From Candidatus Helarchaeota ASGARD archaeon Hel_GB_B (GTDB taxonomy: Archaea; Asgardarchaeota; Lokiarchaeia; Helarchaeales; HEL-GB-B), in NCBI GenBank assembly GCA_005191425.1, contig SUPR01000010.1, positions 1-53,013 of the forward strand: a stretch of 53,013 nt of DNA, in the 5' to 3' direction. The position numbers were made by a program, and so were the translations under genes. The stretch's first letter is position 1. Every line of letters begins with the position of its first letter. Below the pieces are notes generated by a model that searched no databases, was not told the DNA's origin, and worked only from the letters and a program-made list of their open reading frames with translations. This document shows, piece after piece, positions 1 to 53,013 of this stretch.

Positions 1-167
1 TTCTTTAATACATAATATTTTTTAAGATTCGTCCTAATAGAGTCTACTGATCTTTCTAATAATTTTTCGTCTAAATCCACCAAATTTACTTGATACCCAT
101 TCATCGAAATTATCTGAGCTATGCCAGAACCCATAGTCCCAGCACCAATTACACAGATATTTTTTAT
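1..167 (-). CDS. 3-hydroxyacyl-CoA dehydrogenase, N-terminal part only
   Basis: The minus strand reads about 55 residues that begin KNICVIGAGTMGSGIAQ, the first beta strand and GxGxxG dinucleotide-binding loop of 3-hydroxyacyl-CoA (3-hydroxybutyryl-CoA) dehydrogenases, followed by an acidic strand (VNLVDLDEK) that fits NAD specificity. The enzyme oxidises 3-hydroxyacyl-CoA to 3-ketoacyl-CoA in beta-oxidation or butyrate-type pathways. The gene runs off the left edge. The start is odd: no ATG, GTG or TTG lies between the in-frame TAA (177-179) and the conserved strand. The codon at the expected start is ATA (165-167). It is either a non-canonical start, a point mutation or a sequencing error. 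Confidence 0.8.
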   Translation of the reverse strand, partial: MKNICVIGAGTMGSGIAQIISMNGYQVNLVDLDEKLLERSVDSIRTNLKKYYVLK

Positions 168-287
168 AACAGATATTTAAATCACTTTTTTTTATAATAT
201 TATTTTCACTCTTTTTTAAAAATAATTTATTAAAAAAAGAATTTTAAGAAGATTGGTTAAATTAGATTTTTTCTAAATTTTTTCCTT

Positions 288-1205
288 TCAAAAATAATTT
301 TTAATAATATTTGTAACGGCCTCTGAAGAAGTAAGAATTGATCTCAATACAAATTTCCGGATTATTTTTTCGGAGGATTTTGAATATTTAATGAAATAAT
401 ATGGTTTGTTATTTAAAGATACGGATTCCATTAAAGCATATCCTTTTTCATTCCAATCTAAGATCATTCTATTCGGTGCGGCTTCATCGTTACTTTCAAT
501 AATATCGATAAATGAAAGAGCTAAATAACTATATATTGATTTAACTATATGATCAGACATCTCATCTTTGCTGTATTCACCAATGATAAACCCGTTTTTT
601 TCTATTAAAAGAATAGCATCGGCATAAACTTTATTCGCCATCTTTGAAAGTTCCATATTTAATTCTCTTGCTTTTCTTGAAATAGTGGCAAGCCCAATAG
701 AAAACGAATTTAAAAGTGATAGTTCATCGTATATTGAAGTTTTAAAGAATCTAACTTGAAAATTCTTCTTTATAGAATTGATTTTGTCTTTAATCTTTTC
801 AACTAGATCGTTTAATTGGCTGATTTCTTGGATCAAATCTTTTTTGTGGAGTAATACAACAATTAATGGATTTTGGTTGACTTTTTCAATTATTTGTAAT
901 ATCGAACTAAGATAATCAATGGCTTCGTCTATTCGCTCGTCACTTAAATCTATTACGAAAAATAATAAGTCTGTATCGTGAAAATCTCTCTCCCTCTGTA
1001 AATATTCATCACGAAATTTCTTCTGCCCACCCATATCCCATTGAGTTATTTGTGTGTCCATACTTAATTGAATTTCAACTCTTTCAATACCCTGTGTGGG
1101 CTTCAACTCATTTAGTCCATATTGCCTTGATTCTAAAAATTTGATTATTGTTGTTTTACCTGCATTATCTAATCCACTATACACAATCTTGATATTATTA
1201 AGCAT
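288..1205 (-). CDS. Arf-like small GTPase with C-terminal roadblock/longin-like domain
   Basis: About 305 residues. The N-terminal 180 residues are a Ras-superfamily GTPase of the Arf/Arl type: G1 loop GLDNAGKT near the start, PTQG in switch I, WDMGGQ as the G3 motif and HKKD where NKxD is usual. An Arf protein is about 180 residues, so 120 extra C-terminal residues are unusual. They begin ADAILLIEKNGFIIGEYSK and look like the first strand pair of a roadblock/LC7 or longin (profilin-like) domain; that domain call is inference from pattern. Such folds bind small GTPases in eukaryotic Rag/Ragulator and vesicle-coat systems. Asgard archaea carry many small GTPases. An upstream GTG at 1217 would add four residues (MEQK); I prefer the ATG at 1205. 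The gene stands alone. Confidence 0.85.
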   Translation of the reverse strand: MLNNIKIVYSGLDNAGKTTIIKFLESRQYGLNELKPTQGIERVEIQLSMDTQITQWDMGGQKKFRDEYLQRERDFHDTDLLFFVIDLSDERIDEAIDYLSSILQIIEKVNQNPLIVVLLHKKDLIQEISQLNDLVEKIKDKINSIKKNFQVRFFKTSIYDELSLLNSFSIGLATISRKARELNMELSKMANKVYADAILLIEKNGFIIGEYSKDEMSDHIVKSIYSYLALSFIDIIESNDEAAPNRMILDWNEKGYALMESVSLNNKPYYFIKYSKSSEKIIRKFVLRSILTSSEAVTNIIKNYF

Positions 1206-1217
1206 TTTTTGTTCCAC

Positions 1218-2031
1218 TTCTTAAATCTATGAATTATATTGATTTAACTTAATAGATTCATTATTATGATTATTATTAAAATATTTATTGATAGTTATAA
1301 CATTAATTAAAAGGGGATCTATACATAATTGTCTATTAACCAAAACTATCATTAAATTAATTATTTAATTATATCTATAATATAAAAGATTATATGACTA
1401 GTTATTAAACAATTTTTATGATTAAAAATTCTCAAATTTAAATTAAATGTCCATTTTCTTTTTAGATTATGTTCCAAATCATTTTGAATTAAAATTATCA
1501 TTAATAAGAAAAATGTAAGCAAAAATATCTCATTTCACTAAACTTTTATTTGAAAATAAATAGAAATATTTAATTTTAACTTTAAATACACTCTTTATAT
1601 TTAAAAATTCACTTGAATTATTCAATATTTTGTAAAATTATTCTGAAAAACATTTATACAATCAATTGAACCGATTTCAATAACTTTAAATTTATACCCG
1701 TCAATAAATTGCTCTAAATTAACTACCCTAATATCTTGCTAAACTCAAAAAATCATGACTTGATTTTCATATTATAATTGGCATTAAATAAAGTAGTTTT
1801 TAGTTTGTAAAATATATTTCTTAGACCCTTAAAAAATATTGGGTGCAAAATTTGTATATTTATTTGCTCCACTGCCTATATTATGGATTCTAGTCTATAT
1901 TTCTCTAAAATAAAACTATAAAAATTGTACTTACCATTAACCGCACACCAAAATGCTAATTCTGTAAGATTCCAACAGGCACCGGCGTATGCCCTTGAAA
2001 AGACCCCGAATAAAGTGAGGATACTGAAATC
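1218..2031. other. Long AT-rich intergenic stretch with a possible gene remnant
   Basis: No convincing gene. On the minus strand 1622-1738 there are 39 open codons whose translation looks protein-like (for example VNLEQFIDGYKFKVIEIGS), preceded in the same frame by TAG and TGA, so it may be a decayed gene end. From about 1960 the base composition becomes clearly more GC-rich (see the next entry). Confidence 0.4.
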
Positions 2032-2286
2032 GTGAACGCTAACCCCCATAAATGCGTCAGACGCAATTCCCGCCTTAAAACTTACGGACTTGTGGCTATC
2101 TCTACGTCTATAAAAGACCTTGTTCCTACATATTACAAATACAAAAATTATTATAATATACCTCAATGCATTAAATATTACTCTCATAAAACCATTATCT
2201 CCAGAATCCTCGACTCATTCACTCAAAAAGAAAACATTAACCACATCGGAAAATTAATCGCTGGAATCTCAAAACCCAAAAAATAA
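2032..2286 (+). CDS. Uncertain ORF in a GC-rich patch, possibly foreign or a gene remnant
   Basis: An 84-codon frame from a GTG, ending in a basic tail (GISKPKK). Its codons often end in C (ATC, CTC, GAC, TTC), unlike the A/T-ending codons of neighbouring genes. The first half lies in a patch at about 1960-2110 that is much richer in G+C than its surroundings, and a minus-strand frame (1876-2187) is also open there, so coding strand and frame are not certain. No domain was recognised. It could be the tail of a decayed mobile-element gene or a small imported gene. Confidence 0.3.
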   Translation: MNANPHKCVRRNSRLKTYGLVAISTSIKDLVPTYYKYKNYYNIPQCIKYYSHKTIISRILDSFTQKENINHIGKLIAGISKPKK

Positions 2287-2503
2287 TTTTTCTTTTTATT
2301 TAAAATCTTTTTATTACATATCTCATCCCTTTATCGCTATACTTTATACCTTGTTTTAATTTACCATTTCTTTTATTAAATTTATTAATTGTCCTATTTA
2401 ATATTTCTATTAAAATCTCTATTTTCAACTTAAATCATAATATTTAACATTTAAATTATATTACACCCATTATATTTTATTTAAAATTCCCCACTTTTTC
2501 TAT

Positions 2504-2641
2504 TTACTCTATAAATTTCTTTTTAATTACATCAAATAAATCAAATGCAAATTCATCGACTTTTGCCTGCATCCTTAAATATTCGGGTAAATTGAATTGG
2601 ACTTCTTTATATTTCGAGATACTATATTGGCTTTTTTCCAT
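2504..2641 (-). CDS. Possible 45-residue small protein
   Basis: An ATG-to-TAA frame whose translation has the look of real protein (MEKSQYSISKYKEVQFNLPE, then a helix with KVDEFAFDLFDVIKKKF), inside an otherwise low-complexity AT-rich stretch (2287-2957). No Shine-Dalgarno sequence is seen. It may be a small gene or the surviving tail of a larger lost one. The T-rich plus-strand frame at 2597-2812 overlaps it and is judged to be noise. Confidence 0.35.
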   Translation of the reverse strand: MEKSQYSISKYKEVQFNLPEYLRMQAKVDEFAFDLFDVIKKKFIE

Positions 2642-2957
2642 ATTTTTTTATTTTTTTATGAAATACTTAAAAATCTTTCATTTATTATTGAAATTATTTC
2701 GAGATTTTTTTTCTATTTTCACTTAAACAGATTTTTTTCTTTTTTTAGCTTGTTTTTTATTTTTATTGGTCTATTCTTTCTTTACCACCGATTATATTTG
2801 ATTCTCCAATAATTTTCCTATAATTTTTATTATCCAACTCCCATATTCTTTGCAAAATAACAGCTATATTTATTTAAAATTTGAATTTTTTAGTTATATT
2901 TATAATGTTTGAACTTTAAATAATATATGTTAATAATTTGATTTTGTGTTTTAAAAA

Positions 2958-3782
2958 ATGGTGGATGATGTATTTAATAAGGAAATCGAATACCTTAAAA
3001 AGAAATATGGAAATTTTGTTAGTACCAGACACGCTGCACCTCCAGAATACCCTGAAATAAACGCACCACGCCTTGGTCGCCGAGAGAGCGAACCTCACTC
3101 CCTTGGCATCATGCGAATCTATGATATTTTGACCACTAATTTTCCTAATGATAGAGCTATGATGGACCTCCACCATTATTTTTTTGTAAAAGGTGATAAG
3201 GTCGATGTTCAATTTGATCTATCCTATTTCATAAATTTTAAACTAAGTTATACCTTATCCTCCTTCAATTCCTCTAAATTTGATAATAAAGTCCCATCAT
3301 TGGCTATTAATATTTTATCTAAAAGTACTTATCTAAAGGATCTTGGTTATACCAAGGATTTATGTCATGAATTGAAGATTCCGGTCTATATTATATTTAG
3401 TACTCATGATTTCTCTATTTCTATGTATAAGCCACCATTTTTAAGAGTTCATTTACTTGTTGACGATAAATATAATGAAATAACTATTAATGGTGAATTA
3501 TTCGATGACGACCATAATTTAATTGAAAACAATATCGTCAAAACGAGTCCATTGCTCCCATTTAACATCGGTTTGCTAAAATTATCTACATATCATGAGA
3601 GTGGGACTTCCAATTATACATTGGCATTGTTAGAGCCAAAGACAAATAAATTATATAAGACCAGGAGCGAATTAGCAGAGGAACGAGCTGAACAAGAACG
3701 ATTACGTGCCGAGCAAGAGAAAGAACGCGCTGATAAACTTGAAAAAATCGTTAAAGATTATAAAAAAAGATTAAATCTATAA
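2958..3782 (+). CDS. Uma2-like (DUF820, PD-(D/E)xK fold) protein with C-terminal coiled coil
   Basis: 274 residues. The middle part, VPSLAINILSKST followed by DLGYTKDLCHELKIPVYIIF, matches the Uma2/DUF820 pattern in which a strand with E-x-x-S is followed by a helix with D...K...Y and the strand GvpeYwi. The last 45 residues are a charged heptad-rich helix (AEERAEQERLRAEQEKERAD), a tail common in Uma2 proteins. Known: the family has a restriction-endonuclease-like fold and is abundant in cyanobacteria, function mostly unknown. Odd: the usual catalytic Glu before xxS is Asn here, so the nuclease site may be inactive. A proline/arginine-rich N-terminal stretch (residues 22-45) is locally GC-rich. 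A TATA-like TTATATTTATAA lies about 60 nt upstream. Confidence 0.65.
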   Translation: MVDDVFNKEIEYLKKKYGNFVSTRHAAPPEYPEINAPRLGRRESEPHSLGIMRIYDILTTNFPNDRAMMDLHHYFFVKGDKVDVQFDLSYFINFKLSYTLSSFNSSKFDNKVPSLAINILSKSTYLKDLGYTKDLCHELKIPVYIIFSTHDFSISMYKPPFLRVHLLVDDKYNEITINGELFDDDHNLIENNIVKTSPLLPFNIGLLKLSTYHESGTSNYTLALLEPKTNKLYKTRSELAEERAEQERLRAEQEKERADKLEKIVKDYKKRLNL

Positions 3783-3988
3783 TTATTTACTATTTTCTAT
3801 CATTTAATTTTTTTCGACTTGAATATGCGTATTCTCTCATTTTTAACTTATTTACTTTTATGAATTAAACTACATTTATAATTTAAAAATCCGATTTTTT
3901 AAAATTCTTTATATAATGGCATAAATTCTTTTTTATCTTTAAATTTCCGCTCAAAAATAATAAAATTAAAACTAATTTTAACATGGTA

Positions 3989-4666
3989 TCATATTGGAAA
4001 AAACCATAATATACCAATTATAATTGCAAATATTCCGAAAATTATGCCCCAAAAATCAGTTAATGCGAAAATTGATAATAAGATAATAATACACCCGATT
4101 GAGATACTAATTGTTCCGATTATATTTGATTTACCATATAGAGGAGAAAAGTTAATTTCATTTATTTGAAATTTCTTAGAAATTTTCAAATTTTTCATCC
4201 AATTTTTATGAAATTTAGTGACAAATTTGTAATTAGGTATTTCATCGAATTCTGCAAATTGTGCCAAATGAACAGATGTAATTAAATAATCGTAATTTTC
4301 ATTTTGTAATAAAAGATGGTCAATATAAAAATAATTGAATAAATATCGGCTAAAAGCGGTCAATTTGCAGGAGCTGAGATTGATATTTTCTAGATCGAAC
4401 ATCTTAACTATTTTAAAATATAGTTTTTTTAAATATTTAGCGTTATTTAGGGGGAGATCAATAAATTCATTCTTATTTTTTAGTTTATTCAGTTCAAAAT
4501 CAATAATATATGAGCAAAGTTTAATATTATTAGAAACAGTCAAAAAGAAAGAACTTTTGGAATTAGCCAGTTTATTTTTATTATTTTTATATTTTTTACT
4601 CAACAGGAAGATTACGTTTTTCTTTTTTATTTCTAATGGTTCCGTTGAATTATTTTGTTGATTCAT
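3989..4666 (-). CDS. Hypothetical protein with two C-terminal membrane helices
   Basis: 225 residues, family not recognised. The first 170 residues are a lysine/asparagine-rich soluble part. The C-terminus holds two hydrophobic segments (about 180-198 and 203-222: IIGTISISIGCIIILLSIFA, then FWGIIFGIFAIIIGILWFF), suggesting a tail-anchored protein with the bulk in the cytoplasm. It lies 35 nt downstream of the M20 peptidase gene on the same strand and may be co-transcribed. Start ATG at 4664-4666. Confidence 0.6.
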   Translation of the reverse strand: MNQQNNSTEPLEIKKKNVIFLLSKKYKNNKNKLANSKSSFFLTVSNNIKLCSYIIDFELNKLKNKNEFIDLPLNNAKYLKKLYFKIVKMFDLENINLSSCKLTAFSRYLFNYFYIDHLLLQNENYDYLITSVHLAQFAEFDEIPNYKFVTKFHKNWMKNLKISKKFQINEINFSPLYGKSNIIGTISISIGCIIILLSIFALTDFWGIIFGIFAIIIGILWFFPI

Positions 4667-4701
4667 TTTTTATTCGGTTTAATATTTATTTTAAAAACAA
4701 T

Positions 4702-6060
4702 TTAAAATTTTTTTACTAGTCGGTAAACGAATTCTGTAGCTAATAGTAAGTTTTTTTCGGATATTCGTTCATTTATACCGTGTGCTAATGTGAGTGCCTC
4801 TTGAATAGGCATTTCCGGGTCTTCTTGCATTGGACTAAATCCATATACTGGAATTCCAATGTATCTAAAATCTTTTGAATCGCTATTTCCGGGGACAAGT
4901 AAGGGGACTAATTTTGCGCCTGGATCAATTTCGTCCATTATTTCAGCAATTTTTTGATATAAGAAGTCTCCAGGAGGTGTTCTGGTACCTGGTTCGTCTA
5001 GTATTGGTTTAAAAATAATTTTTTCAAATAAATTAACTCCCAATGCTTTTTTTAAATGGAAATTTAAATATTTTCTATCTTGGCCAGGCAGAGTCCTAAT
5101 ATCTAAAACGAGGTCTGTTTTTTCGGGTATTATGTTTTCTTTAGAGCCGGCATTTAACATAGTAGGTGCAATAGTCATTCTAGTAATTGCTTTTATTATT
5201 GAAGCTAATTCAGGCATCCAATGCTTGAGTAAAAAAAGTGCGAGTCCAATAGTGTGTTTATTACCTAGTAGTTTTTTAGCAAACCAATTAAATTTTATAT
5301 TTTTAATTGTGTCCATAAAAGCAGGTGTAATTTTAGGCGGGACTTTATATTTTTGAATTTTCATGATTATTTCAGTTATTTTTAGAATAGAATTATCGCC
5401 CAAATCGGGTACTGATGCATGAGCTGGGATTCCTTTATAGGAAATTCTTGTCCAAAAAGTCCCTTTTTCTGCGTGTTGTATTAAATACTGAGGTTTTTTT
5501 CCAATAGGGAGTTTGACTCCAATTCCTTCGTTAAGAACAAAATCAGCTTTAATTTTTTCAGGATAATTTTTTAATAGCCACATTACACCAAATTTTCCGC
5601 CAAGTTCCTCGTCAGCTGTGGCTGCGAGAATGATATCGCCTTTTGGTTTAAATCCATCTCTTAGTGCTTGAATTAAGCCCATAGATTCTGAGATCGTAAT
5701 ATTGGCGCAGTCTATAGCACCCCGACCCCAAATGAATTTACCATCAAAATGGCCACTAAATGGCGGATATTTCCATTCATCCGGTCGAGCTGGGACGACG
5801 TCAAGGTGGCTTAATAATAATAGTGAAGGTGCATTTTCGCTGGTGCCGCGAATTTTAAGGATAAAATTTCCCCGGTTTTTATCAGATTCAATTATTTCGC
5901 TATTTATTCCTTCTTTATCAAATTTTTTTTGTAAAAAAAGAGCTTTATTTATTTCATTTCCTGGTGGATTTGTAGTATCAATCTTTAAAAACTCTTGAAA
6001 AAATTCCCGGGTTTCTCTTCCTACTTTACTATTTTTATTAAATGTAAAATCAGCGGTCAT
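4702..6060 (-). CDS. M20 family metallopeptidase (DapE/ArgE/carboxypeptidase type)
   Basis: 452 residues, the usual length of M20 enzymes. Metal-site motifs are in order: LLSHLDVVPA (first His), GRGAIDCAN (bridging Asp), ATADEELGG (catalytic Glu-Glu) and a late AHGINERI (His). A dimerisation/lid domain sits between about residues 190 and 330. M20 enzymes hydrolyse amide bonds in peptides or N-acyl amino acids using two zinc ions in the cytoplasm. The substrate cannot be told from sequence: the family includes dipeptidases, acylases and succinyl-diaminopimelate desuccinylase. Divergent from selB with about 160 nt between. Confidence 0.85.
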   Translation of the reverse strand: MTADFTFNKNSKVGRETREFFQEFLKIDTTNPPGNEINKALFLQKKFDKEGINSEIIESDKNRGNFILKIRGTSENAPSLLLLSHLDVVPARPDEWKYPPFSGHFDGKFIWGRGAIDCANITISESMGLIQALRDGFKPKGDIILAATADEELGGKFGVMWLLKNYPEKIKADFVLNEGIGVKLPIGKKPQYLIQHAEKGTFWTRISYKGIPAHASVPDLGDNSILKITEIIMKIQKYKVPPKITPAFMDTIKNIKFNWFAKKLLGNKHTIGLALFLLKHWMPELASIIKAITRMTIAPTMLNAGSKENIIPEKTDLVLDIRTLPGQDRKYLNFHLKKALGVNLFEKIIFKPILDEPGTRTPPGDFLYQKIAEIMDEIDPGAKLVPLLVPGNSDSKDFRYIGIPVYGFSPMQEDPEMPIQEALTLAHGINERISEKNLLLATEFVYRLVKKF

Positions 6061-6217
6061 TTTAATTAACCACGTGTTTTTAATTGTCTTATTTATTACA
6101 AATGCAATATTAGGATGTCTATAAAATGTCTAAAAAAAAATATTATTTATTTAAATAAAAAACATTTTAATTATTTGAAATAATTGTGTATTAGATGAAT
6201 TAAAAGAGAAAAATGAT

Positions 6218-7621
6218 ATGATAGAAATTGAAAAATTAATACCAATTAATATAGGATTACTTGGGCATATTGACCACGGGAAAACAGCATTAGCAAGAGT
6301 ATTAAGTGAAATAATTTCAACGGCTGGATTAGATAAACATAGACAAGCTCAAGAGAGAGGGATTTCAATAGATATTGGTATAACGTCATTTATTTTGGAT
6401 AACAAATATTTAATAACGCTTGTTGATGCTCCAGGACATGCTGATTTAATTAGGAGTGTTGTTGCAGCTTCAAACATAATTGACGGTGCAATAGTCGTAA
6501 TTGCAGCTGATGAAGGACCTAAAATTCAAACAGGAGAGCACTTATTAATCCTTGAAAGTTTCAATGTAAAAAACATTGTCATTGCGTTAAATAAAATAGA
6601 TTTAGTTTCTGATTCAGTAGTTAGTTCTAGAATTAATGAAATTAAGAGAATTTTGAAAAATACAATATTTTCAAATGCACCGATCATTCCAATATCAGCA
6701 AAAACAAAGAAAGGTATAAATGAATTAAAAAAGGAACTATTAAACATAATAAAAGTACCTGAGCGGGATATATCAGGGAATTTTAAGATGCCAATAGACC
6801 ACGCATTTCAAATAAAAGGAGTTGGGACAATTATTACGGGTACAGTTCATAGGGGTATAATTAAGGTTGGTGATACTATTGAAATTATGCCAATAAAGAT
6901 TCAGAGAAAAATCAAATCAATTCAGATTTTTAAAAGGCCGGAAAATAAAGCTATTGCAGGGCAACGAGCCGGGCTTTCTATAATTAAGGCCCCCCCAAAA
7001 GAGATTTTTCGGGGGTATTATGCGAGTAGTCCAGGAAGTCTTACAATATCAGATAAAATTATAATAGAAGGAAAAATTAATAATTTATTTGAAAGGGGTT
7101 TAAAATCAAAATTACAAGTTCATTTAACAATAGGTATGCCAACAGTTTCAGGTATAATTTATCTATTCACTAAATATAATGATAAAAATATTTTAAAAGA
7201 AAAAGTATCTAAAGGTAATAAATTTCTGGCTTTTATAAAATTAAATGAGAAAATTACACTTGAAAAAGATATGCCCGTATTAATTTCAAGGCTTGATATT
7301 CCCCCAACTAAATTAAGGATAGTTGCAAGTGGAAAAGTACTGGAAATTTTGTCAGAAATACCCGAATTTTATAGATTTAAAATAAAAGAAGGTAAAGTTA
7401 GAAATATAGATAGAAAAGAGGGAGTTGTAATAGAGGGAATAAGTTCCAACGTAATTGGTGCACGAACATATATAAATAAAGTTGTAGAAACTGATAATGG
7501 CAAAAAAGGAAAAATAATTAATACATTTGGGTCAAAAGGTTCATTATTAGTTAAATTCGACAAAAAGCCAAATTTAGGTGAAAAAGTATTTTTAAAAAAC
7601 TTAAGGCGGATTAAAATTTGA
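6218..7621 (+). CDS. selB: Selenocysteine-specific translation elongation factor SelB
   Basis: 467 residues. GTPase motifs: GHIDHGKT (16-23), the archaeal/eukaryal SelB signature QERGISIDIGITSF (in place of the EF-Tu effector loop), DAPGH and NKID. Translation domains II and III follow, and a C-terminal domain IV-like part ends near FGSKGSLLVKFDKK. The archaeal/eukaryal type lacks the winged-helix SECIS reader of bacterial SelB. It delivers Sec-tRNA to recoded UGA codons. Start ATG at 6218. The stop is TGA (7619-7621) and overlaps the ATG of spcS by one base, so the pair is very likely translated together. Confidence 0.93.
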   Translation: MIEIEKLIPINIGLLGHIDHGKTALARVLSEIISTAGLDKHRQAQERGISIDIGITSFILDNKYLITLVDAPGHADLIRSVVAASNIIDGAIVVIAADEGPKIQTGEHLLILESFNVKNIVIALNKIDLVSDSVVSSRINEIKRILKNTIFSNAPIIPISAKTKKGINELKKELLNIIKVPERDISGNFKMPIDHAFQIKGVGTIITGTVHRGIIKVGDTIEIMPIKIQRKIKSIQIFKRPENKAIAGQRAGLSIIKAPPKEIFRGYYASSPGSLTISDKIIIEGKINNLFERGLKSKLQVHLTIGMPTVSGIIYLFTKYNDKNILKEKVSKGNKFLAFIKLNEKITLEKDMPVLISRLDIPPTKLRIVASGKVLEILSEIPEFYRFKIKEGKVRNIDRKEGVVIEGISSNVIGARTYINKVVETDNGKKGKIINTFGSKGSLLVKFDKKPNLGEKVFLKNLRRIKI

Positions 7622-8946
7622 TGAATATTGATAAACTTTTAAATAATTTTATACCAAAACACATGAAAGATAGAGGAATAAATGTTTTAAATGCGAATTT
7701 TTTTCCTATTAAAGATTTATTAGAGCATAGAGTAGTCCCAGAAAATAATTGGGATGAAGAAACAATAAAATTCTTTTTTAGAATTCTTTCTCAGATGGAC
7801 ACAGATAAGGACCTAAAAGGTGTTAGGGTTGGAGAAAGAGAGGCGAGGGTAGCTTCTAACTATGTGGGAAGTCTAGCTGCATTTTTTTGTCATGGTATTG
7901 GGCGAGGAGGAAGGATCATAGGTGCGCAGCCAAAAGCGCCGGGCGCCTCAATTCTTCAAAATATAGGAAATAGGTTGGCATTAGATTTTTTAAAGAAATT
8001 GGGAAACCCAGGTCTAAAAGGAGCTATTGTATTACCATTAGCAACTGGGATGTCAATTTCTTTGGCATTAGCCACAATTAGAGATGAAACAAAAAAAACA
8101 GAAATTATTTACCCGAGAGCTGATCATAGGTCGCCATTAAAAGCTATTGAATTTATTGGACTAAAACCAGTAATAATTGAAGGTATTATAAATGATCATG
8201 GTGGCGTGGAAATACCTATTGAAAATATTGAGAATGCTATTACGGATAAGACAGCGGCAATTCTCAGCACAACTTCATTTTTCCCACCACGTGAATGTGA
8301 TAATATAAAAGAAATAGCAAAAATAGCTAAAGCCAATAAAATTGGACACATAATTAATAATGCTTATGGCGCTCAAAATCAATTCTTTATGAAAAAGATC
8401 CAAGGTGCAATCGATGCTGGCAGAGTGGACGCAATAATACAAAGTACCGACAAGAACTTTTTAACACCAGTAGGTGGAGCAATAATCTCATCTCCAGATA
8501 AGGATTTTCTTGACAAAGTTACGGAGAAATATGCCGGTAGAGCATCTGCAGCCCCTATTATTCAATTTGTGGCTGCTGTCTTGAGTTTAGGGTTAAAAAG
8601 ATATTTTAATTTGCAAGAAGAACAAAAGAAGAATAGAATTCTATTGGAAAAAGAATTAAAAATAATAGCCGAAAAATACGGCGAACGCGTCTTGAAAATT
8701 GAAAATCCAATTAGTTGTGCCCTCACAATTAATACCAGAAATGCTAAAACATTTGGTGGAGTATTATATGAGTTAAGAATAACTGGGACAAGAGCAATAG
8801 AAAAAAATTCTAAATGGGGACCGAGTATAGATAATTATCCTGATAGTTATATGTCATTAAGTGCTGCAATAGGTGCTACAGAAGAAGATATACTTAAAGC
8901 ATTTGAACGAATTGATAAAGCATTTCAACAAACGAATAAAAAATAA
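7621..8946 (+). CDS. spcS: O-phosphoseryl-tRNA(Sec):selenocysteinyl-tRNA synthase (SepSecS)
   Basis: About 441 residues. A PLP enzyme that converts phosphoseryl-tRNA-Sec to selenocysteinyl-tRNA-Sec with selenophosphate. Visible marks: the phosphate-binding loop GRGGRIIGAQPKAPGAS near residue 95, the PLP lysine motif STDKNFLTPVGGAII near residue 280, and N-terminal EREARVASNYVGSLAAFFCHG, all typical of SepSecS/SLA-LP proteins. I take the ATG at 7621 (TGATG overlap with selB); a TTG three bases upstream would add one residue. Its presence together with pstK and archaeal-type selB shows the two-step archaeal/eukaryal Sec route. Confidence 0.93.
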   Translation: MNIDKLLNNFIPKHMKDRGINVLNANFFPIKDLLEHRVVPENNWDEETIKFFFRILSQMDTDKDLKGVRVGEREARVASNYVGSLAAFFCHGIGRGGRIIGAQPKAPGASILQNIGNRLALDFLKKLGNPGLKGAIVLPLATGMSISLALATIRDETKKTEIIYPRADHRSPLKAIEFIGLKPVIIEGIINDHGGVEIPIENIENAITDKTAAILSTTSFFPPRECDNIKEIAKIAKANKIGHIINNAYGAQNQFFMKKIQGAIDAGRVDAIIQSTDKNFLTPVGGAIISSPDKDFLDKVTEKYAGRASAAPIIQFVAAVLSLGLKRYFNLQEEQKKNRILLEKELKIIAEKYGERVLKIENPISCALTINTRNAKTFGGVLYELRITGTRAIEKNSKWGPSIDNYPDSYMSLSAAIGATEEDILKAFERIDKAFQQTNKK

Positions 8947-9000
8947 TTGGAAATTAATTGACTCAAATCATTTATTCAAATTAAATTTTATTGTTTAATT

Positions 9001-9984
9001 TTAAATTCCAACTATTTTATCATATTTAAAATCAAAAAGTATTTCTTTATTTCCTTCATACGATAAAATCAATTTTCCTTCTTCAGTTATTTCTCCACAT
9101 TCTTTAGCTATAACCCCTTTATTTCTGAAAATTTTAATGCACTGCTCCACATTTTCTTCTTTTGTAGTTGCAACTATACCAAATCCAGGATAAGCTTTTA
9201 CCCACCGCTCTATTTCAATGCCTTCTGGAATTGGTATGTCCTCAAGATTAATAATTGCACCCTTCTTTGAACTTTCTAATAACATACCCAGAGTCCCAAT
9301 ATTACCAGGATTTGAGATGTCTTTTGCTGCAGTTAATAACTTTTTTTCTGCAATTTCATTCATCGAACTACAAACATTTCGGACATATTCAGACGATTTG
9401 TGAGAAGTAGTGTCCCAAGCGTAAATAAATTTTTCATTAAAATTACCATCCAAGTCCACTGCAAAAATTATCTTATCACCTGGTTCTGCTGTGGACGAAT
9501 AAATTTCGCAACCTTTTTTGACCATTCCTAAAATTGCAACTGCAAGAGAATTTTTATCTTCATTTGGATGTAAATGCCCCCCGACCATAGGTATTTTATA
9601 TTTTTTACACCCTTCCATAATTCCTTTAATAATTTTATTGCCTATCTGATGTGAATTGATCCCTAAATTATTTACCATGACCAATGGAACTCCACCCTTA
9701 CAATAAATATCATTTGCATTGACCAAAACAGAAAAATATCCTGCTAACTCAGGGTCTGCATCTATTAATTTATACCAAATACCATCTAATGCCATTAAAA
9801 AATAATAATTATCTATATTAGGAATTTCAAAAATTGCTGAATCTTCCCCAAATGCTCCTAATATATTCGTTATACCCAAATTTAATGTTTTATTTAATGG
9901 TTTAATGATTGTCCCAACAAGGTTCTTTCTTTTAATTCCATCAAAATTCTTTATTTCATAGATTAATCCTTTTAAATTCACCAT
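9001..9984 (-). CDS. AIR synthase (PurM/SelD superfamily)-related protein
   Basis: 327 residues. GAFGEDSAIFEI (an ATP/Mg loop of GDDxA type), NANDIYCKGGVPLVMV (like the NDi...GG.Pl helix), VGGHLHPNE, and AAKDISNPGNIGTLGMLLES place it in the AIR-synthase/SelD/HypE/ThiL superfamily, closest by eye to the methanogenesis-marker-2 / sll0787-type group. True SelD has a Gly/Lys-rich N-terminal loop with a catalytic Cys or Sec. I do not see that here; the N-terminus is NFDGIKRKNLVGTI. It converges on spcS with 54 nt between. A link to selenium metabolism is possible from position but is only an inference; the substrate is unknown. Confidence 0.75.
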   Translation of the reverse strand: MVNLKGLIYEIKNFDGIKRKNLVGTIIKPLNKTLNLGITNILGAFGEDSAIFEIPNIDNYYFLMALDGIWYKLIDADPELAGYFSVLVNANDIYCKGGVPLVMVNNLGINSHQIGNKIIKGIMEGCKKYKIPMVGGHLHPNEDKNSLAVAILGMVKKGCEIYSSTAEPGDKIIFAVDLDGNFNEKFIYAWDTTSHKSSEYVRNVCSSMNEIAEKKLLTAAKDISNPGNIGTLGMLLESSKKGAIINLEDIPIPEGIEIERWVKAYPGFGIVATTKEENVEQCIKIFRNKGVIAKECGEITEEGKLILSYEGNKEILFDFKYDKIVGI

Positions 9985-10090
9985 TCATTCACTTTAGCTA
10001 TTAAATCATTCATTATAAAGAATTTATAAGATAAATTTTTAAATTATTAAAGGTAAAATCATTTATTTTTATATTTTTATCAATTGAAAA

Positions 10091-10125
10091 TTAATTAACA
10101 AATTAATTAACAAAAATTTATAAAA
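10091..10125 (+). promoter_or_regulatory. guaB promoter: tandem palindromic repeat plus TATA box
   Basis: The 12-nt unit TTAATTAACAAA occurs twice in perfect tandem (10091-10102 and 10103-10114), each containing the 8-bp palindrome TTAATTAA. A TATA box, TTTATAAAA, follows at 10117-10125. Its centre is about 25 nt before the guaB ATG (10146), so transcription should start at or next to the ATG (leaderless mRNA). The repeat sits where archaeal activators or BRE-blocking repressors bind. The operator role is inferred. Confidence 0.5.
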
Positions 10126-10145
10126 TTAAAATTAGTGAATAATAA

Positions 10146-11609
10146 ATGACTTCGAAAAAATTCAGTGATAAATTAAAAGATAAAACTATTACCTTAACTT
10201 TTAATGATGTTATTTTACTTCCGGGATGGACTCGAATAGAGCCAAACGAAGCAGATTTAACCACATATATTGGCCATATTCGTCTTAATTTACCTTTTAT
10301 ATCTTCGCCAATGGATACGGTTACAGAAAGCGATATGGCAATTTCATTGGCTCGAGAGGGTGGAATAGGTATAATACACAGAAACTGCTCAATTGACTAT
10401 CAAGTTGAAATGGTAAAAAAAGTAAAACGCGCTGAATCTTTTGTAATAACTGATGTAAAGACTATTTCAAAAGATATCAAAATTAAAGACGCAATCAAAA
10501 TTATGAAGACATATGGAATTAATGGACTTCCAGTTATTACTGAAGATAGAAAATTGATCGGTATTTTAACCGGTCGTGATGTGCGTTTTGCAAACCCTGA
10601 AATGAAAGTAGAAGATATTATGACAAAAGATATTATTTATGCAGAAGAAAGTATAAAGGAAGATGAAGCTAAAAAAATCCTACATAAATATAGAATTGAA
10701 AAACTTCCTGTTGTTAATAAAAATAAAGAATTGACAGGCTTAATTACATATAAAGATTTAATGTTAAAAGAAAATTTCCCTAATTCTTCAAGAGATGAAG
10801 ATGGAAAATTATTATGTGGAGCTGCAATATCGCCTACTGATATAGAACGAGCAAAAAAACTTGATGAGTGGGTTGATTTATTAGTTGTTGATGTAAGTCA
10901 TTTTTATAATAAAAATTTATTTGACGCAACTAAAAAGTTGTTAAAAACTATTAGCACACCCCTTGTTGTTGGAAGTATTGGGACATACGAATCAGCAATA
11001 GATTGCTTAACAAAATTGGATTCTATTGTAGGTCTGAGATGTGGAATTGGTAGTGGGTCGATATGTAGTACCGCTGTAGTCACAAGAGCTGGAAGCCCCA
11101 CATTATATGCTACAGCTGTTGCAGCTGATGCAGTAAAAGAAGTAGGGGCAAATGTCTCAGTAATTGCAGATGGCGGTGTAAAGAATCCAGGCGACATCGC
11201 ATTAGCCCTGGCTGTCGGCGCTAGTGCAGTAATGATGGGAAACATATTTGCTGGTACTAAAGAAAGCCCTGGAAGATTGATCAGTATTCAAGGAAGATAT
11301 TATAAAACATATTGGGGTATGGGGTCTGAAGCAGCAAGACAAAAAAGATATTCTCTTGATAGATATTCGCAACCTTCTAAAAATATCGCGGAAGGTGTTG
11401 AGGGCTATGTCCCTTTTAAAGGTAAAGTTAAGGATATTGTGGACGAATTGATAGGTGGTCTGAAAGCCTCAATGGGTTATGTAGGGGCTGCTACAATAAA
11501 AGAAATGTGGGAAAAAGCTAAACTCGCAGGAGTCTCATTTGTAGGGGCTAAAGAAATAATGCCACATGATATATTCCTTCCAGGTGGACCAGATCAAAAA
11601 ACAGAATAA
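10146..11609 (+). CDS. guaB: Inosine-5'-monophosphate dehydrogenase
   Basis: 487 residues, full length. Oxidises IMP to XMP with NAD+, the committed step of GMP synthesis. ISSPMDTVTES near residue 57 is the standard N-terminal motif. Two CBS domains occupy about residues 95-210 and are usual regulatory nucleotide-binding modules. The catalytic cysteine loop GIGSGSICSTAVV, the phosphate loop IADGGVKNPGDIALAL, and the flap MGSEAARQKR with EGVEGYVPFKG are all present. VVDVSHFYN stands where many homologues have VDxAHGH. Start ATG with a TATA box about 25 nt upstream. Confidence 0.93.
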   Translation: MTSKKFSDKLKDKTITLTFNDVILLPGWTRIEPNEADLTTYIGHIRLNLPFISSPMDTVTESDMAISLAREGGIGIIHRNCSIDYQVEMVKKVKRAESFVITDVKTISKDIKIKDAIKIMKTYGINGLPVITEDRKLIGILTGRDVRFANPEMKVEDIMTKDIIYAEESIKEDEAKKILHKYRIEKLPVVNKNKELTGLITYKDLMLKENFPNSSRDEDGKLLCGAAISPTDIERAKKLDEWVDLLVVDVSHFYNKNLFDATKKLLKTISTPLVVGSIGTYESAIDCLTKLDSIVGLRCGIGSGSICSTAVVTRAGSPTLYATAVAADAVKEVGANVSVIADGGVKNPGDIALALAVGASAVMMGNIFAGTKESPGRLISIQGRYYKTYWGMGSEAARQKRYSLDRYSQPSKNIAEGVEGYVPFKGKVKDIVDELIGGLKASMGYVGAATIKEMWEKAKLAGVSFVGAKEIMPHDIFLPGGPDQKTE

Positions 11610-11652
11610 TTTTTTATAAATAATACCAATTATTAACATTTTGAACCGAAAA

Positions 11653-12213
11653 ATGAACAATAATTTAATTAGATATATTACATCCAGGATTAAAAATTCA
11701 AAATTTAAATGTAAAAATTGTGGTCTTTGTTGCAAAACCTCTGAAATAATGCTATCTGCAAGAGAAATCGGTGGTATTTCTTATGCATTAAATATTGAAA
11801 AAGAGGAATTCATTAAAAAATTCCTTGAATTAAAAAAAATTCATAAAACTAAAATAATAGAAAATCGTATTTATGAAATATCTGGAGAATGTTATGTTAT
11901 AAAAAAGAATAATAACGGAGATTGCCCTTTTTATATTGAAAAAGATAATAAGTCTTATTGTAATATTTATGAATATAGACCAATTGTTTGTAGATTGTTT
12001 CCATTCACTTGGGAATATTTTCCTGATACCAATTCTATTAACATTGATTATTCTGAAAACGGATGGAATAATTGTCAAGGAATTGAAAAAAATAAACAAT
12101 CGAATTGGGATGATATTAGAGATATTGTAACGGGAAATGTTATACTTTCAATGATTCAGTCCAATGAATTACAGATGAATGGAAAATTAACTCAAAAATT
12201 AAAAATTAATTAA
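11653..12213 (+). CDS. YkgJ-type cysteine-cluster (Zn/Fe-chelating) protein
   Basis: About 186 residues. The pattern FKCKNCGLCCKTSEI at about residues 20-34, then CPFYIEKDNKSYCNIYEYRPIVCRLFPF, is that of the YkgJ / CxxCxxCC family (UPF0153), in which the cysteines are thought to bind zinc or an Fe-S cluster. Biochemical role unknown. I choose the ATG at 11653; a TTG at 11641 is in frame. About 40 nt downstream of guaB on the same strand, so possibly in the same transcript. Confidence 0.75.
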   Translation: MNNNLIRYITSRIKNSKFKCKNCGLCCKTSEIMLSAREIGGISYALNIEKEEFIKKFLELKKIHKTKIIENRIYEISGECYVIKKNNNGDCPFYIEKDNKSYCNIYEYRPIVCRLFPFTWEYFPDTNSINIDYSENGWNNCQGIEKNKQSNWDDIRDIVTGNVILSMIQSNELQMNGKLTQKLKIN

Positions 12214-12737
12214 ACAATTTATTAAAAAATAAAATTAGAAAATCAAATCTTTTTTATATTTTTTTTAGAATATTTTAAATCCAGAATAAATATTTTTTGT
12301 GATTTTTTAGAAATTGAATTTAAAGTAAAAAACGGAAAAATTGTATATTTTAACTTTCTTTATTGAAAAATGGTTAAAAATTAAATAATAAAACTTTTTG
12401 AATAATTAGAAAAAACAGAACTAAATTTTGACTTCTTTTTTCACCATAATTTTCTTGTATATTATTGAGGGTACATTTGTTCTCTCTTAAATTCTATAAC
12501 AACCTATAAAAATATTTAGATAGAGCGCGATTTTTTTTGTTAACGAACTATTTTTTGGACTTTAGATTTACTTGACTTTGGTCTCTAAAAACGATCTTAA
12601 TTTTCTCATATAACATTGTCAACTTAAATGAGATAATAAGATATAAATAAGATTAGAGAGATAGAAATGAAAAATCAATTTTTTTAGGGGGCCATTTTTT
12701 TGTAATAAATTGATAAGGATAATAAAATTAAAAAAAA
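12214..12737. other. Intergenic stretch without recognisable gene
   Basis: About 520 nt of AT-rich sequence upstream of the transporter pseudogene. The frames are full of stops. No structured RNA was noticed. It probably holds the terminator of the guaB unit and the promoter of the transporter gene, but no single site can be defended. Confidence 0.4.
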
Positions 12738-14507
12738 ATGACAAAAAATAATGAAAATATAAAAAGGGAAAAGAAAAAAAGACCTGGGCTATTTGATTTT
12801 GGTAAGCGACCGCGAAAATATATTTGGGCACTATCAATATTTGCATCAATGATAAATTTTTTCGATGGGTGGGCGACAAGCGTGATTTTATTGGCATTAC
12901 CTATAGACCAGAAATATGAAGCTGCGGAAGAGCAAACTATTTATGATTGGTTTGGATTTTCGCCTGAAAGTTTTCAAGTGGCTTTAATATTTGTAATTGG
13001 TGGACTTGGGATAGTTTCAAGTATAATTTTTAAATATTTAGCTGATAGATATGGACGTAGACCTTTATATCTAATTACTGCAACCGGTTTTATCTTTTTT
13101 ACAGTTATTACACCTTTCATTCCTGCTGGTTATGACTACTTTCCATTATTTTTACTTGTTAGATTTTTCGCAGAATTATTCTTAGCTGCTGATCTTGTTG
13201 TTGTAATTATGACCGAAGAAGCACCAGATCAAGAAAGAGGTAGACTTGTTGGAATTACAATTTCTATGAACTTTATAGGATTAGCTATGGTAGCTATCGC
13301 CCATCAGATGGGTAATATTTTTCCGATGTTATTTAAAAATAGCTGGCAATCTTTATTTTTTCTACCAGTAGTTGGATTTTTCTTTATAATTCCAATATAT
13401 TTTAAAATGAAGGAAACAAATCGATTTCTTAAAATGAAGAAATATTTGCAATGGAAGAGGAGAAAAGGGTTAAAACTTAAAAAAACAAGCTGGTTTACCC
13501 CACTAAAAAAAGAGTATTCAAGGGTATTTATGTTATGTGTGATTCCGGGTATTTGTATAACTATGTTAATGATGGTTGTATTACAATGGATGCCTTTATT
13601 CTTGGTGAATGAGCTTTTAATAGAAAACTGGGAAGTTATGATCATTCCTTTTTCTATTGTCGCATTTTTCTCGTTTTTCATTGTAACATATTTAATGGAC
13701 AAATGGGACCGCAGACAGCTGGCGATAAGAGGCTCATTAATAATGTTTATAGGCGATCTATTAGTAGCAACACCTGCACCATTCTGCCATCCTCCTCAAG
13801 GGTTGACTTTTGAAGAATATTATCTTATAAATCCAGAACTTTGCAATTTAATTTTGACACTGAGGCCATACTTAATACCACTAATAATTGCAGGTTTCTC
13901 CATTGGTGCAATTGGTGGGCCTTTAACATTAAGTGGAATTACATTGATGCCAATGGAAATGATACCTACACATATTCTTAGCACTGCACAAGGATAGTGG
14001 AATTCTTTTATTAAGTTAGCTACTATTTTATCGCCAATATTAACATTTTATGGTGCAGTTCAAATTGGTAGGACTAGTCCAGGGTCATATGGTGGTCTGA
14101 CTTTTGCTTGGTCTTATTTTGGTATCGGTATTTTTTTAGTAGCTGCAACTTTTTCAATCATTTATTTAGCTCCAGAAAGTGGAACAGCTCGTGGAAAAAT
14201 TATTGAAGAAATAATTTATGCTACAAGTCAAAAAAAATCCTTAAAAAGAGAGAGAAGCCGAAAATATGAATATTTTACTGTTATAATGAGTTTCATCATA
14301 TTTTTCTCATTAACATTTTTATATGGTCTATTTCTTGTGCCTAATTATTTCGGTTTTGATCCATTTTATCCATAACTTCAAGTCTTGGGGATATATGGGG
14401 GTATTGCAATTGCATTAATGATCCTCGTTATCTGGTCAAGAGAAAAATGGATTGGTGTTAAAGATTTTAAGAAAGATGGTGATGAAAACAAATCGACCAA
14501 AAAATGA
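12738..14507 (+). pseudogene. MFS transporter with in-frame TAG and TAA stops
   Basis: One reading frame of 590 codons encodes a major facilitator superfamily protein. There are about 12 hydrophobic segments and the loop motif ADRYGRRPL near residue 107. It is interrupted by TAG at 13995-13997 (after HILSTAQG; it resumes WNSFIKLATILSP) and by TAA at 14373-14375 (after FGFDPFYP; it resumes LQVLGIYGGIAIAL), ending at TGA 14505-14507. The frame is never lost and the sequence after both stops is clearly transporter-like (GTARGKIIEEI, further membrane helices). So it is a very young pseudogene, a gene with sequencing errors, or one read through at stops. The first 419 residues alone would lack the last membrane helices. 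Substrate unknown. Confidence 0.85.
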
Positions 14508-14936
14508 AGGTAAAGCTCGTCTCAATAAATATACAGGAATTCATTTCAAAATTAACCCATTTTTTAATTTTATCGAGTCATAAGATCTACGAAATCAATT
14601 AAAATTAAAAGGAATAACTGATATCGAATCTATATCATCGAATATATTATTTATATTAGCTAATTTATTTTGAATAACTAAAATACTAAAAAATATATTA
14701 TATTAAATTATTTAATAGAAAATCTTTTCAATTTTATATCAAATATTCATTTTTTTTAATTAAAAACTAAAATTCTATCATAAAAATAAAAATTTTATAA
14801 CATTATTTATTTTTTAACTTCCTATTTGATTTTAAGTCCCTTAAAATTTGATAAAAAACTCATTTACAAGAAATTTATATATTTTTAATTATTTTAAAAA
14901 TTATAATAGATTTTAATAAGATTATAAATTTAATAT
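14508..14936. other. AT-rich spacer upstream of tRNA-Sec, with probable TATA box
   Basis: No protein gene seen. TTTATATAT at 14874-14882 is the best TATA box for the tRNA gene. It would place the transcription start near 14903 and give a 5' leader of roughly 34 nt to be removed by RNase P. A second TATA-like string (about 14923-14929) is too close to the mature 5' end to serve. Confidence 0.4.
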
Positions 14937-14953
14937 GGCGTTCTGTAGCAGTG

Positions 14954-14999
14954 GCTATAGCTGTATAAGTTTATTTGAACTTATATCGCATAGCTGTAA
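14954..14999 (+). other. tRNA-Sec intron 1 (D-arm), 46 nt
   Basis: Bulge-helix-bulge signal: exon GCAG (14948-14951) pairs with intron CTGT (14994-14997, one G-U). The 5' bulge is TGG (14952-14954) and the 3' bulge AAG (14998-15000). The intron continues as a long hairpin: CTAT/ATAG next to the bulge, then TATAAGTT with AACTTATA closing the apical loop. Cutting between the second and third bulge bases gives this interval; because both flanking bases are G, a one-base shift gives the same product. The outer exonic helix is weak, so this is a relaxed motif. Confidence 0.8.
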
Positions 15000-15023
15000 G
15001 TGGTCCACGGCACCGGACTTCAA

Positions 15024-15047
15024 TATTATAAAAATTATAATGGAGAT
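15024..15047 (+). other. tRNA-Sec intron 2 (anticodon loop, position 37/38), 24 nt
   Basis: A textbook bulge-helix-bulge. The outer helix is the anticodon stem CCGGA/TCCGG. The central helix is CTTC (15018-15021) with GGAG (15042-15045). The 5' bulge is AAT (15022-15024), the 3' bulge ATA (15046-15048), and the intron helix is ATTATA with TATAAT (15036-15041). Cleavage after the second bulge base on each side leaves the loop CTTCAAA. Position 37/38 is the canonical archaeal intron site. Confidence 0.88.
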
Positions 15048-15081
15048 ATCCGGTATACTCGATAAGAGTATGGAGTTCGAT

Positions 15082-15108
15082 ATGAAAATTGGTTAATTTT
15101 CACGAAAT
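15082..15108 (+). other. tRNA-Sec intron 3 (T-loop), 27 nt
   Basis: The outer helix is the T stem GGAG (15072-15075)/CTCC (15110-15113). The central helix is TTCG (15076-15079) with CGAA (15103-15106). The 5' bulge is ATA (15080-15082) and the 3' bulge ATT (15107-15109). The intron hairpin is TGAAAATT/AATTTTCA with a 4-nt loop. Cutting after the second bulge base gives the mature loop TTCGATT, a normal T-loop. Confidence 0.87.
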
Positions 15109-15191
15109 TCTCCCAGAACGCCGCCAACTTTATTTTATTATTTAAAATTATTTTATTATTTATGAAATTATTATCAATTCTTTTTTCAATA

Positions 15192-15714
15192 TTAAAAAAA
15201 AATTCTTTTGAATTTAAATTCAGATAAAAATTTGTTTCTAATTTTAATTTTTTCATAATTAGCATGTATCCTATCAAATTTAATTTCTAACTTATAAGGA
15301 TATTCAAATTTTTCTAGAACGATAGGTATAATTTTAAAATTTTCGTTCGTATTTTTTTTAATCTAAAGCACTTTTTAATTCTTTTTCAATACTACGATTT
15401 TCTTCTACGGTAAACCCTGATAAAAATACTATAAAAATTGAACAAGTATCTTATATTTCCGAGATCATTTTATTCCATATATCTCCTATGCTAATTCCTT
15501 CGTCAAACCGTATTCTAACTCCTTTATCATTTAAAGTTTTTATAACACGACAAACTAAATCAACACCTTTATGGGAATTACTTACAAAAATAAACGATTC
15601 GCAACCATCAAATGACGTGAAAAGTGGATGCGTTTTTTTAATATCCAACCATTTTTTTTGGTAATCATTTTTTTTTCTATCAACTCCAAAAGTAATACCG
15701 ACAGCCCTTTCCAT
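15192..15714 (-). pseudogene. Decayed TIR-domain protein gene
   Basis: The reading starts at ATG 15714 (MERAVGITFG...) and reaches FIFVSNSHKGVDLVCRVIKT, then GVRIRFDEGISIGDIWNKMI. This matches the TIR pattern vFiSYshkD...v..l...G..vw.Deg...G..w...I. It is broken by TAA after ISEI (15451-15453). The same frame goes on with DTCSIFIVFLSGFTVEENRS and IEKELKSALD, the next TIR strand and helix, then meets a second TAA. After a frame change the expected strand KIIPIVLEKFEYPYKLEI follows, to a TAA at 15192-15194. Two stops and a frameshift mean the gene is dead. TIR domains act as NAD-consuming or signalling modules, often in defence. It abuts the HEPN-MNT pair, divergently. Confidence 0.75.
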
Positions 15715-15841
15715 ATTGATTCCTCCCTTAATAATTATTTAAATTGAAATTAACATAATAATTTATTTAAAAAAATTATATATAGTGTTATTATTTAAAA
15801 TAATTAATAAAAAGACTCAAAAATTCAAATATTTTTTAGAA

Positions 15842-16228
15842 ATGAATCGCTCACAAGATTGGATAGAAGAAGCAAGAAGAGAATTAGAAGCTGCTAAAGA
15901 TTTATATAATACAAATCATAATGCTTGGGCCTGTTTTACTTGTCATCAAGTAGTAGAGAAATCTTTAAAGGGAATTTTAGAGATTTTTAAAAATTCGATT
16001 TTTGGGCATAATTTAGTTAATTTAATAAAAAATGTAAAAAAATTTGTGAATGTTCCTAAAAAAATAGAAGATGCGTGTTTTATCTTAAATAGATATTATA
16101 TTCCAACAAGATATCCAGATGCATATCCATCAGGTGTTCCGGCTGAAATGTATAATGATAGTGATGCATCTCAAGCACTAAAATTAGCTGAGGAGGTTTA
16201 TAACTTTGCTCGAAGATTTGCAAAATAG
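15842..16228 (+). CDS. HEPN-domain protein (toxin of HEPN-MNT pair)
   Basis: About 128 residues from the ATG at 15842 (MNRSQDWIEEARRELEAAKD). AWACFTCHQVVEKSLKGIL is the conserved second helix of HEPN proteins, and RYYIPTRYPDAYPSGVP the typical late motif of the archaeal subgroup paired with MNT. A clear RNase RxxxxxH motif is not obvious. An in-frame GTG at 15785 would fall inside the TATA-like TTATATATAG (15776-15785), so it is rejected as the start. Overlaps the MNT gene by 23 nt. HEPN proteins of this type act as toxins that the nucleotidyltransferase neutralises by modification. Confidence 0.85.
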   Translation: MNRSQDWIEEARRELEAAKDLYNTNHNAWACFTCHQVVEKSLKGILEIFKNSIFGHNLVNLIKNVKKFVNVPKKIEDACFILNRYYIPTRYPDAYPSGVPAEMYNDSDASQALKLAEEVYNFARRFAK

Positions 16229-16637
16229 AAAGAACTATTCAAGTTTAAAAAATTACGTGGAAAGTGTTTTAAAAAATAAAAAAAATGTTATTTCAATAAT
16301 TTTATTCGGATCACAAGCAAAAGGAACGTATTCATATAATTCTGACTTTGATTTATTCATAATAATTGAGAATGAGCCAACAAGATTTATAGATAGATTA
16401 TTAGAATTTGGAAGATACTCAGATGGACTGGTAGAGCCTTTAATTTACACGAGAGATGAAGTTGAATATATGGCTAACACATATCATACGATGGTACTTG
16501 AAGTTTGCGCAGATGGAATTATATTATACGATAAAAATCAATTTTGGGTCAATAAATGTAAAAAAATAAAGAGTTTAATTGATAAAAAGATAATTAAGAG
16601 AATTAAAAATGGCTGGGACTTGCGATTATTAGACTAA
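16206..16637 (+). CDS. Minimal nucleotidyltransferase (MNT, antitoxin of HEPN-MNT pair)
   Basis: About 143 residues. IILFGSQAKGTYSYNSDFDLFIII contains the GSx10DxD nucleotidyltransferase motif of the DNA polymerase beta superfamily. The small size and the overlap with a HEPN gene define the HEPN-MNT toxin-antitoxin arrangement. In characterised members the MNT enzyme transfers AMP to the HEPN toxin. Start codon TTG (16206, with another TTG at 16218); no ATG is available before the motif. Confidence 0.85.
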   Translation: MLEDLQNRKNYSSLKNYVESVLKNKKNVISIILFGSQAKGTYSYNSDFDLFIIIENEPTRFIDRLLEFGRYSDGLVEPLIYTRDEVEYMANTYHTMVLEVCADGIILYDKNQFWVNKCKKIKSLIDKKIIKRIKNGWDLRLLD

Positions 16638-16762
16638 ATAAAATAAATATTCATCAATATAAATTAACAAAGCTAGAAACTAATAAAAAAATGAATTTTC
16701 AGTAGAAATCTTTTTTCCTTCGTTGATATATCCCTATTAGGTGTATTTGACTAAATGAGGAA

Positions 16763-16960
16763 TTGGAGTGCGGAATAAATGAGTTAATAGAGAGTAGAGC
16801 AGAGGAATTGGGCATATCGAAGGAAATAATAATTATATTAGAAAAAGTAGTGTTTATAAAGGATTTAAAAAAGGAATTAGAGGAAAAGGAGAAGAAAATC
16901 AGAAACTATATATCTAAAAATCTAACCCAGCCAATATCAGTGGATTTTGAAAAAAGGTAG
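16763..16960 (+). CDS. Small helical protein, antitoxin-like by appearance
   Basis: 65 residues from a TTG preceded by GAGG. INELIESRAEELGISKEIII followed by a charged coiled helix (LKKELEEKEKKIRNYISK) resembles short archaeal proteins with an amphipathic coiled segment. No partner gene follows directly: the next gene is on the other strand. Function unknown; the antitoxin idea rests only on size and on the neighbouring HEPN-MNT pair. Confidence 0.5.
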   Translation: MECGINELIESRAEELGISKEIIIILEKVVFIKDLKKELEEKEKKIRNYISKNLTQPISVDFEKR

Positions 16961-16992
16961 GAAAAAAAATAACTAGTTTTATTATTCTATTA

Positions 16993-17784
16993 TTATTTTT
17001 CTTTTTTTATGGATAAAATAAACATATATATTGAAATACTTAATAATGGTATATGTAAAATTGTTATCCACCAATAATTAAGTGGGCTAATAAATACATT
17101 CATTATATTAATTAAACCGAAGATAATTCCTATGAAACTGTTAACGCGTATTGTAGGTCTATTAATTTTTGGATAAAATAACGAAATAACAGCTAAATAA
17201 ATTGGTGTTATCATGCAAAAAGCTAGTGTAGAATCTGAATATAATAAATACGATAAATTGAAATCAGGCATCCCTGTAAATCTATCTACGGGAAACCAGA
17301 ATGCCAAAAAAGCTAAAGGAATTACCCAATATCTCCATAATGGTATCTTTTCTAAAGTATAATCCATTTTGCAGCTTTTAATTTCATGGACCCAAAAGAT
17401 GCCGATTATTACCATCAAAATTAAATTTTGAGTCAAAAAAACAAGTCCATAAGTAATAGTCATTACTATATTTTGCAAAAATGCTACTAAAAAATAATTA
17501 ATGGCGACCCAGATACTGAAAAATCTTCTAAATTTATTCTTAAAAATAAAAATTCCAATGACCATCACTATAATCATAATATGTAAAATTGGTTGAATTA
17601 TTACATATGGAACCAGACCAAACATAAGAGCTTCCTTGACTATCTGATTTATTTGCGTATAGTCAAAATTCTTAGAAACAATTATTGGAATAAACATCCA
17701 AATTAATATTAATATTAAATAAAAACACCACTTTTGTGTTAATGATTCGAATAAAGATTTGTTTAATTTATTTGTTTGATCCAT
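16993..17784 (-). CDS. Polytopic membrane protein, unknown function
   Basis: About 263 residues from the ATG at 17784 (MDQTNKLNKSLFES); a TTG at 17814 would add ten residues. At least seven hydrophobic segments are visible, for example WCFYLILILIWMFIPIIV, ILHIMIIVMVIGIFIF and LLSISIYMFILSI at the C-terminus. Motifs such as WFPVDRFTGMPDFNLSYLLY lie in a loop. Family not recognised. Confidence 0.65.
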   Translation of the reverse strand: MDQTNKLNKSLFESLTQKWCFYLILILIWMFIPIIVSKNFDYTQINQIVKEALMFGLVPYVIIQPILHIMIIVMVIGIFIFKNKFRRFFSIWVAINYFLVAFLQNIVMTITYGLVFLTQNLILMVIIGIFWVHEIKSCKMDYTLEKIPLWRYWVIPLAFLAFWFPVDRFTGMPDFNLSYLLYSDSTLAFCMITPIYLAVISLFYPKINRPTIRVNSFIGIIFGLINIMNVFISPLNYWWITILHIPLLSISIYMFILSIKKEK

Positions 17785-17909
17785 AAATAAATCACTTGTA
17801 TTGTATTTTATCAAGATAATAATAATTTATATTAAGTAAAAATTATTGCATTTTATTAATAAGGATCTATATTATCTGAAGTTTATTAAATAATTTTCAA
17901 CTAAAATTT

Positions 17910-18038
17910 ATGAATTTCATTCAATTAAGGATGTATTTTATTATTGACAATAATACTAAATTATTGCTTATTTTTTTAGTTTGCGGGTTGATTGTATTAA
18001 TATCAGGAATAATCTATGCCTTAATATTTAATATTTAA
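17910..18038 (+). CDS. Possible 42-residue single-span membrane protein
   Basis: ATG to TAA. Sequence MNFIQLRMYFIIDNNTKLLL continues into a hydrophobic helix of about 23 residues (IFLVCGLIVLISGIIYALIF). It sits alone between two minus-strand genes. Hydrophobic AT-rich frames can be chance, but the clean N-terminal polar part followed by one helix is plausible for a small membrane protein. Confidence 0.35.
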   Translation: MNFIQLRMYFIIDNNTKLLLIFLVCGLIVLISGIIYALIFNI

Positions 18039-18151
18039 ATGTCAAAATTAAAGTGGGAAAAATAAAATTTAATTTAATATGTCTATAGATAGATAATTTT
18101 GTTTTAAAAGTATTTAAAAATGAGATATAGAATTTAATTTAACTTAAAATC

Positions 18152-19099
18152 TTAGAATATTTTAATTTTTATTGCATTTTTATCGCAAGCAGTGTAACAC
18201 TTTAAACACATTATACAATTTGATGAATCAATTCTTTGAAATGGTGTGTCCAAGATTCTGATACCCATTGGACATGCATCTTGACATATTTTACATTTTT
18301 TTCCTACACATTTGCCGGGGTCTCTCCCCAAATAAATAAGCCTGAATTTATTAAATAGACCCGTTAGTGCCCCAGTAGGACAAAAATACCTACACCAGAA
18401 TCGTGAAATATATGCACTAATAAGGAGGATTACAAGTAAAAATATTACTCTAAAAAAGAACCACGGATAAGCTAAAAATATATTCCAGACAGATCCGCCA
18501 ATACTTGTAAAAGGGGCTTCAATAATAGCAGTTGGAATTAACGAAAACAATGTATTACTTGGTGATATAGGGGCTGAAAAAATATCTACAAAAATTGAAA
18601 ATTGCGATAAATCTCGATTTGTTTCAGTTATTACCCCAGTCATTACTAAATAACCAGCCCAAACGGCTACAAATAGAGAGATAAATAAAAAAATATACTT
18701 TACTTTGTTAAAAGTTTGGTTAGTTTCTTTTGACGGTACCGTTTTATGAACAGGTAGCCAATTCATTATATCCTGGATAAGCCCAAATGGACAAACCCAC
18801 CCGCAATATCCTCTACCGAAAATGACGCCAAATATACATAAAAGCCCAATTGATAAAAACGGGAAAATTGCGTGAGAAAATTCCCATTGGATTAATTCAA
18901 AAATATTAAATGCATTCGTGTAAGGTGCTCCTATGGGCTGATTAACTGGAACAGGGATACCAATTGAAGCAGATTTAAGAGCATCAAAACCTAAGAAGAA
19001 TCCAAAAATAATTGTAATATTTCCAAACAAAATTAAAAAGAATATCTGGCTAATTAACCTTGCGCCTCGAATTATATAATTACGGTGCTTTAAGTTCAA
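18152..19099 (-). CDS. NapH/MauN-like membrane ferredoxin
   Basis: 315 residues. Several membrane helices with two cytoplasmic-side Cys motifs of the NapH/MauN/RdxA type, GYCGWVCPFGLIQ (about residue 97) and CRYFCPTGALTG (about residue 235). A C-terminal 2[4Fe-4S] ferredoxin part follows, with CVGKKCKICQDACP and CIMCLKCYTACDK. Such proteins carry electrons from the membrane quinol pool or other donors to redox enzymes. Starts with TTG at 19099, overlapping the stop of the small upstream membrane protein gene. The electron partner is not in the window. Confidence 0.8.
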   Translation of the reverse strand: MNLKHRNYIIRGARLISQIFFLILFGNITIIFGFFLGFDALKSASIGIPVPVNQPIGAPYTNAFNIFELIQWEFSHAIFPFLSIGLLCIFGVIFGRGYCGWVCPFGLIQDIMNWLPVHKTVPSKETNQTFNKVKYIFLFISLFVAVWAGYLVMTGVITETNRDLSQFSIFVDIFSAPISPSNTLFSLIPTAIIEAPFTSIGGSVWNIFLAYPWFFFRVIFLLVILLISAYISRFWCRYFCPTGALTGLFNKFRLIYLGRDPGKCVGKKCKICQDACPMGIRILDTPFQRIDSSNCIMCLKCYTACDKNAIKIKIF

Positions 19100-19242
19100 A
19101 AATAAACCCCCAGAAGACTTAATCCAGCATTTGAAGAGATATTAGCAATTGGAGCAGTGTAAAACTGAGCAAGCGTTAGTCCAATCGCTGTTAAAGATAA
19201 CCCAATCAATAATATTATTAGTAAAATAACTTTAATCCGCAT
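19096..19242 (-). CDS. Small single-span membrane protein upstream of NapH-like gene
   Basis: 48 residues, ATG to TGA. MRIKVILLIILLIGLSLTAI begins one membrane helix, followed by a polar tail (AQFYTAPIANISSNAGLS) that could face outside. Its TGA overlaps the TTG start of the NapH-like gene, so the two are almost certainly translated as a pair. It may be a small subunit or an exported redox-partner anchor. Family not recognised. Confidence 0.6.
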   Translation of the reverse strand: MRIKVILLIILLIGLSLTAIGLTLAQFYTAPIANISSNAGLSLLGVYF

Positions 19243-20074
19243 TTTCGGTCAATTTATTTGTAATTAAATCTATTTTATTATGATTTTGATACAATTAAAT
19301 TAATTTTAAGTTTTATGGATTGTTTATTAAATTTCAAAAATTTAAATGCTATTGATTTATTTTAATAAATTCTAATTTGATAGTATCAAAACTAAATATA
19401 TTATAAAACCATTATAATCAAATCATTTTTTAAAATTTATTACTTTGTCAAATCTAAAACCTTTTTTAAATCAAATAATGAATAGTTTTAATAATTAATT
19501 TTATCAATTTTTGTTAAATCAATTTTAGAATATTCCAAATTCAAAATTAAAAACATTATATTCATAAAATCTTCTTCTTTTTACAAAAATAATGTCTAAG
19601 GACGTAAAAATCGTTATTTAGATAAATTTGATAATAATTTTTTAGATTATGATAGTAAAGAAAATCAAATTAAAAGAATATTTCTATTAAATGAATACCA
19701 ACCCATTTCAATTACCAAGAAGTACTCAAAAATAGACAGGTTATTATAAAATTTTCACTCTTTTAATTTTGATTATCATAAGTTGGTTATAAAAAAAAAT
19801 ATATTTAATTCTAAAAATCTCAAATATATAAGATCCACGTGGATAAATAAATTATTAATAATCTAAATACATCTAATATTATAACAATTTAAATGGTAAC
19901 GATTTTCTAATAGGAAAAATCCAATAACATCAAATAAATATAATAAACATATCATTTTCTCTAAAAAATTGAAGAAAACATTTTTTAGAAATAGGAACAT
20001 TTTTATTTTCTAATAACTAAAAGTGGTCATTATTTGATTGAATAGAAAAAATAGATTTAAAAAAGGTTTAGGCA
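19243..20074. other. Intergenic stretch with a short open remnant
   Basis: 830 nt, very AT-rich. The plus strand 19600-19749 has 49 open codons with a protein-like composition (RKNRYLDKFDNNFLDYDSKE, later KKYSKIDRLL) but no start codon in frame; an ATG (19592) lies just upstream in another frame. It may be a frameshifted small gene. Otherwise nothing was recognised. Confidence 0.35.
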
Positions 20075-20473
20075 ATGAATGAAGAGCCAGAAAAAAAAGA
20101 TTTCTTAACTGGACTTTTAGATAATGCAAAAGAATTCGTTGATGGAGTCACAAGACAAGTCCAAGATGTTATTGATAATTTGTTAGGCACTAAAAAAGAA
20201 GAAGGAAAAGAACCTGAAGGAATTAGCAAAATAATTAGTGATATTTGTAATGGTATTAGAGATTTACTTGGATTAAAGGGAGAAGAAGGTGAAGGGGAGA
20301 GTGAAGAAGAAGAACCTAGTGGTATTCTAAAAATAATCAAGGATATACGAAAAAATATTCAAGAAATTTTAGGACTAGAAGGCGGTTTTAATTTAGAAGA
20401 AAAAATCCGAGATATTAGAAATCAAATTAGAGAAATTTTAGGTATGGAGCCTCTTCCAGAAGAAGAGGTTTAA
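20075..20473 (+). CDS. Acidic protein with three amphipathic-helix repeats
   Basis: 132 residues, family not recognised. Three copies of an 18-residue amphipathic unit are visible: ISKIISDICNGIRDLLGL, ILKIIKDIRKNIQEILGL and LEEKIRDIRNQIREILGM. The first two are separated by a Glu/Gly-rich linker (KGEEGEGESEEEEPSG). An N-terminal stretch (LTGLLDNAKEFVDGVTRQVQ) may be a fourth, divergent copy. No membrane helix or signal peptide. The repeats suggest a helical bundle or membrane-surface binding. It stands alone, with a long AT-rich region before it. Confidence 0.7.
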   Translation: MNEEPEKKDFLTGLLDNAKEFVDGVTRQVQDVIDNLLGTKKEEGKEPEGISKIISDICNGIRDLLGLKGEEGEGESEEEEPSGILKIIKDIRKNIQEILGLEGGFNLEEKIRDIRNQIREILGMEPLPEEEV

Positions 20474-20514
20474 AAAAAGATCATTTATATTTTTTTATTT
20501 TAAATCTAATTCGT

Positions 20515-21618
20515 TTAGTTTTCTAAATTTTTCTTAAAAAATTGATGAAATTCTTTTGGAAGTAATTTCCAATCCAGATCTTTTTTCAAAAATGGGTCAT
20601 ATGGTCTACTATTATATGTATTCCAGAATAAAATTGTTTTATTCTTCAAATTTTCTTTTTCAGAGTAATCTAATAAACCTGCAAAAGTTTTACCGGTATA
20701 TGTTGTGTCTAACTTTATATTTTCTAATTCTTTAACAATATCAACAGCTTCTTTTCCGTCTTTTGTAACATAGCCATATTCTTTTCCCATATAATCTGTT
20801 AAAATTTTTCTTTTCTTTAATTTAATATGATCAATTTTATTATTAGTATAAGCTTTTAATAATTTAAGAGTTTTTAAAGCATTTTTATGCTGAGAATAAG
20901 CACTACACCCAAACCATAGGATTTTCATAGCAACTTGGACACCTATTAAGTCGATGTCGGATAATCCTGCTAAATTTAAGCCGACATCTAGTCCTGCCAT
21001 TGTACCAACTGACCCCAATGTAACAAATATTATATCAGGTTTAGGAATTTCTCCAGCATCAATTTGTTCTTTTAACTCAAAAGCCGCATTGACATGCCCC
21101 AAATTTGTTATTGGATCTGTTCCCCCAGCCCATAATTTATAACCACCTTTAAAATTTCTAAAATAATAATTATAAGCCATTCCAAGTAGCCCTCCGCCAT
21201 ATATTAACTCACAATCAAGAGAATAGAACATTTTTAGTTTCTTTTGTACATCTAAAGTTAATGGCTGCTTCATTAAAATTAGTGATACATTAATATCTTT
21301 AATACCATTATACTTTTTTTTAGCAAAAATTGCTGTAGCTAAACAATGATTTGACCCAATTCCACCTATAGTAATAACTCTTTCATAATTTTCATGAATA
21401 AGTTTTCCAAAAGTATATTCTAATTTTCGAGGCTTATTACCACCATAAATTTCTGTTGTTAAATCATCTCTTTTCATATATAGATCAGAAAATCCAAACT
21501 TTTCTTCAATTTTTTCCAATTTGGTTATAGGTGTGGGATTATTTAATAATGGAATCCAAGGAATTTTTTCCTCCAATTCGGGGAATTTTTCGAATACATA
21601 ATTTATTGATTTTGTCAT
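20515..21618 (-). CDS. PLP-dependent D-cysteine desulfhydrase / ACC deaminase family protein
   Basis: 367 residues. LYMKRDDLTTEIYGGNKPRKLEYTFG holds the PLP lysine in the GGNKxRKLE motif of the ACC deaminase / D-cysteine desulfhydrase group (tryptophan-synthase-beta fold, type II). IGGIGSNHCLATAIFAKK is the substrate-carboxylate loop (SNH), and FVTLGSVGTMAGL the phosphate loop. The exact substrate cannot be called. D-cysteine desulfhydrase activity would release sulfide, pyruvate and ammonia. Confidence 0.8.
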   Translation of the reverse strand: MTKSINYVFEKFPELEEKIPWIPLLNNPTPITKLEKIEEKFGFSDLYMKRDDLTTEIYGGNKPRKLEYTFGKLIHENYERVITIGGIGSNHCLATAIFAKKKYNGIKDINVSLILMKQPLTLDVQKKLKMFYSLDCELIYGGGLLGMAYNYYFRNFKGGYKLWAGGTDPITNLGHVNAAFELKEQIDAGEIPKPDIIFVTLGSVGTMAGLDVGLNLAGLSDIDLIGVQVAMKILWFGCSAYSQHKNALKTLKLLKAYTNNKIDHIKLKKRKILTDYMGKEYGYVTKDGKEAVDIVKELENIKLDTTYTGKTFAGLLDYSEKENLKNKTILFWNTYNSRPYDPFLKKDLDWKLLPKEFHQFFKKNLEN

Positions 21619-22430
21619 TTTTTTACCTCAAATTTGTGAACCACTATTAATTAATGTAATATGTTGCTAATTATATGTTATCTTAAATTGATTAAAATCA
21701 TTTGGACAGATAATTTAGGTAATAATTCTAAAATGTTCAATAGAGATTTAAAAGTTTTTAACTAAAATCTTTTGTGGGAAAAAATATGCGTTTTATTATT
21801 TTTAATTTAATGAGAAAAAATGTGATATATTAATCTTTAGAGCATTTGAATTTTCTGATTAACATATTAAAATTAGAAAAAAATTACATTTTTAAATATT
21901 TGATAATTTTTATTTCATTTGGGCTGAAACACTACACTACTAACTAATTAAACAATTTTTCCTGAATTTTACCAGCATTGTATTAATTCTATATTTTTTA
22001 GAAGTGTTATTTTAACTTTAATTAACCAATTATATCTTGAATATTCTTATGATTCCAAGGATTAATTTCTACTAATATAATTATTATTGAGTTATATATA
22101 AGAATCTCTAATTATTAATTGTTTTGTTATTGCTTTTATATTAAAGATGAGTTACTTTAATTTGATGTTAATATTATCCAAATCTATCAAAAGGTGGGAA
22201 TAGCCACAATGGTGATTTTTTGAAAAATTCTTAGATATAAAACTATGACCTAAAAAGCATGGAAAAAAGAAAAAAATAATATAACATTATTCAATAAAAG
22301 TTATTTGTAAAAAGTTCGTATTAGTATGTCAATTTATTTTTAAAAAAAGAATTTATTTGAGATTATGATTACCAGATTTTTAATAAAACTAAAAAAAGTT
22401 ATATTTAAACACAATTTAGGGATCTAAATA
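21619..22430. other. Divergent intergenic stretch upstream of pstK
   Basis: About 810 nt between two divergent genes. All frames are stop-rich. TTATATTTAA at 22399-22408 is a likely TATA box about 28 nt before the pstK ATG. Nothing else was recognised; no hairpin stood out. Confidence 0.4.
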
Positions 22431-23195
22431 ATGCGAAATTTAATCATTTTTATGGGAATACCATCATCTGGAAAAACTACATTAGCAAATTTATTAGCAA
22501 AAAGGATTGAATTAAAATTTAACAAAAAAACAATGGTAATTGGGTCAGATCAAATAAGAAAAATGATCCCAATTTTGTCAGAGAAATTTTTACCCGATAG
22601 AGAAGAAATGGTGAGGACTCTAACACTTAAATTTATAGATTATGCTTTAGATTATAATGATGTTGTTATAAATGATGATATGAATTATTATAAATCAATG
22701 AGACATGATTTTTATAAAATTGCCTTAAAAAAGAACTGTAACTTTTTTCTAATAATGTTTAAAATAGATTTAGAACGCGCATTAGAATGGAATATTAAAC
22801 GAGGTATTCCTATACCCCAAGAATTAATAAAAAATGTATCAAAAAAATTCGACCCCCCTAGTGATTATTTGTGGGATCGCCCAATATTTGTAGTAAATAA
22901 TCGCGGCGAAAATCTCGAAGAAAATGTAGATAAAATACTCACGCTTCTTCAAGATAAATTAGACATTAATTTAATTGAAAAAAATAAAAAAATTAAAAAT
23001 ACACCAGGAAAGTCCGAATATTATGATAAATTGACAAGAAAAATAGTTTCTGAACTAATCCAAAAACCTGAATTTATTGATAAAAGAGAAAATATATTAA
23101 ATTTACGGAAATCTATATTAATAGAATCAATAGATAAAGATTTTGATGAACAAAAAATTAGGACTTTATTTATTAAAAAAATCAATGAACTATAA
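22431..23195 (+). CDS. pstK: L-seryl-tRNA(Sec) kinase (PSTK)
   Basis: 254 residues, the usual archaeal length. P-loop GIPSSGKTT at 9-17. INDDMNYYKSMRHDFYKIA carries the DxxxYYxSMR motif typical of PSTK, and KKFDPPSDYLWDRP the conserved KFDPP. It phosphorylates Ser-tRNA-Sec to phosphoseryl-tRNA-Sec, the substrate of SepSecS. The C-terminal about 90 residues are the helical tRNA-binding part. The TATA box about 28 nt upstream of the ATG suggests a leaderless message. Converges with a nucleotidyltransferase gene with 3 nt between stops. Confidence 0.9.
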   Translation: MRNLIIFMGIPSSGKTTLANLLAKRIELKFNKKTMVIGSDQIRKMIPILSEKFLPDREEMVRTLTLKFIDYALDYNDVVINDDMNYYKSMRHDFYKIALKKNCNFFLIMFKIDLERALEWNIKRGIPIPQELIKNVSKKFDPPSDYLWDRPIFVVNNRGENLEENVDKILTLLQDKLDINLIEKNKKIKNTPGKSEYYDKLTRKIVSELIQKPEFIDKRENILNLRKSILIESIDKDFDEQKIRTLFIKKINEL

Positions 23196-23198
23196 TAA

Positions 23199-24218
23199 CT
23201 ATTTTGGTGTAATATATTCTTTTTGAACACCCGAACCAATAATAATTCTATAATATTTTTTTGATTGCTTTAAATTCTTTACTTTTTCTAACATACCAAA
23301 TCCTTTTATATAAGAACCTTCATTTGCTATGTTCCTATATTCTCCAATCATTGATACTACTTCTACTATCTTATTCTCATCAATATCTAATTTTTTATTT
23401 AGTTTTACATTGCTTACTTTATAAATAGCTGGCCTAAATACAGATTCAGTATTATTTATTATTTGACAACTAAATTTTACTCCTATAATATGTTTAAATT
23501 GGAATGTATCATAATTATTTTTTGTCTCTTTTAAAGTCCTAATTGCATTAAAAACAAAATCAGTTTCCTTATATTTTCCCCGGTTTAACCGGTATTTATC
23601 TGTTTGAATTTTTACATTGTAAGTGATAATTTTTTTATCTACAAGTTCTTTTACAGTCTGTTTAACTTTAAAATAATTATCACTGCCATAAATAGCAATA
23701 TCTACATCACTTTGTTCTGAATGCATTTGATAGGAAGTAGATCCATGAATACCAAACGATTCAAGCGGTACATTTGAGTTATAAGAGAGTAATTTTATCA
23801 ATTCAATTGCAATAGATTCATGTTTGTCCAAGATTTCCTTTTTTAATAATCTTTTAAACTGTAAATCAGGTGTAAAAATTTTTTTAATATTTGAATATGG
23901 GACAACTATTATTTCTTTTTGAAGATGACTAGAATAATCTACATAATTGGGGAAGTGATTTTTGAAGACATTAATTATTTCATTAAAAATTTCTGGACTA
24001 TATAACTCTTTAGGACGTCTCATTATGACGTTTTTAAATTTCCATTTATGTTCTATATAGGGTAAATTAAATAATTTTATTAAATTTTCAGGGATATATT
24101 TTAAATATGAAATAACCTTATCTTTAGGGTGGTCATAGCCAAAAGTATACATTATAAAATTGTCTGTGGTTAAAATAACATCGCCATCTCTTGATATCCA
24201 ATTTTTAGGAATTGCCAT
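23199..24218 (-). CDS. Nucleotidyltransferase-domain protein (pol beta superfamily)
   Basis: 339 residues. FGIHGSTSYQMHSEQSDVDIAIYG (about residues 158-181) is the GSx10DxD motif. N-terminal region of about 150 residues and C-terminal region of about 100 residues (VIGEYRNIANEGSYIKGFGMLE-like) are not assigned. It is larger than the stand-alone antitoxin type, and archaeal proteins of this layout are annotated only as nucleotidyltransferase-domain proteins. Stop codons of this gene and pstK are 3 nt apart. Confidence 0.7.
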   Translation of the reverse strand: MAIPKNWISRDGDVILTTDNFIMYTFGYDHPKDKVISYLKYIPENLIKLFNLPYIEHKWKFKNVIMRRPKELYSPEIFNEIINVFKNHFPNYVDYSSHLQKEIIVVPYSNIKKIFTPDLQFKRLLKKEILDKHESIAIELIKLLSYNSNVPLESFGIHGSTSYQMHSEQSDVDIAIYGSDNYFKVKQTVKELVDKKIITYNVKIQTDKYRLNRGKYKETDFVFNAIRTLKETKNNYDTFQFKHIIGVKFSCQIINNTESVFRPAIYKVSNVKLNKKLDIDENKIVEVVSMIGEYRNIANEGSYIKGFGMLEKVKNLKQSKKYYRIIIGSGVQKEYITPK

Positions 24219-24324
24219 ATTCTTAAGATATAAATTAAATATAAAAAATTAAGTATGATAATAAAAGACAATAGTTATTTATAGAAATTCATCATTTAAA
24301 CAATTCAATTAATGAGGTAATTTA

Positions 24325-24768
24325 ATGTCAAATATAACACAATTATTATCTGCTTATATGGATAATATTATCCAATTGCTCCAAAGTTTAGTAAAATCGG
24401 TCCAAGAGAACAACCAATTAATACAGAAAAACCAACAACTTTTAATTGAGACAAATAATATAATAAAGAGTATATCCAATACAAACCCCGAAGGTTTAGC
24501 TGAAATGAGTAATTCACTCCAAGACATTGTTGGTCAACTACAGAAGGGTATTCAAGCATTTCAGTTAAATTCAATTATAGATGATATTAAAGATATAATG
24601 AAAAAAATCGGATATAAACCCAGTCATATAAAATCAGAAGAAGATTCTAAAGAAACTGAGATTCCAGCCTCAGAAATTACTCAGGAATTTAAGGCTGGTT
24701 TAAATACTACACCTAAAAAAGATGATGATGAAGATCATGTTATTAGACCATCAAGCTTTTTACAATGA
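24325..24768 (+). CDS. Coiled-coil protein, unknown function
   Basis: 147 residues. Residues 1-90 are a heptad-like helix rich in Gln/Asn/Leu (DNIIQLLQSLVKSVQENNQL). The C-terminal 50 residues are acidic and probably disordered, ending DDDEDHVIRPSSFLQ. No signal peptide. Converges on a pair of coiled-coil genes; the stops are about 10 nt apart. No family recognised. Confidence 0.6.
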   Translation: MSNITQLLSAYMDNIIQLLQSLVKSVQENNQLIQKNQQLLIETNNIIKSISNTNPEGLAEMSNSLQDIVGQLQKGIQAFQLNSIIDDIKDIMKKIGYKPSHIKSEEDSKETEIPASEITQEFKAGLNTTPKKDDDEDHVIRPSSFLQ

Positions 24769-24778
24769 AAATATCTTT

Positions 24779-25396
24779 TTATCGATATTTCATCATCATT
24801 TTTTTTCGTCTTCGTTGTTCTTCTAAAATTTCTTCCATTGTTTTTGTCTTGGCCCCTTTTTCATAATATATTGGTTTTTGCCCTTCCTGTTTGGTAGGTG
24901 TAAAGGAAGTGCCCTGAGTCTGCACAACTTTTTGCTCAGTTTGTAAAATACCTGAAATTTCTGGTTTTTTTGAATATACCTCTGAATTTAAAAAATCAAC
25001 AATTGAACTCAATCCAATTATTACTTGAACCAACTGTAAATCGGTTATTTTTTTGTCCAAAAGATCAATAATATTTGAAGATGATTCAAGAGATTTTTTA
25101 ACATCTGGAGATATATTTTTATTTATTTCAGATGAAATATCTTTCAATTTTAAAGCAATCCTTTTTACTATTTTTGAAAAAGCTTCTGATACATATTTTT
25201 TGTTATTTGCGCTCTCTTCAATCATATTTTGAACTTTAATGCCAACATCATTTATTGCATTTTGAACCGATTTTACATATCCTTGAATTGAATCAGTTAA
25301 TGCGCTAATAAGCGTCATTATTTCGTCAATTCGATCGTTTAATTCAGTAGTTACAGAAGTAATAAATGGAATTATTTCATTATTCATTATTTTCAC
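24779..25396 (-). CDS. Coiled-coil protein with basic C-terminus
   Basis: 205 residues. Long amphipathic helices over residues 10-140 (TELNDRIDEIMTLISALTDS and ALKLKDISSEINKNI), then a Pro/Thr/Gln-rich linker and a basic tail ending EEQRRRKKMMMKYR. The start is GTG at 25394-25396 overlapping the TGA of the upstream gene; an ATG three codons later is an alternative. No family recognised. Coiled-coil content resembles structural or receptor-like helical-bundle proteins. Confidence 0.6.
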   Translation of the reverse strand: MKIMNNEIIPFITSVTTELNDRIDEIMTLISALTDSIQGYVKSVQNAINDVGIKVQNMIEESANNKKYVSEAFSKIVKRIALKLKDISSEINKNISPDVKKSLESSSNIIDLLDKKITDLQLVQVIIGLSSIVDFLNSEVYSKKPEISGILQTEQKVVQTQGTSFTPTKQEGQKPIYYEKGAKTKTMEEILEEQRRRKKMMMKYR

Positions 25397-25782
25397 TCAA
25401 TTTTTGATATAAAATTTTTAATCTTAACCAATTCGGCATTCAAAATTTCTGGGTCAACAATCTGTTCAATTGTATTAAAAATAGATTCTAATTTTAAACT
25501 AATATCACTTATTTTAGATGTCGGTAAATCCGAGAATTTGTTGATATTAGCATAGATTTCATTTAAAAGTTTAGTAGACCGCTCAAATTCTTTACTTGAA
25601 CTATCATTAATATTCTCATTAAACGCAACAATTTGTTTTGAAATTTTTGATAAATTATCAACAAGATTTTCGTTAATTTTTGAGAATTCAATAGTTAAAG
25701 CTTTAATAGATAATGTTAATTTATCTATTTTCTGTGAAATCGAGTCCAATTTTGCACCAATTGATTCAAAACTTTTGTCCAT
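25393..25782 (-). CDS. Coiled-coil protein, translationally coupled to the next gene
   Basis: 129 residues, almost all helical heptads (FESIGAKLDSISQKIDKLTL, INENLVDNLSKISKQIVAFN). Ends in TGA overlapping the GTG start of the 205-residue coiled-coil gene, so the two products are probably made together and may form a complex. No family recognised. Confidence 0.6.
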   Translation of the reverse strand: MDKSFESIGAKLDSISQKIDKLTLSIKALTIEFSKINENLVDNLSKISKQIVAFNENINDSSSKEFERSTKLLNEIYANINKFSDLPTSKISDISLKLESIFNTIEQIVDPEILNAELVKIKNFISKIE

Positions 25783-26667
25783 TTGATCTTTCCTCTAAAT
25801 AATTCTGATTTGTTTATTTAAATATGAAATTTTTATTAGTAAGTTTTAATATTCAGTATTTTAATTGGATTACGAATTTTTTAAACTTATGATTTTAATT
25901 ATCAATTTTTTATTCTTATAGTCTAATTTTATAATTTTTTAATAAATATTGAAAAAGAATTTGATTTTTAATCATCTGCCAATCTTTTTTATAAATATTC
26001 AATTAATTTTATAAAAAATAAAAAATTTTATGATAATAAGGTAAATAGATGGATTAACAATTGGAATCTGATATATATTTACCTTTTTAACTGGGTCAAT
26101 AGATCATTTTATTATAATATTTAAGCATTTCTTCGCAAAACATTAATATCTCTTTTTAAAACAGTAATAAGATCATTTATTTCCAAACTTTTCTCATATA
26201 AATATAAAAAATACAAAAAAAGCGCCATGGTAATTAAAAAAAAATATGTTTTCTCAAAGAGTTGAATTCTTAAAAATAATTACGAAATAATAAATAAGCA
26301 CCAAATTTTATTAAATTATTATATTAACATCGATTAATTTTATGCATATAAAGTATAAAACAACATATTTGGAATTCAATTATTGAAAAAATACAATTTT
26401 TTTATTATTTTTATACATAAGTTGTCTCATTGGTCAAAATTTTAATTTTCATTTTTAGAATCATTTAGGTTTTTAATATAACTTGTGAATTTTAATAAAA
26501 AAATTGTGAATAATATTTCATCAATATTTTAATTCACTACTTTCCAAGATTTAATATATCATTTTGAGAATATCTCTTGATAGGTCAACATCAAAAAAGC
26601 CAAACATTATAATAAAAAAAATTGTATAAATTAATGATAAAACTATCAATCTAAATTGTGATAATTT
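25783..26667. other. Intergenic stretch with a possible 35-residue ORF
   Basis: About 885 nt, very AT-rich. The minus strand 26121-26228 encodes MALFLYFLYLYEKSLEINDL followed by a charged helix ending VLRRNA, in a frame open for some 50 codons: a possible membrane microprotein. No other candidate genes or RNAs. Confidence 0.3.
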
Positions 26668-27438
26668 ATGAGCAGCAAGAAAAATACAATTTGTCCCTAT
26701 TGTGGAAGAAATATTCGTAAGACAGATAAATTTTGCCCATTTTGTGGGAAAAAGGTTATTGGAATTGAAAAAAATATAAAGAAAAAAGAGCAAAAAAGTC
26801 AAGAACCTGCTACAACTGTGGTAAAAGAACCTGAACCAGAAAAAGTACCAATTAAAGAAGAAGAAATTCCGGAAAATGTTTTATTTCAGTTGGAATTACG
26901 TTCAAAAATTGAATTGATAGATTCCAAACTTACAGAAATAAGAAATCAGATAGAACAGCTAGCTTTAAAGTTAACAGGTGATGATACGGAGGGAATAGAA
27001 GATGAAGTTAAGAAATTAGGCGAAAAAATTAATAAACTTAAAGAAGAAAAAAGGAGCTTAGAATCAGATTTGGTAGATTTACCATTTGAGGAGTTGCAAA
27101 AGAAAAAAGCAGATATAGAAAGTAGAATTGCAAAACTTCAAAATGCATTTTCTTTGGGAGAAGTTTCCGAAAGTGCTTATAAGAGGCTTCGCGAAGAATA
27201 TGAAGAAAAGACAAAATATTTAGAAAATAAATTTGCACAACAGAAAGTTAAAATCAATATATGGGTACGTAATATGCGACTTGAACGTGATAAAATGATT
27301 GAAAATTTGGAATTACTAAAAGCCAGACACATCGCAGGTGAATATTCAGATAGTGAATATGAAGAAAGAAGAGAAAAATTAAAAAATAATATTAGTAAAT
27401 TAGAAACAAACATTAAAATTTTAAATAAATATGTATAA
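26668..27438 (+). CDS. Zinc-ribbon coiled-coil protein with two SHOCT-like repeats
   Basis: 256 residues. N-terminal zinc ribbon CPYCGRNIRKTDKFCPFCGKK (9-29), a Pro/Glu linker, then about 190 residues of coiled coil. Within it two similar segments occur, FSLGEVSESAYKRLREEYEEK and HIAGEYSDSEYEERREKLKNN, of the form (G)E(y/v)S(e/d)..Y...R(e), reminiscent of SHOCT modules. Asgard genomes encode many zinc-ribbon/coiled-coil proteins, some compared with CdvA or cytoskeletal regulators, but I cannot assign a function. Confidence 0.65.
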   Translation: MSSKKNTICPYCGRNIRKTDKFCPFCGKKVIGIEKNIKKKEQKSQEPATTVVKEPEPEKVPIKEEEIPENVLFQLELRSKIELIDSKLTEIRNQIEQLALKLTGDDTEGIEDEVKKLGEKINKLKEEKRSLESDLVDLPFEELQKKKADIESRIAKLQNAFSLGEVSESAYKRLREEYEEKTKYLENKFAQQKVKINIWVRNMRLERDKMIENLELLKARHIAGEYSDSEYEERREKLKNNISKLETNIKILNKYV

Positions 27439-27583
27439 CTCTAATTTTTTAAAAAGTGATCAGAAAATTTTTGAAAAATATTTTTAATGGGTAAATCATT
27501 TATATAATTAATTAAGATTAAATGCAAATGATAAAGATGTTAAAAGTAAAACATTGTCCAGAAAATCACAATTGGTGTATAAA

Positions 27584-27958
27584 ATGCCACGATGGCCTAA
27601 ATATTGTACTCCACTTTGCAACCAGTTAAGATGTAGCAAAAAAGCAAAAGGTAGAATAATTCAACTAAAGAACAAAAAGGTCGTTGAATGTCTATTTGTA
27701 CCGGGGGATTACTGTACTGGTAGAAATTGTAATTATAGCTATTGTTTAAAAAGAAGTTTTCGTGATGATGGTAAGTGTGGTCAATGGGTTGCAATGCAAA
27801 ATAGAAATAAAATGATTGATGATGATCTCGATGAAAATATGGAAGACTATATAGAAGAGGACATTCCAGCCATTAAAAAGATCCAGAAAAAATATCCTCG
27901 ATTAAAGAGTAAAGCAATTAAAAAAATTAAAAATTATGACAGATATGATGATTTCTAA
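27584..27958 (+). CDS. Cysteine-rich probable metal-binding protein
   Basis: About 124 residues from the ATG at 27584 (in-frame TTG at 27554). About nine Cys lie in the first 70 residues: YCTPLCNQLRC, VVECLFVPGDYC, GRNCNYSYCLKR and KCGQW, likely one or two zinc sites. The C-terminal half is acidic then basic (DDDLDENMEDYIEEDIP, KKIQKKYPRLKSKAIKK). Conflict over the start: a TATA box (about 27499-27507) points to initiation near 27522-27528, where another frame reads MQMIKMLKVKHCPENHNWC and on through IKCHDG, also Cys-rich. The real gene may start there and be frameshifted. Confidence 0.6.
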   Translation: MPRWPKYCTPLCNQLRCSKKAKGRIIQLKNKKVVECLFVPGDYCTGRNCNYSYCLKRSFRDDGKCGQWVAMQNRNKMIDDDLDENMEDYIEEDIPAIKKIQKKYPRLKSKAIKKIKNYDRYDDF

Positions 27959-28007
27959 ATTATTTCCTTTATTTTTCTTTTCATATCTTTAGTTGAAAAA
28001 TAATAAT

Positions 28008-28077
28008 GTGCTTCAATCCTGCATGGGTACATCATCAACAAATTGTGGTTTCAGATTCCGAGGAATATCATCAGCAC
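28008..28077 (-). ncRNA. Candidate C/D-box sRNA
   Basis: On the minus strand, in order: C box core TGATGA (28068-28073), 13-nt spacer, D' box CTGA (28051-28054), C' core TGATGA (28032-28037), about 15-nt spacer, TTGA as a weak D box (28013-28016). GTGC/GCAC (28074-28077 with 28008-28011) closes a terminal stem. The patch is more GC-rich than its surroundings and has no open frame of note. Box C and C' lack the leading purine, and D is TTGA rather than CTGA, so this is a candidate only. Such RNAs guide 2'-O-methylation of rRNA or tRNA. Confidence 0.35.
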
Positions 28078-28151
28078 CTAGTTAATTTAATAAAATTTTA
28101 TTTTTATAATTATTCTAACCTTAATTTTATAAATATGATAAGATGATTTTA

Positions 28152-28907
28152 ATGCGTTTAATTGATAGCCATTGCCATTTGGACTATAATAGAAATAGAA
28201 AAGACATTGATGAGGTTATTTCTAGAGCTAAAAGCAATAATCTTGTTGCAATTATCACATGTACAATTGATAAGAAAATTGACCAAGTAAAATTATTGAT
28301 TAAAAAGTATAATAACTATGTATTCCATTCACTTGGGCTTCATCCTCCTGGATATACCAAAGAGTCAGTTAAATATATAAAAAAACTAATTCTTGAAAAC
28401 TCAAATTCAATTGTCTCAATTGGAGAAGTCGGACTTGATTACCATTGGGTAAAAAATGAAAAAGACAGAAAATATCAGGAAATTGCATTCCGGGAATTTA
28501 TTAAATTATCTAAAAAAATTAATAAACCAATTGTTGTGCATTCTAGAGAGGCTGAAAAAGAAGCTATAGATATCTTGGAGGATGAGAATGCTAGTAATGT
28601 TTTAATGCATTGTTATAGTGGTCCAGTAGAACTAGTAAAACGTATAATCAATAATAATTGGTTAATTTCAGTTCCTACTTCAGTTGTTAATCGTAAAATT
28701 CATCAGAAAATTGCAATTGAATGCCCACTTAAAAATATGGTCATTGAAACAGATTCACCCTTTCTTTCACCTGATAAAGAAAAAAATGAACCATATAAAG
28801 TTATTTTTGCAGCTAAAAAAATTTCGGAATTGAAAAAAATCGGTCTAAATAAAGTTGCAGATGAAACTACTGCAAACGCCATCAAATTTTATTCACTACC
28901 ATTATAA
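28152..28907 (+). CDS. TatD family metal-dependent hydrolase / DNase
   Basis: About 251 residues. IDSHCHLDY is the metal-binding HxH at the N-terminus. VSIGEVGLDYHW supplies the catalytic Glu, PIVVHSREAEKEAIDIL and LMHCYSG the His ligands, and IETDSPFLSPD the Asp. These define the TatD amidohydrolase-fold nucleases (3'-5' exonuclease / repair). A TATA box at about 28126-28135 is 22-25 nt from the ATG at 28152, which I prefer over the ATG at 28143. Confidence 0.88.
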   Translation: MRLIDSHCHLDYNRNRKDIDEVISRAKSNNLVAIITCTIDKKIDQVKLLIKKYNNYVFHSLGLHPPGYTKESVKYIKKLILENSNSIVSIGEVGLDYHWVKNEKDRKYQEIAFREFIKLSKKINKPIVVHSREAEKEAIDILEDENASNVLMHCYSGPVELVKRIINNNWLISVPTSVVNRKIHQKIAIECPLKNMVIETDSPFLSPDKEKNEPYKVIFAAKKISELKKIGLNKVADETTANAIKFYSLPL

Positions 28908-28923
28908 CCGTGGGAATTATTTC

Positions 28924-29340
28924 TTAATCGGTATTTTCAGCCAACTTTTTAACTCGATGGAAATGTCTTGCTATTGTAATAATATTATATGGAATTTCAA
29001 TTAATTCGCCTTTTTCGATGACCCAATGCGTTACTTTTAGATCGAATTTGAAATGACGAATAAGATCTTGACCTAATACTTGTAATTGAAAGCAATGTGG
29101 ACTTCCATCAATGGTTAAAATAGTCAAGTCTTTAATTTTTGAATATTTTATTATATTTGCAAGCTTATAACCTACTTGGTCCATATGATATGTTTCTAAA
29201 CATATATGTAATGGTTCTCTCTCTTCTAAGAATTTATTTAGAATTTTAGGATATCTATCTTCGATACAAGTCCCATACAACAATATTTTTTTATTTTGAA
29301 GTCTTTTTGCACCCACATTGGTTTCTAACAAATGCTTCAT
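28924..29340 (-). CDS. Conserved-looking hypothetical protein
   Basis: 138 residues; the family is not recognised with confidence. Alternating strands and helices (NKKILLYGTCIEDRYPKILN, then HICLETYHMDQVGY, then KDLTILTIDGSPHC) suggest a small alpha/beta fold. Three Cys (CIEDRYP, HICLE, PHCFQ) could bind metal. Converges with tatD (17 nt between) and diverges from thiD. Confidence 0.6.
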   Translation of the reverse strand: MKHLLETNVGAKRLQNKKILLYGTCIEDRYPKILNKFLEEREPLHICLETYHMDQVGYKLANIIKYSKIKDLTILTIDGSPHCFQLQVLGQDLIRHFKFDLKVTHWVIEKGELIEIPYNIITIARHFHRVKKLAENTD

Positions 29341-29429
29341 TTTTTATACCATCTTTTATAATTAAAAATTAAGTATCTAAATATTTTTAATTTAGTGAAT
29401 ATAAAAAATATTAGTTTTTGTGATAGAAA

Positions 29430-30212
29430 ATGAAATACACAGTAATGTCAATCGCGGGTTCAGATAGCGGCAGTGGCGCTGGAATACAAGCAGATTTAAA
29501 GACAATAATGATGCACGACTTATGGGGTGTCTGTGTAATTACGTCAATTACCGCACAAAATACTAAAAAAATTAAAAAAATATATAGATTGCCGCTAGAT
29601 ATTATTGAAAGCCAATTAGATGCACTTTTAGAAGATTATGATATTAGGACTATTAAAATTGGGATGTTATTGAGCCCAGAAATTATTGAACTTGTCTCTA
29701 ATAAAATTAAGAATTTAGGAATTGATATAATCATTGATCCGGTCATGAGATCAACAAGTGGAACAGACCTAATTAAAGGTGATTATGTTTCAACATTGTG
29801 TAAAAGCTTAATTCCATATTCTACGATGATTACCCCGAACATAGAAGAAGCAAAAATATTATCACAAATTGAAATATCTAATCAATCCGATGTAAAAAAA
29901 GCCTGTAAAAAAATCATAGAATTAGGGACTAAATCAGTTATAATTAAAGGAGGGCACATTAATCCATCTATTTCTGAAGTCTTTGATACATTATATTACA
30001 GTAAAAAGTTTTATTATTTTAAAAAAAAGCGCGTAAAAGGTAATTTCCATGGCCTTGGATGCACATTTTCCAGTTCTATTGCATGTAATATTGCTAAAGG
30101 ATATGATATTGTCTCTTCCGTTAAACTTTCAGAAGTTTTTATCGAAAATGTGATTAATAATTCAATAAAAATAGCCCATGGCTTAATACCTGTAAATCAA
30201 AAATATATCTAA
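29430..30212 (+). CDS. thiD: Hydroxymethylpyrimidine (phosphate) kinase
   Basis: 260 residues. MSIAGSDSGSGAGIQADLKT is the ThiD N-terminal substrate motif. DPVMRSTSG, TPNIEEAKIL and the C-terminal HGLGCTFSSSIA follow in ribokinase-fold order. It phosphorylates HMP and HMP-P for thiamine synthesis, giving the pyrimidine half of TPP, a cofactor of the E1 and IorA enzymes also in this window. Odd: the anion-hole motif is usually HGTGCT, here HGLGCT. A TATA box (29400-29410) about 26 nt before the ATG suggests a leaderless message. Confidence 0.9.
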   Translation: MKYTVMSIAGSDSGSGAGIQADLKTIMMHDLWGVCVITSITAQNTKKIKKIYRLPLDIIESQLDALLEDYDIRTIKIGMLLSPEIIELVSNKIKNLGIDIIIDPVMRSTSGTDLIKGDYVSTLCKSLIPYSTMITPNIEEAKILSQIEISNQSDVKKACKKIIELGTKSVIIKGGHINPSISEVFDTLYYSKKFYYFKKKRVKGNFHGLGCTFSSSIACNIAKGYDIVSSVKLSEVFIENVINNSIKIAHGLIPVNQKYI

Positions 30213-30604
30213 AATAAATACGATATTATTTTCTGATTAGTTATCAAATTTTTACTATTAATTAACAAAATTTCTGTATTAACATTAAATTTAATTTGTA
30301 ATATCCTAAAAGTTAAAAACTTCAAGAAAAAATAGTGTAAAATCTATTTTTCTCGCAATTCTAATCATGAATTTTCTTTTAAAAAAATCATGAAAAATTC
30401 CGTGAAAATTAAAAATTTCCTACTTTATCCATATCTCACCGATTTTTAATATTCTAATTTGATTTTCGCTTATGAATATAGAATATAAATTGAAATTATT
30501 ATTTTTTTAATTGTTTTAAAAACAAGTTTATTAATTTAGAATAAAAAAAATAGAAAATAATGCATTTAAATTTTTTAGGTTCCAAATAATGGATAGTGAA
30601 TTAA
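30213..30604. other. Intergenic stretch, nothing recognised
   Basis: About 390 nt of AT-rich sequence between two convergent genes. No frame or structured element could be supported. Confidence 0.4.
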
Positions 30605-30916
30605 TTATTCACCTTTAACCTTTTTAATTAATTCTTCTAATTCATTTTGGTCTTTTATAAAAGGAATATCAGGTATATAACCGGGAAGTCCTCTTGTTAA
30701 TTCTTCAATGAGATACATTAACGCCTTGGGAGCGTCCAGTTCCCTAATATCTAAACTGCTACCATCAAATGTATAGGATACTTCTTTCCATTTGCTCTTT
30801 TCTGGGTCTAATGAATAAATTAAGTAAATATAATCTTTAGTATGAATTATTACAGAGGTAACTCCTGGGGACATCGAATTATTCAAAATTTCGACCATTT
30901 CATTTGCTTTTGACAT
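30605..30916 (-). CDS. Small hypothetical protein, roadblock/longin-like by appearance
   Basis: 103 residues: MSKANEMVEILNNSMSPGVT, then VIIHTKDYIYLIYSL, KEVSYTFDGSSLDIRELDA and a C-terminal helix (LEELIKKVKGE). The strand-strand-helix order would suit a small profilin-like or TATA-binding-like fold, but this is a weak guess. No neighbour in operon. Confidence 0.5.
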   Translation of the reverse strand: MSKANEMVEILNNSMSPGVTSVIIHTKDYIYLIYSLDPEKSKWKEVSYTFDGSSLDIRELDAPKALMYLIEELTRGLPGYIPDIPFIKDQNELEELIKKVKGE

Positions 30917-31069
30917 CGAATCCCTCTTTGTTTTTTATTTGTTTTATTACAATTATTAATTAAATTATTAAACTTTTCTAACATTAAAATAAATTAAAAT
31001 GTATCTAAAAACAATTGGTCTTTTGAGAATTGATTTCTCTTTTTAGATTTTAAAAAGCATGTGATAAAT

Positions 31070-31357
31070 ATGAGTTATAAGTCATTAAAAAATAAAAAGT
31101 ATTTAGATGCTATAATAAATAGAGTAAAAGACACTAAAATTTCTCTACCTGAAATGATTCAAAAACTTCGGATCAAATTATCCACATTCTATCAATTGAT
31201 TGATGAAAATAAATTGGAAGAATTAAGAACCGCCCAAAATACGGATGTTAAAAATATCATCTTTAAAAATATTATGACAAATATTAATGATTTAGAAGAC
31301 TTTTTAATAGATTTTTTAAAAAATTTAGAATTAGAATTATCTAGATTACAGCTTTAA
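31070..31357 (+). CDS. Small all-helical hypothetical protein
   Basis: About 95 residues from the ATG at 31070 (GTG at 31061 is in frame). Helical throughout: YLDAIINRVKDTKISLPEMI, then TFYQLIDENKLEELRTAQ, ending NDLEDFLIDFLKNLELELSR. No domain recognised. Opposite orientation to the preceding gene. Confidence 0.5.
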   Translation: MSYKSLKNKKYLDAIINRVKDTKISLPEMIQKLRIKLSTFYQLIDENKLEELRTAQNTDVKNIIFKNIMTNINDLEDFLIDFLKNLELELSRLQL

Positions 31358-31606
31358 TTAATTCAAATATTTTATTTTTCAATTTAAAAAAGAAAATGTT
31401 ATTCAAATTTATTGATGCCTAAAAGTATATTGAAAAAATTGATGGTCTTTTGCATAATTTCAATTTATTTTGATAGATACTATTAAATTTAGGTTATGAC
31501 TAAAATATTTATTTATTTCATATAGAAAAAATGTAAAATCTGAATTTTTATAAAAATTAGGCATTAATAAAAAGAAAATATATTTCAAATAATAATGTGA
31601 ATAAAA

Positions 31607-32914
31607 TTGAGAAAATCAATAAAATGGGTCATAATAGTATCAAGTATAATATTTATTTTATTCATAACATGGTTTATACCAATTATTTTCGATAATTTAG
31701 GTCCCACCCCAAGATTTGTTGAAGAAGATTGGACGGAATTAGATAAAATATATGCAATAGGTAAGTTTCATTCCACATTAGGTCATGGTTATCCGGATGA
31801 TAATTCTCAATATTCCGATAAGCATTATTTTATACCCCTTTTTAATTGGGGAAATTCAAGTAATAAAATAAAGGTTTTTTCTCCGTTTGAAGGGAGAATA
31901 GTCAATATTTTTTGGGAAAAACACCGGTTTTCAGATGGGACAATTCAAGGGCACCAGATTTGGATAGAATCAGTACTTCATCCGTCAATTATAGTAAAGT
32001 TATTTCACATAAATATTGAACCTACTAATCTAAAAATATTTCAATATGTCCATGCATGGCAATTATTAGGATATATGGACGCTCGTGAATGGTGTTCAAC
32101 AGATATAGCGGTGACAAGAGGATTTAAAACAATTTCATGGTTTGAAATTTTATCAAACTCTTTATTTGAAAAATATAAAGAACGAGGCATTATAAGTCGG
32201 GAATTAATGATTAAAACGGAACAAGAAGCGCAAGAGAGTTTTGCTATGGGCTATAGTTTTTCACTTAGTGACCCGGGAGACTATGTATTGCTAAAAAATA
32301 CAACTTTTCCTCAGATAATAGATAATAATTTTATTAATATTTCTAAAATAGGAGCAATCTCATATATGCCAAATATTCTATATGATACTGAAGATAATTA
32401 TTTTAACGAAAATGTTTCATGGAGTGTCATGTTCAAATTAAATCCGAATAAAGTAAATCCGAATGGATATTCTACTGAATTTAAAGCTCCTTTTACAGCA
32501 AGAATTGAAAGAGTTGACAGTCCCTCATTTAAAAATCCAGTTATCATTTTAAGATATATTAATTCTACAAGCACGAATTATACAATTAATGATTTTGAAT
32601 TAGATTTAGAAATATATAACATATCTGCAATACCAAATATCACAAATGGAGAAATAATAAAATCTGGAGAACTATTAGGTTATGTTGGAAAATATTTTAA
32701 TATTGAATGTGTAGCATGGGGCAATACGCAATACATACCTGTATTCGGGTTAATGAATAACGCAGTTTGGGAAAAATGGCATTCGCAAAATTTGAATAAT
32801 CGTTCACAAATGGCCCTTAACTATGATGAATACAGAGCTAAAGTAAACCAATATGGATATTCTACCTATCACTTTTCAGAGAGTCCTATTTGGTGGATTA
32901 ATATAACAACCTAG
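31607..32914 (+). CDS. Membrane-anchored protein with two M23-like beta domains
   Basis: 435 residues from a TTG. Residues 1-28 form a signal anchor (IKWVIIVSSIIFILFITWFI); the rest would lie outside the cell. The part around residues 85-160 (IKVFSPFEGRIVNIFWEKH, then GHQIWIESVLHP, LFHINIEP, HAWQLLGYMDAREW) follows the strand order of LytM/M23 peptidase domains. A second similar part begins near residue 290 (FKAPFTARIERVDSP, then ELLGYVGKYFNIECVAWG). The HxH and HxxxD zinc ligands are not all evident, so it may be a non-catalytic binding module. The fold call is by pattern only. Confidence 0.6.
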   Translation: MRKSIKWVIIVSSIIFILFITWFIPIIFDNLGPTPRFVEEDWTELDKIYAIGKFHSTLGHGYPDDNSQYSDKHYFIPLFNWGNSSNKIKVFSPFEGRIVNIFWEKHRFSDGTIQGHQIWIESVLHPSIIVKLFHINIEPTNLKIFQYVHAWQLLGYMDAREWCSTDIAVTRGFKTISWFEILSNSLFEKYKERGIISRELMIKTEQEAQESFAMGYSFSLSDPGDYVLLKNTTFPQIIDNNFINISKIGAISYMPNILYDTEDNYFNENVSWSVMFKLNPNKVNPNGYSTEFKAPFTARIERVDSPSFKNPVIILRYINSTSTNYTINDFELDLEIYNISAIPNITNGEIIKSGELLGYVGKYFNIECVAWGNTQYIPVFGLMNNAVWEKWHSQNLNNRSQMALNYDEYRAKVNQYGYSTYHFSESPIWWINITT

Positions 32915-33153
32915 TCTAGTACCGATTAAATTATCAATGCTTCTAAAGATTTTAAGTTTAGTTTAAAATATTTTACAATTATGAGACTAATAAGTCTATG
33001 ATAAATGGTTTATACTTGAAAAAATACTGGAAAATTTGTTAGATATTCTAAAAAATTTGAATTTTCAAAGATATAATAAATCTCTAAATTTTCTTATTTT
33101 CTCTTTTAATATATTAATAAGAGACATTATATAAATCCAATAGTCATAAATTA

Positions 33154-33597
33154 ATGAAAAAAATAACAATAAATAATGTTAATATGTTATTTTTGTCGGT
33201 ACTGCTTTTTTTTAATGAGAAATATTTAAAAAAATTTAGAATTAAAATATTATTTAAAAAAAGACTTTGTGATTTAATGCCTTTTGAAGAAAAAATCGAA
33301 AAAGTATATGGAACAATTCTCGATCAAATAGAAAAAATGGAGAAAAAAATTATTAAAGAAAATTCAATGAAAGAAATAACTCAGAGCGATCTTAAAGATT
33401 TAGGATTTACAGACGAAGATATTAACTATTTGGTATTTAAAAAAAGATTACTTATTAAATATAAAAATGATTTAGGTTCTAATAATATTCAAGATAGTAT
33501 TTATGAAATACCATCAGATTATTATTATCAGAAAATTCTATCTAATCAAAAGATAAAGCATATAAAAAGATTAAAAGAATTAGAACGGATGAAATAG
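33154..33597 (+). CDS. Hypothetical helical protein
   Basis: 147 residues from the ATG at 33154. TATATAAA (33128-33135) about 23 nt upstream supports this start and a leaderless message. The first 40 residues contain a hydrophobic stretch (MLFLSVLLFF). An internal ATG (33277, MPFEEKIEKVYGTILDQIEK) would give the more protein-like part alone. Residues 75-100 (EITQSDLKDLGFTDEDINYL) resemble a small helix-turn-helix. Family not recognised. Confidence 0.5.
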   Translation: MKKITINNVNMLFLSVLLFFNEKYLKKFRIKILFKKRLCDLMPFEEKIEKVYGTILDQIEKMEKKIIKENSMKEITQSDLKDLGFTDEDINYLVFKKRLLIKYKNDLGSNNIQDSIYEIPSDYYYQKILSNQKIKHIKRLKELERMK

Positions 33598-33759
33598 TGA
33601 ATTATCTTATTACTAAATTTAAAGTATCTATTATTAATAAAAAAAGTCTTAAATAAAATTGCTAATTTTAATGACGACAAGATGATATTAATTTATAAAT
33701 TTAAAAAATAATATAATTATAATACTAAATAATAAAAATCGTTTTTTAGAGGTATAAAA

Positions 33760-34155
33760 ATGGTCAAATTTGGATCTGAAGAATGGGGCAAACAATTTTG
33801 CCAAAAGTTAAATGAAAGTGAAGCATATAATAAAGCAGCTGAAACATGGGAAGGCGACTTTGTTTTTGTGATGGAATTTGAAGATGGAACAAAAGAAGTA
33901 AGACTTTATGTTGATTTATGGCATGGTAAATGCAGAGGAACAGCAATTGTAGGATCTGATAAAGAAGCAGAGTTTATAATGAGTGGGTCATATTCTAATT
34001 GGGTTAAAGTTGCTAAAAAGGAATTAGATCCTATTCAAGGATTAATGACTGGGAAGTTTAAATTAGAAGGTGACATGGCTAAGATTATGAGAGCTACAAA
34101 AGCAGCAGTAGAATTAGTTAATTGTGTTACAGAAGTAGAAAATGTGGAATTTTAA
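33760..34155 (+). CDS. SCP2 sterol-binding domain protein
   Basis: 131 residues. FVFVMEFEDGTKEVRLYVDL, GSDKEAEFIMSGSYSNWVKV and DPIQGLMTGKFKLEGDMAKIM match the SCP-2 pattern (strands, ...dfl.l..G...p...f..GklkieGd). SCP2 domains hold hydrophobic ligands such as fatty acyl chains or sterols in a cavity. A GAGGT Shine-Dalgarno precedes the ATG. Only 24 nt before an iron-type alcohol dehydrogenase on the same strand, so likely one operon: the carrier may present a lipid-like substrate to the dehydrogenase. Confidence 0.8.
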   Translation: MVKFGSEEWGKQFCQKLNESEAYNKAAETWEGDFVFVMEFEDGTKEVRLYVDLWHGKCRGTAIVGSDKEAEFIMSGSYSNWVKVAKKELDPIQGLMTGKFKLEGDMAKIMRATKAAVELVNCVTEVENVEF

Positions 34156-34179
34156 AAATATTAAATGAGATGAAGTGTA

Positions 34180-35355
34180 TTGTGGTATTGGAATGCTCCT
34201 AAATTAGTCTTTGGTGATGGTGCAGTAGATTATCTTGAACAAATTAAAGGTACGAAAGCTTTTATAGTTACAGATGAAGTAATGGAAAAATTAGGTTTTG
34301 TAGAAATTGTTAGCAAAAAGCTTAGTAAATCAAAAATTGAAGTCAAGGTTTTTAATGAAGTAGAACCAGATCCATCAGTCCAAACCGTAAAAAAAGGTGG
34401 AGAAATTTGCTCAGAATATAAACCAGATATTATAATTGGACTTGGTGGTGGTTCTGCAATGGATTCAGCTAAAGCAATAGATTTCATATATGAGCAACCA
34501 GATATGAAATTAGAAGATTTATCTCCTTTTGTTTCTTTTAAATTACATCAAAAATGTAAATTAATACAAATACCTACTACATCTGGAACTGGAGCTGAAG
34601 TTACTTGGGCGGTAGTTTTAACGGATGTTAAGGAACGCCGAAAATTGTTATTAGCATCTCGAGAAATAATAGCAGATGTTGCAATAATAGACCCAATTTT
34701 TCCTGCCAAGATGCCTCCATCCTTAACAGCATCTACAGGAATTGATGCATTAACCCATGCAATAGAAGGGTATGTATCAATATGGAGAAATATTTATTCA
34801 GATGCTATGTGTATTAAAGCAACTCAATTAGTTTTCGAAAATTTAGAAAAAGCAGTTAAAAATGGGTCAGATATGGTAGCTCGAGAAAATATGCACAATG
34901 CAGCAACTATTGCGGGATTGGGTTTTGGAAATTCTCAAGCTGGAATTGCCCATTCAATGGGTCATTCTGTCGGTGCAGTGTTCCATAAACCGCATGGTTT
35001 TTGCGTGGGAGTTGCTCTGCCTTATATCATGGAATATGAAATTTTAGCCGCTGATGAACCGAAAAAGATGTTTGCTGAACTTGGGAGGCAGGCACTTGCA
35101 ATCGAAGAAAAAGATGACTTGAAAGCATCAAAAATTCTAGTTAAAAAAGTTAGGGAACTTTTAAAAGCGACCGGCGCACCATTATCTTATCGAGAAATGG
35201 AAATTTCATCTGAAGATTTTGAAAAAAATTTCGATTTAGTTGTTGCTAATGCAGACATGGATTCATGTACTTCTACAACTAGACCAATGCCATCAAAAGA
35301 AGATTTCCAAAAATTATTTAAAGCTGCGTTTGATGGAAAAGCCCTAACACTTTAA
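34180..35355 (+). CDS. Iron-containing alcohol dehydrogenase
   Basis: 391 residues from a TTG (34180). GLGGGSAMDSAKAI is the NAD(P)-binding GGGS motif, PTTSGTGAEVT the next loop. The metal ligands sit in GIDALTHAIEGYVS (Asp, His) and HSMGHSVGAVFHKPHG (two His). Group III alcohol dehydrogenases interconvert alcohols and aldehydes. Downstream of the SCP2 gene and convergent with an aldehyde oxidoreductase operon, which suggests alcohol-aldehyde-acid interconversion. Confidence 0.9.
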   Translation: MWYWNAPKLVFGDGAVDYLEQIKGTKAFIVTDEVMEKLGFVEIVSKKLSKSKIEVKVFNEVEPDPSVQTVKKGGEICSEYKPDIIIGLGGGSAMDSAKAIDFIYEQPDMKLEDLSPFVSFKLHQKCKLIQIPTTSGTGAEVTWAVVLTDVKERRKLLLASREIIADVAIIDPIFPAKMPPSLTASTGIDALTHAIEGYVSIWRNIYSDAMCIKATQLVFENLEKAVKNGSDMVARENMHNAATIAGLGFGNSQAGIAHSMGHSVGAVFHKPHGFCVGVALPYIMEYEILAADEPKKMFAELGRQALAIEEKDDLKASKILVKKVRELLKATGAPLSYREMEISSEDFEKNFDLVVANADMDSCTSTTRPMPSKEDFQKLFKAAFDGKALTL

Positions 35356-35378
35356 TTTCAAAAAAAATTTAATTTTTT

Positions 35379-35870
35379 TTATTTAGTTAATAATTTTTTA
35401 GCTGTTTCCTTTTTTTTGTCTGAAATTGACGATTCAGGTTCCTCATATGTAATTGCATTAGACGGACATATTTTTACGCATTCAGGATCGCCACCACATA
35501 AATCACATTTAAAAACGCGACCACTTGGACTTACTAAGACGCCGCCAAATGGGCATGTAAATACGCAAATTCTACAGTGCACACATTTTTCTTCATTAAT
35601 TAAGACCGCACCTGTATTTTCATCTATATAATATGCATCTCGGGGGCATGAATACATACAGATGGGTTCTTCACACTGCTCGCATGTTACAGGGACAAAA
35701 ATAAATCCTTTTTCTTTATCTGAAAATTCGATGTGGTCTATTCTTGAAAGAAATGGTGATATAACAGCTTCGTGATATAATGAACAAATTAAAGAACATA
35801 ACTTGCATCCAGTACATTTCTCATAATTTACAACTATTACTTTTTTTATTGACAAAATTATCACTCCCAT
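35379..35870 (-). CDS. Polyferredoxin, electron-transfer partner of aldehyde oxidoreductase
   Basis: 163 residues with four [4Fe-4S]-type Cys clusters: CTGCKLCSLIC, CEQCEEPICMYSCP, CVHCRICVFTCP and CDLCGGDPECVKICP. Start ATG at 35870 lies within the last codons of the AOR gene (10-nt overlap), so the two are translated together. Ferredoxin subunits of this kind take electrons from the AOR [4Fe-4S] centre. No signal peptide. Confidence 0.88.
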   Translation of the reverse strand: MGVIILSIKKVIVVNYEKCTGCKLCSLICSLYHEAVISPFLSRIDHIEFSDKEKGFIFVPVTCEQCEEPICMYSCPRDAYYIDENTGAVLINEEKCVHCRICVFTCPFGGVLVSPSGRVFKCDLCGGDPECVKICPSNAITYEEPESSISDKKKETAKKLLTK

Positions 35871-37702
35871 ATATCTTTAATAAATTCTTCTAAACCTAAT
35901 TCTTCCAGTTTTTTCTTGCTAGGTTTTCCAGTTTCTGGGTTCCAATCTCTATATTTGTAATAATCTTTTAACATTGAATCAATATCAGGAACTTTTCCTT
36001 CAGTCCCCCCTTCAAGTGGTCGTAATAATATTTCGGGTAATTTATCATTTTTTGCTGTTAAACCCATTTTAATGTTGAAAATACGCTTTAAATTAATTAA
36101 TCGCTCGCCTAATATTTTTAGGTCATCAATTTTTATTTTATTTCCAGTAACTGCAGTCAATAGTGAAGCAAACTCTGATGCTGTTGGAAACGAAAAATTA
36201 CACATTATTGCTGAACCATAAATAGCCCTATAATTTTGTAAATTAGCAACGATTTGCGCTTTTCCTTCAATAGATTGACGGTCTCCTGGAATTATTCCCA
36301 TATCAGGCTCAGGAGAACCTAAATCAGTTTCATAATTATCAGCAGTCATATGGCATGCACCTCTTGGGGATGTAGCGTAAGTGATTGCCATTCCGAAAAA
36401 GGCTCGGGGGTCATGAAAAGGCACTTCCATTTTATTTACAACAGCCACTTCTTCTAAAGGAGCATTTAATTTTAAAGCAGTTCTATAGGAGCCTTCTGCT
36501 AATATATCACCAAATCCTTCTCTTTTTGTAATCATTTCAATTAGTTTTAAGGCTGGGTCAATATCACCCCACGATAATTCAAAGCCCACATCTTCCTTTT
36601 TTAAAATTCCTTTTTCATAAAGATAATAGGCATATGCAATAGTTACACCACAACTAATAGTATCTAGTCCATATTCATCACATAATTCATTCGCCTTTTG
36701 AATAGCTGCCATGTCATTTACAAGAAGCGCGCCTCCAAATGCTCCAATAGTCTCATATTCGGGCCCTTTTACTATTCCTTCAGTTTTATATTTACCTTCT
36801 TTAACTTGGACGACTCTTCCACAACATATCGGACATGCAAAACAGCATGAATTTTTTATTAATAAAGTTTCAGCTAATGTAGAACCTGAAACTTTTGGCG
36901 CATCTTCCCAAGTACCTTGAGTAAAATATTTAAACGATAAATCGCCTAAAGTGGTAGCATAATCCCAATATCCAGAAGTACCTAAAGCTGAAAACATTTG
37001 AGTTTTGAAACTTGATTTTACTGTATCAATAGCTTTAATACCATTTTTTGCTAATTTTGTAGAATTAGAAATATTAATGCTACCATTGCCTTTTACAGCA
37101 ATAGCTTTTAGGTTTTTTGAGCCAAATACTGCGCCCATACCAGTCCGGCCAGCCGCTCTTCCGAAGTCATTGATTACACAGGCATATTTTACTAAATTCT
37201 CTCCAGCTGGCCCAATAGCTGCAATTTTAACATTTTCATCATTTAATTCTTTTTTAATCATGTTTTGAACGCGTGTAATTTTTTTACCCCATAATTTTTT
37301 TGCATCTTTGATTACTACTTTTTCATTATGAATCCAAATATATACAGGTGTGTCTGATTTACCCTTGATAATAATTCCATCAAAACCTGCATATTTTAAT
37401 TCGGGGCCAAACATTCCACCAGAATTAGATTCACCCCAAATATCAGTCAAAGGAGATTTTGCACAAATAGCATATTTTCCCACACTAGGTCCTAATGTGC
37501 CGGTTAATGGCCCAGTCATTATAATTAAAACATTTTCTGGACTTAAAGGGTCAGTATCTTTGTCTACCATATCATATAATAACCGACATGCCAAACCACT
37601 TCCACCCAGATATTTATTAGCTAATTCTATGTCCAGCGGTATCGTTTCTATTGCAAAATCACTCAAATTTATATTTAATATTTTACCAATATACCCATTC
37701 AT
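35861..37702 (-). CDS. aor: Tungsten-containing aldehyde:ferredoxin oxidoreductase
   Basis: 613 residues, the normal AOR length. N-terminus MNGYIGKILNINLSDFAIET is typical. RTGMGAVFGSKNLKAIAVKG binds the tungstopterin. SCCFACPICCGRV supplies [4Fe-4S] ligands. DPRAFFGMAITYATSPRGACHMTAD is the conserved central helix. It oxidises aldehydes to carboxylates with reduction of ferredoxin. Second gene of a minus-strand operon: SCP2-like protein, AOR, polyferredoxin. Confidence 0.92.
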   Translation of the reverse strand: MNGYIGKILNINLSDFAIETIPLDIELANKYLGGSGLACRLLYDMVDKDTDPLSPENVLIIMTGPLTGTLGPSVGKYAICAKSPLTDIWGESNSGGMFGPELKYAGFDGIIIKGKSDTPVYIWIHNEKVVIKDAKKLWGKKITRVQNMIKKELNDENVKIAAIGPAGENLVKYACVINDFGRAAGRTGMGAVFGSKNLKAIAVKGNGSINISNSTKLAKNGIKAIDTVKSSFKTQMFSALGTSGYWDYATTLGDLSFKYFTQGTWEDAPKVSGSTLAETLLIKNSCCFACPICCGRVVQVKEGKYKTEGIVKGPEYETIGAFGGALLVNDMAAIQKANELCDEYGLDTISCGVTIAYAYYLYEKGILKKEDVGFELSWGDIDPALKLIEMITKREGFGDILAEGSYRTALKLNAPLEEVAVVNKMEVPFHDPRAFFGMAITYATSPRGACHMTADNYETDLGSPEPDMGIIPGDRQSIEGKAQIVANLQNYRAIYGSAIMCNFSFPTASEFASLLTAVTGNKIKIDDLKILGERLINLKRIFNIKMGLTAKNDKLPEILLRPLEGGTEGKVPDIDSMLKDYYKYRDWNPETGKPSKKKLEELGLEEFIKDIWE

Positions 37703-37765
37703 TTTTTACATCTAAATTAATTTTTAACTTTATAATATATATTAAATATTTTATTTTAAGAGGTA

Positions 37766-38155
37766 TTATTTCTCTAAATTTTTTCCAGGAATTATTTTTA
37801 AAATTGTACCTACTTTTAATAATAAAAATAACCGCCTTTTGCCTTTTACTTTTAATTTTCCTGTCAACAATGCCTTGAAATCACCAATCTCTCTGCTACT
37901 ATATTTAAAAAAATTCTCGAAATTTGATTTGATTTCTAATTTTGCTACATCAGATTTAACTCCCGATTCAATTTTATAATCACCATTTCTGAACTTGATA
38001 GTAAAAATATCTACGTTTTCAAGGATTAAGTTTATATCTACATTTAAACTTTTTAATTTTTCATTATATTTAGGTGAATTCTTCTTTTCTTCAATTAAAT
38101 CCGTAATAGTATTTAAAAACATCTCTTTTAGATTCTGTCTTTCTGATTCTTCCAT
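37766..38155 (-). CDS. SCP2-like lipid-binding protein
   Basis: 129 residues. KFRNGDYKIESGVKSDVAKL, FENFFKYSSREIGDFKALLT and GKLKVKGKRRLFLLLKVGTI fit the SCP2 scheme (sub-strand, ...GdfkallTGKLKvkGk...l). 63 nt upstream of aor on the same strand. It mirrors the SCP2 gene in front of the iron alcohol dehydrogenase. It diverges strongly from that copy in sequence, so this is not a recent duplication. Confidence 0.7.
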   Translation of the reverse strand: MEESERQNLKEMFLNTITDLIEEKKNSPKYNEKLKSLNVDINLILENVDIFTIKFRNGDYKIESGVKSDVAKLEIKSNFENFFKYSSREIGDFKALLTGKLKVKGKRRLFLLLKVGTILKIIPGKNLEK

Positions 38156-38600
38156 TTTAATTAATCCTCTTATAATATTCTATTGTACTGATTGAAATAT
38201 GTTATTAAAATTAAGGTTTTTTACCAAATTTGGATTCTAAGTTAGACCTAAATTAAGAATTATCTCTTTATAAATTTACTTCTAGCTCTTCAATAGAGAA
38301 TGCAATGTTTGATGCTAAAGTACCATTATCTTTCTACAACATTAGATATCTGTAGAATGCATTTATTTACATTGCTATTATCACTATATACACTTTTTTT
38401 ATATTTTATTTACCCTTAATCGGTAATAACTGGCTTGATGTCTGTCTTAATAAATGATATAATAGTCTCATAATAACTAAATATATCTATTGAATATAAT
38501 CTATTGAATATAAGAAAAAAATATAGATAATCAGAATTATAATCATCTAAATTAAAAATTAATTTAAAAAAAGATGTAATAAAAATTAATAATTAAAAAA
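38156..38600. other. Intergenic stretch with a hairpin and a 14-nt tandem repeat
   Basis: About 445 nt without a gene. TTCTACA (38332-38338) and TGTAGAA (38351-38357) form a 7-bp inverted repeat with a 12-nt loop. TCTATTGAATATAA is repeated exactly in tandem at 38486-38499 and 38500-38513. Role unknown; the inverted repeat could be a terminator or operator. Confidence 0.4.
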
Positions 38601-39443
38601 TTAGGGAACTCCAGATAATTTCAGTCCTAAAATATGAATTTGTATAATTTTAAGAGGAGTTGAAATTCCAAATTTAATATCTTGGTGAAATCCATCTCTT
38701 AACTTTTTAAAATTGGAAATATACTTTTTAGAAATTCCACGGTTGATAAAATAATAACATATTTTTTCAATACTAGGCCTCGTTCCTTTAATATAATAAT
38801 AACTGGACAACATAGACCATTTTAATGATTCTATTTCATATTTTGTGGCTTTAGGCGTAAATGGATATAATAAGAAACTTACTATGGATACTAAAAGGTT
38901 CAAAACCATATTTTTTAGTAATTGAACAAAGAATCGTTTAGGTTTTCGTAATTTCTCTAATAAATTTTCACCATATATATGTCTACACCTGTTTAAAACA
39001 GTACCAATGACCAAATTTGTTGGTGCCAGTACCAATGAAACGAAACTATTTACGTTAAACATTTTTGAAAAACGTAGATTAATAAAGTCAGTTTTTTTAC
39101 ACACAAATAACGAGATGAACATTCCTGTGGATGTATCCATTATACTTAAAACTCTTTCAAGAAAACCATGAGGTTTATTAAAGAACCCATATTTTATAGC
39201 GAATTCTCGAGCAACTTTTCTAATAAAACGGATATCTTTTTGTGTAGAATTGTCTTTAAGAATACAAATTAAATCACAATCACTTGTTTCACATAAATCC
39301 CCAGTTAAGCTAGACCCAAATACCATCATTGAATTTATTTTATCTGCATAATTTGTTTTTAGAAATTTGAAGATATTTACTACATAACTTCTCGCTCGAT
39401 CAGGTAAAAAATCTATTGCAATTTCATCATTGCCTATTTTCAT
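38601..39443 (-). CDS. Nucleotidyltransferase-domain protein
   Basis: 280 residues. SMMVFGSSLTGDLCETSDCDLICIL (about residues 38-62) is the GSx10DxD motif of pol-beta-type nucleotidyltransferases. A C-terminal helical part of about 180 residues contains a hydrophobic stretch (LLKNMVLNLLVSIVSFLLYPF), perhaps a buried helix or membrane contact. It resembles aminoglycoside- or lipid-linked nucleotidyltransferase layouts only loosely; substrate unknown. Confidence 0.7.
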   Translation of the reverse strand: MKIGNDEIAIDFLPDRARSYVVNIFKFLKTNYADKINSMMVFGSSLTGDLCETSDCDLICILKDNSTQKDIRFIRKVAREFAIKYGFFNKPHGFLERVLSIMDTSTGMFISLFVCKKTDFINLRFSKMFNVNSFVSLVLAPTNLVIGTVLNRCRHIYGENLLEKLRKPKRFFVQLLKNMVLNLLVSIVSFLLYPFTPKATKYEIESLKWSMLSSYYYIKGTRPSIEKICYYFINRGISKKYISNFKKLRDGFHQDIKFGISTPLKIIQIHILGLKLSGVP

Positions 39444-39703
39444 TTTTAAAACTCCAAAAGTTTGGCAAATTCATATTCTTAATTTATAATAATTAACTAT
39501 TCTATTCGATTAAAACTCTTTTAAATTTAAATGCAATTTTTGTAATATTTATTTATATTAAAATTTTAATATTAAATGAAAATTTTTTAACTCTACATTT
39601 ATAAAATTTCAAAATTAAATCTATATTATAATTACATTTATAAAAGTATTTTGATTTTTTTAACTTATAAAAGAAATAATGGTATTATTTTAATAGACCA
39701 ATT

Positions 39704-39757
39704 AGTTTTATAGGAGTTAGATATAGATGGAGTTTTATAGGAGTTAGATATAGATGG
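39704..39757 (+). repeat. Perfect 27-nt tandem duplication spanning a translation start
   Basis: The 27-nt unit AGTTTTATAGGAGTTAGATA + TAGATGG occurs at 39704-39730 and again at 39731-39757. Each copy has a GGAG Shine-Dalgarno and an ATG. The second ATG (39754) starts the Hsp20-like protein. The first ATG (39727) opens a six-codon leader ending in TAG. Confidence 0.9.
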
Positions 39758-40230
39758 ACGACAACCAAAAAAGTAAATATGATGATAAGAAGGTTAAAGT
39801 TAAAAAAGATGATTCAAATATAATTAACAGACTTATTTCAACAACTCGGAAATTTATAAATGATAGTCAAAAAAAACTTAAAAGAACATTTGAAAATTTA
39901 AAAATTAGCGAATTTTTTAATACTGATTGGGTTCAAGTCCTTTCCATCTTGTCTAATCCAATTGCAATGGACTTCATGATCGACGGAATCCCAAAAATTT
40001 TTTATGATGTTTTTGATTATGATGATGACATTGAAATCATTATAGATATACCAAATGTTCCTAAAGAAAATATCCAAATAAAAACACATTATAAGACTAT
40101 TAAAATATATGTCAAAGAATATTTAATAGAAAAAATTGATCTAAGTAAATATCTAAAACGTGGGATTAAGGTTAAAAATGTAAATTGTCAATATGAAGGA
40201 CGAATACTTAAAATTAAGATTATTAAATAA
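39754..40230 (+). CDS. Hsp20/alpha-crystallin-like protein
   Basis: 158 residues. The last 75 residues (DVFDYDDDIEIIIDIPNVPK, then IKTHYKTIKIYVKEYL and a final GRILKIKII) follow the alpha-crystallin/CS beta-sandwich, with ...L.I.I as the strand-swapping end. The first 70 residues are lysine-rich and helical. Small heat-shock proteins bind unfolding proteins. Preceded by a duplicated initiation region (GGAG at about 39740), which may alter translation. Confidence 0.7.
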   Translation: MDDNQKSKYDDKKVKVKKDDSNIINRLISTTRKFINDSQKKLKRTFENLKISEFFNTDWVQVLSILSNPIAMDFMIDGIPKIFYDVFDYDDDIEIIIDIPNVPKENIQIKTHYKTIKIYVKEYLIEKIDLSKYLKRGIKVKNVNCQYEGRILKIKIIK

Positions 40231-40710
40231 ATAAATTAATTTATGTTAATTGGAATAATCCATTGAATAGAAAATGGAATAGATAATATAGATTCTTTTT
40301 AAGATAACATTTTAATCAATTAAATACTGTATGTATTTTAAGTAAAATGTATATTCATTCATTAATTCTAATGGTCTTGACATTATTCCCTTTATTTTCT
40401 GGTATGTGTCTTTTAAAATTTGGTATTTAAATATATTATTTAAATGTCTTGCCTTGATTTTTTATTTTAATTTCAAAACTAATATAAATTAAAAATATAG
40501 TTTTAATTAAAGTCGTATTTTCATTGAAAAATTATAGATATTCTGATTTTTAATATAACTTTAATATTTTCTACTGAAAACTTATTTTTTGGAATTATTT
40601 TTAAATCCTTTAACTTTATATTTCTCAAATTACATATGAATTAAAAATCATTTCAGAAATTAAAAAATTAATTATGAAATAGTTTTTTATTAACCACGGA
40701 GAGAAATCGG
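40231..40710. other. Intergenic stretch, nothing recognised
   Basis: About 480 nt, AT-rich, stop-rich in all frames. Only the Shine-Dalgarno-like GGAGAG just before the next ATG is notable. Confidence 0.4.
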
Positions 40711-42135
40711 ATGTATATAAAAATTATAAATAACATGAAAAAGGTTAATAGAAATTTTAAATTTTGGATGATCGTCTATTTCTTCACAATAACAGGGATT
40801 TTGCTAATATTAACTTTTTTCCCCGTAGACCATATTGGAAATACAACATTACTCCATAATAACCAATCAGTAATTATATCCAAGTCCAGTATTTCCCCAT
40901 TATATATGGAAAAGTGGAATAAAACTTTTGGCGGTACCGATGAAGATAAAGGATATGGGATTGCGATAGATAATGATAAATTTATTTATTTAGTTGGGTC
41001 TACTAAAAATTATGGGACCGGTATACCTACTTATTCAAATGCCATGCTTGTAAAATTTGATATTACTGGAAACATCAAATGGTATCGTACATGGGGTTAT
41101 TCAAAAAAAGATATTGGATATGATGTTGCAATAGATAATGCACATTATGTCTATATTGTAGGATCAACTCAAAATCTTGCTGTAAGCGGTCGAAACTTAT
41201 TTGTTGCTAAATATGATGGCAATGGAAACCAGATTTGGAATAGGACATGGAAAGGACGCGTTCCAGCGGATATAGAAGGATATGCAGTTGCAATTGATAA
41301 AAACAACAACATCTACATTACCGGAAAAACACCTGGTGCTAGTTTAGATATATTTATTATAAAATATAATTCTAGTGGTAGTCGGATATGGAACTTAACG
41401 TGGGGTTCAACTGGAGAGGATATGGGAAAGGGCATTGCAGTGGATAGTCAAGATAATATATATGTTGTAGGTACTTATTATGACACGGGAACTGCTAATG
41501 ATTACATTTTTCTCAATAAATATTCATCAGGAGGAGTATTTCAATGGAGTAGGAAAATCGGATCCTCTTCATATACTGATAATGGAGAAGGCATTGCGAT
41601 CGATAAAAATGATTACATTTATATAGTTGGTTCTATAAACAACACAGCTACATCGTCCTATGATATTGTAGTCGCAAAATATGATTCATTGGGAAATTTA
41701 ATATGGGAAAAATATTATGGAGATCATAAAAAGGAATATGGATATGATATTGCAGTTGGTAGATTTAATAATATATATATTTCAGGTTCTAAAGAAGCAA
41801 GTTCGCCGGCTAGAAATATATTTTTTCTTAAAATAGATGGTACAGGCAATATGATTTTTAATACGACATGGGGAGGAGTAGGTACAGCTGATATGTATGG
41901 TTATTCAATAGGAGTTACCTCAAATTTAGATGTATATATCGGTGGTACACTTCCTTCGAGTGGAAAAATAGCTATCTTGATTAAATACAAGTATTTTAGT
42001 TATATTCCTATAATTACCCCGGGTTTTCAGATGCCAATCATATTAGTTTCAATGGCCATGGTAGTAATTACTATAATTGGGTATAGAATAACCAAAGTTA
42101 AAAGTAGGAAAAGTAGGGACATTCTTTTATCGTAA
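40711..42135 (+). CDS. Cell-surface SBBP-type beta-propeller protein
   Basis: 474 residues. N-terminal signal anchor (FWMIVYFFTITGILLILTFF, about residues 18-37), then seven or eight repeats of about 50 residues with the core GxGIAID..xxIYxVGST and W.kTWGG, the SBBP beta-propeller repeat. The C-terminal membrane helix (MPIILVSMAMVVITIIGYRI) is followed by a basic tail. So it is anchored at both ends with the propeller outside. Likely an adhesion or binding protein. Large surface repeat proteins of this kind are common in archaea. Confidence 0.8.
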   Translation: MYIKIINNMKKVNRNFKFWMIVYFFTITGILLILTFFPVDHIGNTTLLHNNQSVIISKSSISPLYMEKWNKTFGGTDEDKGYGIAIDNDKFIYLVGSTKNYGTGIPTYSNAMLVKFDITGNIKWYRTWGYSKKDIGYDVAIDNAHYVYIVGSTQNLAVSGRNLFVAKYDGNGNQIWNRTWKGRVPADIEGYAVAIDKNNNIYITGKTPGASLDIFIIKYNSSGSRIWNLTWGSTGEDMGKGIAVDSQDNIYVVGTYYDTGTANDYIFLNKYSSGGVFQWSRKIGSSSYTDNGEGIAIDKNDYIYIVGSINNTATSSYDIVVAKYDSLGNLIWEKYYGDHKKEYGYDIAVGRFNNIYISGSKEASSPARNIFFLKIDGTGNMIFNTTWGGVGTADMYGYSIGVTSNLDVYIGGTLPSSGKIAILIKYKYFSYIPIITPGFQMPIILVSMAMVVITIIGYRITKVKSRKSRDILLS

Positions 42136-42385
42136 TGAGAAACTTGAAACATCATTGTTAAGCTTAATCACTTCAATACCAAATAATTTTTTATCTTTTT
42201 TAATAATACTTCTTAATTTCATTTAATAACAGCCAATTATTCACAAAATATCGTGTATAATGCTTTAACCGATAAAATTGGAAATGATAAAAATAATAAA
42301 TATATAAATAAAAGTTATTAGAAAAATAATTTTTTTGATTTTTATTATGTGAATTTAATTATTGATGAATATTATGGTCTAAAAA

Positions 42386-44302
42386 ATGGAATCAAATATT
42401 CTATCTAACGAAAAAAATAAAAGGGTAGTTTTAACTGGTAATGAAGCCTTTATTAGAGGTGCATTAGAAGCAGGTGTTTCTTTTGTTTCTCAGTATCCAG
42501 GTACTCCTGTATCAGATGTTGGTGTTACCTTTGGGAAATTAGCTAGGGTAGTACCTAATTTATATTTCCAATGGGCATCAAATGAAGCTACATCATTAGA
42601 AGCAGCTGCAGGAGCGTCATGGTCTGGAATAAAGGCGCTGTGCCCAATGAAGCACGTTGGTGTGAATGTAGCATCGGACCCAATGTCAGTTATTGCAATA
42701 AATGGTCCATTATCATCAACGGGTCAGGGGGGGTTAGTAATTTTAGCTGGTGGAGATCCAGGCTCATTGGGTTCTCATTGCGAACAAAATGACAGATTTT
42801 ATACATGGATGTTACATATGTGCCACTTAGAGCCTTCAAATGTTCAAGAAGCAAAAGATTTTATGGTCGAAGGGTACAAAATATCATCAAAATTCGATGT
42901 AATTACCTATATTAGGACTACTTCTCGAATATCACATACACGTGAAGATATAACGCTTGGGGAAATAAAGTTTAATCAATCATTAGAAGGAAATTTTGAG
43001 AGAAATATACCAAAATATTGTTCATTACCACCACATTGTATTGAGAACCATAGAAAGGTCTATGAACGAATGGAAAGAATTGAGTCATATAGTAAAAAAT
43101 TTAATACAATCATTCCTGGAGATAATAAATTAGGTATTATAACTGCAGGAGTTCCATTTGGTTATGTTATAGAGGCAGTACGTAAATTGAAATTGAAAAA
43201 TGTCCCAATATTAAAATTAGGGTGTATTAACCCTATAAATAAAGAACAAGTAATAAAATTCTGTGAAAATCAAGAAACCATTTTGATAGTAGAAGAGCTT
43301 GAACCATTTATAGAAGTGGACATAAAAAGAATTGTTCAAGAAGCTGGACTATCTGTAAAGATCTTTGGGCATGAATATGTCCGGAAATATAATGAATTAA
43401 GTGTTGTGGATGTTGTTCAGTCCCTTAGTAAAATTACTGGGGTGTCTATTGGATATAATGAACAAAAAATTTTACAAAAATATAATAAATATTTAAATTT
43501 AATACCTCCTCGATTCCCAGTCTTTTGTGCGGGTTGCCCCGAACGTGCACTAATATATAGCATAAAAAAAGCTACAGATGAAGAAAATACAATATATGCA
43601 GGTGATATCGGGTGTTATGTAATGAGTTTTTTCCCTCCATTAAAAATTACAGATTGGGTTATTTGTATGGGAGGTGGTCTAGGTGCTTCTGTTGGTGCAG
43701 CTAAAGTAAATAAAAAGCCCGTACTTGCCTTAATGGGAGATAGCACATTTTATCATACTGGACTACCTGCAATAGTAAATGCAGTCTATAATAAATCGAA
43801 TGTTTTATTATTTATTCTCGATAATAAATGGACTGGAATGACTGGTGGACACCCAAATCCAAATAGTGGAATTAATGGGATGGGCGAGACTGTAGAAAAA
43901 CAAAACATAGCTGAAATTGTTAAATCATTAGGCGTAAAATGGGTTAGGACTGTTGATCCATATCAGCCTAAAATTATGATAAACACAATAAAAGATGCAT
44001 TGAAAATTAACGGTTTAAAAGTCATTATTTCACAACGGGAATGTATGCTACAATATCAAAAATTAAATAGGGAAATATTACTTAAAAGCCCGAGAAAAGT
44101 TTACTATTGGATTAACCCAGATAGATGCCAAATGTGTGGTGAATGTTTTGAACAATTGTGTTGCACTGCTCTTAAAAGAACTGAAATAAATGGTAGAGAA
44201 GTAATGCAAATTGACCAAGCTCGATGTACAAATTGCGGAGTCTGTCAAAAAATTTGTTTAAACAGCGCAATAGTTAAAACTGAAATAAATGTCCATTTGT
44301 AG
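42386..44302 (+). CDS. iorA: Indolepyruvate ferredoxin oxidoreductase, alpha subunit
   Basis: 638 residues, full length. LTGNEAFIRGALEAGVSFVS begins the pyrimidine-binding domain. The TPP site is ALMGDSTFYHTGLPAIVNAV with DNKWTGMTGGHPNPN. A C-terminal ferredoxin part has CQMCGECFEQLCC and CTNCGVCQKICL; as in other IorA proteins the first cluster is irregular. It decarboxylates aryl 2-oxoacids from aromatic amino acids to acyl-CoA with ferredoxin reduction. Followed directly by iorB, whose likely start (44310) is just past its stop. Confidence 0.93.
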   Translation: MESNILSNEKNKRVVLTGNEAFIRGALEAGVSFVSQYPGTPVSDVGVTFGKLARVVPNLYFQWASNEATSLEAAAGASWSGIKALCPMKHVGVNVASDPMSVIAINGPLSSTGQGGLVILAGGDPGSLGSHCEQNDRFYTWMLHMCHLEPSNVQEAKDFMVEGYKISSKFDVITYIRTTSRISHTREDITLGEIKFNQSLEGNFERNIPKYCSLPPHCIENHRKVYERMERIESYSKKFNTIIPGDNKLGIITAGVPFGYVIEAVRKLKLKNVPILKLGCINPINKEQVIKFCENQETILIVEELEPFIEVDIKRIVQEAGLSVKIFGHEYVRKYNELSVVDVVQSLSKITGVSIGYNEQKILQKYNKYLNLIPPRFPVFCAGCPERALIYSIKKATDEENTIYAGDIGCYVMSFFPPLKITDWVICMGGGLGASVGAAKVNKKPVLALMGDSTFYHTGLPAIVNAVYNKSNVLLFILDNKWTGMTGGHPNPNSGINGMGETVEKQNIAEIVKSLGVKWVRTVDPYQPKIMINTIKDALKINGLKVIISQRECMLQYQKLNREILLKSPRKVYYWINPDRCQMCGECFEQLCCTALKRTEINGREVMQIDQARCTNCGVCQKICLNSAIVKTEINVHL

Positions 44303-44309
44303 GAGTGAA

Positions 44310-44963
44310 ATGAAAATGTTAAAAATTTGGAACGGGATGTTTGTAGGTGTAGGTGGACTTGGTACAATTACTCTAAAAAGAATTTTTGAATATGCAGCTT
44401 TAAAGGAGCCAAAAATTAAAAAAATCATTGGAGCTGAAAAACACGGACTTGCACAACGCGAAGGAGCAGTCGATGTCTATGTCAGATTTTTGTTATCAGA
44501 TAATGATGAAGTCCCAAAATATTATTTAACATCACCAACAATAAGTATTGGTGAAGCAGATTTAGTAATTGGCTTAGAACCGGTAGAAGTATTGAGAAAT
44601 TCAAAATATACAAGTAGCCAGACTGTTTTCATAATAAACACAAATACAATCCAACCTCCTTTAAGTATTTCAGGACAAGTCAAATATCCTTCAATTGAAG
44701 AAATTAAAAATGCTATCAAAGAAATTTCAGGTTCCTCTAAAATTATCATGTTTAATGCAACCGAATTAGCTATGAATAAGATGGGTCAAGCCTTATATAC
44801 AAATAATATCATGCTGGGCGCTGCTATTTCAACTGGAGCTATCCCTATTAGTAAAGAAAAAATTGAAGAAACAATTGCAGAGCAATTAAAAGATGTTAAA
44901 AAGAATTTAAAAGCAATAAACATTGGTTATAATATTGGTACTGATCTATTATCTAAGATTTAA
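44310..44963 (+). CDS. iorB: Indolepyruvate ferredoxin oxidoreductase, beta subunit
   Basis: About 217 residues. KIWNGMFVGVGGLGTITLKR is the gamma-domain start of 2-oxoacid oxidoreductases, and GAEKHGLAQREGAVDVYVRF the conserved switch (xxHGMAQRGG in most homologues). I choose the ATG at 44310 because GGAG lies 8-11 nt before it; an upstream ATG at 44289 inside iorA would add seven residues. Pairs with IorA. Confidence 0.9.
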   Translation: MKMLKIWNGMFVGVGGLGTITLKRIFEYAALKEPKIKKIIGAEKHGLAQREGAVDVYVRFLLSDNDEVPKYYLTSPTISIGEADLVIGLEPVEVLRNSKYTSSQTVFIINTNTIQPPLSISGQVKYPSIEEIKNAIKEISGSSKIIMFNATELAMNKMGQALYTNNIMLGAAISTGAIPISKEKIEETIAEQLKDVKKNLKAINIGYNIGTDLLSKI

Positions 44964-45087
44964 TATTAATATCTTTTTAATTTTTATTACAAATTTAAAA
45001 ATACATTGAATTTTTTATTTTTATAATAAAGAGAAAATTTAAATTATTAATAGAATATTAAATTTCCTAAAAAAAAATGTGATACCT

Positions 45088-45255
45088 ATGGCAGATAAAT
45101 ATGTCAACACAAAAAGTGATAAAACGGAAATTTGTGCCAAATGTAATTCGCCAATTGAAAGAGGGACTATGTTTGTAGAACATATTTTTGATGATAAAAA
45201 AGAAATTATTTGCCATTTTTGTTATTATAAAATGAAAAAAAATAAATTAATTTAA
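45088..45255 (+). CDS. Small zinc-ribbon protein, 55 residues
   Basis: ATG to TAA. ICAKCNSPIERGTMFVEHIF then ICHFCYYKMKK: two CxxC pairs separated by about 27 residues, a treble-clef or ribbon zinc site resembling DksA-like or LIM-half sites. The short basic tail (KKNKLI) could contact nucleic acid. A GTG at 45079 is an alternative start. Lies 32 nt before the prenyltransferase gene on the same strand. Confidence 0.75.
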   Translation: MADKYVNTKSDKTEICAKCNSPIERGTMFVEHIFDDKKEIICHFCYYKMKKNKLI

Positions 45256-45287
45256 AAAATAATTTCATTATTAGGATTTGTAAATTA

Positions 45288-46229
45288 ATGAGTAAAATTA
45301 AATCATTCATTAAGTTATTACGACCCACCCAATACTACAAAAATGCATTAATATTTCTAGGAGCTATATTTGCAGAGCGACTAATGGGCCCAAATTTATC
45401 TGAAGTTTTATGGACATATTTCTTATTATTTGTAGGGTTCGTCTGTTTTTGTATGATTTCGAGTTCAAATTATATTATAAATGATATTTTAGATATAAAG
45501 AAGGACAGGATGCATGATGAGAAAAGTAGTCGACCATTAGCATCAGGAGAAATATCTAAGACTTTTGCTATTTTACTATTTTTAATATTTCTAGTTGTAC
45601 CATTAGGCATAAGTCTTTTTATTTCATATCTAATTAATGATTATTGGTTTTTTGTATTTGTCCTTTTAATTTTTATAACAGGTCAAATTTATAATTTATA
45701 TTTTAAGAGAATTTCAGTTGTTGATATCTTAACCTTGAGCGTTAATTATATATGGCGGGCATTGGGTGGATGTATTTTAGTAAATATATTAATTTCGCCT
45801 TGGCTATCTCTCTCGGTATTTTTAGGAGCATTATTTTTAGTACTTTGTAAGAGAAGAAATGACTTGAAATTAATTGGGGAGGATGAAGCATATAAACATA
45901 AAGAAGTATATGAAATTTATAGTCTAAAACTGTTAGATCAAATGATAACCATAGCAACTGCGGCGCTACTTTTTGACTATTGTATTTATTCAGTAATTAA
46001 ATTTATTAATAATGGAGAATATTATTTGATCTCAATTCCTATTTTCTTTTACTTGGTCTTTAGATATCTAAGTTTGATATATATCAAGGAAGATATTGCA
46101 AGAAAAACAGAGCGGGCATTTTTTGATGTGGGAATAATCATAGGTAGTTTAATATTTATAATATTGATATTAATTATCATTTACTTCCCGTTTATTTTAG
46201 ATTTTATTTCCACACTTCCAAAACTTTAA
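45288..46229 (+). CDS. UbiA-family prenyltransferase (DPPR-synthase-like)
   Basis: 313 residues with about eight to nine membrane helices. LLRPTQYYKNALIFLGAIFA and NYIINDILDIKKDRMHDEKS (the NDxxDxxxD magnesium-pyrophosphate site) followed by RPLASGEIS are typical of UbiA enzymes of the decaprenyl-phosphate phosphoribosyltransferase group. The second site includes CKRRNDLKLIGED. It would transfer a polyprenyl-phosphate-linked or phosphoribosyl group in the membrane, perhaps for glycan lipid carriers. The exact substrate is inferred. Confidence 0.85.
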   Translation: MSKIKSFIKLLRPTQYYKNALIFLGAIFAERLMGPNLSEVLWTYFLLFVGFVCFCMISSSNYIINDILDIKKDRMHDEKSSRPLASGEISKTFAILLFLIFLVVPLGISLFISYLINDYWFFVFVLLIFITGQIYNLYFKRISVVDILTLSVNYIWRALGGCILVNILISPWLSLSVFLGALFLVLCKRRNDLKLIGEDEAYKHKEVYEIYSLKLLDQMITIATAALLFDYCIYSVIKFINNGEYYLISIPIFFYLVFRYLSLIYIKEDIARKTERAFFDVGIIIGSLIFIILILIIIYFPFILDFISTLPKL

Positions 46230-46868
46230 ATTTGTTAAAAAATCAATAATAATTTTTACCAAAATAAAAAATATTACTTTTTATTTCTAATATTTTCTAA
46301 TAAATTATTATTAAAATTGTTTCAATAATTATTTGTTATAGCTAATAAATCTGAAAATTTTAAATAATTTTATAACTTTGTCAATTAATTTAATAAGGAT
46401 ATCCTAATTATCAAAAAATTTTAACTTCATCATTATTTTTTTGACTCATTGATATATTTAAAATTATAAATTAGTACACTTTAATTGTAAATCACCTATT
46501 TCATTTTTTCAATTCTATATCAGTAATTTTCCCAGAAGGTTTTTCCATTTATTCATTTTTAAATAAAATACTTATTTTCGGAAATGCTTTTTTGGAGAAT
46601 TATATATTTTTAAGTCGGTATTTCAGAAAACTAGAGTTCAATTTATTATATGATAATTAATTTTTACAATAAGCAAACTAAATCAATTGACTATTAATTA
46701 CACATTTTTTTCATTGACTAACGAAATGTTTATATATAAGAATTATTAGAAGTAAAATATAGGAAATATTATTTCCAATAATATAATAATGAAATAAATA
46801 TTGTCTATAAAAAAATGAAAAAACTTGAAAAATATCAACAAATGATGAAATGAATTGAGGGACAAAAT
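46230..46868. promoter_or_regulatory. Long intergenic region with histone-gene promoter
   Basis: About 640 nt without a gene. CGAAATG followed by TTTATATATAA (46722-46739) is a good BRE/TATA pair. It predicts a transcription start near 46762 and a leader of about 100 nt before the histone ATG, in contrast to the leaderless genes elsewhere in the window. GAGG lies about 10 nt before the ATG (TTGAGGGACAAAATATG). Confidence 0.5.
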
Positions 46869-47081
46869 ATGGCTAAAAAAAGATATTTTGCTTGGTCGCC
46901 TTTAAGGGCAATTATGGCAGGTGTTGGTGCAAAAATAGTTGCTAGAGATGCAGTTGATTATCTAATTGATTATCTTCAGAAGACCACGGTTGACTTGACC
47001 AAACAAGCAATCGTGTATGCTCGACATGCAGGCCGAAAAAAAGTAACAACCTCAGATATAGACCTTGCGATTAATTTGTAA
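46869..47081 (+). CDS. Archaeal histone
   Basis: 70 residues, one histone fold without tails: a short first helix (SPLRAIMAGVGAKIVARDA), the long central helix (VDYLIDYLQKTTVDLTKQAIVYARHAG), the loop RKKVTTSDIDLAI and the last helix. GRKKVTTSDI is the conserved L2 DNA-binding loop. Forms dimers and longer stacks on DNA in the cytoplasm. Strong Shine-Dalgarno (GAGGG). Confidence 0.92.
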   Translation: MAKKRYFAWSPLRAIMAGVGAKIVARDAVDYLIDYLQKTTVDLTKQAIVYARHAGRKKVTTSDIDLAINL

Positions 47082-47207
47082 AAAAATTTTATTAAAATTC
47101 AAACTTTTTTTTCTATTTTTACCAAGATTGGTCATTAAAAATTAGTTTTTAAAAGTTAGTCTAGATAACTTTAAGATAATTACTACAATTTAAAAAATAA
47201 AAAAGTT

Positions 47208-48251
47208 TTATGGGATAATTGCCGTTTTTATTCCTTTTTGGTTAACCAGATTGTCTATTATTTTGTCTAAATCATCAAGTTTGACTTTTTCACTGATAAA
47301 TACATCTGTATCAATTTTTTTATTTGCAAGTAAATTAATAGACGCTTGGACATATCTTGGGGTAGTGTGAAATACACCCAATAATTTTAATTCATTATAA
47401 TGTAATAATGATGTGTTAATGGATATAGATGAGGTAGGTGGTGGGCCACCAAATAAAGTAACAGTTCCACCTTTTCTTGCCATTTTAATAGTAGTTTCCC
47501 ATGTTTTAGGATAACCAATTGCTTCTACTGCAATATCTGCACCCCGATGCTCGTCAGTATATTCTTTTACGGATTCTATAATATCTTCCTCTTCATTTGG
47601 GTTTAATATAACATCTGCACCAAGTTTTTTAGCTATTTGTAATCTCTCATTACTTAGATCAGTTTGAATGATTTTTGCACCTTTATTTCTGACAAGATTT
47701 GTCCAAAATAATCCGATTGGGCCAGCACCATTAATGACTACAACATCTCCAAGTCCAATATTAGAGCGTTCAACGCCCATTAATACACAAGATAAAGGTT
47801 CTGTTAAAGCAGCTTCAGCGTAGTCCAGACCATCAGGAATGGGAATAAGATTTCCACATTGAATAATTTCTTTAGGTACTCTCAAAAATTCGGTCCAAGT
47901 ACCCCAATTCCATGTAATATTATCACAAAGACTATGTCTTCCAATCTTGCAATAATAACATTTTAAACATGGCGCAGAATCATGGACAAAAACAGGCTGA
48001 CCAATTTTATAACCCTCAACATTTTTACCAATTTTGTAAATATCCCCTGCAACTTCGTGTCCAAAAATTGATGGGGGCTTAAAATATGAGGGATATTTTT
48101 TCTCTTTTCTTAAATATAATTTTCTATCAGTCCCACAAGTTGTAGATGCTCTAATTTTTACTAAAATTTCATCATCAGAAATAGTCGGTATTTCGCATTC
48201 CTCTAAAGTTAAATCTTGAGGACCGTGAAACATTGCAGCACACATTTTCAT
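47208..48251 (-). CDS. Zinc-dependent alcohol dehydrogenase (MDR family)
   Basis: 347 residues. STTCGTDRK and IFGHEVAGD hold the catalytic zinc, CLKCYYCKIGRHSLC the structural zinc, and VVINGAGPIGLFWTNLVRNK the NAD-binding Rossmann loop. Members oxidise polyols, threonine or other alcohols; the substrate is not clear. In the same orientation as the longin-like gene and a second MDR gene upstream, possibly one transcription unit. Confidence 0.88.
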   Translation of the reverse strand: MKMCAAMFHGPQDLTLEECEIPTISDDEILVKIRASTTCGTDRKLYLRKEKKYPSYFKPPSIFGHEVAGDIYKIGKNVEGYKIGQPVFVHDSAPCLKCYYCKIGRHSLCDNITWNWGTWTEFLRVPKEIIQCGNLIPIPDGLDYAEAALTEPLSCVLMGVERSNIGLGDVVVINGAGPIGLFWTNLVRNKGAKIIQTDLSNERLQIAKKLGADVILNPNEEEDIIESVKEYTDEHRGADIAVEAIGYPKTWETTIKMARKGGTVTLFGGPPPTSSISINTSLLHYNELKLLGVFHTTPRYVQASINLLANKKIDTDVFISEKVKLDDLDKIIDNLVNQKGIKTAIIP

Positions 48252-48269
48252 TTAATAACCTCTCATTTG

Positions 48270-48659
48270 TTATAATTTCGTATTTTTTAAAATATTTTCA
48301 AGAGTTTCATCAAAATAATTAAAAATCTCAGGATTTTCAGAATAATATAATCCATCAAAAAGATTTTGAAAGGATGATTGAATTTTCAATAATATTTCTT
48401 TAATCTTTTTAATTTTAACATTTTTTTCTGTTATTAATACTATGAAAAAATCGTCCGAAAAGTGATAATTTACTAATGAGTCCTTCATTTCAATATTTTC
48501 AAGTTCATCGTGAGTTACTGTTTTAGAAAATTTAATTATACTTGAAAAAAAGTTCAAATAAAGTTCCTGATTTTTCATATCTTCAATGAAATTTTTTTGA
48601 AATAAAATTCTATAGTCTTTTGCAATAATCCAGATATATTTGATTGAATTCTTACTCAT
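48270..48659 (-). CDS. Longin-like domain protein
   Basis: 129 residues. IKYIWIIAKDYRILFQKNFI is like the first two strands of a longin domain, followed by helix LNFFSSIIKFSKTVTHDELE, strands VNYHFSDDFFIVLITEKNVK, and helix IKKIKEILLKIQSSFQNLFD. Longins serve in eukaryotic membrane traffic and bind GTPases; Asgard genomes carry many. Assignment is by pattern only. It sits between two dehydrogenase genes, about 20 and 85 nt away. Confidence 0.6.
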   Translation of the reverse strand: MSKNSIKYIWIIAKDYRILFQKNFIEDMKNQELYLNFFSSIIKFSKTVTHDELENIEMKDSLVNYHFSDDFFIVLITEKNVKIKKIKEILLKIQSSFQNLFDGLYYSENPEIFNYFDETLENILKNTKL

Positions 48660-48744
48660 ATCTCTTCCTATACAGAGTTAAATTGTTAATAAGATTTTCG
48701 TTTTTATAATTATTTTAGTAAATTAAAATCCTAAAAATTGAGAT

Positions 48745-49764
48745 TTATGGATTAATTATCAATTTTAATGATTTCTTGGCTTTATGACCGATATTAATTG
48801 CTTTTTCTAAATCTTTTAATTTAAATTTATGAGTTATTAAATCCTTAACATTAATAAAACCATTCTCTATCAATTTAATTACGCGAGGATAATCAAGAGG
48901 AGATGATGAATAAGTCCCTACAAATGTCAATTCATGAAAAAAGATTTCATTAAAGTTGATTTCAATATTTTTATTTTCCATGAATGGCGCAAAAACATTA
49001 ATGATCGCTCCTTTTCTTGCAGATTTTATTCCTTGCTGCATAGCTATTTTGTTTCCCACAGTATCAATTATTACATCAGCACCTTTACCATTAGTAAGTT
49101 CAAGCACTTTTGATACGAGATCTTCTTTATTGACATTAATTCCGATACTATCAAATTTTTCAGCCATTTTTAACCTAAAATCGACCAGATCGGTATTAAT
49201 TATAAGGGAAGCATTGAAAGTTTTTGCAATTTGGGTATGAATAATACCAATTGGGCCACTTCCTAAGATAAGTACAGTATCGCCAGGTTGGATTTTACTG
49301 GAATATCCTCTGATACAACATGCTAGTGGTTCCATAAATGCACCTTCATCATAACTCATCGAATCAGGGATCTTTACCATAGTTCGAGACACATTTATGG
49401 CTGGAACTCTAATAATTTCAGAAAAACCACCTGGATCTAAATTTGTTTTTAAATATTCATCGCATAATGAATGGTGGTTATGTCGACATTCCCAGCAGAC
49501 CATGCAAGGTGCATGATGTGCTAAAGCTACCCTATCTCCCACAGAAAACTTTTTAACTTTATCCCCCACTTCAATTATAATTCCAGATACTTCGTGTCCT
49601 AATACAATCGGAGTTTGAACTGTTTTATAAATTGCTTTATGAATATCGGTTCCACAAACACCACATGATTTCATTTCAATTAGAACTTCTGATTCAGAAA
49701 TCTTGGGACTTTCGATATCCAAATACCTAAAATCATTAATATCATAAAAAAAATTGGCTTTCAT
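48745..49764 (-). CDS. Zinc-dependent alcohol dehydrogenase (MDR family), second copy
   Basis: 339 residues. SCGVCGTDIHKA and VLGHEVSGI (catalytic zinc), CMVCWECRHNHHSLC (structural zinc), VLILGSGPIGIIHTQIAK (NAD). Like the L-threonine / sorbitol dehydrogenase group. Only moderately similar to the copy at 47.2 kb. Divergent from the E1 alpha gene with about 115 nt between. Confidence 0.88.
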   Translation of the reverse strand: MKANFFYDINDFRYLDIESPKISESEVLIEMKSCGVCGTDIHKAIYKTVQTPIVLGHEVSGIIIEVGDKVKKFSVGDRVALAHHAPCMVCWECRHNHHSLCDEYLKTNLDPGGFSEIIRVPAINVSRTMVKIPDSMSYDEGAFMEPLACCIRGYSSKIQPGDTVLILGSGPIGIIHTQIAKTFNASLIINTDLVDFRLKMAEKFDSIGINVNKEDLVSKVLELTNGKGADVIIDTVGNKIAMQQGIKSARKGAIINVFAPFMENKNIEINFNEIFFHELTFVGTYSSSPLDYPRVIKLIENGFINVKDLITHKFKLKDLEKAINIGHKAKKSLKLIINP

Positions 49765-49878
49765 AATTGACCATCTAAATGTAATCCTACATCTTTTATT
49801 TTAAATAGATCTATATAATTTAAAAATATAATATAAAATGTATTTAATTATTAAATAACTTAAAAAGATGGATTAAAA

Positions 49879-50859
49879 ATGGATGAAGATCTAACAGATC
49901 CCCAATTACTTCAAATGTTCGAGATAATGTATAAAATACGACAATTTGAACTTACGGCATACGATTTATTGGGACAAAATATGATACCCGGTACTTTACA
50001 TACATATGCAGGTGAAGAAGCTGTCGCAACAGGAGTTTGTCTTAATTTAACTGATGAAGATTATGTTTCAAGCACTCACAGAGGACATGGACATTGTATC
50101 GCAAAAGGTGCAGATATAAACAAGATGATGGCTGAATTATTTGGGAAAAAAACAGGCTATTGCAAAGGAAAAGGGGGGTCAATGCATATTACAGATTTTA
50201 AAGTCGGGATGCTCGGTGCAAATGGAATTGTAGGGGCTGGAATCCCTATTGCTGTAGGAGCAGGTTTGACTTGTAAATTAAAGTACCCAGGAAGAGTTTC
50301 GGTCGCTTTTTTTGGCGATGGTGCCTCAAATCAAGGTACATTTCATGAAAGTATTAATTTAGCTGCTGCATGGAATTTACCAGTTATTTTTGTTTGCGAA
50401 AATAATCTTTATGCTATGGGAACTGATATTAGAAAAGTAACAGCAAACCCAAATATTGCTGATAGGGCAATAGGATATGGAATTAAAGGCATTATTGCAG
50501 ATGGAATGGACGTTTTAGATGTATATAAAAAAGCAAAAGAAGCAATTGAACACGCTAGAAATGGCGGTGGACCAACGCTTTTGGAATGTAAAACATATAG
50601 AATTAAAGGCCATTCCAGATATGATCCTGCATTATATAGACCAAAAGAAGAGGTAGAAGAGTGGATGAAGAGGGATTGTATAACAAATTTTAAAGAAAAA
50701 ATATTAATAGGTGAGAAACATATCGACCAAAACGTTATTCACGAAATCGAACAGAAAATCATTAGACAGATTGAACAAGCAGTGAATTTTGCAAAAGAAA
50801 GTCCATTTCCTGAGAATTCATCTGCCCTAGAAGATGTTTATGCGGAGGACTTAAAATGA
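49879..50859 (+). CDS. Thiamine-dependent dehydrogenase E1 component, alpha subunit
   Basis: 326 residues. TLHTYAGEEAVATGVCLNL and SSTHRGHGHCIAKGAD (conserved active-site His loop), then the TPP motif GDGASNQGTFHESINLAAAW with CENNLYAMGT, and KGHSRYDPALYRPKEEVEEW (phosphorylation-loop region). Family: pyruvate, branched-chain or acetoin dehydrogenase E1 alpha; by eye closest to acetoin/pyruvate type. Overlaps the beta gene by 4 nt (ATGA). No E2 or E3 gene lies in the window. Confidence 0.92.
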   Translation: MDEDLTDPQLLQMFEIMYKIRQFELTAYDLLGQNMIPGTLHTYAGEEAVATGVCLNLTDEDYVSSTHRGHGHCIAKGADINKMMAELFGKKTGYCKGKGGSMHITDFKVGMLGANGIVGAGIPIAVGAGLTCKLKYPGRVSVAFFGDGASNQGTFHESINLAAAWNLPVIFVCENNLYAMGTDIRKVTANPNIADRAIGYGIKGIIADGMDVLDVYKKAKEAIEHARNGGGPTLLECKTYRIKGHSRYDPALYRPKEEVEEWMKRDCITNFKEKILIGEKHIDQNVIHEIEQKIIRQIEQAVNFAKESPFPENSSALEDVYAEDLK

Positions 50860-51833
50860 GAGAAATTAAATATGTAGAAGCACTAAATGAAGCACTTAAA
50901 GAAGAAATGGAGAGGGATCCAGATGTTATTTTACTGGGCGAAGATATTGGAAAAGAATGGCAGGGAGCATTTAAAGTTACAAAAGGTCTTGAAGAAATTT
51001 TCGGCCCAGAAAGAGTAAGGAATACACCAATTTCTGAAAATAGTTTTGTAGGGTGTGGTGTTGGCGCTGCAATGACAGGTCTGAAACCAGTCGTAGAAAT
51101 TATGTTTGGAGACCTTATATTACTTGCAATGGACCAAATTATAAACCAAGCTGCAAAAATGCGATATATGTCAGGAGGTCAAGCTTCGGTACCCATCGTG
51201 ATACGGACACCATTTGGCTCAGGAGGTTCCTATGCATCACACCACTCTCAAAGCTTAGAAGCTTTATTCACACATATCCCCGGTCTTATAGTTGTCCAAC
51301 CAAGTACACCCTACGACGCAAAAGGACTATTAAAAACAGCAATAAGGTCCATTGATCCTGTTATGTTTTTTGAACATAAATTTATTTATAAGAAGAGTGG
51401 CCCAGTTCCTGAGGACGAATATCTAATCCCATTTGGAGAAGCCGATATTAAAATAGAGGGCTCAGATTTAACAATAATTGCAACTTCCATGATGGTATGG
51501 CATTCTATAAAAGTTGCAAAAGAGTTAAAAAATGAGGGTATTTCTGTTGAGGTAGTAGACCCTCGAACTCTTGTACCACTTGATAAAAAGACCATTTCTG
51601 ATTCAGTCAAAAAAACAGGTAGAGCCTTAATTGTCCATGAAGCAGTGTCAAGAGGTGGATTTTCAGGGGAAATAACAAAAATGATTATTGATGAAGCATT
51701 TGACTACCTGGATGCACCTATCAAAACATTAGGGGGCTTACCTACACCTATCCCATTTACCCCAAACTTAGAAAAATTTGTCGTACCAGACCCCAAGAGA
51801 ATTAAGAAAGCTGTAATTGAACTTGTGCCATAG
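50856..51833 (+). CDS. Thiamine-dependent dehydrogenase E1 component, beta subunit
   Basis: 325 residues. EALNEALKEEMERDPDVILL with GEDIG at the N-terminus, RVRNTPISENSFVGCGVGAA, EIMFGDLILLAMDQIINQAA, and HHSQSLEALFTHIPGL with VVQPSTPYDAKGLLKTAI are the standard E1 beta blocks. The C-terminal transketolase domain ends TPIPFTPNLEKFVVPDPKRI. Forms a heterotetramer with the alpha subunit. Confidence 0.92.
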   Translation: MREIKYVEALNEALKEEMERDPDVILLGEDIGKEWQGAFKVTKGLEEIFGPERVRNTPISENSFVGCGVGAAMTGLKPVVEIMFGDLILLAMDQIINQAAKMRYMSGGQASVPIVIRTPFGSGGSYASHHSQSLEALFTHIPGLIVVQPSTPYDAKGLLKTAIRSIDPVMFFEHKFIYKKSGPVPEDEYLIPFGEADIKIEGSDLTIIATSMMVWHSIKVAKELKNEGISVEVVDPRTLVPLDKKTISDSVKKTGRALIVHEAVSRGGFSGEITKMIIDEAFDYLDAPIKTLGGLPTPIPFTPNLEKFVVPDPKRIKKAVIELVP

Positions 51834-51961
51834 ACGGACGCTTTTAATAATTTAATAACATTCTCTAAATTTTTCAACTTTCTTATTTATATTTAGAACA
51901 GAATTTAACTCAAGGGTTTATTCATTTTCCTATGCTAATAATAGGAGAATAAATTTTATAT

Positions 51962-52780
51962 CTATTCAACACGAACAGATACTGGCGTGACCCCAAACGC
52001 CTCTATCCCGTCCACTTTATCAAAAGCTTTCGGGACTGCTTTTTTTATTATGTTGTATGCACCATTAACGTCTGCATTGATCAATTTGGCACTCCTTGTC
52101 TTGAATAGTCCCCTCTTGACTCTCCTTCCAGCATAATGCTCGTGATGTTCGATGGATTCTCCATCTAGAAAGCTACATTTTGACGTGTGACTTTCATCCA
52201 CCAGCTCCACGTTCATGCCGACCAAGAGTGCCTTGTATTGGATCATCTTGACCAAATTTAAGAACGGGACTTGCACGAAATTTTGGTTGGTCCTCCTTCC
52301 CATCTTGATTTTTTGCTTCCATCCCTGATTATATCCAATGATTATCCTGCCAAAATCATTCTCGATGCAATATTGAATTATCTTTCGAGAGATCTTGTGG
52401 AAAACATCCATTATCTTGTTGTTTCTTTTTAATGTCAATTGTTGAATGCGTTTCGTTTCAAACTTGTATCCTTGTTTGCTCTTGATTGATCTGAGCTTTG
52501 CTAATTGCTTGTTGTAATACTGATTTATGGACTTGACGATCCCGCCTTTAATAATGAAGGGCTCCAACCCCGCATTATTTACGACAGTTACGAGATTGTT
52601 CAAGCCCAAATCAATGCCCATAATTCTGTTTTTATCCAATTCTAAGTTAATTTCCTCCTGTTCATAGATAATTTCTAGTATATATACAATACCTTTTGGG
52701 ATAATTCTGACCTCATGTATCCCACTTGTTATTCTTGTCTTTACAGTTAAACCTATTTTTTTAGGAAATTGTAGCGGACG
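51962..52780 (-). pseudogene. TnpB (IS200/IS605 OrfB) transposon nuclease, N-terminal half missing
   Basis: The readable part, about 272 residues, runs RPLQFPKKIGLTVKTRI, HEVRIIPKG, then MGIDLGLNNLVTVVNN (RuvC I Asp), a Gln/Lys-rich helix, VELVDESHTSKCSFLDGESI (RuvC II Glu and start of the zinc region), GRRVKRGLF and LINADVNGAYNII (RuvC III Asp), ending FGVTPVSVRVE. All three catalytic residues are present, but the first third to half of TnpB is absent: upstream the frame meets TAG and the sequence changes to a DDE transposase. The locally higher GC is typical of mobile elements. Dead as a nuclease gene. Confidence 0.85.
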
Positions 52781-53013
52781 TACCTATCTTCGTTGATTGC
52801 CACCACGAGATACCAAACACGTCCATTAATTTTAATAAAAGTTTCATCGACTAAAAGTATATTACTATGAATGAGTGTATTCCAAGCAAGTTTTACTTCA
52901 ATTGAGTCATTAACAGCGACCATTATTTCTTTCACTATAGTAGAAGCATATGAATTAGAGCAATTAAGAAATATACTGATTTGTTTTAAATTAATATTAC
53001 CATTTTTAAAGAA
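52781..53013 (-). pseudogene. DDE transposase fragment, truncated at C-terminus and by the window edge
   Basis: The minus strand reads NGNINLKQISIFLNCSNSYA (helix-turn-helix part) and then LLVDETFIKINGRVWYLVVA and INEDRYV. This is the first catalytic Asp region (DETYIKI.G...YL..AID.DG) of IS6/ISH-like DDE transposases. After DRYV the frame runs into TnpB-derived sequence and stops (52754-52756). The gene begins beyond the right edge. Confidence 0.75.

What the first reader, a model, noticed from the sequence alone, without database searches (positions are those of the whole stretch)
14937..15126. tRNA-Sec gene interrupted by three bulge-helix-bulge introns
Seen directly: acceptor 9 bp, D-loop TGGT, TCA anticodon, long variable arm, 4-bp T stem, G73 and CCA, all only after removing three inserts of 46, 24 and 27 nt. 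Each insert independently shows a 4-bp helix flanked by two 3-nt bulges with cuts that restore standard loops (CTTCAAA, TTCGATT). One tRNA with introns in D-arm, anticodon loop and T-loop is rare; for tRNA-Sec I know of no standard example with three. A scanner tuned for normal tRNAs would miss it.
Basis: partly seen in the sequence, partly recalled or inferred. Interest (0 to 1): 0.95.

Follow-up and report, generated by a model that had tools for sequence, protein, structure and literature searches.

The report
Selenocysteine tRNA gene with three introns
In an uncultured Asgard archaeon the gene for the selenocysteine tRNA is broken by three short inserts, each carrying the archaeal splice motif and predicted to be cut out before the tRNA can work, so the standard tRNA scanners tried here miss the gene.

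Summary
At 14937-15126 (+) inserts of 46, 24 and 27 nt interrupt a tRNA-Sec. Without them a 93-nt RNA remains: 9-bp acceptor, 7-position D-stem, UCA anticodon, 6-bp variable arm, 4-bp T-stem, G73, encoded CCA; 30 of 31 pairs are standard. ARAGORN misses the intact gene and calls tRNA-SeC once all three inserts are gone. A covariance model built without the window finds this place and no other at E <= 0.01 in the genome. The contig also carries SelB, SepSecS and a PSTK-like gene; the genome has a SelD with in-frame TGA and two splicing-endonuclease subunits. Relatives have introns at the same three sites. It is not the only three-intron tRNA-Sec: of 96 parsed Asgard genes (and the window), 42 have none, 16 one, 32 two and 6 three. 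Its set of sites (D-stem 17/18, 37/38, T-loop) occurs only here among those 96. In print I saw only a single T-arm intron for archaeal tRNA-Sec, plus multiple introns in other Asgard tRNAs. Splicing is predicted, not shown. New variant of a known kind.

The parts
14937..15126 (+). tRNA-Sec gene, unspliced, with encoded CCA
   Evidence: only R1 match at E <= 0.01 in the genome, as 14987-15123
14937..14953 (+). exon 1: acceptor 5' half, TA, first six D-stem bases
14954..14999 (+). intron 1 (46 nt), D-stem, mature position 17/18; helix 14948-14951 with 14994-14997
   Evidence: 25 other distinct exon-intron pairs of relatives parse to the same site
15000..15023 (+). exon 2: last 5' D-stem base, D-loop TGGT, D-stem 3' side, anticodon stem 5' side, anticodon TCA (15020-15022), position 37
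15024..15047 (+). intron 2 (24 nt), anticodon loop 37/38; helix CTTC 15018-15021 with GGAG 15042-15045
15048..15081 (+). exon 3: anticodon stem 3' side, 6-bp variable arm, T-stem 5' side, TTCGAT
15082..15108 (+). intron 3 (27 nt), T-loop; helix TTCG 15076-15079 with CGAA 15103-15106
15109..15126 (+). exon 4: last T-loop base, T-stem 3' side, acceptor 3' half, G73, CCA (15124-15126)
6218..7621 (+). archaeal SelB (EF-Sec)
   Evidence: TIGR00475 278.1 bits (cut-off 242.25); PF21440 aSelB_III
7618..8946 (+). SepSecS (selenocysteine synthase)
   Evidence: TIGR03531 482 bits (cut-off 224.85); PF05889
9001..9984 (-). AIR-synthase-like protein (methanogenesis marker 2 type), found beside tRNA-Sec in several relatives
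   Evidence: TIGR03267 361.7 bits, just under its cut-off of 365; neighbours
22431..23195 (+). PSTK-like kinase (tentative)
   Evidence: PF08433 115 bits, over cut-off; TIGR03574 156.7 bits, under its cut-off of 290.5

Best explanation
This is the one tRNA-Sec gene found in the genome of a likely Helarchaeales archaeon (Asgard), interrupted at three places (D-stem 17/18, anticodon loop 37/38, T-loop) by inserts with bulge-helix-bulge motifs, predicted to be introns that the genome's two-subunit splicing endonuclease would remove. The exons form a standard archaeal 9/4 tRNA-Sec; this is shown by sequence, alignment and covariation. The inferred pathway is: transcription as a 190-nt precursor; cleavage at the six bulge sites by an alpha2-beta2 EndA (catalytic alpha with the conserved His, beta without it); ligation of the exons (RtcB is recalled and was not searched); serylation, phosphorylation by PSTK, conversion by SepSecS, and delivery by SelB to UGA codons such as that of SelD. 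The anticodon-loop and T-loop motifs have both outer helices. The D-arm motif has almost no outer helix, which is the relaxed HBh' form reported for archaea with alpha2-beta2 enzymes.
For: ARAGORN: nothing unspliced, tRNA-SeC(tca) with all three inserts removed; removing D alone, T alone, D+anticodon or anticodon+T gives none; with introns allowed, removing D+T gives it too, with a 24-nt intron (anticodon insert alone not tested). R1, trained without the window, gives one match in the window (30.1 bits, E 6.9e-5) and that place alone at E <= 0.01 in the genome. In an 18-row alignment 96.8% of cells pair and 26 of 31 pairs change on both sides; 0 of 500 shuffles reach this and slid controls pair 36-53%. 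Against same-order G080 the product is 74 of 90 identical with 5 compensatory double changes. The exon-insert helix is 4 of 4 in 22 of 26 D-arm introns (shuffles 2.6%), 14 of 14 anticodon introns (0.7%) and 17 of 33 T-loop introns (2.6%), window included. SelB, SepSecS and a PSTK-like gene on this contig; SelD with in-frame TGA. Two EndA subunits. Exons 54.8% G+C, introns 23.7%.
Against: No RNA evidence. By eye the D-arm motif has only about two weak outer pairs (A14947-T15001, T14946-G15002), and the product keeps an A.G at D-stem pair 3; but G082, whose tRNA-Sec has no D-arm intron, has the same A.G, and 5 of 18 aligned genes, window included, lack a standard pair there. R1 placed its 5' end in intron 1 (14987) with a gapped, mispaired acceptor, so it supports the anticodon and T-loop inserts, not the D-arm one; with filters off it also misplaced the 3' end. 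No search here scored the spliced sequence with Rfam or tRNAscan-SE models. The gene lies about 6 kb from SepSecS, unlike at least 64 of 87 relatives. PSTK is under its equivalog cut-off. SelD runs off its contig. In this register 16 of 33 T-loop introns have 3 of 4 helix pairs, and of 26 D-arm introns two have 3 and two have none.
Confidence: 0.93

Rival explanations
1. The locus is a decaying relic of tRNA-Sec, and the inserts are debris that is not spliced.
For: The gene is not in the place beside SepSecS that it has in many relatives, and D-stem pair 3 is A.G.
Against: 30 of 31 pairs are standard, with 5 compensatory double changes against G080 and 8 against G082. It is the only copy found, in a genome with SelB, SepSecS and a SelD carrying an in-frame TGA. 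All three inserts carry splice motifs in register.
Confidence: 0.03
2. Only the anticodon and T-loop inserts are spliced as stated; the D-arm cut lies elsewhere, for example leaving a 5-bp D-stem with a 9-nt loop.
For: The D-arm motif lacks a real outer helix, the chosen cut leaves an A.G pair, and R1 did not recognise exon 1.
Against: The same cut in the same register gives a full 4-bp helix in 22 of 26 D-arm introns, window included. The parsed intronless relatives have 17 bases before GTGGTC; they were chosen by a pattern with GTGGTC, so the D-loop match itself is partly circular, and G085 has GCGGTC there. G082 has the same A.G with no D-arm intron. The 9-bp acceptor needs exon 1.
Confidence: 0.04
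3. Assembly artefact: the inserts or the locus come from a chimeric metagenome contig.
For: The genome is a draft in 182 contigs with 4.93% estimated contamination.
Against: Each insert sits at a site used in relatives and has its own splice motif. The gene shares its contig with SelB and SepSecS, whose best matches among the loci compared are in same-order genomes.
Confidence: 0.02

Closest known systems
Lokiarchaeota tRNA-Sec with one T-arm intron (Mariotti et al. 2016, not held; seen as cited in passages of PMC9499178 and PMC5330540)
   Same: T-arm intron in an archaeal 9/4 tRNA-Sec with 7-bp D-stem; 31 nt there, 27 nt here and 29-32 nt in the f6 and f26 relatives
   Different: One intron there, three here; [quoted passage not shown]
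Multi-intron tRNAs of Atabeyarchaeia and Freyarchaeia (PMC11291895, passages read)
   Same: Asgard tRNAs with several introns at non-canonical positions, in genomes inferred to use Sec
   Different: The passages give no intron count for tRNA-Sec; its Supplementary Data 4 could not be opened, so a three-intron tRNA-Sec may already be listed there
Archaeal tRNAs with up to three BHB introns, such as those of Pyrobaculum (PMC8450103, PMC4090602, passages read)
   Same: Up to three introns per tRNA, relaxed motifs, alpha2-beta2 endonuclease
   Different: The passages concern ordinary tRNAs, not tRNA-Sec
Daphnia pulex tRNA-Sec genes, each with an intron one base 3' of the anticodon (PMC5330540, passages read)
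   Same: Intron at 37/38 in tRNA-Sec
   Different: Eukaryote, one intron per gene

Membership tests
archaeal tRNA-Sec | 9-bp acceptor and 4-bp T-stem | tested here: met
archaeal tRNA-Sec | 7-bp D-stem with 4-nt loop | tested here: met
   7 positions, TGGT loop; 6 standard pairs and one A.G
archaeal tRNA-Sec | UCA anticodon | tested here: met
   15020-15022; ARAGORN tca
archaeal tRNA-Sec | G73 | tested here: met
   15123, invariant in alignment A1
archaeal tRNA-Sec | long variable arm | tested here: met
   6 bp, 5-nt loop
archaeal tRNA-Sec | Sec synthesis and insertion genes in the genome | tested here: met
   SelB, SepSecS, SelD over cut-off; PSTK-like under the equivalog cut-off
archaeal tRNA-Sec | spliced sequence over the RF01852 gathering score | not testable with these tools
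   Rfam search takes only window or locus DNA; the unspliced gene gives no hit
archaeal BHB intron | 4-bp helix between two 3-nt bulges; cutting in the bulges restores the tRNA | tested here: met
   all three inserts
archaeal BHB intron | outer helices on both sides (strict hBHBh') | tested here: inconclusive
   met for the anticodon and T-loop inserts; the D-arm insert has about two weak outer pairs, i.e. HBh' (by eye; inner helices)
archaeal BHB intron | cleavage by EndA | not testable with these tools
   two EndA-like genes present; no RNA data
alpha2-beta2 splicing endonuclease | catalytic alpha plus beta lacking the catalytic His | tested here: met
   192-aa alpha aligns to 3p1z with its His; 198-aa beta has Ala at the His column of 1a79; which columns are catalytic is recalled, and assembly was not tested

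The most novel reading that the evidence does not exclude
Asgard archaea broke their selenocysteine tRNA into three introns more than once: (D-stem, 37/38, T-loop) here, (D-loop, 37/38, T-loop) in family f19, and (D-loop, variable arm, T-loop) in families f8 and f23. UGA decoding as selenocysteine in these lineages therefore depends on six endonuclease cuts per tRNA, and ordinary tRNA scans hide Sec use in them.
Probability: 0.5. Interest if true: 0.68.

Novelty: new variant of a known kind. Interest (0 to 1): 0.55.

Why it matters
[quoted passage not shown] Here 54 of 96 parsed Asgard tRNA-Sec genes carry at least one intron, 38 at least two and 6 three, at five sites (and the window; the 96 are those fetched and parsed, not a random sample). 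Scans can therefore undercount Sec users: RF01852 did not list the window gene in its own genome at E <= 10, and ARAGORN found none of the seven unspliced genes. It also gives a testable case of a recoding tRNA whose function would depend on several splicing steps, in the archaea thought nearest to eukaryotes.

Tried and rejected
Mariotti 2016 (PMC4989117): not held, so it is cited only through other papers. RF01852 and RF00005 do not list the window gene. R1 over 227 genomes with stricter filters also missed it (G000 no match), so multi-intron genes in other genomes are probably undercounted. R1 with filters off on 14500-15600 again found the gene as best hit but with both ends misplaced (14982-15085). 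ARAGORN's tRNA-Pyl call in the genome (L166) looks by eye like tRNA-Gln(CTG) with a 37/38 intron; not pursued. The uniqueness of the three-intron gene, which I held, was withdrawn.

Rows dropped before counts: of 84 distinct parses, one (L062, G046, score 14.6) is taken as a chance match and was dropped. Core loci L080, L091, L102, L132 and L147 are cut by contig ends and were not counted (L102 and L132 show a D-arm intron, L091 a T-loop intron); L148 did not parse though it looks intronless. Fetched loci L060, L061, L063, L064 and L079 gave no parse and were taken as chance; several other pattern hits were not fetched. Most f28 genes were not fetched for parsing; their over-cut-off RF01852 matches are 87-88 nt, so intronless by length. 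G084, G085, G217 and G218 have R1 matches of 88-89 nt and were not counted. Lesser matches were not examined.

Papers: PMC5330540, PMC11227280, PMC9499178, PMC11291895, PMC9723677, PMC8450103, PMC8762117, PMC13188914, PMC4090602 and PMC12397907 were seen as search passages only, none whole. Searches for prior reports were made, in an open-access library without bioRxiv; supplements could not be opened.

Full report
THE OBSERVATION. Four exons (14937-14953, 15000-15023, 15048-15081, 15109-15126) are separated by inserts of 46, 24 and 27 nt. Joined, they give a 93-nt sequence: GGCGTTCTG/CAGAACGCC acceptor, a 7-position D-stem with TGGT loop, anticodon loop CTTCAAA, a 6-bp variable arm, GGAG/CTCC T-stem with TTCGATT loop, then G and CCA. 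Of 31 pairs, 30 are standard; the exception is A.G at the third D-stem pair. Standard scanners miss the unspliced gene: ARAGORN finds no tRNA in the window, Rfam finds nothing at gathering scores, and RF01852 on the whole genome does not list the place at E <= 10.

MORE THAN CHANCE. With the 24-nt core and TTCGA held fixed and the flanks shuffled, 0 of 1500 shuffles reached the real score of 24.5 (maximum 17.9; 626 gave no parse). The precursor folds with z -7.0. Among the combinations tested, ARAGORN calls tRNA-SeC(tca) only when all three inserts are gone, or when D and T are gone and an intron is allowed, in which case it reports the 24-nt intron at the anticodon. A profile HMM of 15 relatives scores 63.2 bits spliced against 32.1 unspliced; the best of 200 shuffles scores 2.8. 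Covariance model R1, made without the window, finds one place in the window (14987-15123, E 6.9e-5), and that place is its only match at E <= 0.01 in the genome, with 150 of 233 candidates scored. R1 spans the anticodon and T-loop inserts but puts its 5' end inside intron 1, so exon 1 rests on the 9-bp acceptor pairing, the parse and the comparison with relatives, not on R1.

SPLICE MOTIFS. Each insert has a 4-bp helix between the last exon bases and the end of the insert, and a 3-nt bulge at each cut: GCAG/CTGT in the D-arm, CTTC/GGAG at 37/38, TTCG/CGAA in the T-loop. Inner helices of 4, 7 and 9 pairs follow by the script's count. The outer helices are the anticodon stem and the T-stem for inserts 2 and 3. 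By eye insert 1 has only about two weak outer pairs, which is the relaxed form. PMC4090602 (passages) says that hBH and HBh' sites occur in archaea with alpha2-beta2 endonucleases and that these enzymes are lenient.

THE ENDONUCLEASE. The genome has two tRNA_int_endo genes. The 192-aa protein matches the splicing endonuclease 3p1z at 147.8 bits, keeps its His, and aligns without a gap through the KP..DF stretch. I recall that stretch as the Crenarchaea-specific loop; PMC12397907 (passages) links such loops to broad substrate specificity. The 198-aa protein has Ala at the His column of 1a79. The identity of catalytic columns is recalled. This fits an alpha2-beta2 enzyme, but assembly and activity are inferred.

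SELENOCYSTEINE CONTEXT. The same contig encodes SelB (6218-7621) and SepSecS (7618-8946), both over their cut-offs, and a PSTK-like kinase (22431-23195) that is over the Pfam KTI12 cut-off but under the PSTK equivalog cut-off. A partial SelD, over its cut-off, has an in-frame TGA in HG-TGA-SCK and is open to the end of its contig. So the genome very likely uses Sec.

WHICH ORGANISM. 

RELATIVES. The pattern GTGGTC-N10-GRCTTCAR matches in 121 of 227 phylum genomes, once in the window's own; read backwards as a control it matches in 9 of 227. From the fetched loci I parsed 88 genes in 87 other genomes: 42 have no intron, 16 one (8 D-stem, 4 anticodon, 4 T-loop), 30 two (21 D+T, 9 anticodon+T), and none three. 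D-stem and anticodon introns never occur together in these 88, whereas the window has both. Within the window's order, G080 and G081 have none and G082 has one at 37/38. The exon-insert helix is 4 of 4 in 22 of 26 distinct D-arm introns, 14 of 14 anticodon introns and 17 of 33 T-loop introns, window included, against 2.6%, 0.7% and 2.6% in shuffles. All 16 remaining T-loop introns have 3 of 4 pairs; of the four remaining D-arm introns two have 3 and two (L105, L106, both from G121) have none in this register. On an 18-row alignment, 96.8% of cells pair and 26 of 31 pairs show changes on both sides, with 0 of 500 shuffles as high. The window's product shares 74 of 90 positions with G080, with 5 double compensatory changes, and has 8 against G082. 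This argues against a pseudogene.

NOT THE ONLY THREE-INTRON tRNA-Sec. R1 over the phylum, then on fetched loci, shows seven genes with inserts in other families. G073, G074 and G075 (f19) have D-loop, 37/38 and T-loop introns. G001 (f8) and G165 (f23) have D-loop, variable-arm and T-loop introns. G077 and G079 (f20) have D-loop and T-loop introns. All seven are called tRNA-SeC by ARAGORN after splicing and none before; their motif helices are 4 of 4 in 18 of 19 introns, the exception being 3 of 4. With the window this makes 96 genes: 42 with none, 16 with one, 32 with two, 6 with three. R1 at E <= 0.01 on 40 selected genomes of other families gave, beyond these seven, nothing better than E 2.0e-5 (G163, 75 nt; not examined). 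Because R1 missed the window in the 227-genome run, the multi-intron counts are lower bounds. The set here (D-stem 17/18, 37/38, T-loop) is found in no other of the 96.

POSITION. In 64 of 87 genomes with a parsed gene, SepSecS lies in the fetched locus; those loci are only about 0.4 to 3 kb, so this is a lower bound. In G080 and G081 the order is SelB, SepSecS, tRNA-Sec, AIRS gene. In the window the AIRS gene follows SepSecS by 54 nt on the opposite strand, and the tRNA lies about 6 kb downstream. So the gene has probably moved, or the block was rearranged; mechanism unknown.

COMPARISON WITH PRINT. PMC9499178 (passages) calls the Lokiarchaeota T-arm intron of 31 nt the only archaeal case in tRNA-Sec. 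PMC5330540 (passages) says that single case was the only one reported, and adds Daphnia. PMC9723677 (passages) mentions unusual insertions and deletions in some Lokiarchaeia tRNA-Sec; the word intron does not occur in it. PMC11291895 (passages) reports that 92-95% of tRNA genes have introns in its Atabeyarchaeia and Freyarchaeia genomes, over half with multiple introns, in genomes inferred to use Sec; its supplementary table may include tRNA-Sec and could not be opened. The listings showed me no report of a three-intron tRNA-Sec; I opened only the papers named in Tried and rejected.

VERDICT. The gene is a real, very likely functional tRNA-Sec with three introns (0.93). Splicing and function are inferred. 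It is a new variant of a known kind: intron-bearing tRNA-Sec crossed with multi-intron archaeal tRNA. The wider pattern, several Asgard lineages with multi-intron tRNA-Sec at five sites, is the more interesting result.

Noticed in passing
L199-L203 (G001, G073, G074, G075, G165): Five further three-intron tRNA-Sec genes in other Asgard families, two of them with an intron in the variable arm.
   Followed up: partly
window 8946-14937: tRNA-Sec lies about 6 kb from SepSecS and the AIRS gene is inverted, whereas in 64 of 87 genomes with a parsed gene SepSecS is within the fetched locus.
   Followed up: partly
window 9001-9984 and loci L008, L019, L208-L214: An AIR-synthase-like gene (methanogenesis marker 2 type; weaker SelD-model match) lies beside or near tRNA-Sec in families f2, f3, f8, f19, f20 and f23; a role in Sec metabolism is unexplored.
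   Followed up: no
G000 whole genome: Rfam tRNA finds only 16 matches at E <= 0.001 (15 over cut-off) in a 93.7% complete genome, against 23 in G080, 37 in G081 and 28 in G082, though G107 also has 16; its tRNAs are probably intron-rich in general.
   Followed up: partly
L105 and L106 (G121): Two tRNA-Sec copies in one genome, both with a 32-nt D-arm insert whose splice helix does not fit the usual register.
   Followed up: no
window 14957-14965 and 14990-14998: The D-arm intron holds the 9-mer ATAGCTGTA twice, 33 nt apart; it is 12-17 nt longer than the other D-arm introns parsed at this site (29-34 nt), so it may have grown by duplication.
   Followed up: no
window 15785-16637: Two overlapping genes beside tRNA-Sec; the second has a Polbeta/NTP_transf_2 domain, so the pair looks like a HEPN-nucleotidyltransferase pair (HEPN is recalled; the first gene had no NCBIfam hit and was not run against Pfam).
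   Followed up: no
window 288-1217: Gtr1/RagA-type small GTPase (PF04670).
   Followed up: no
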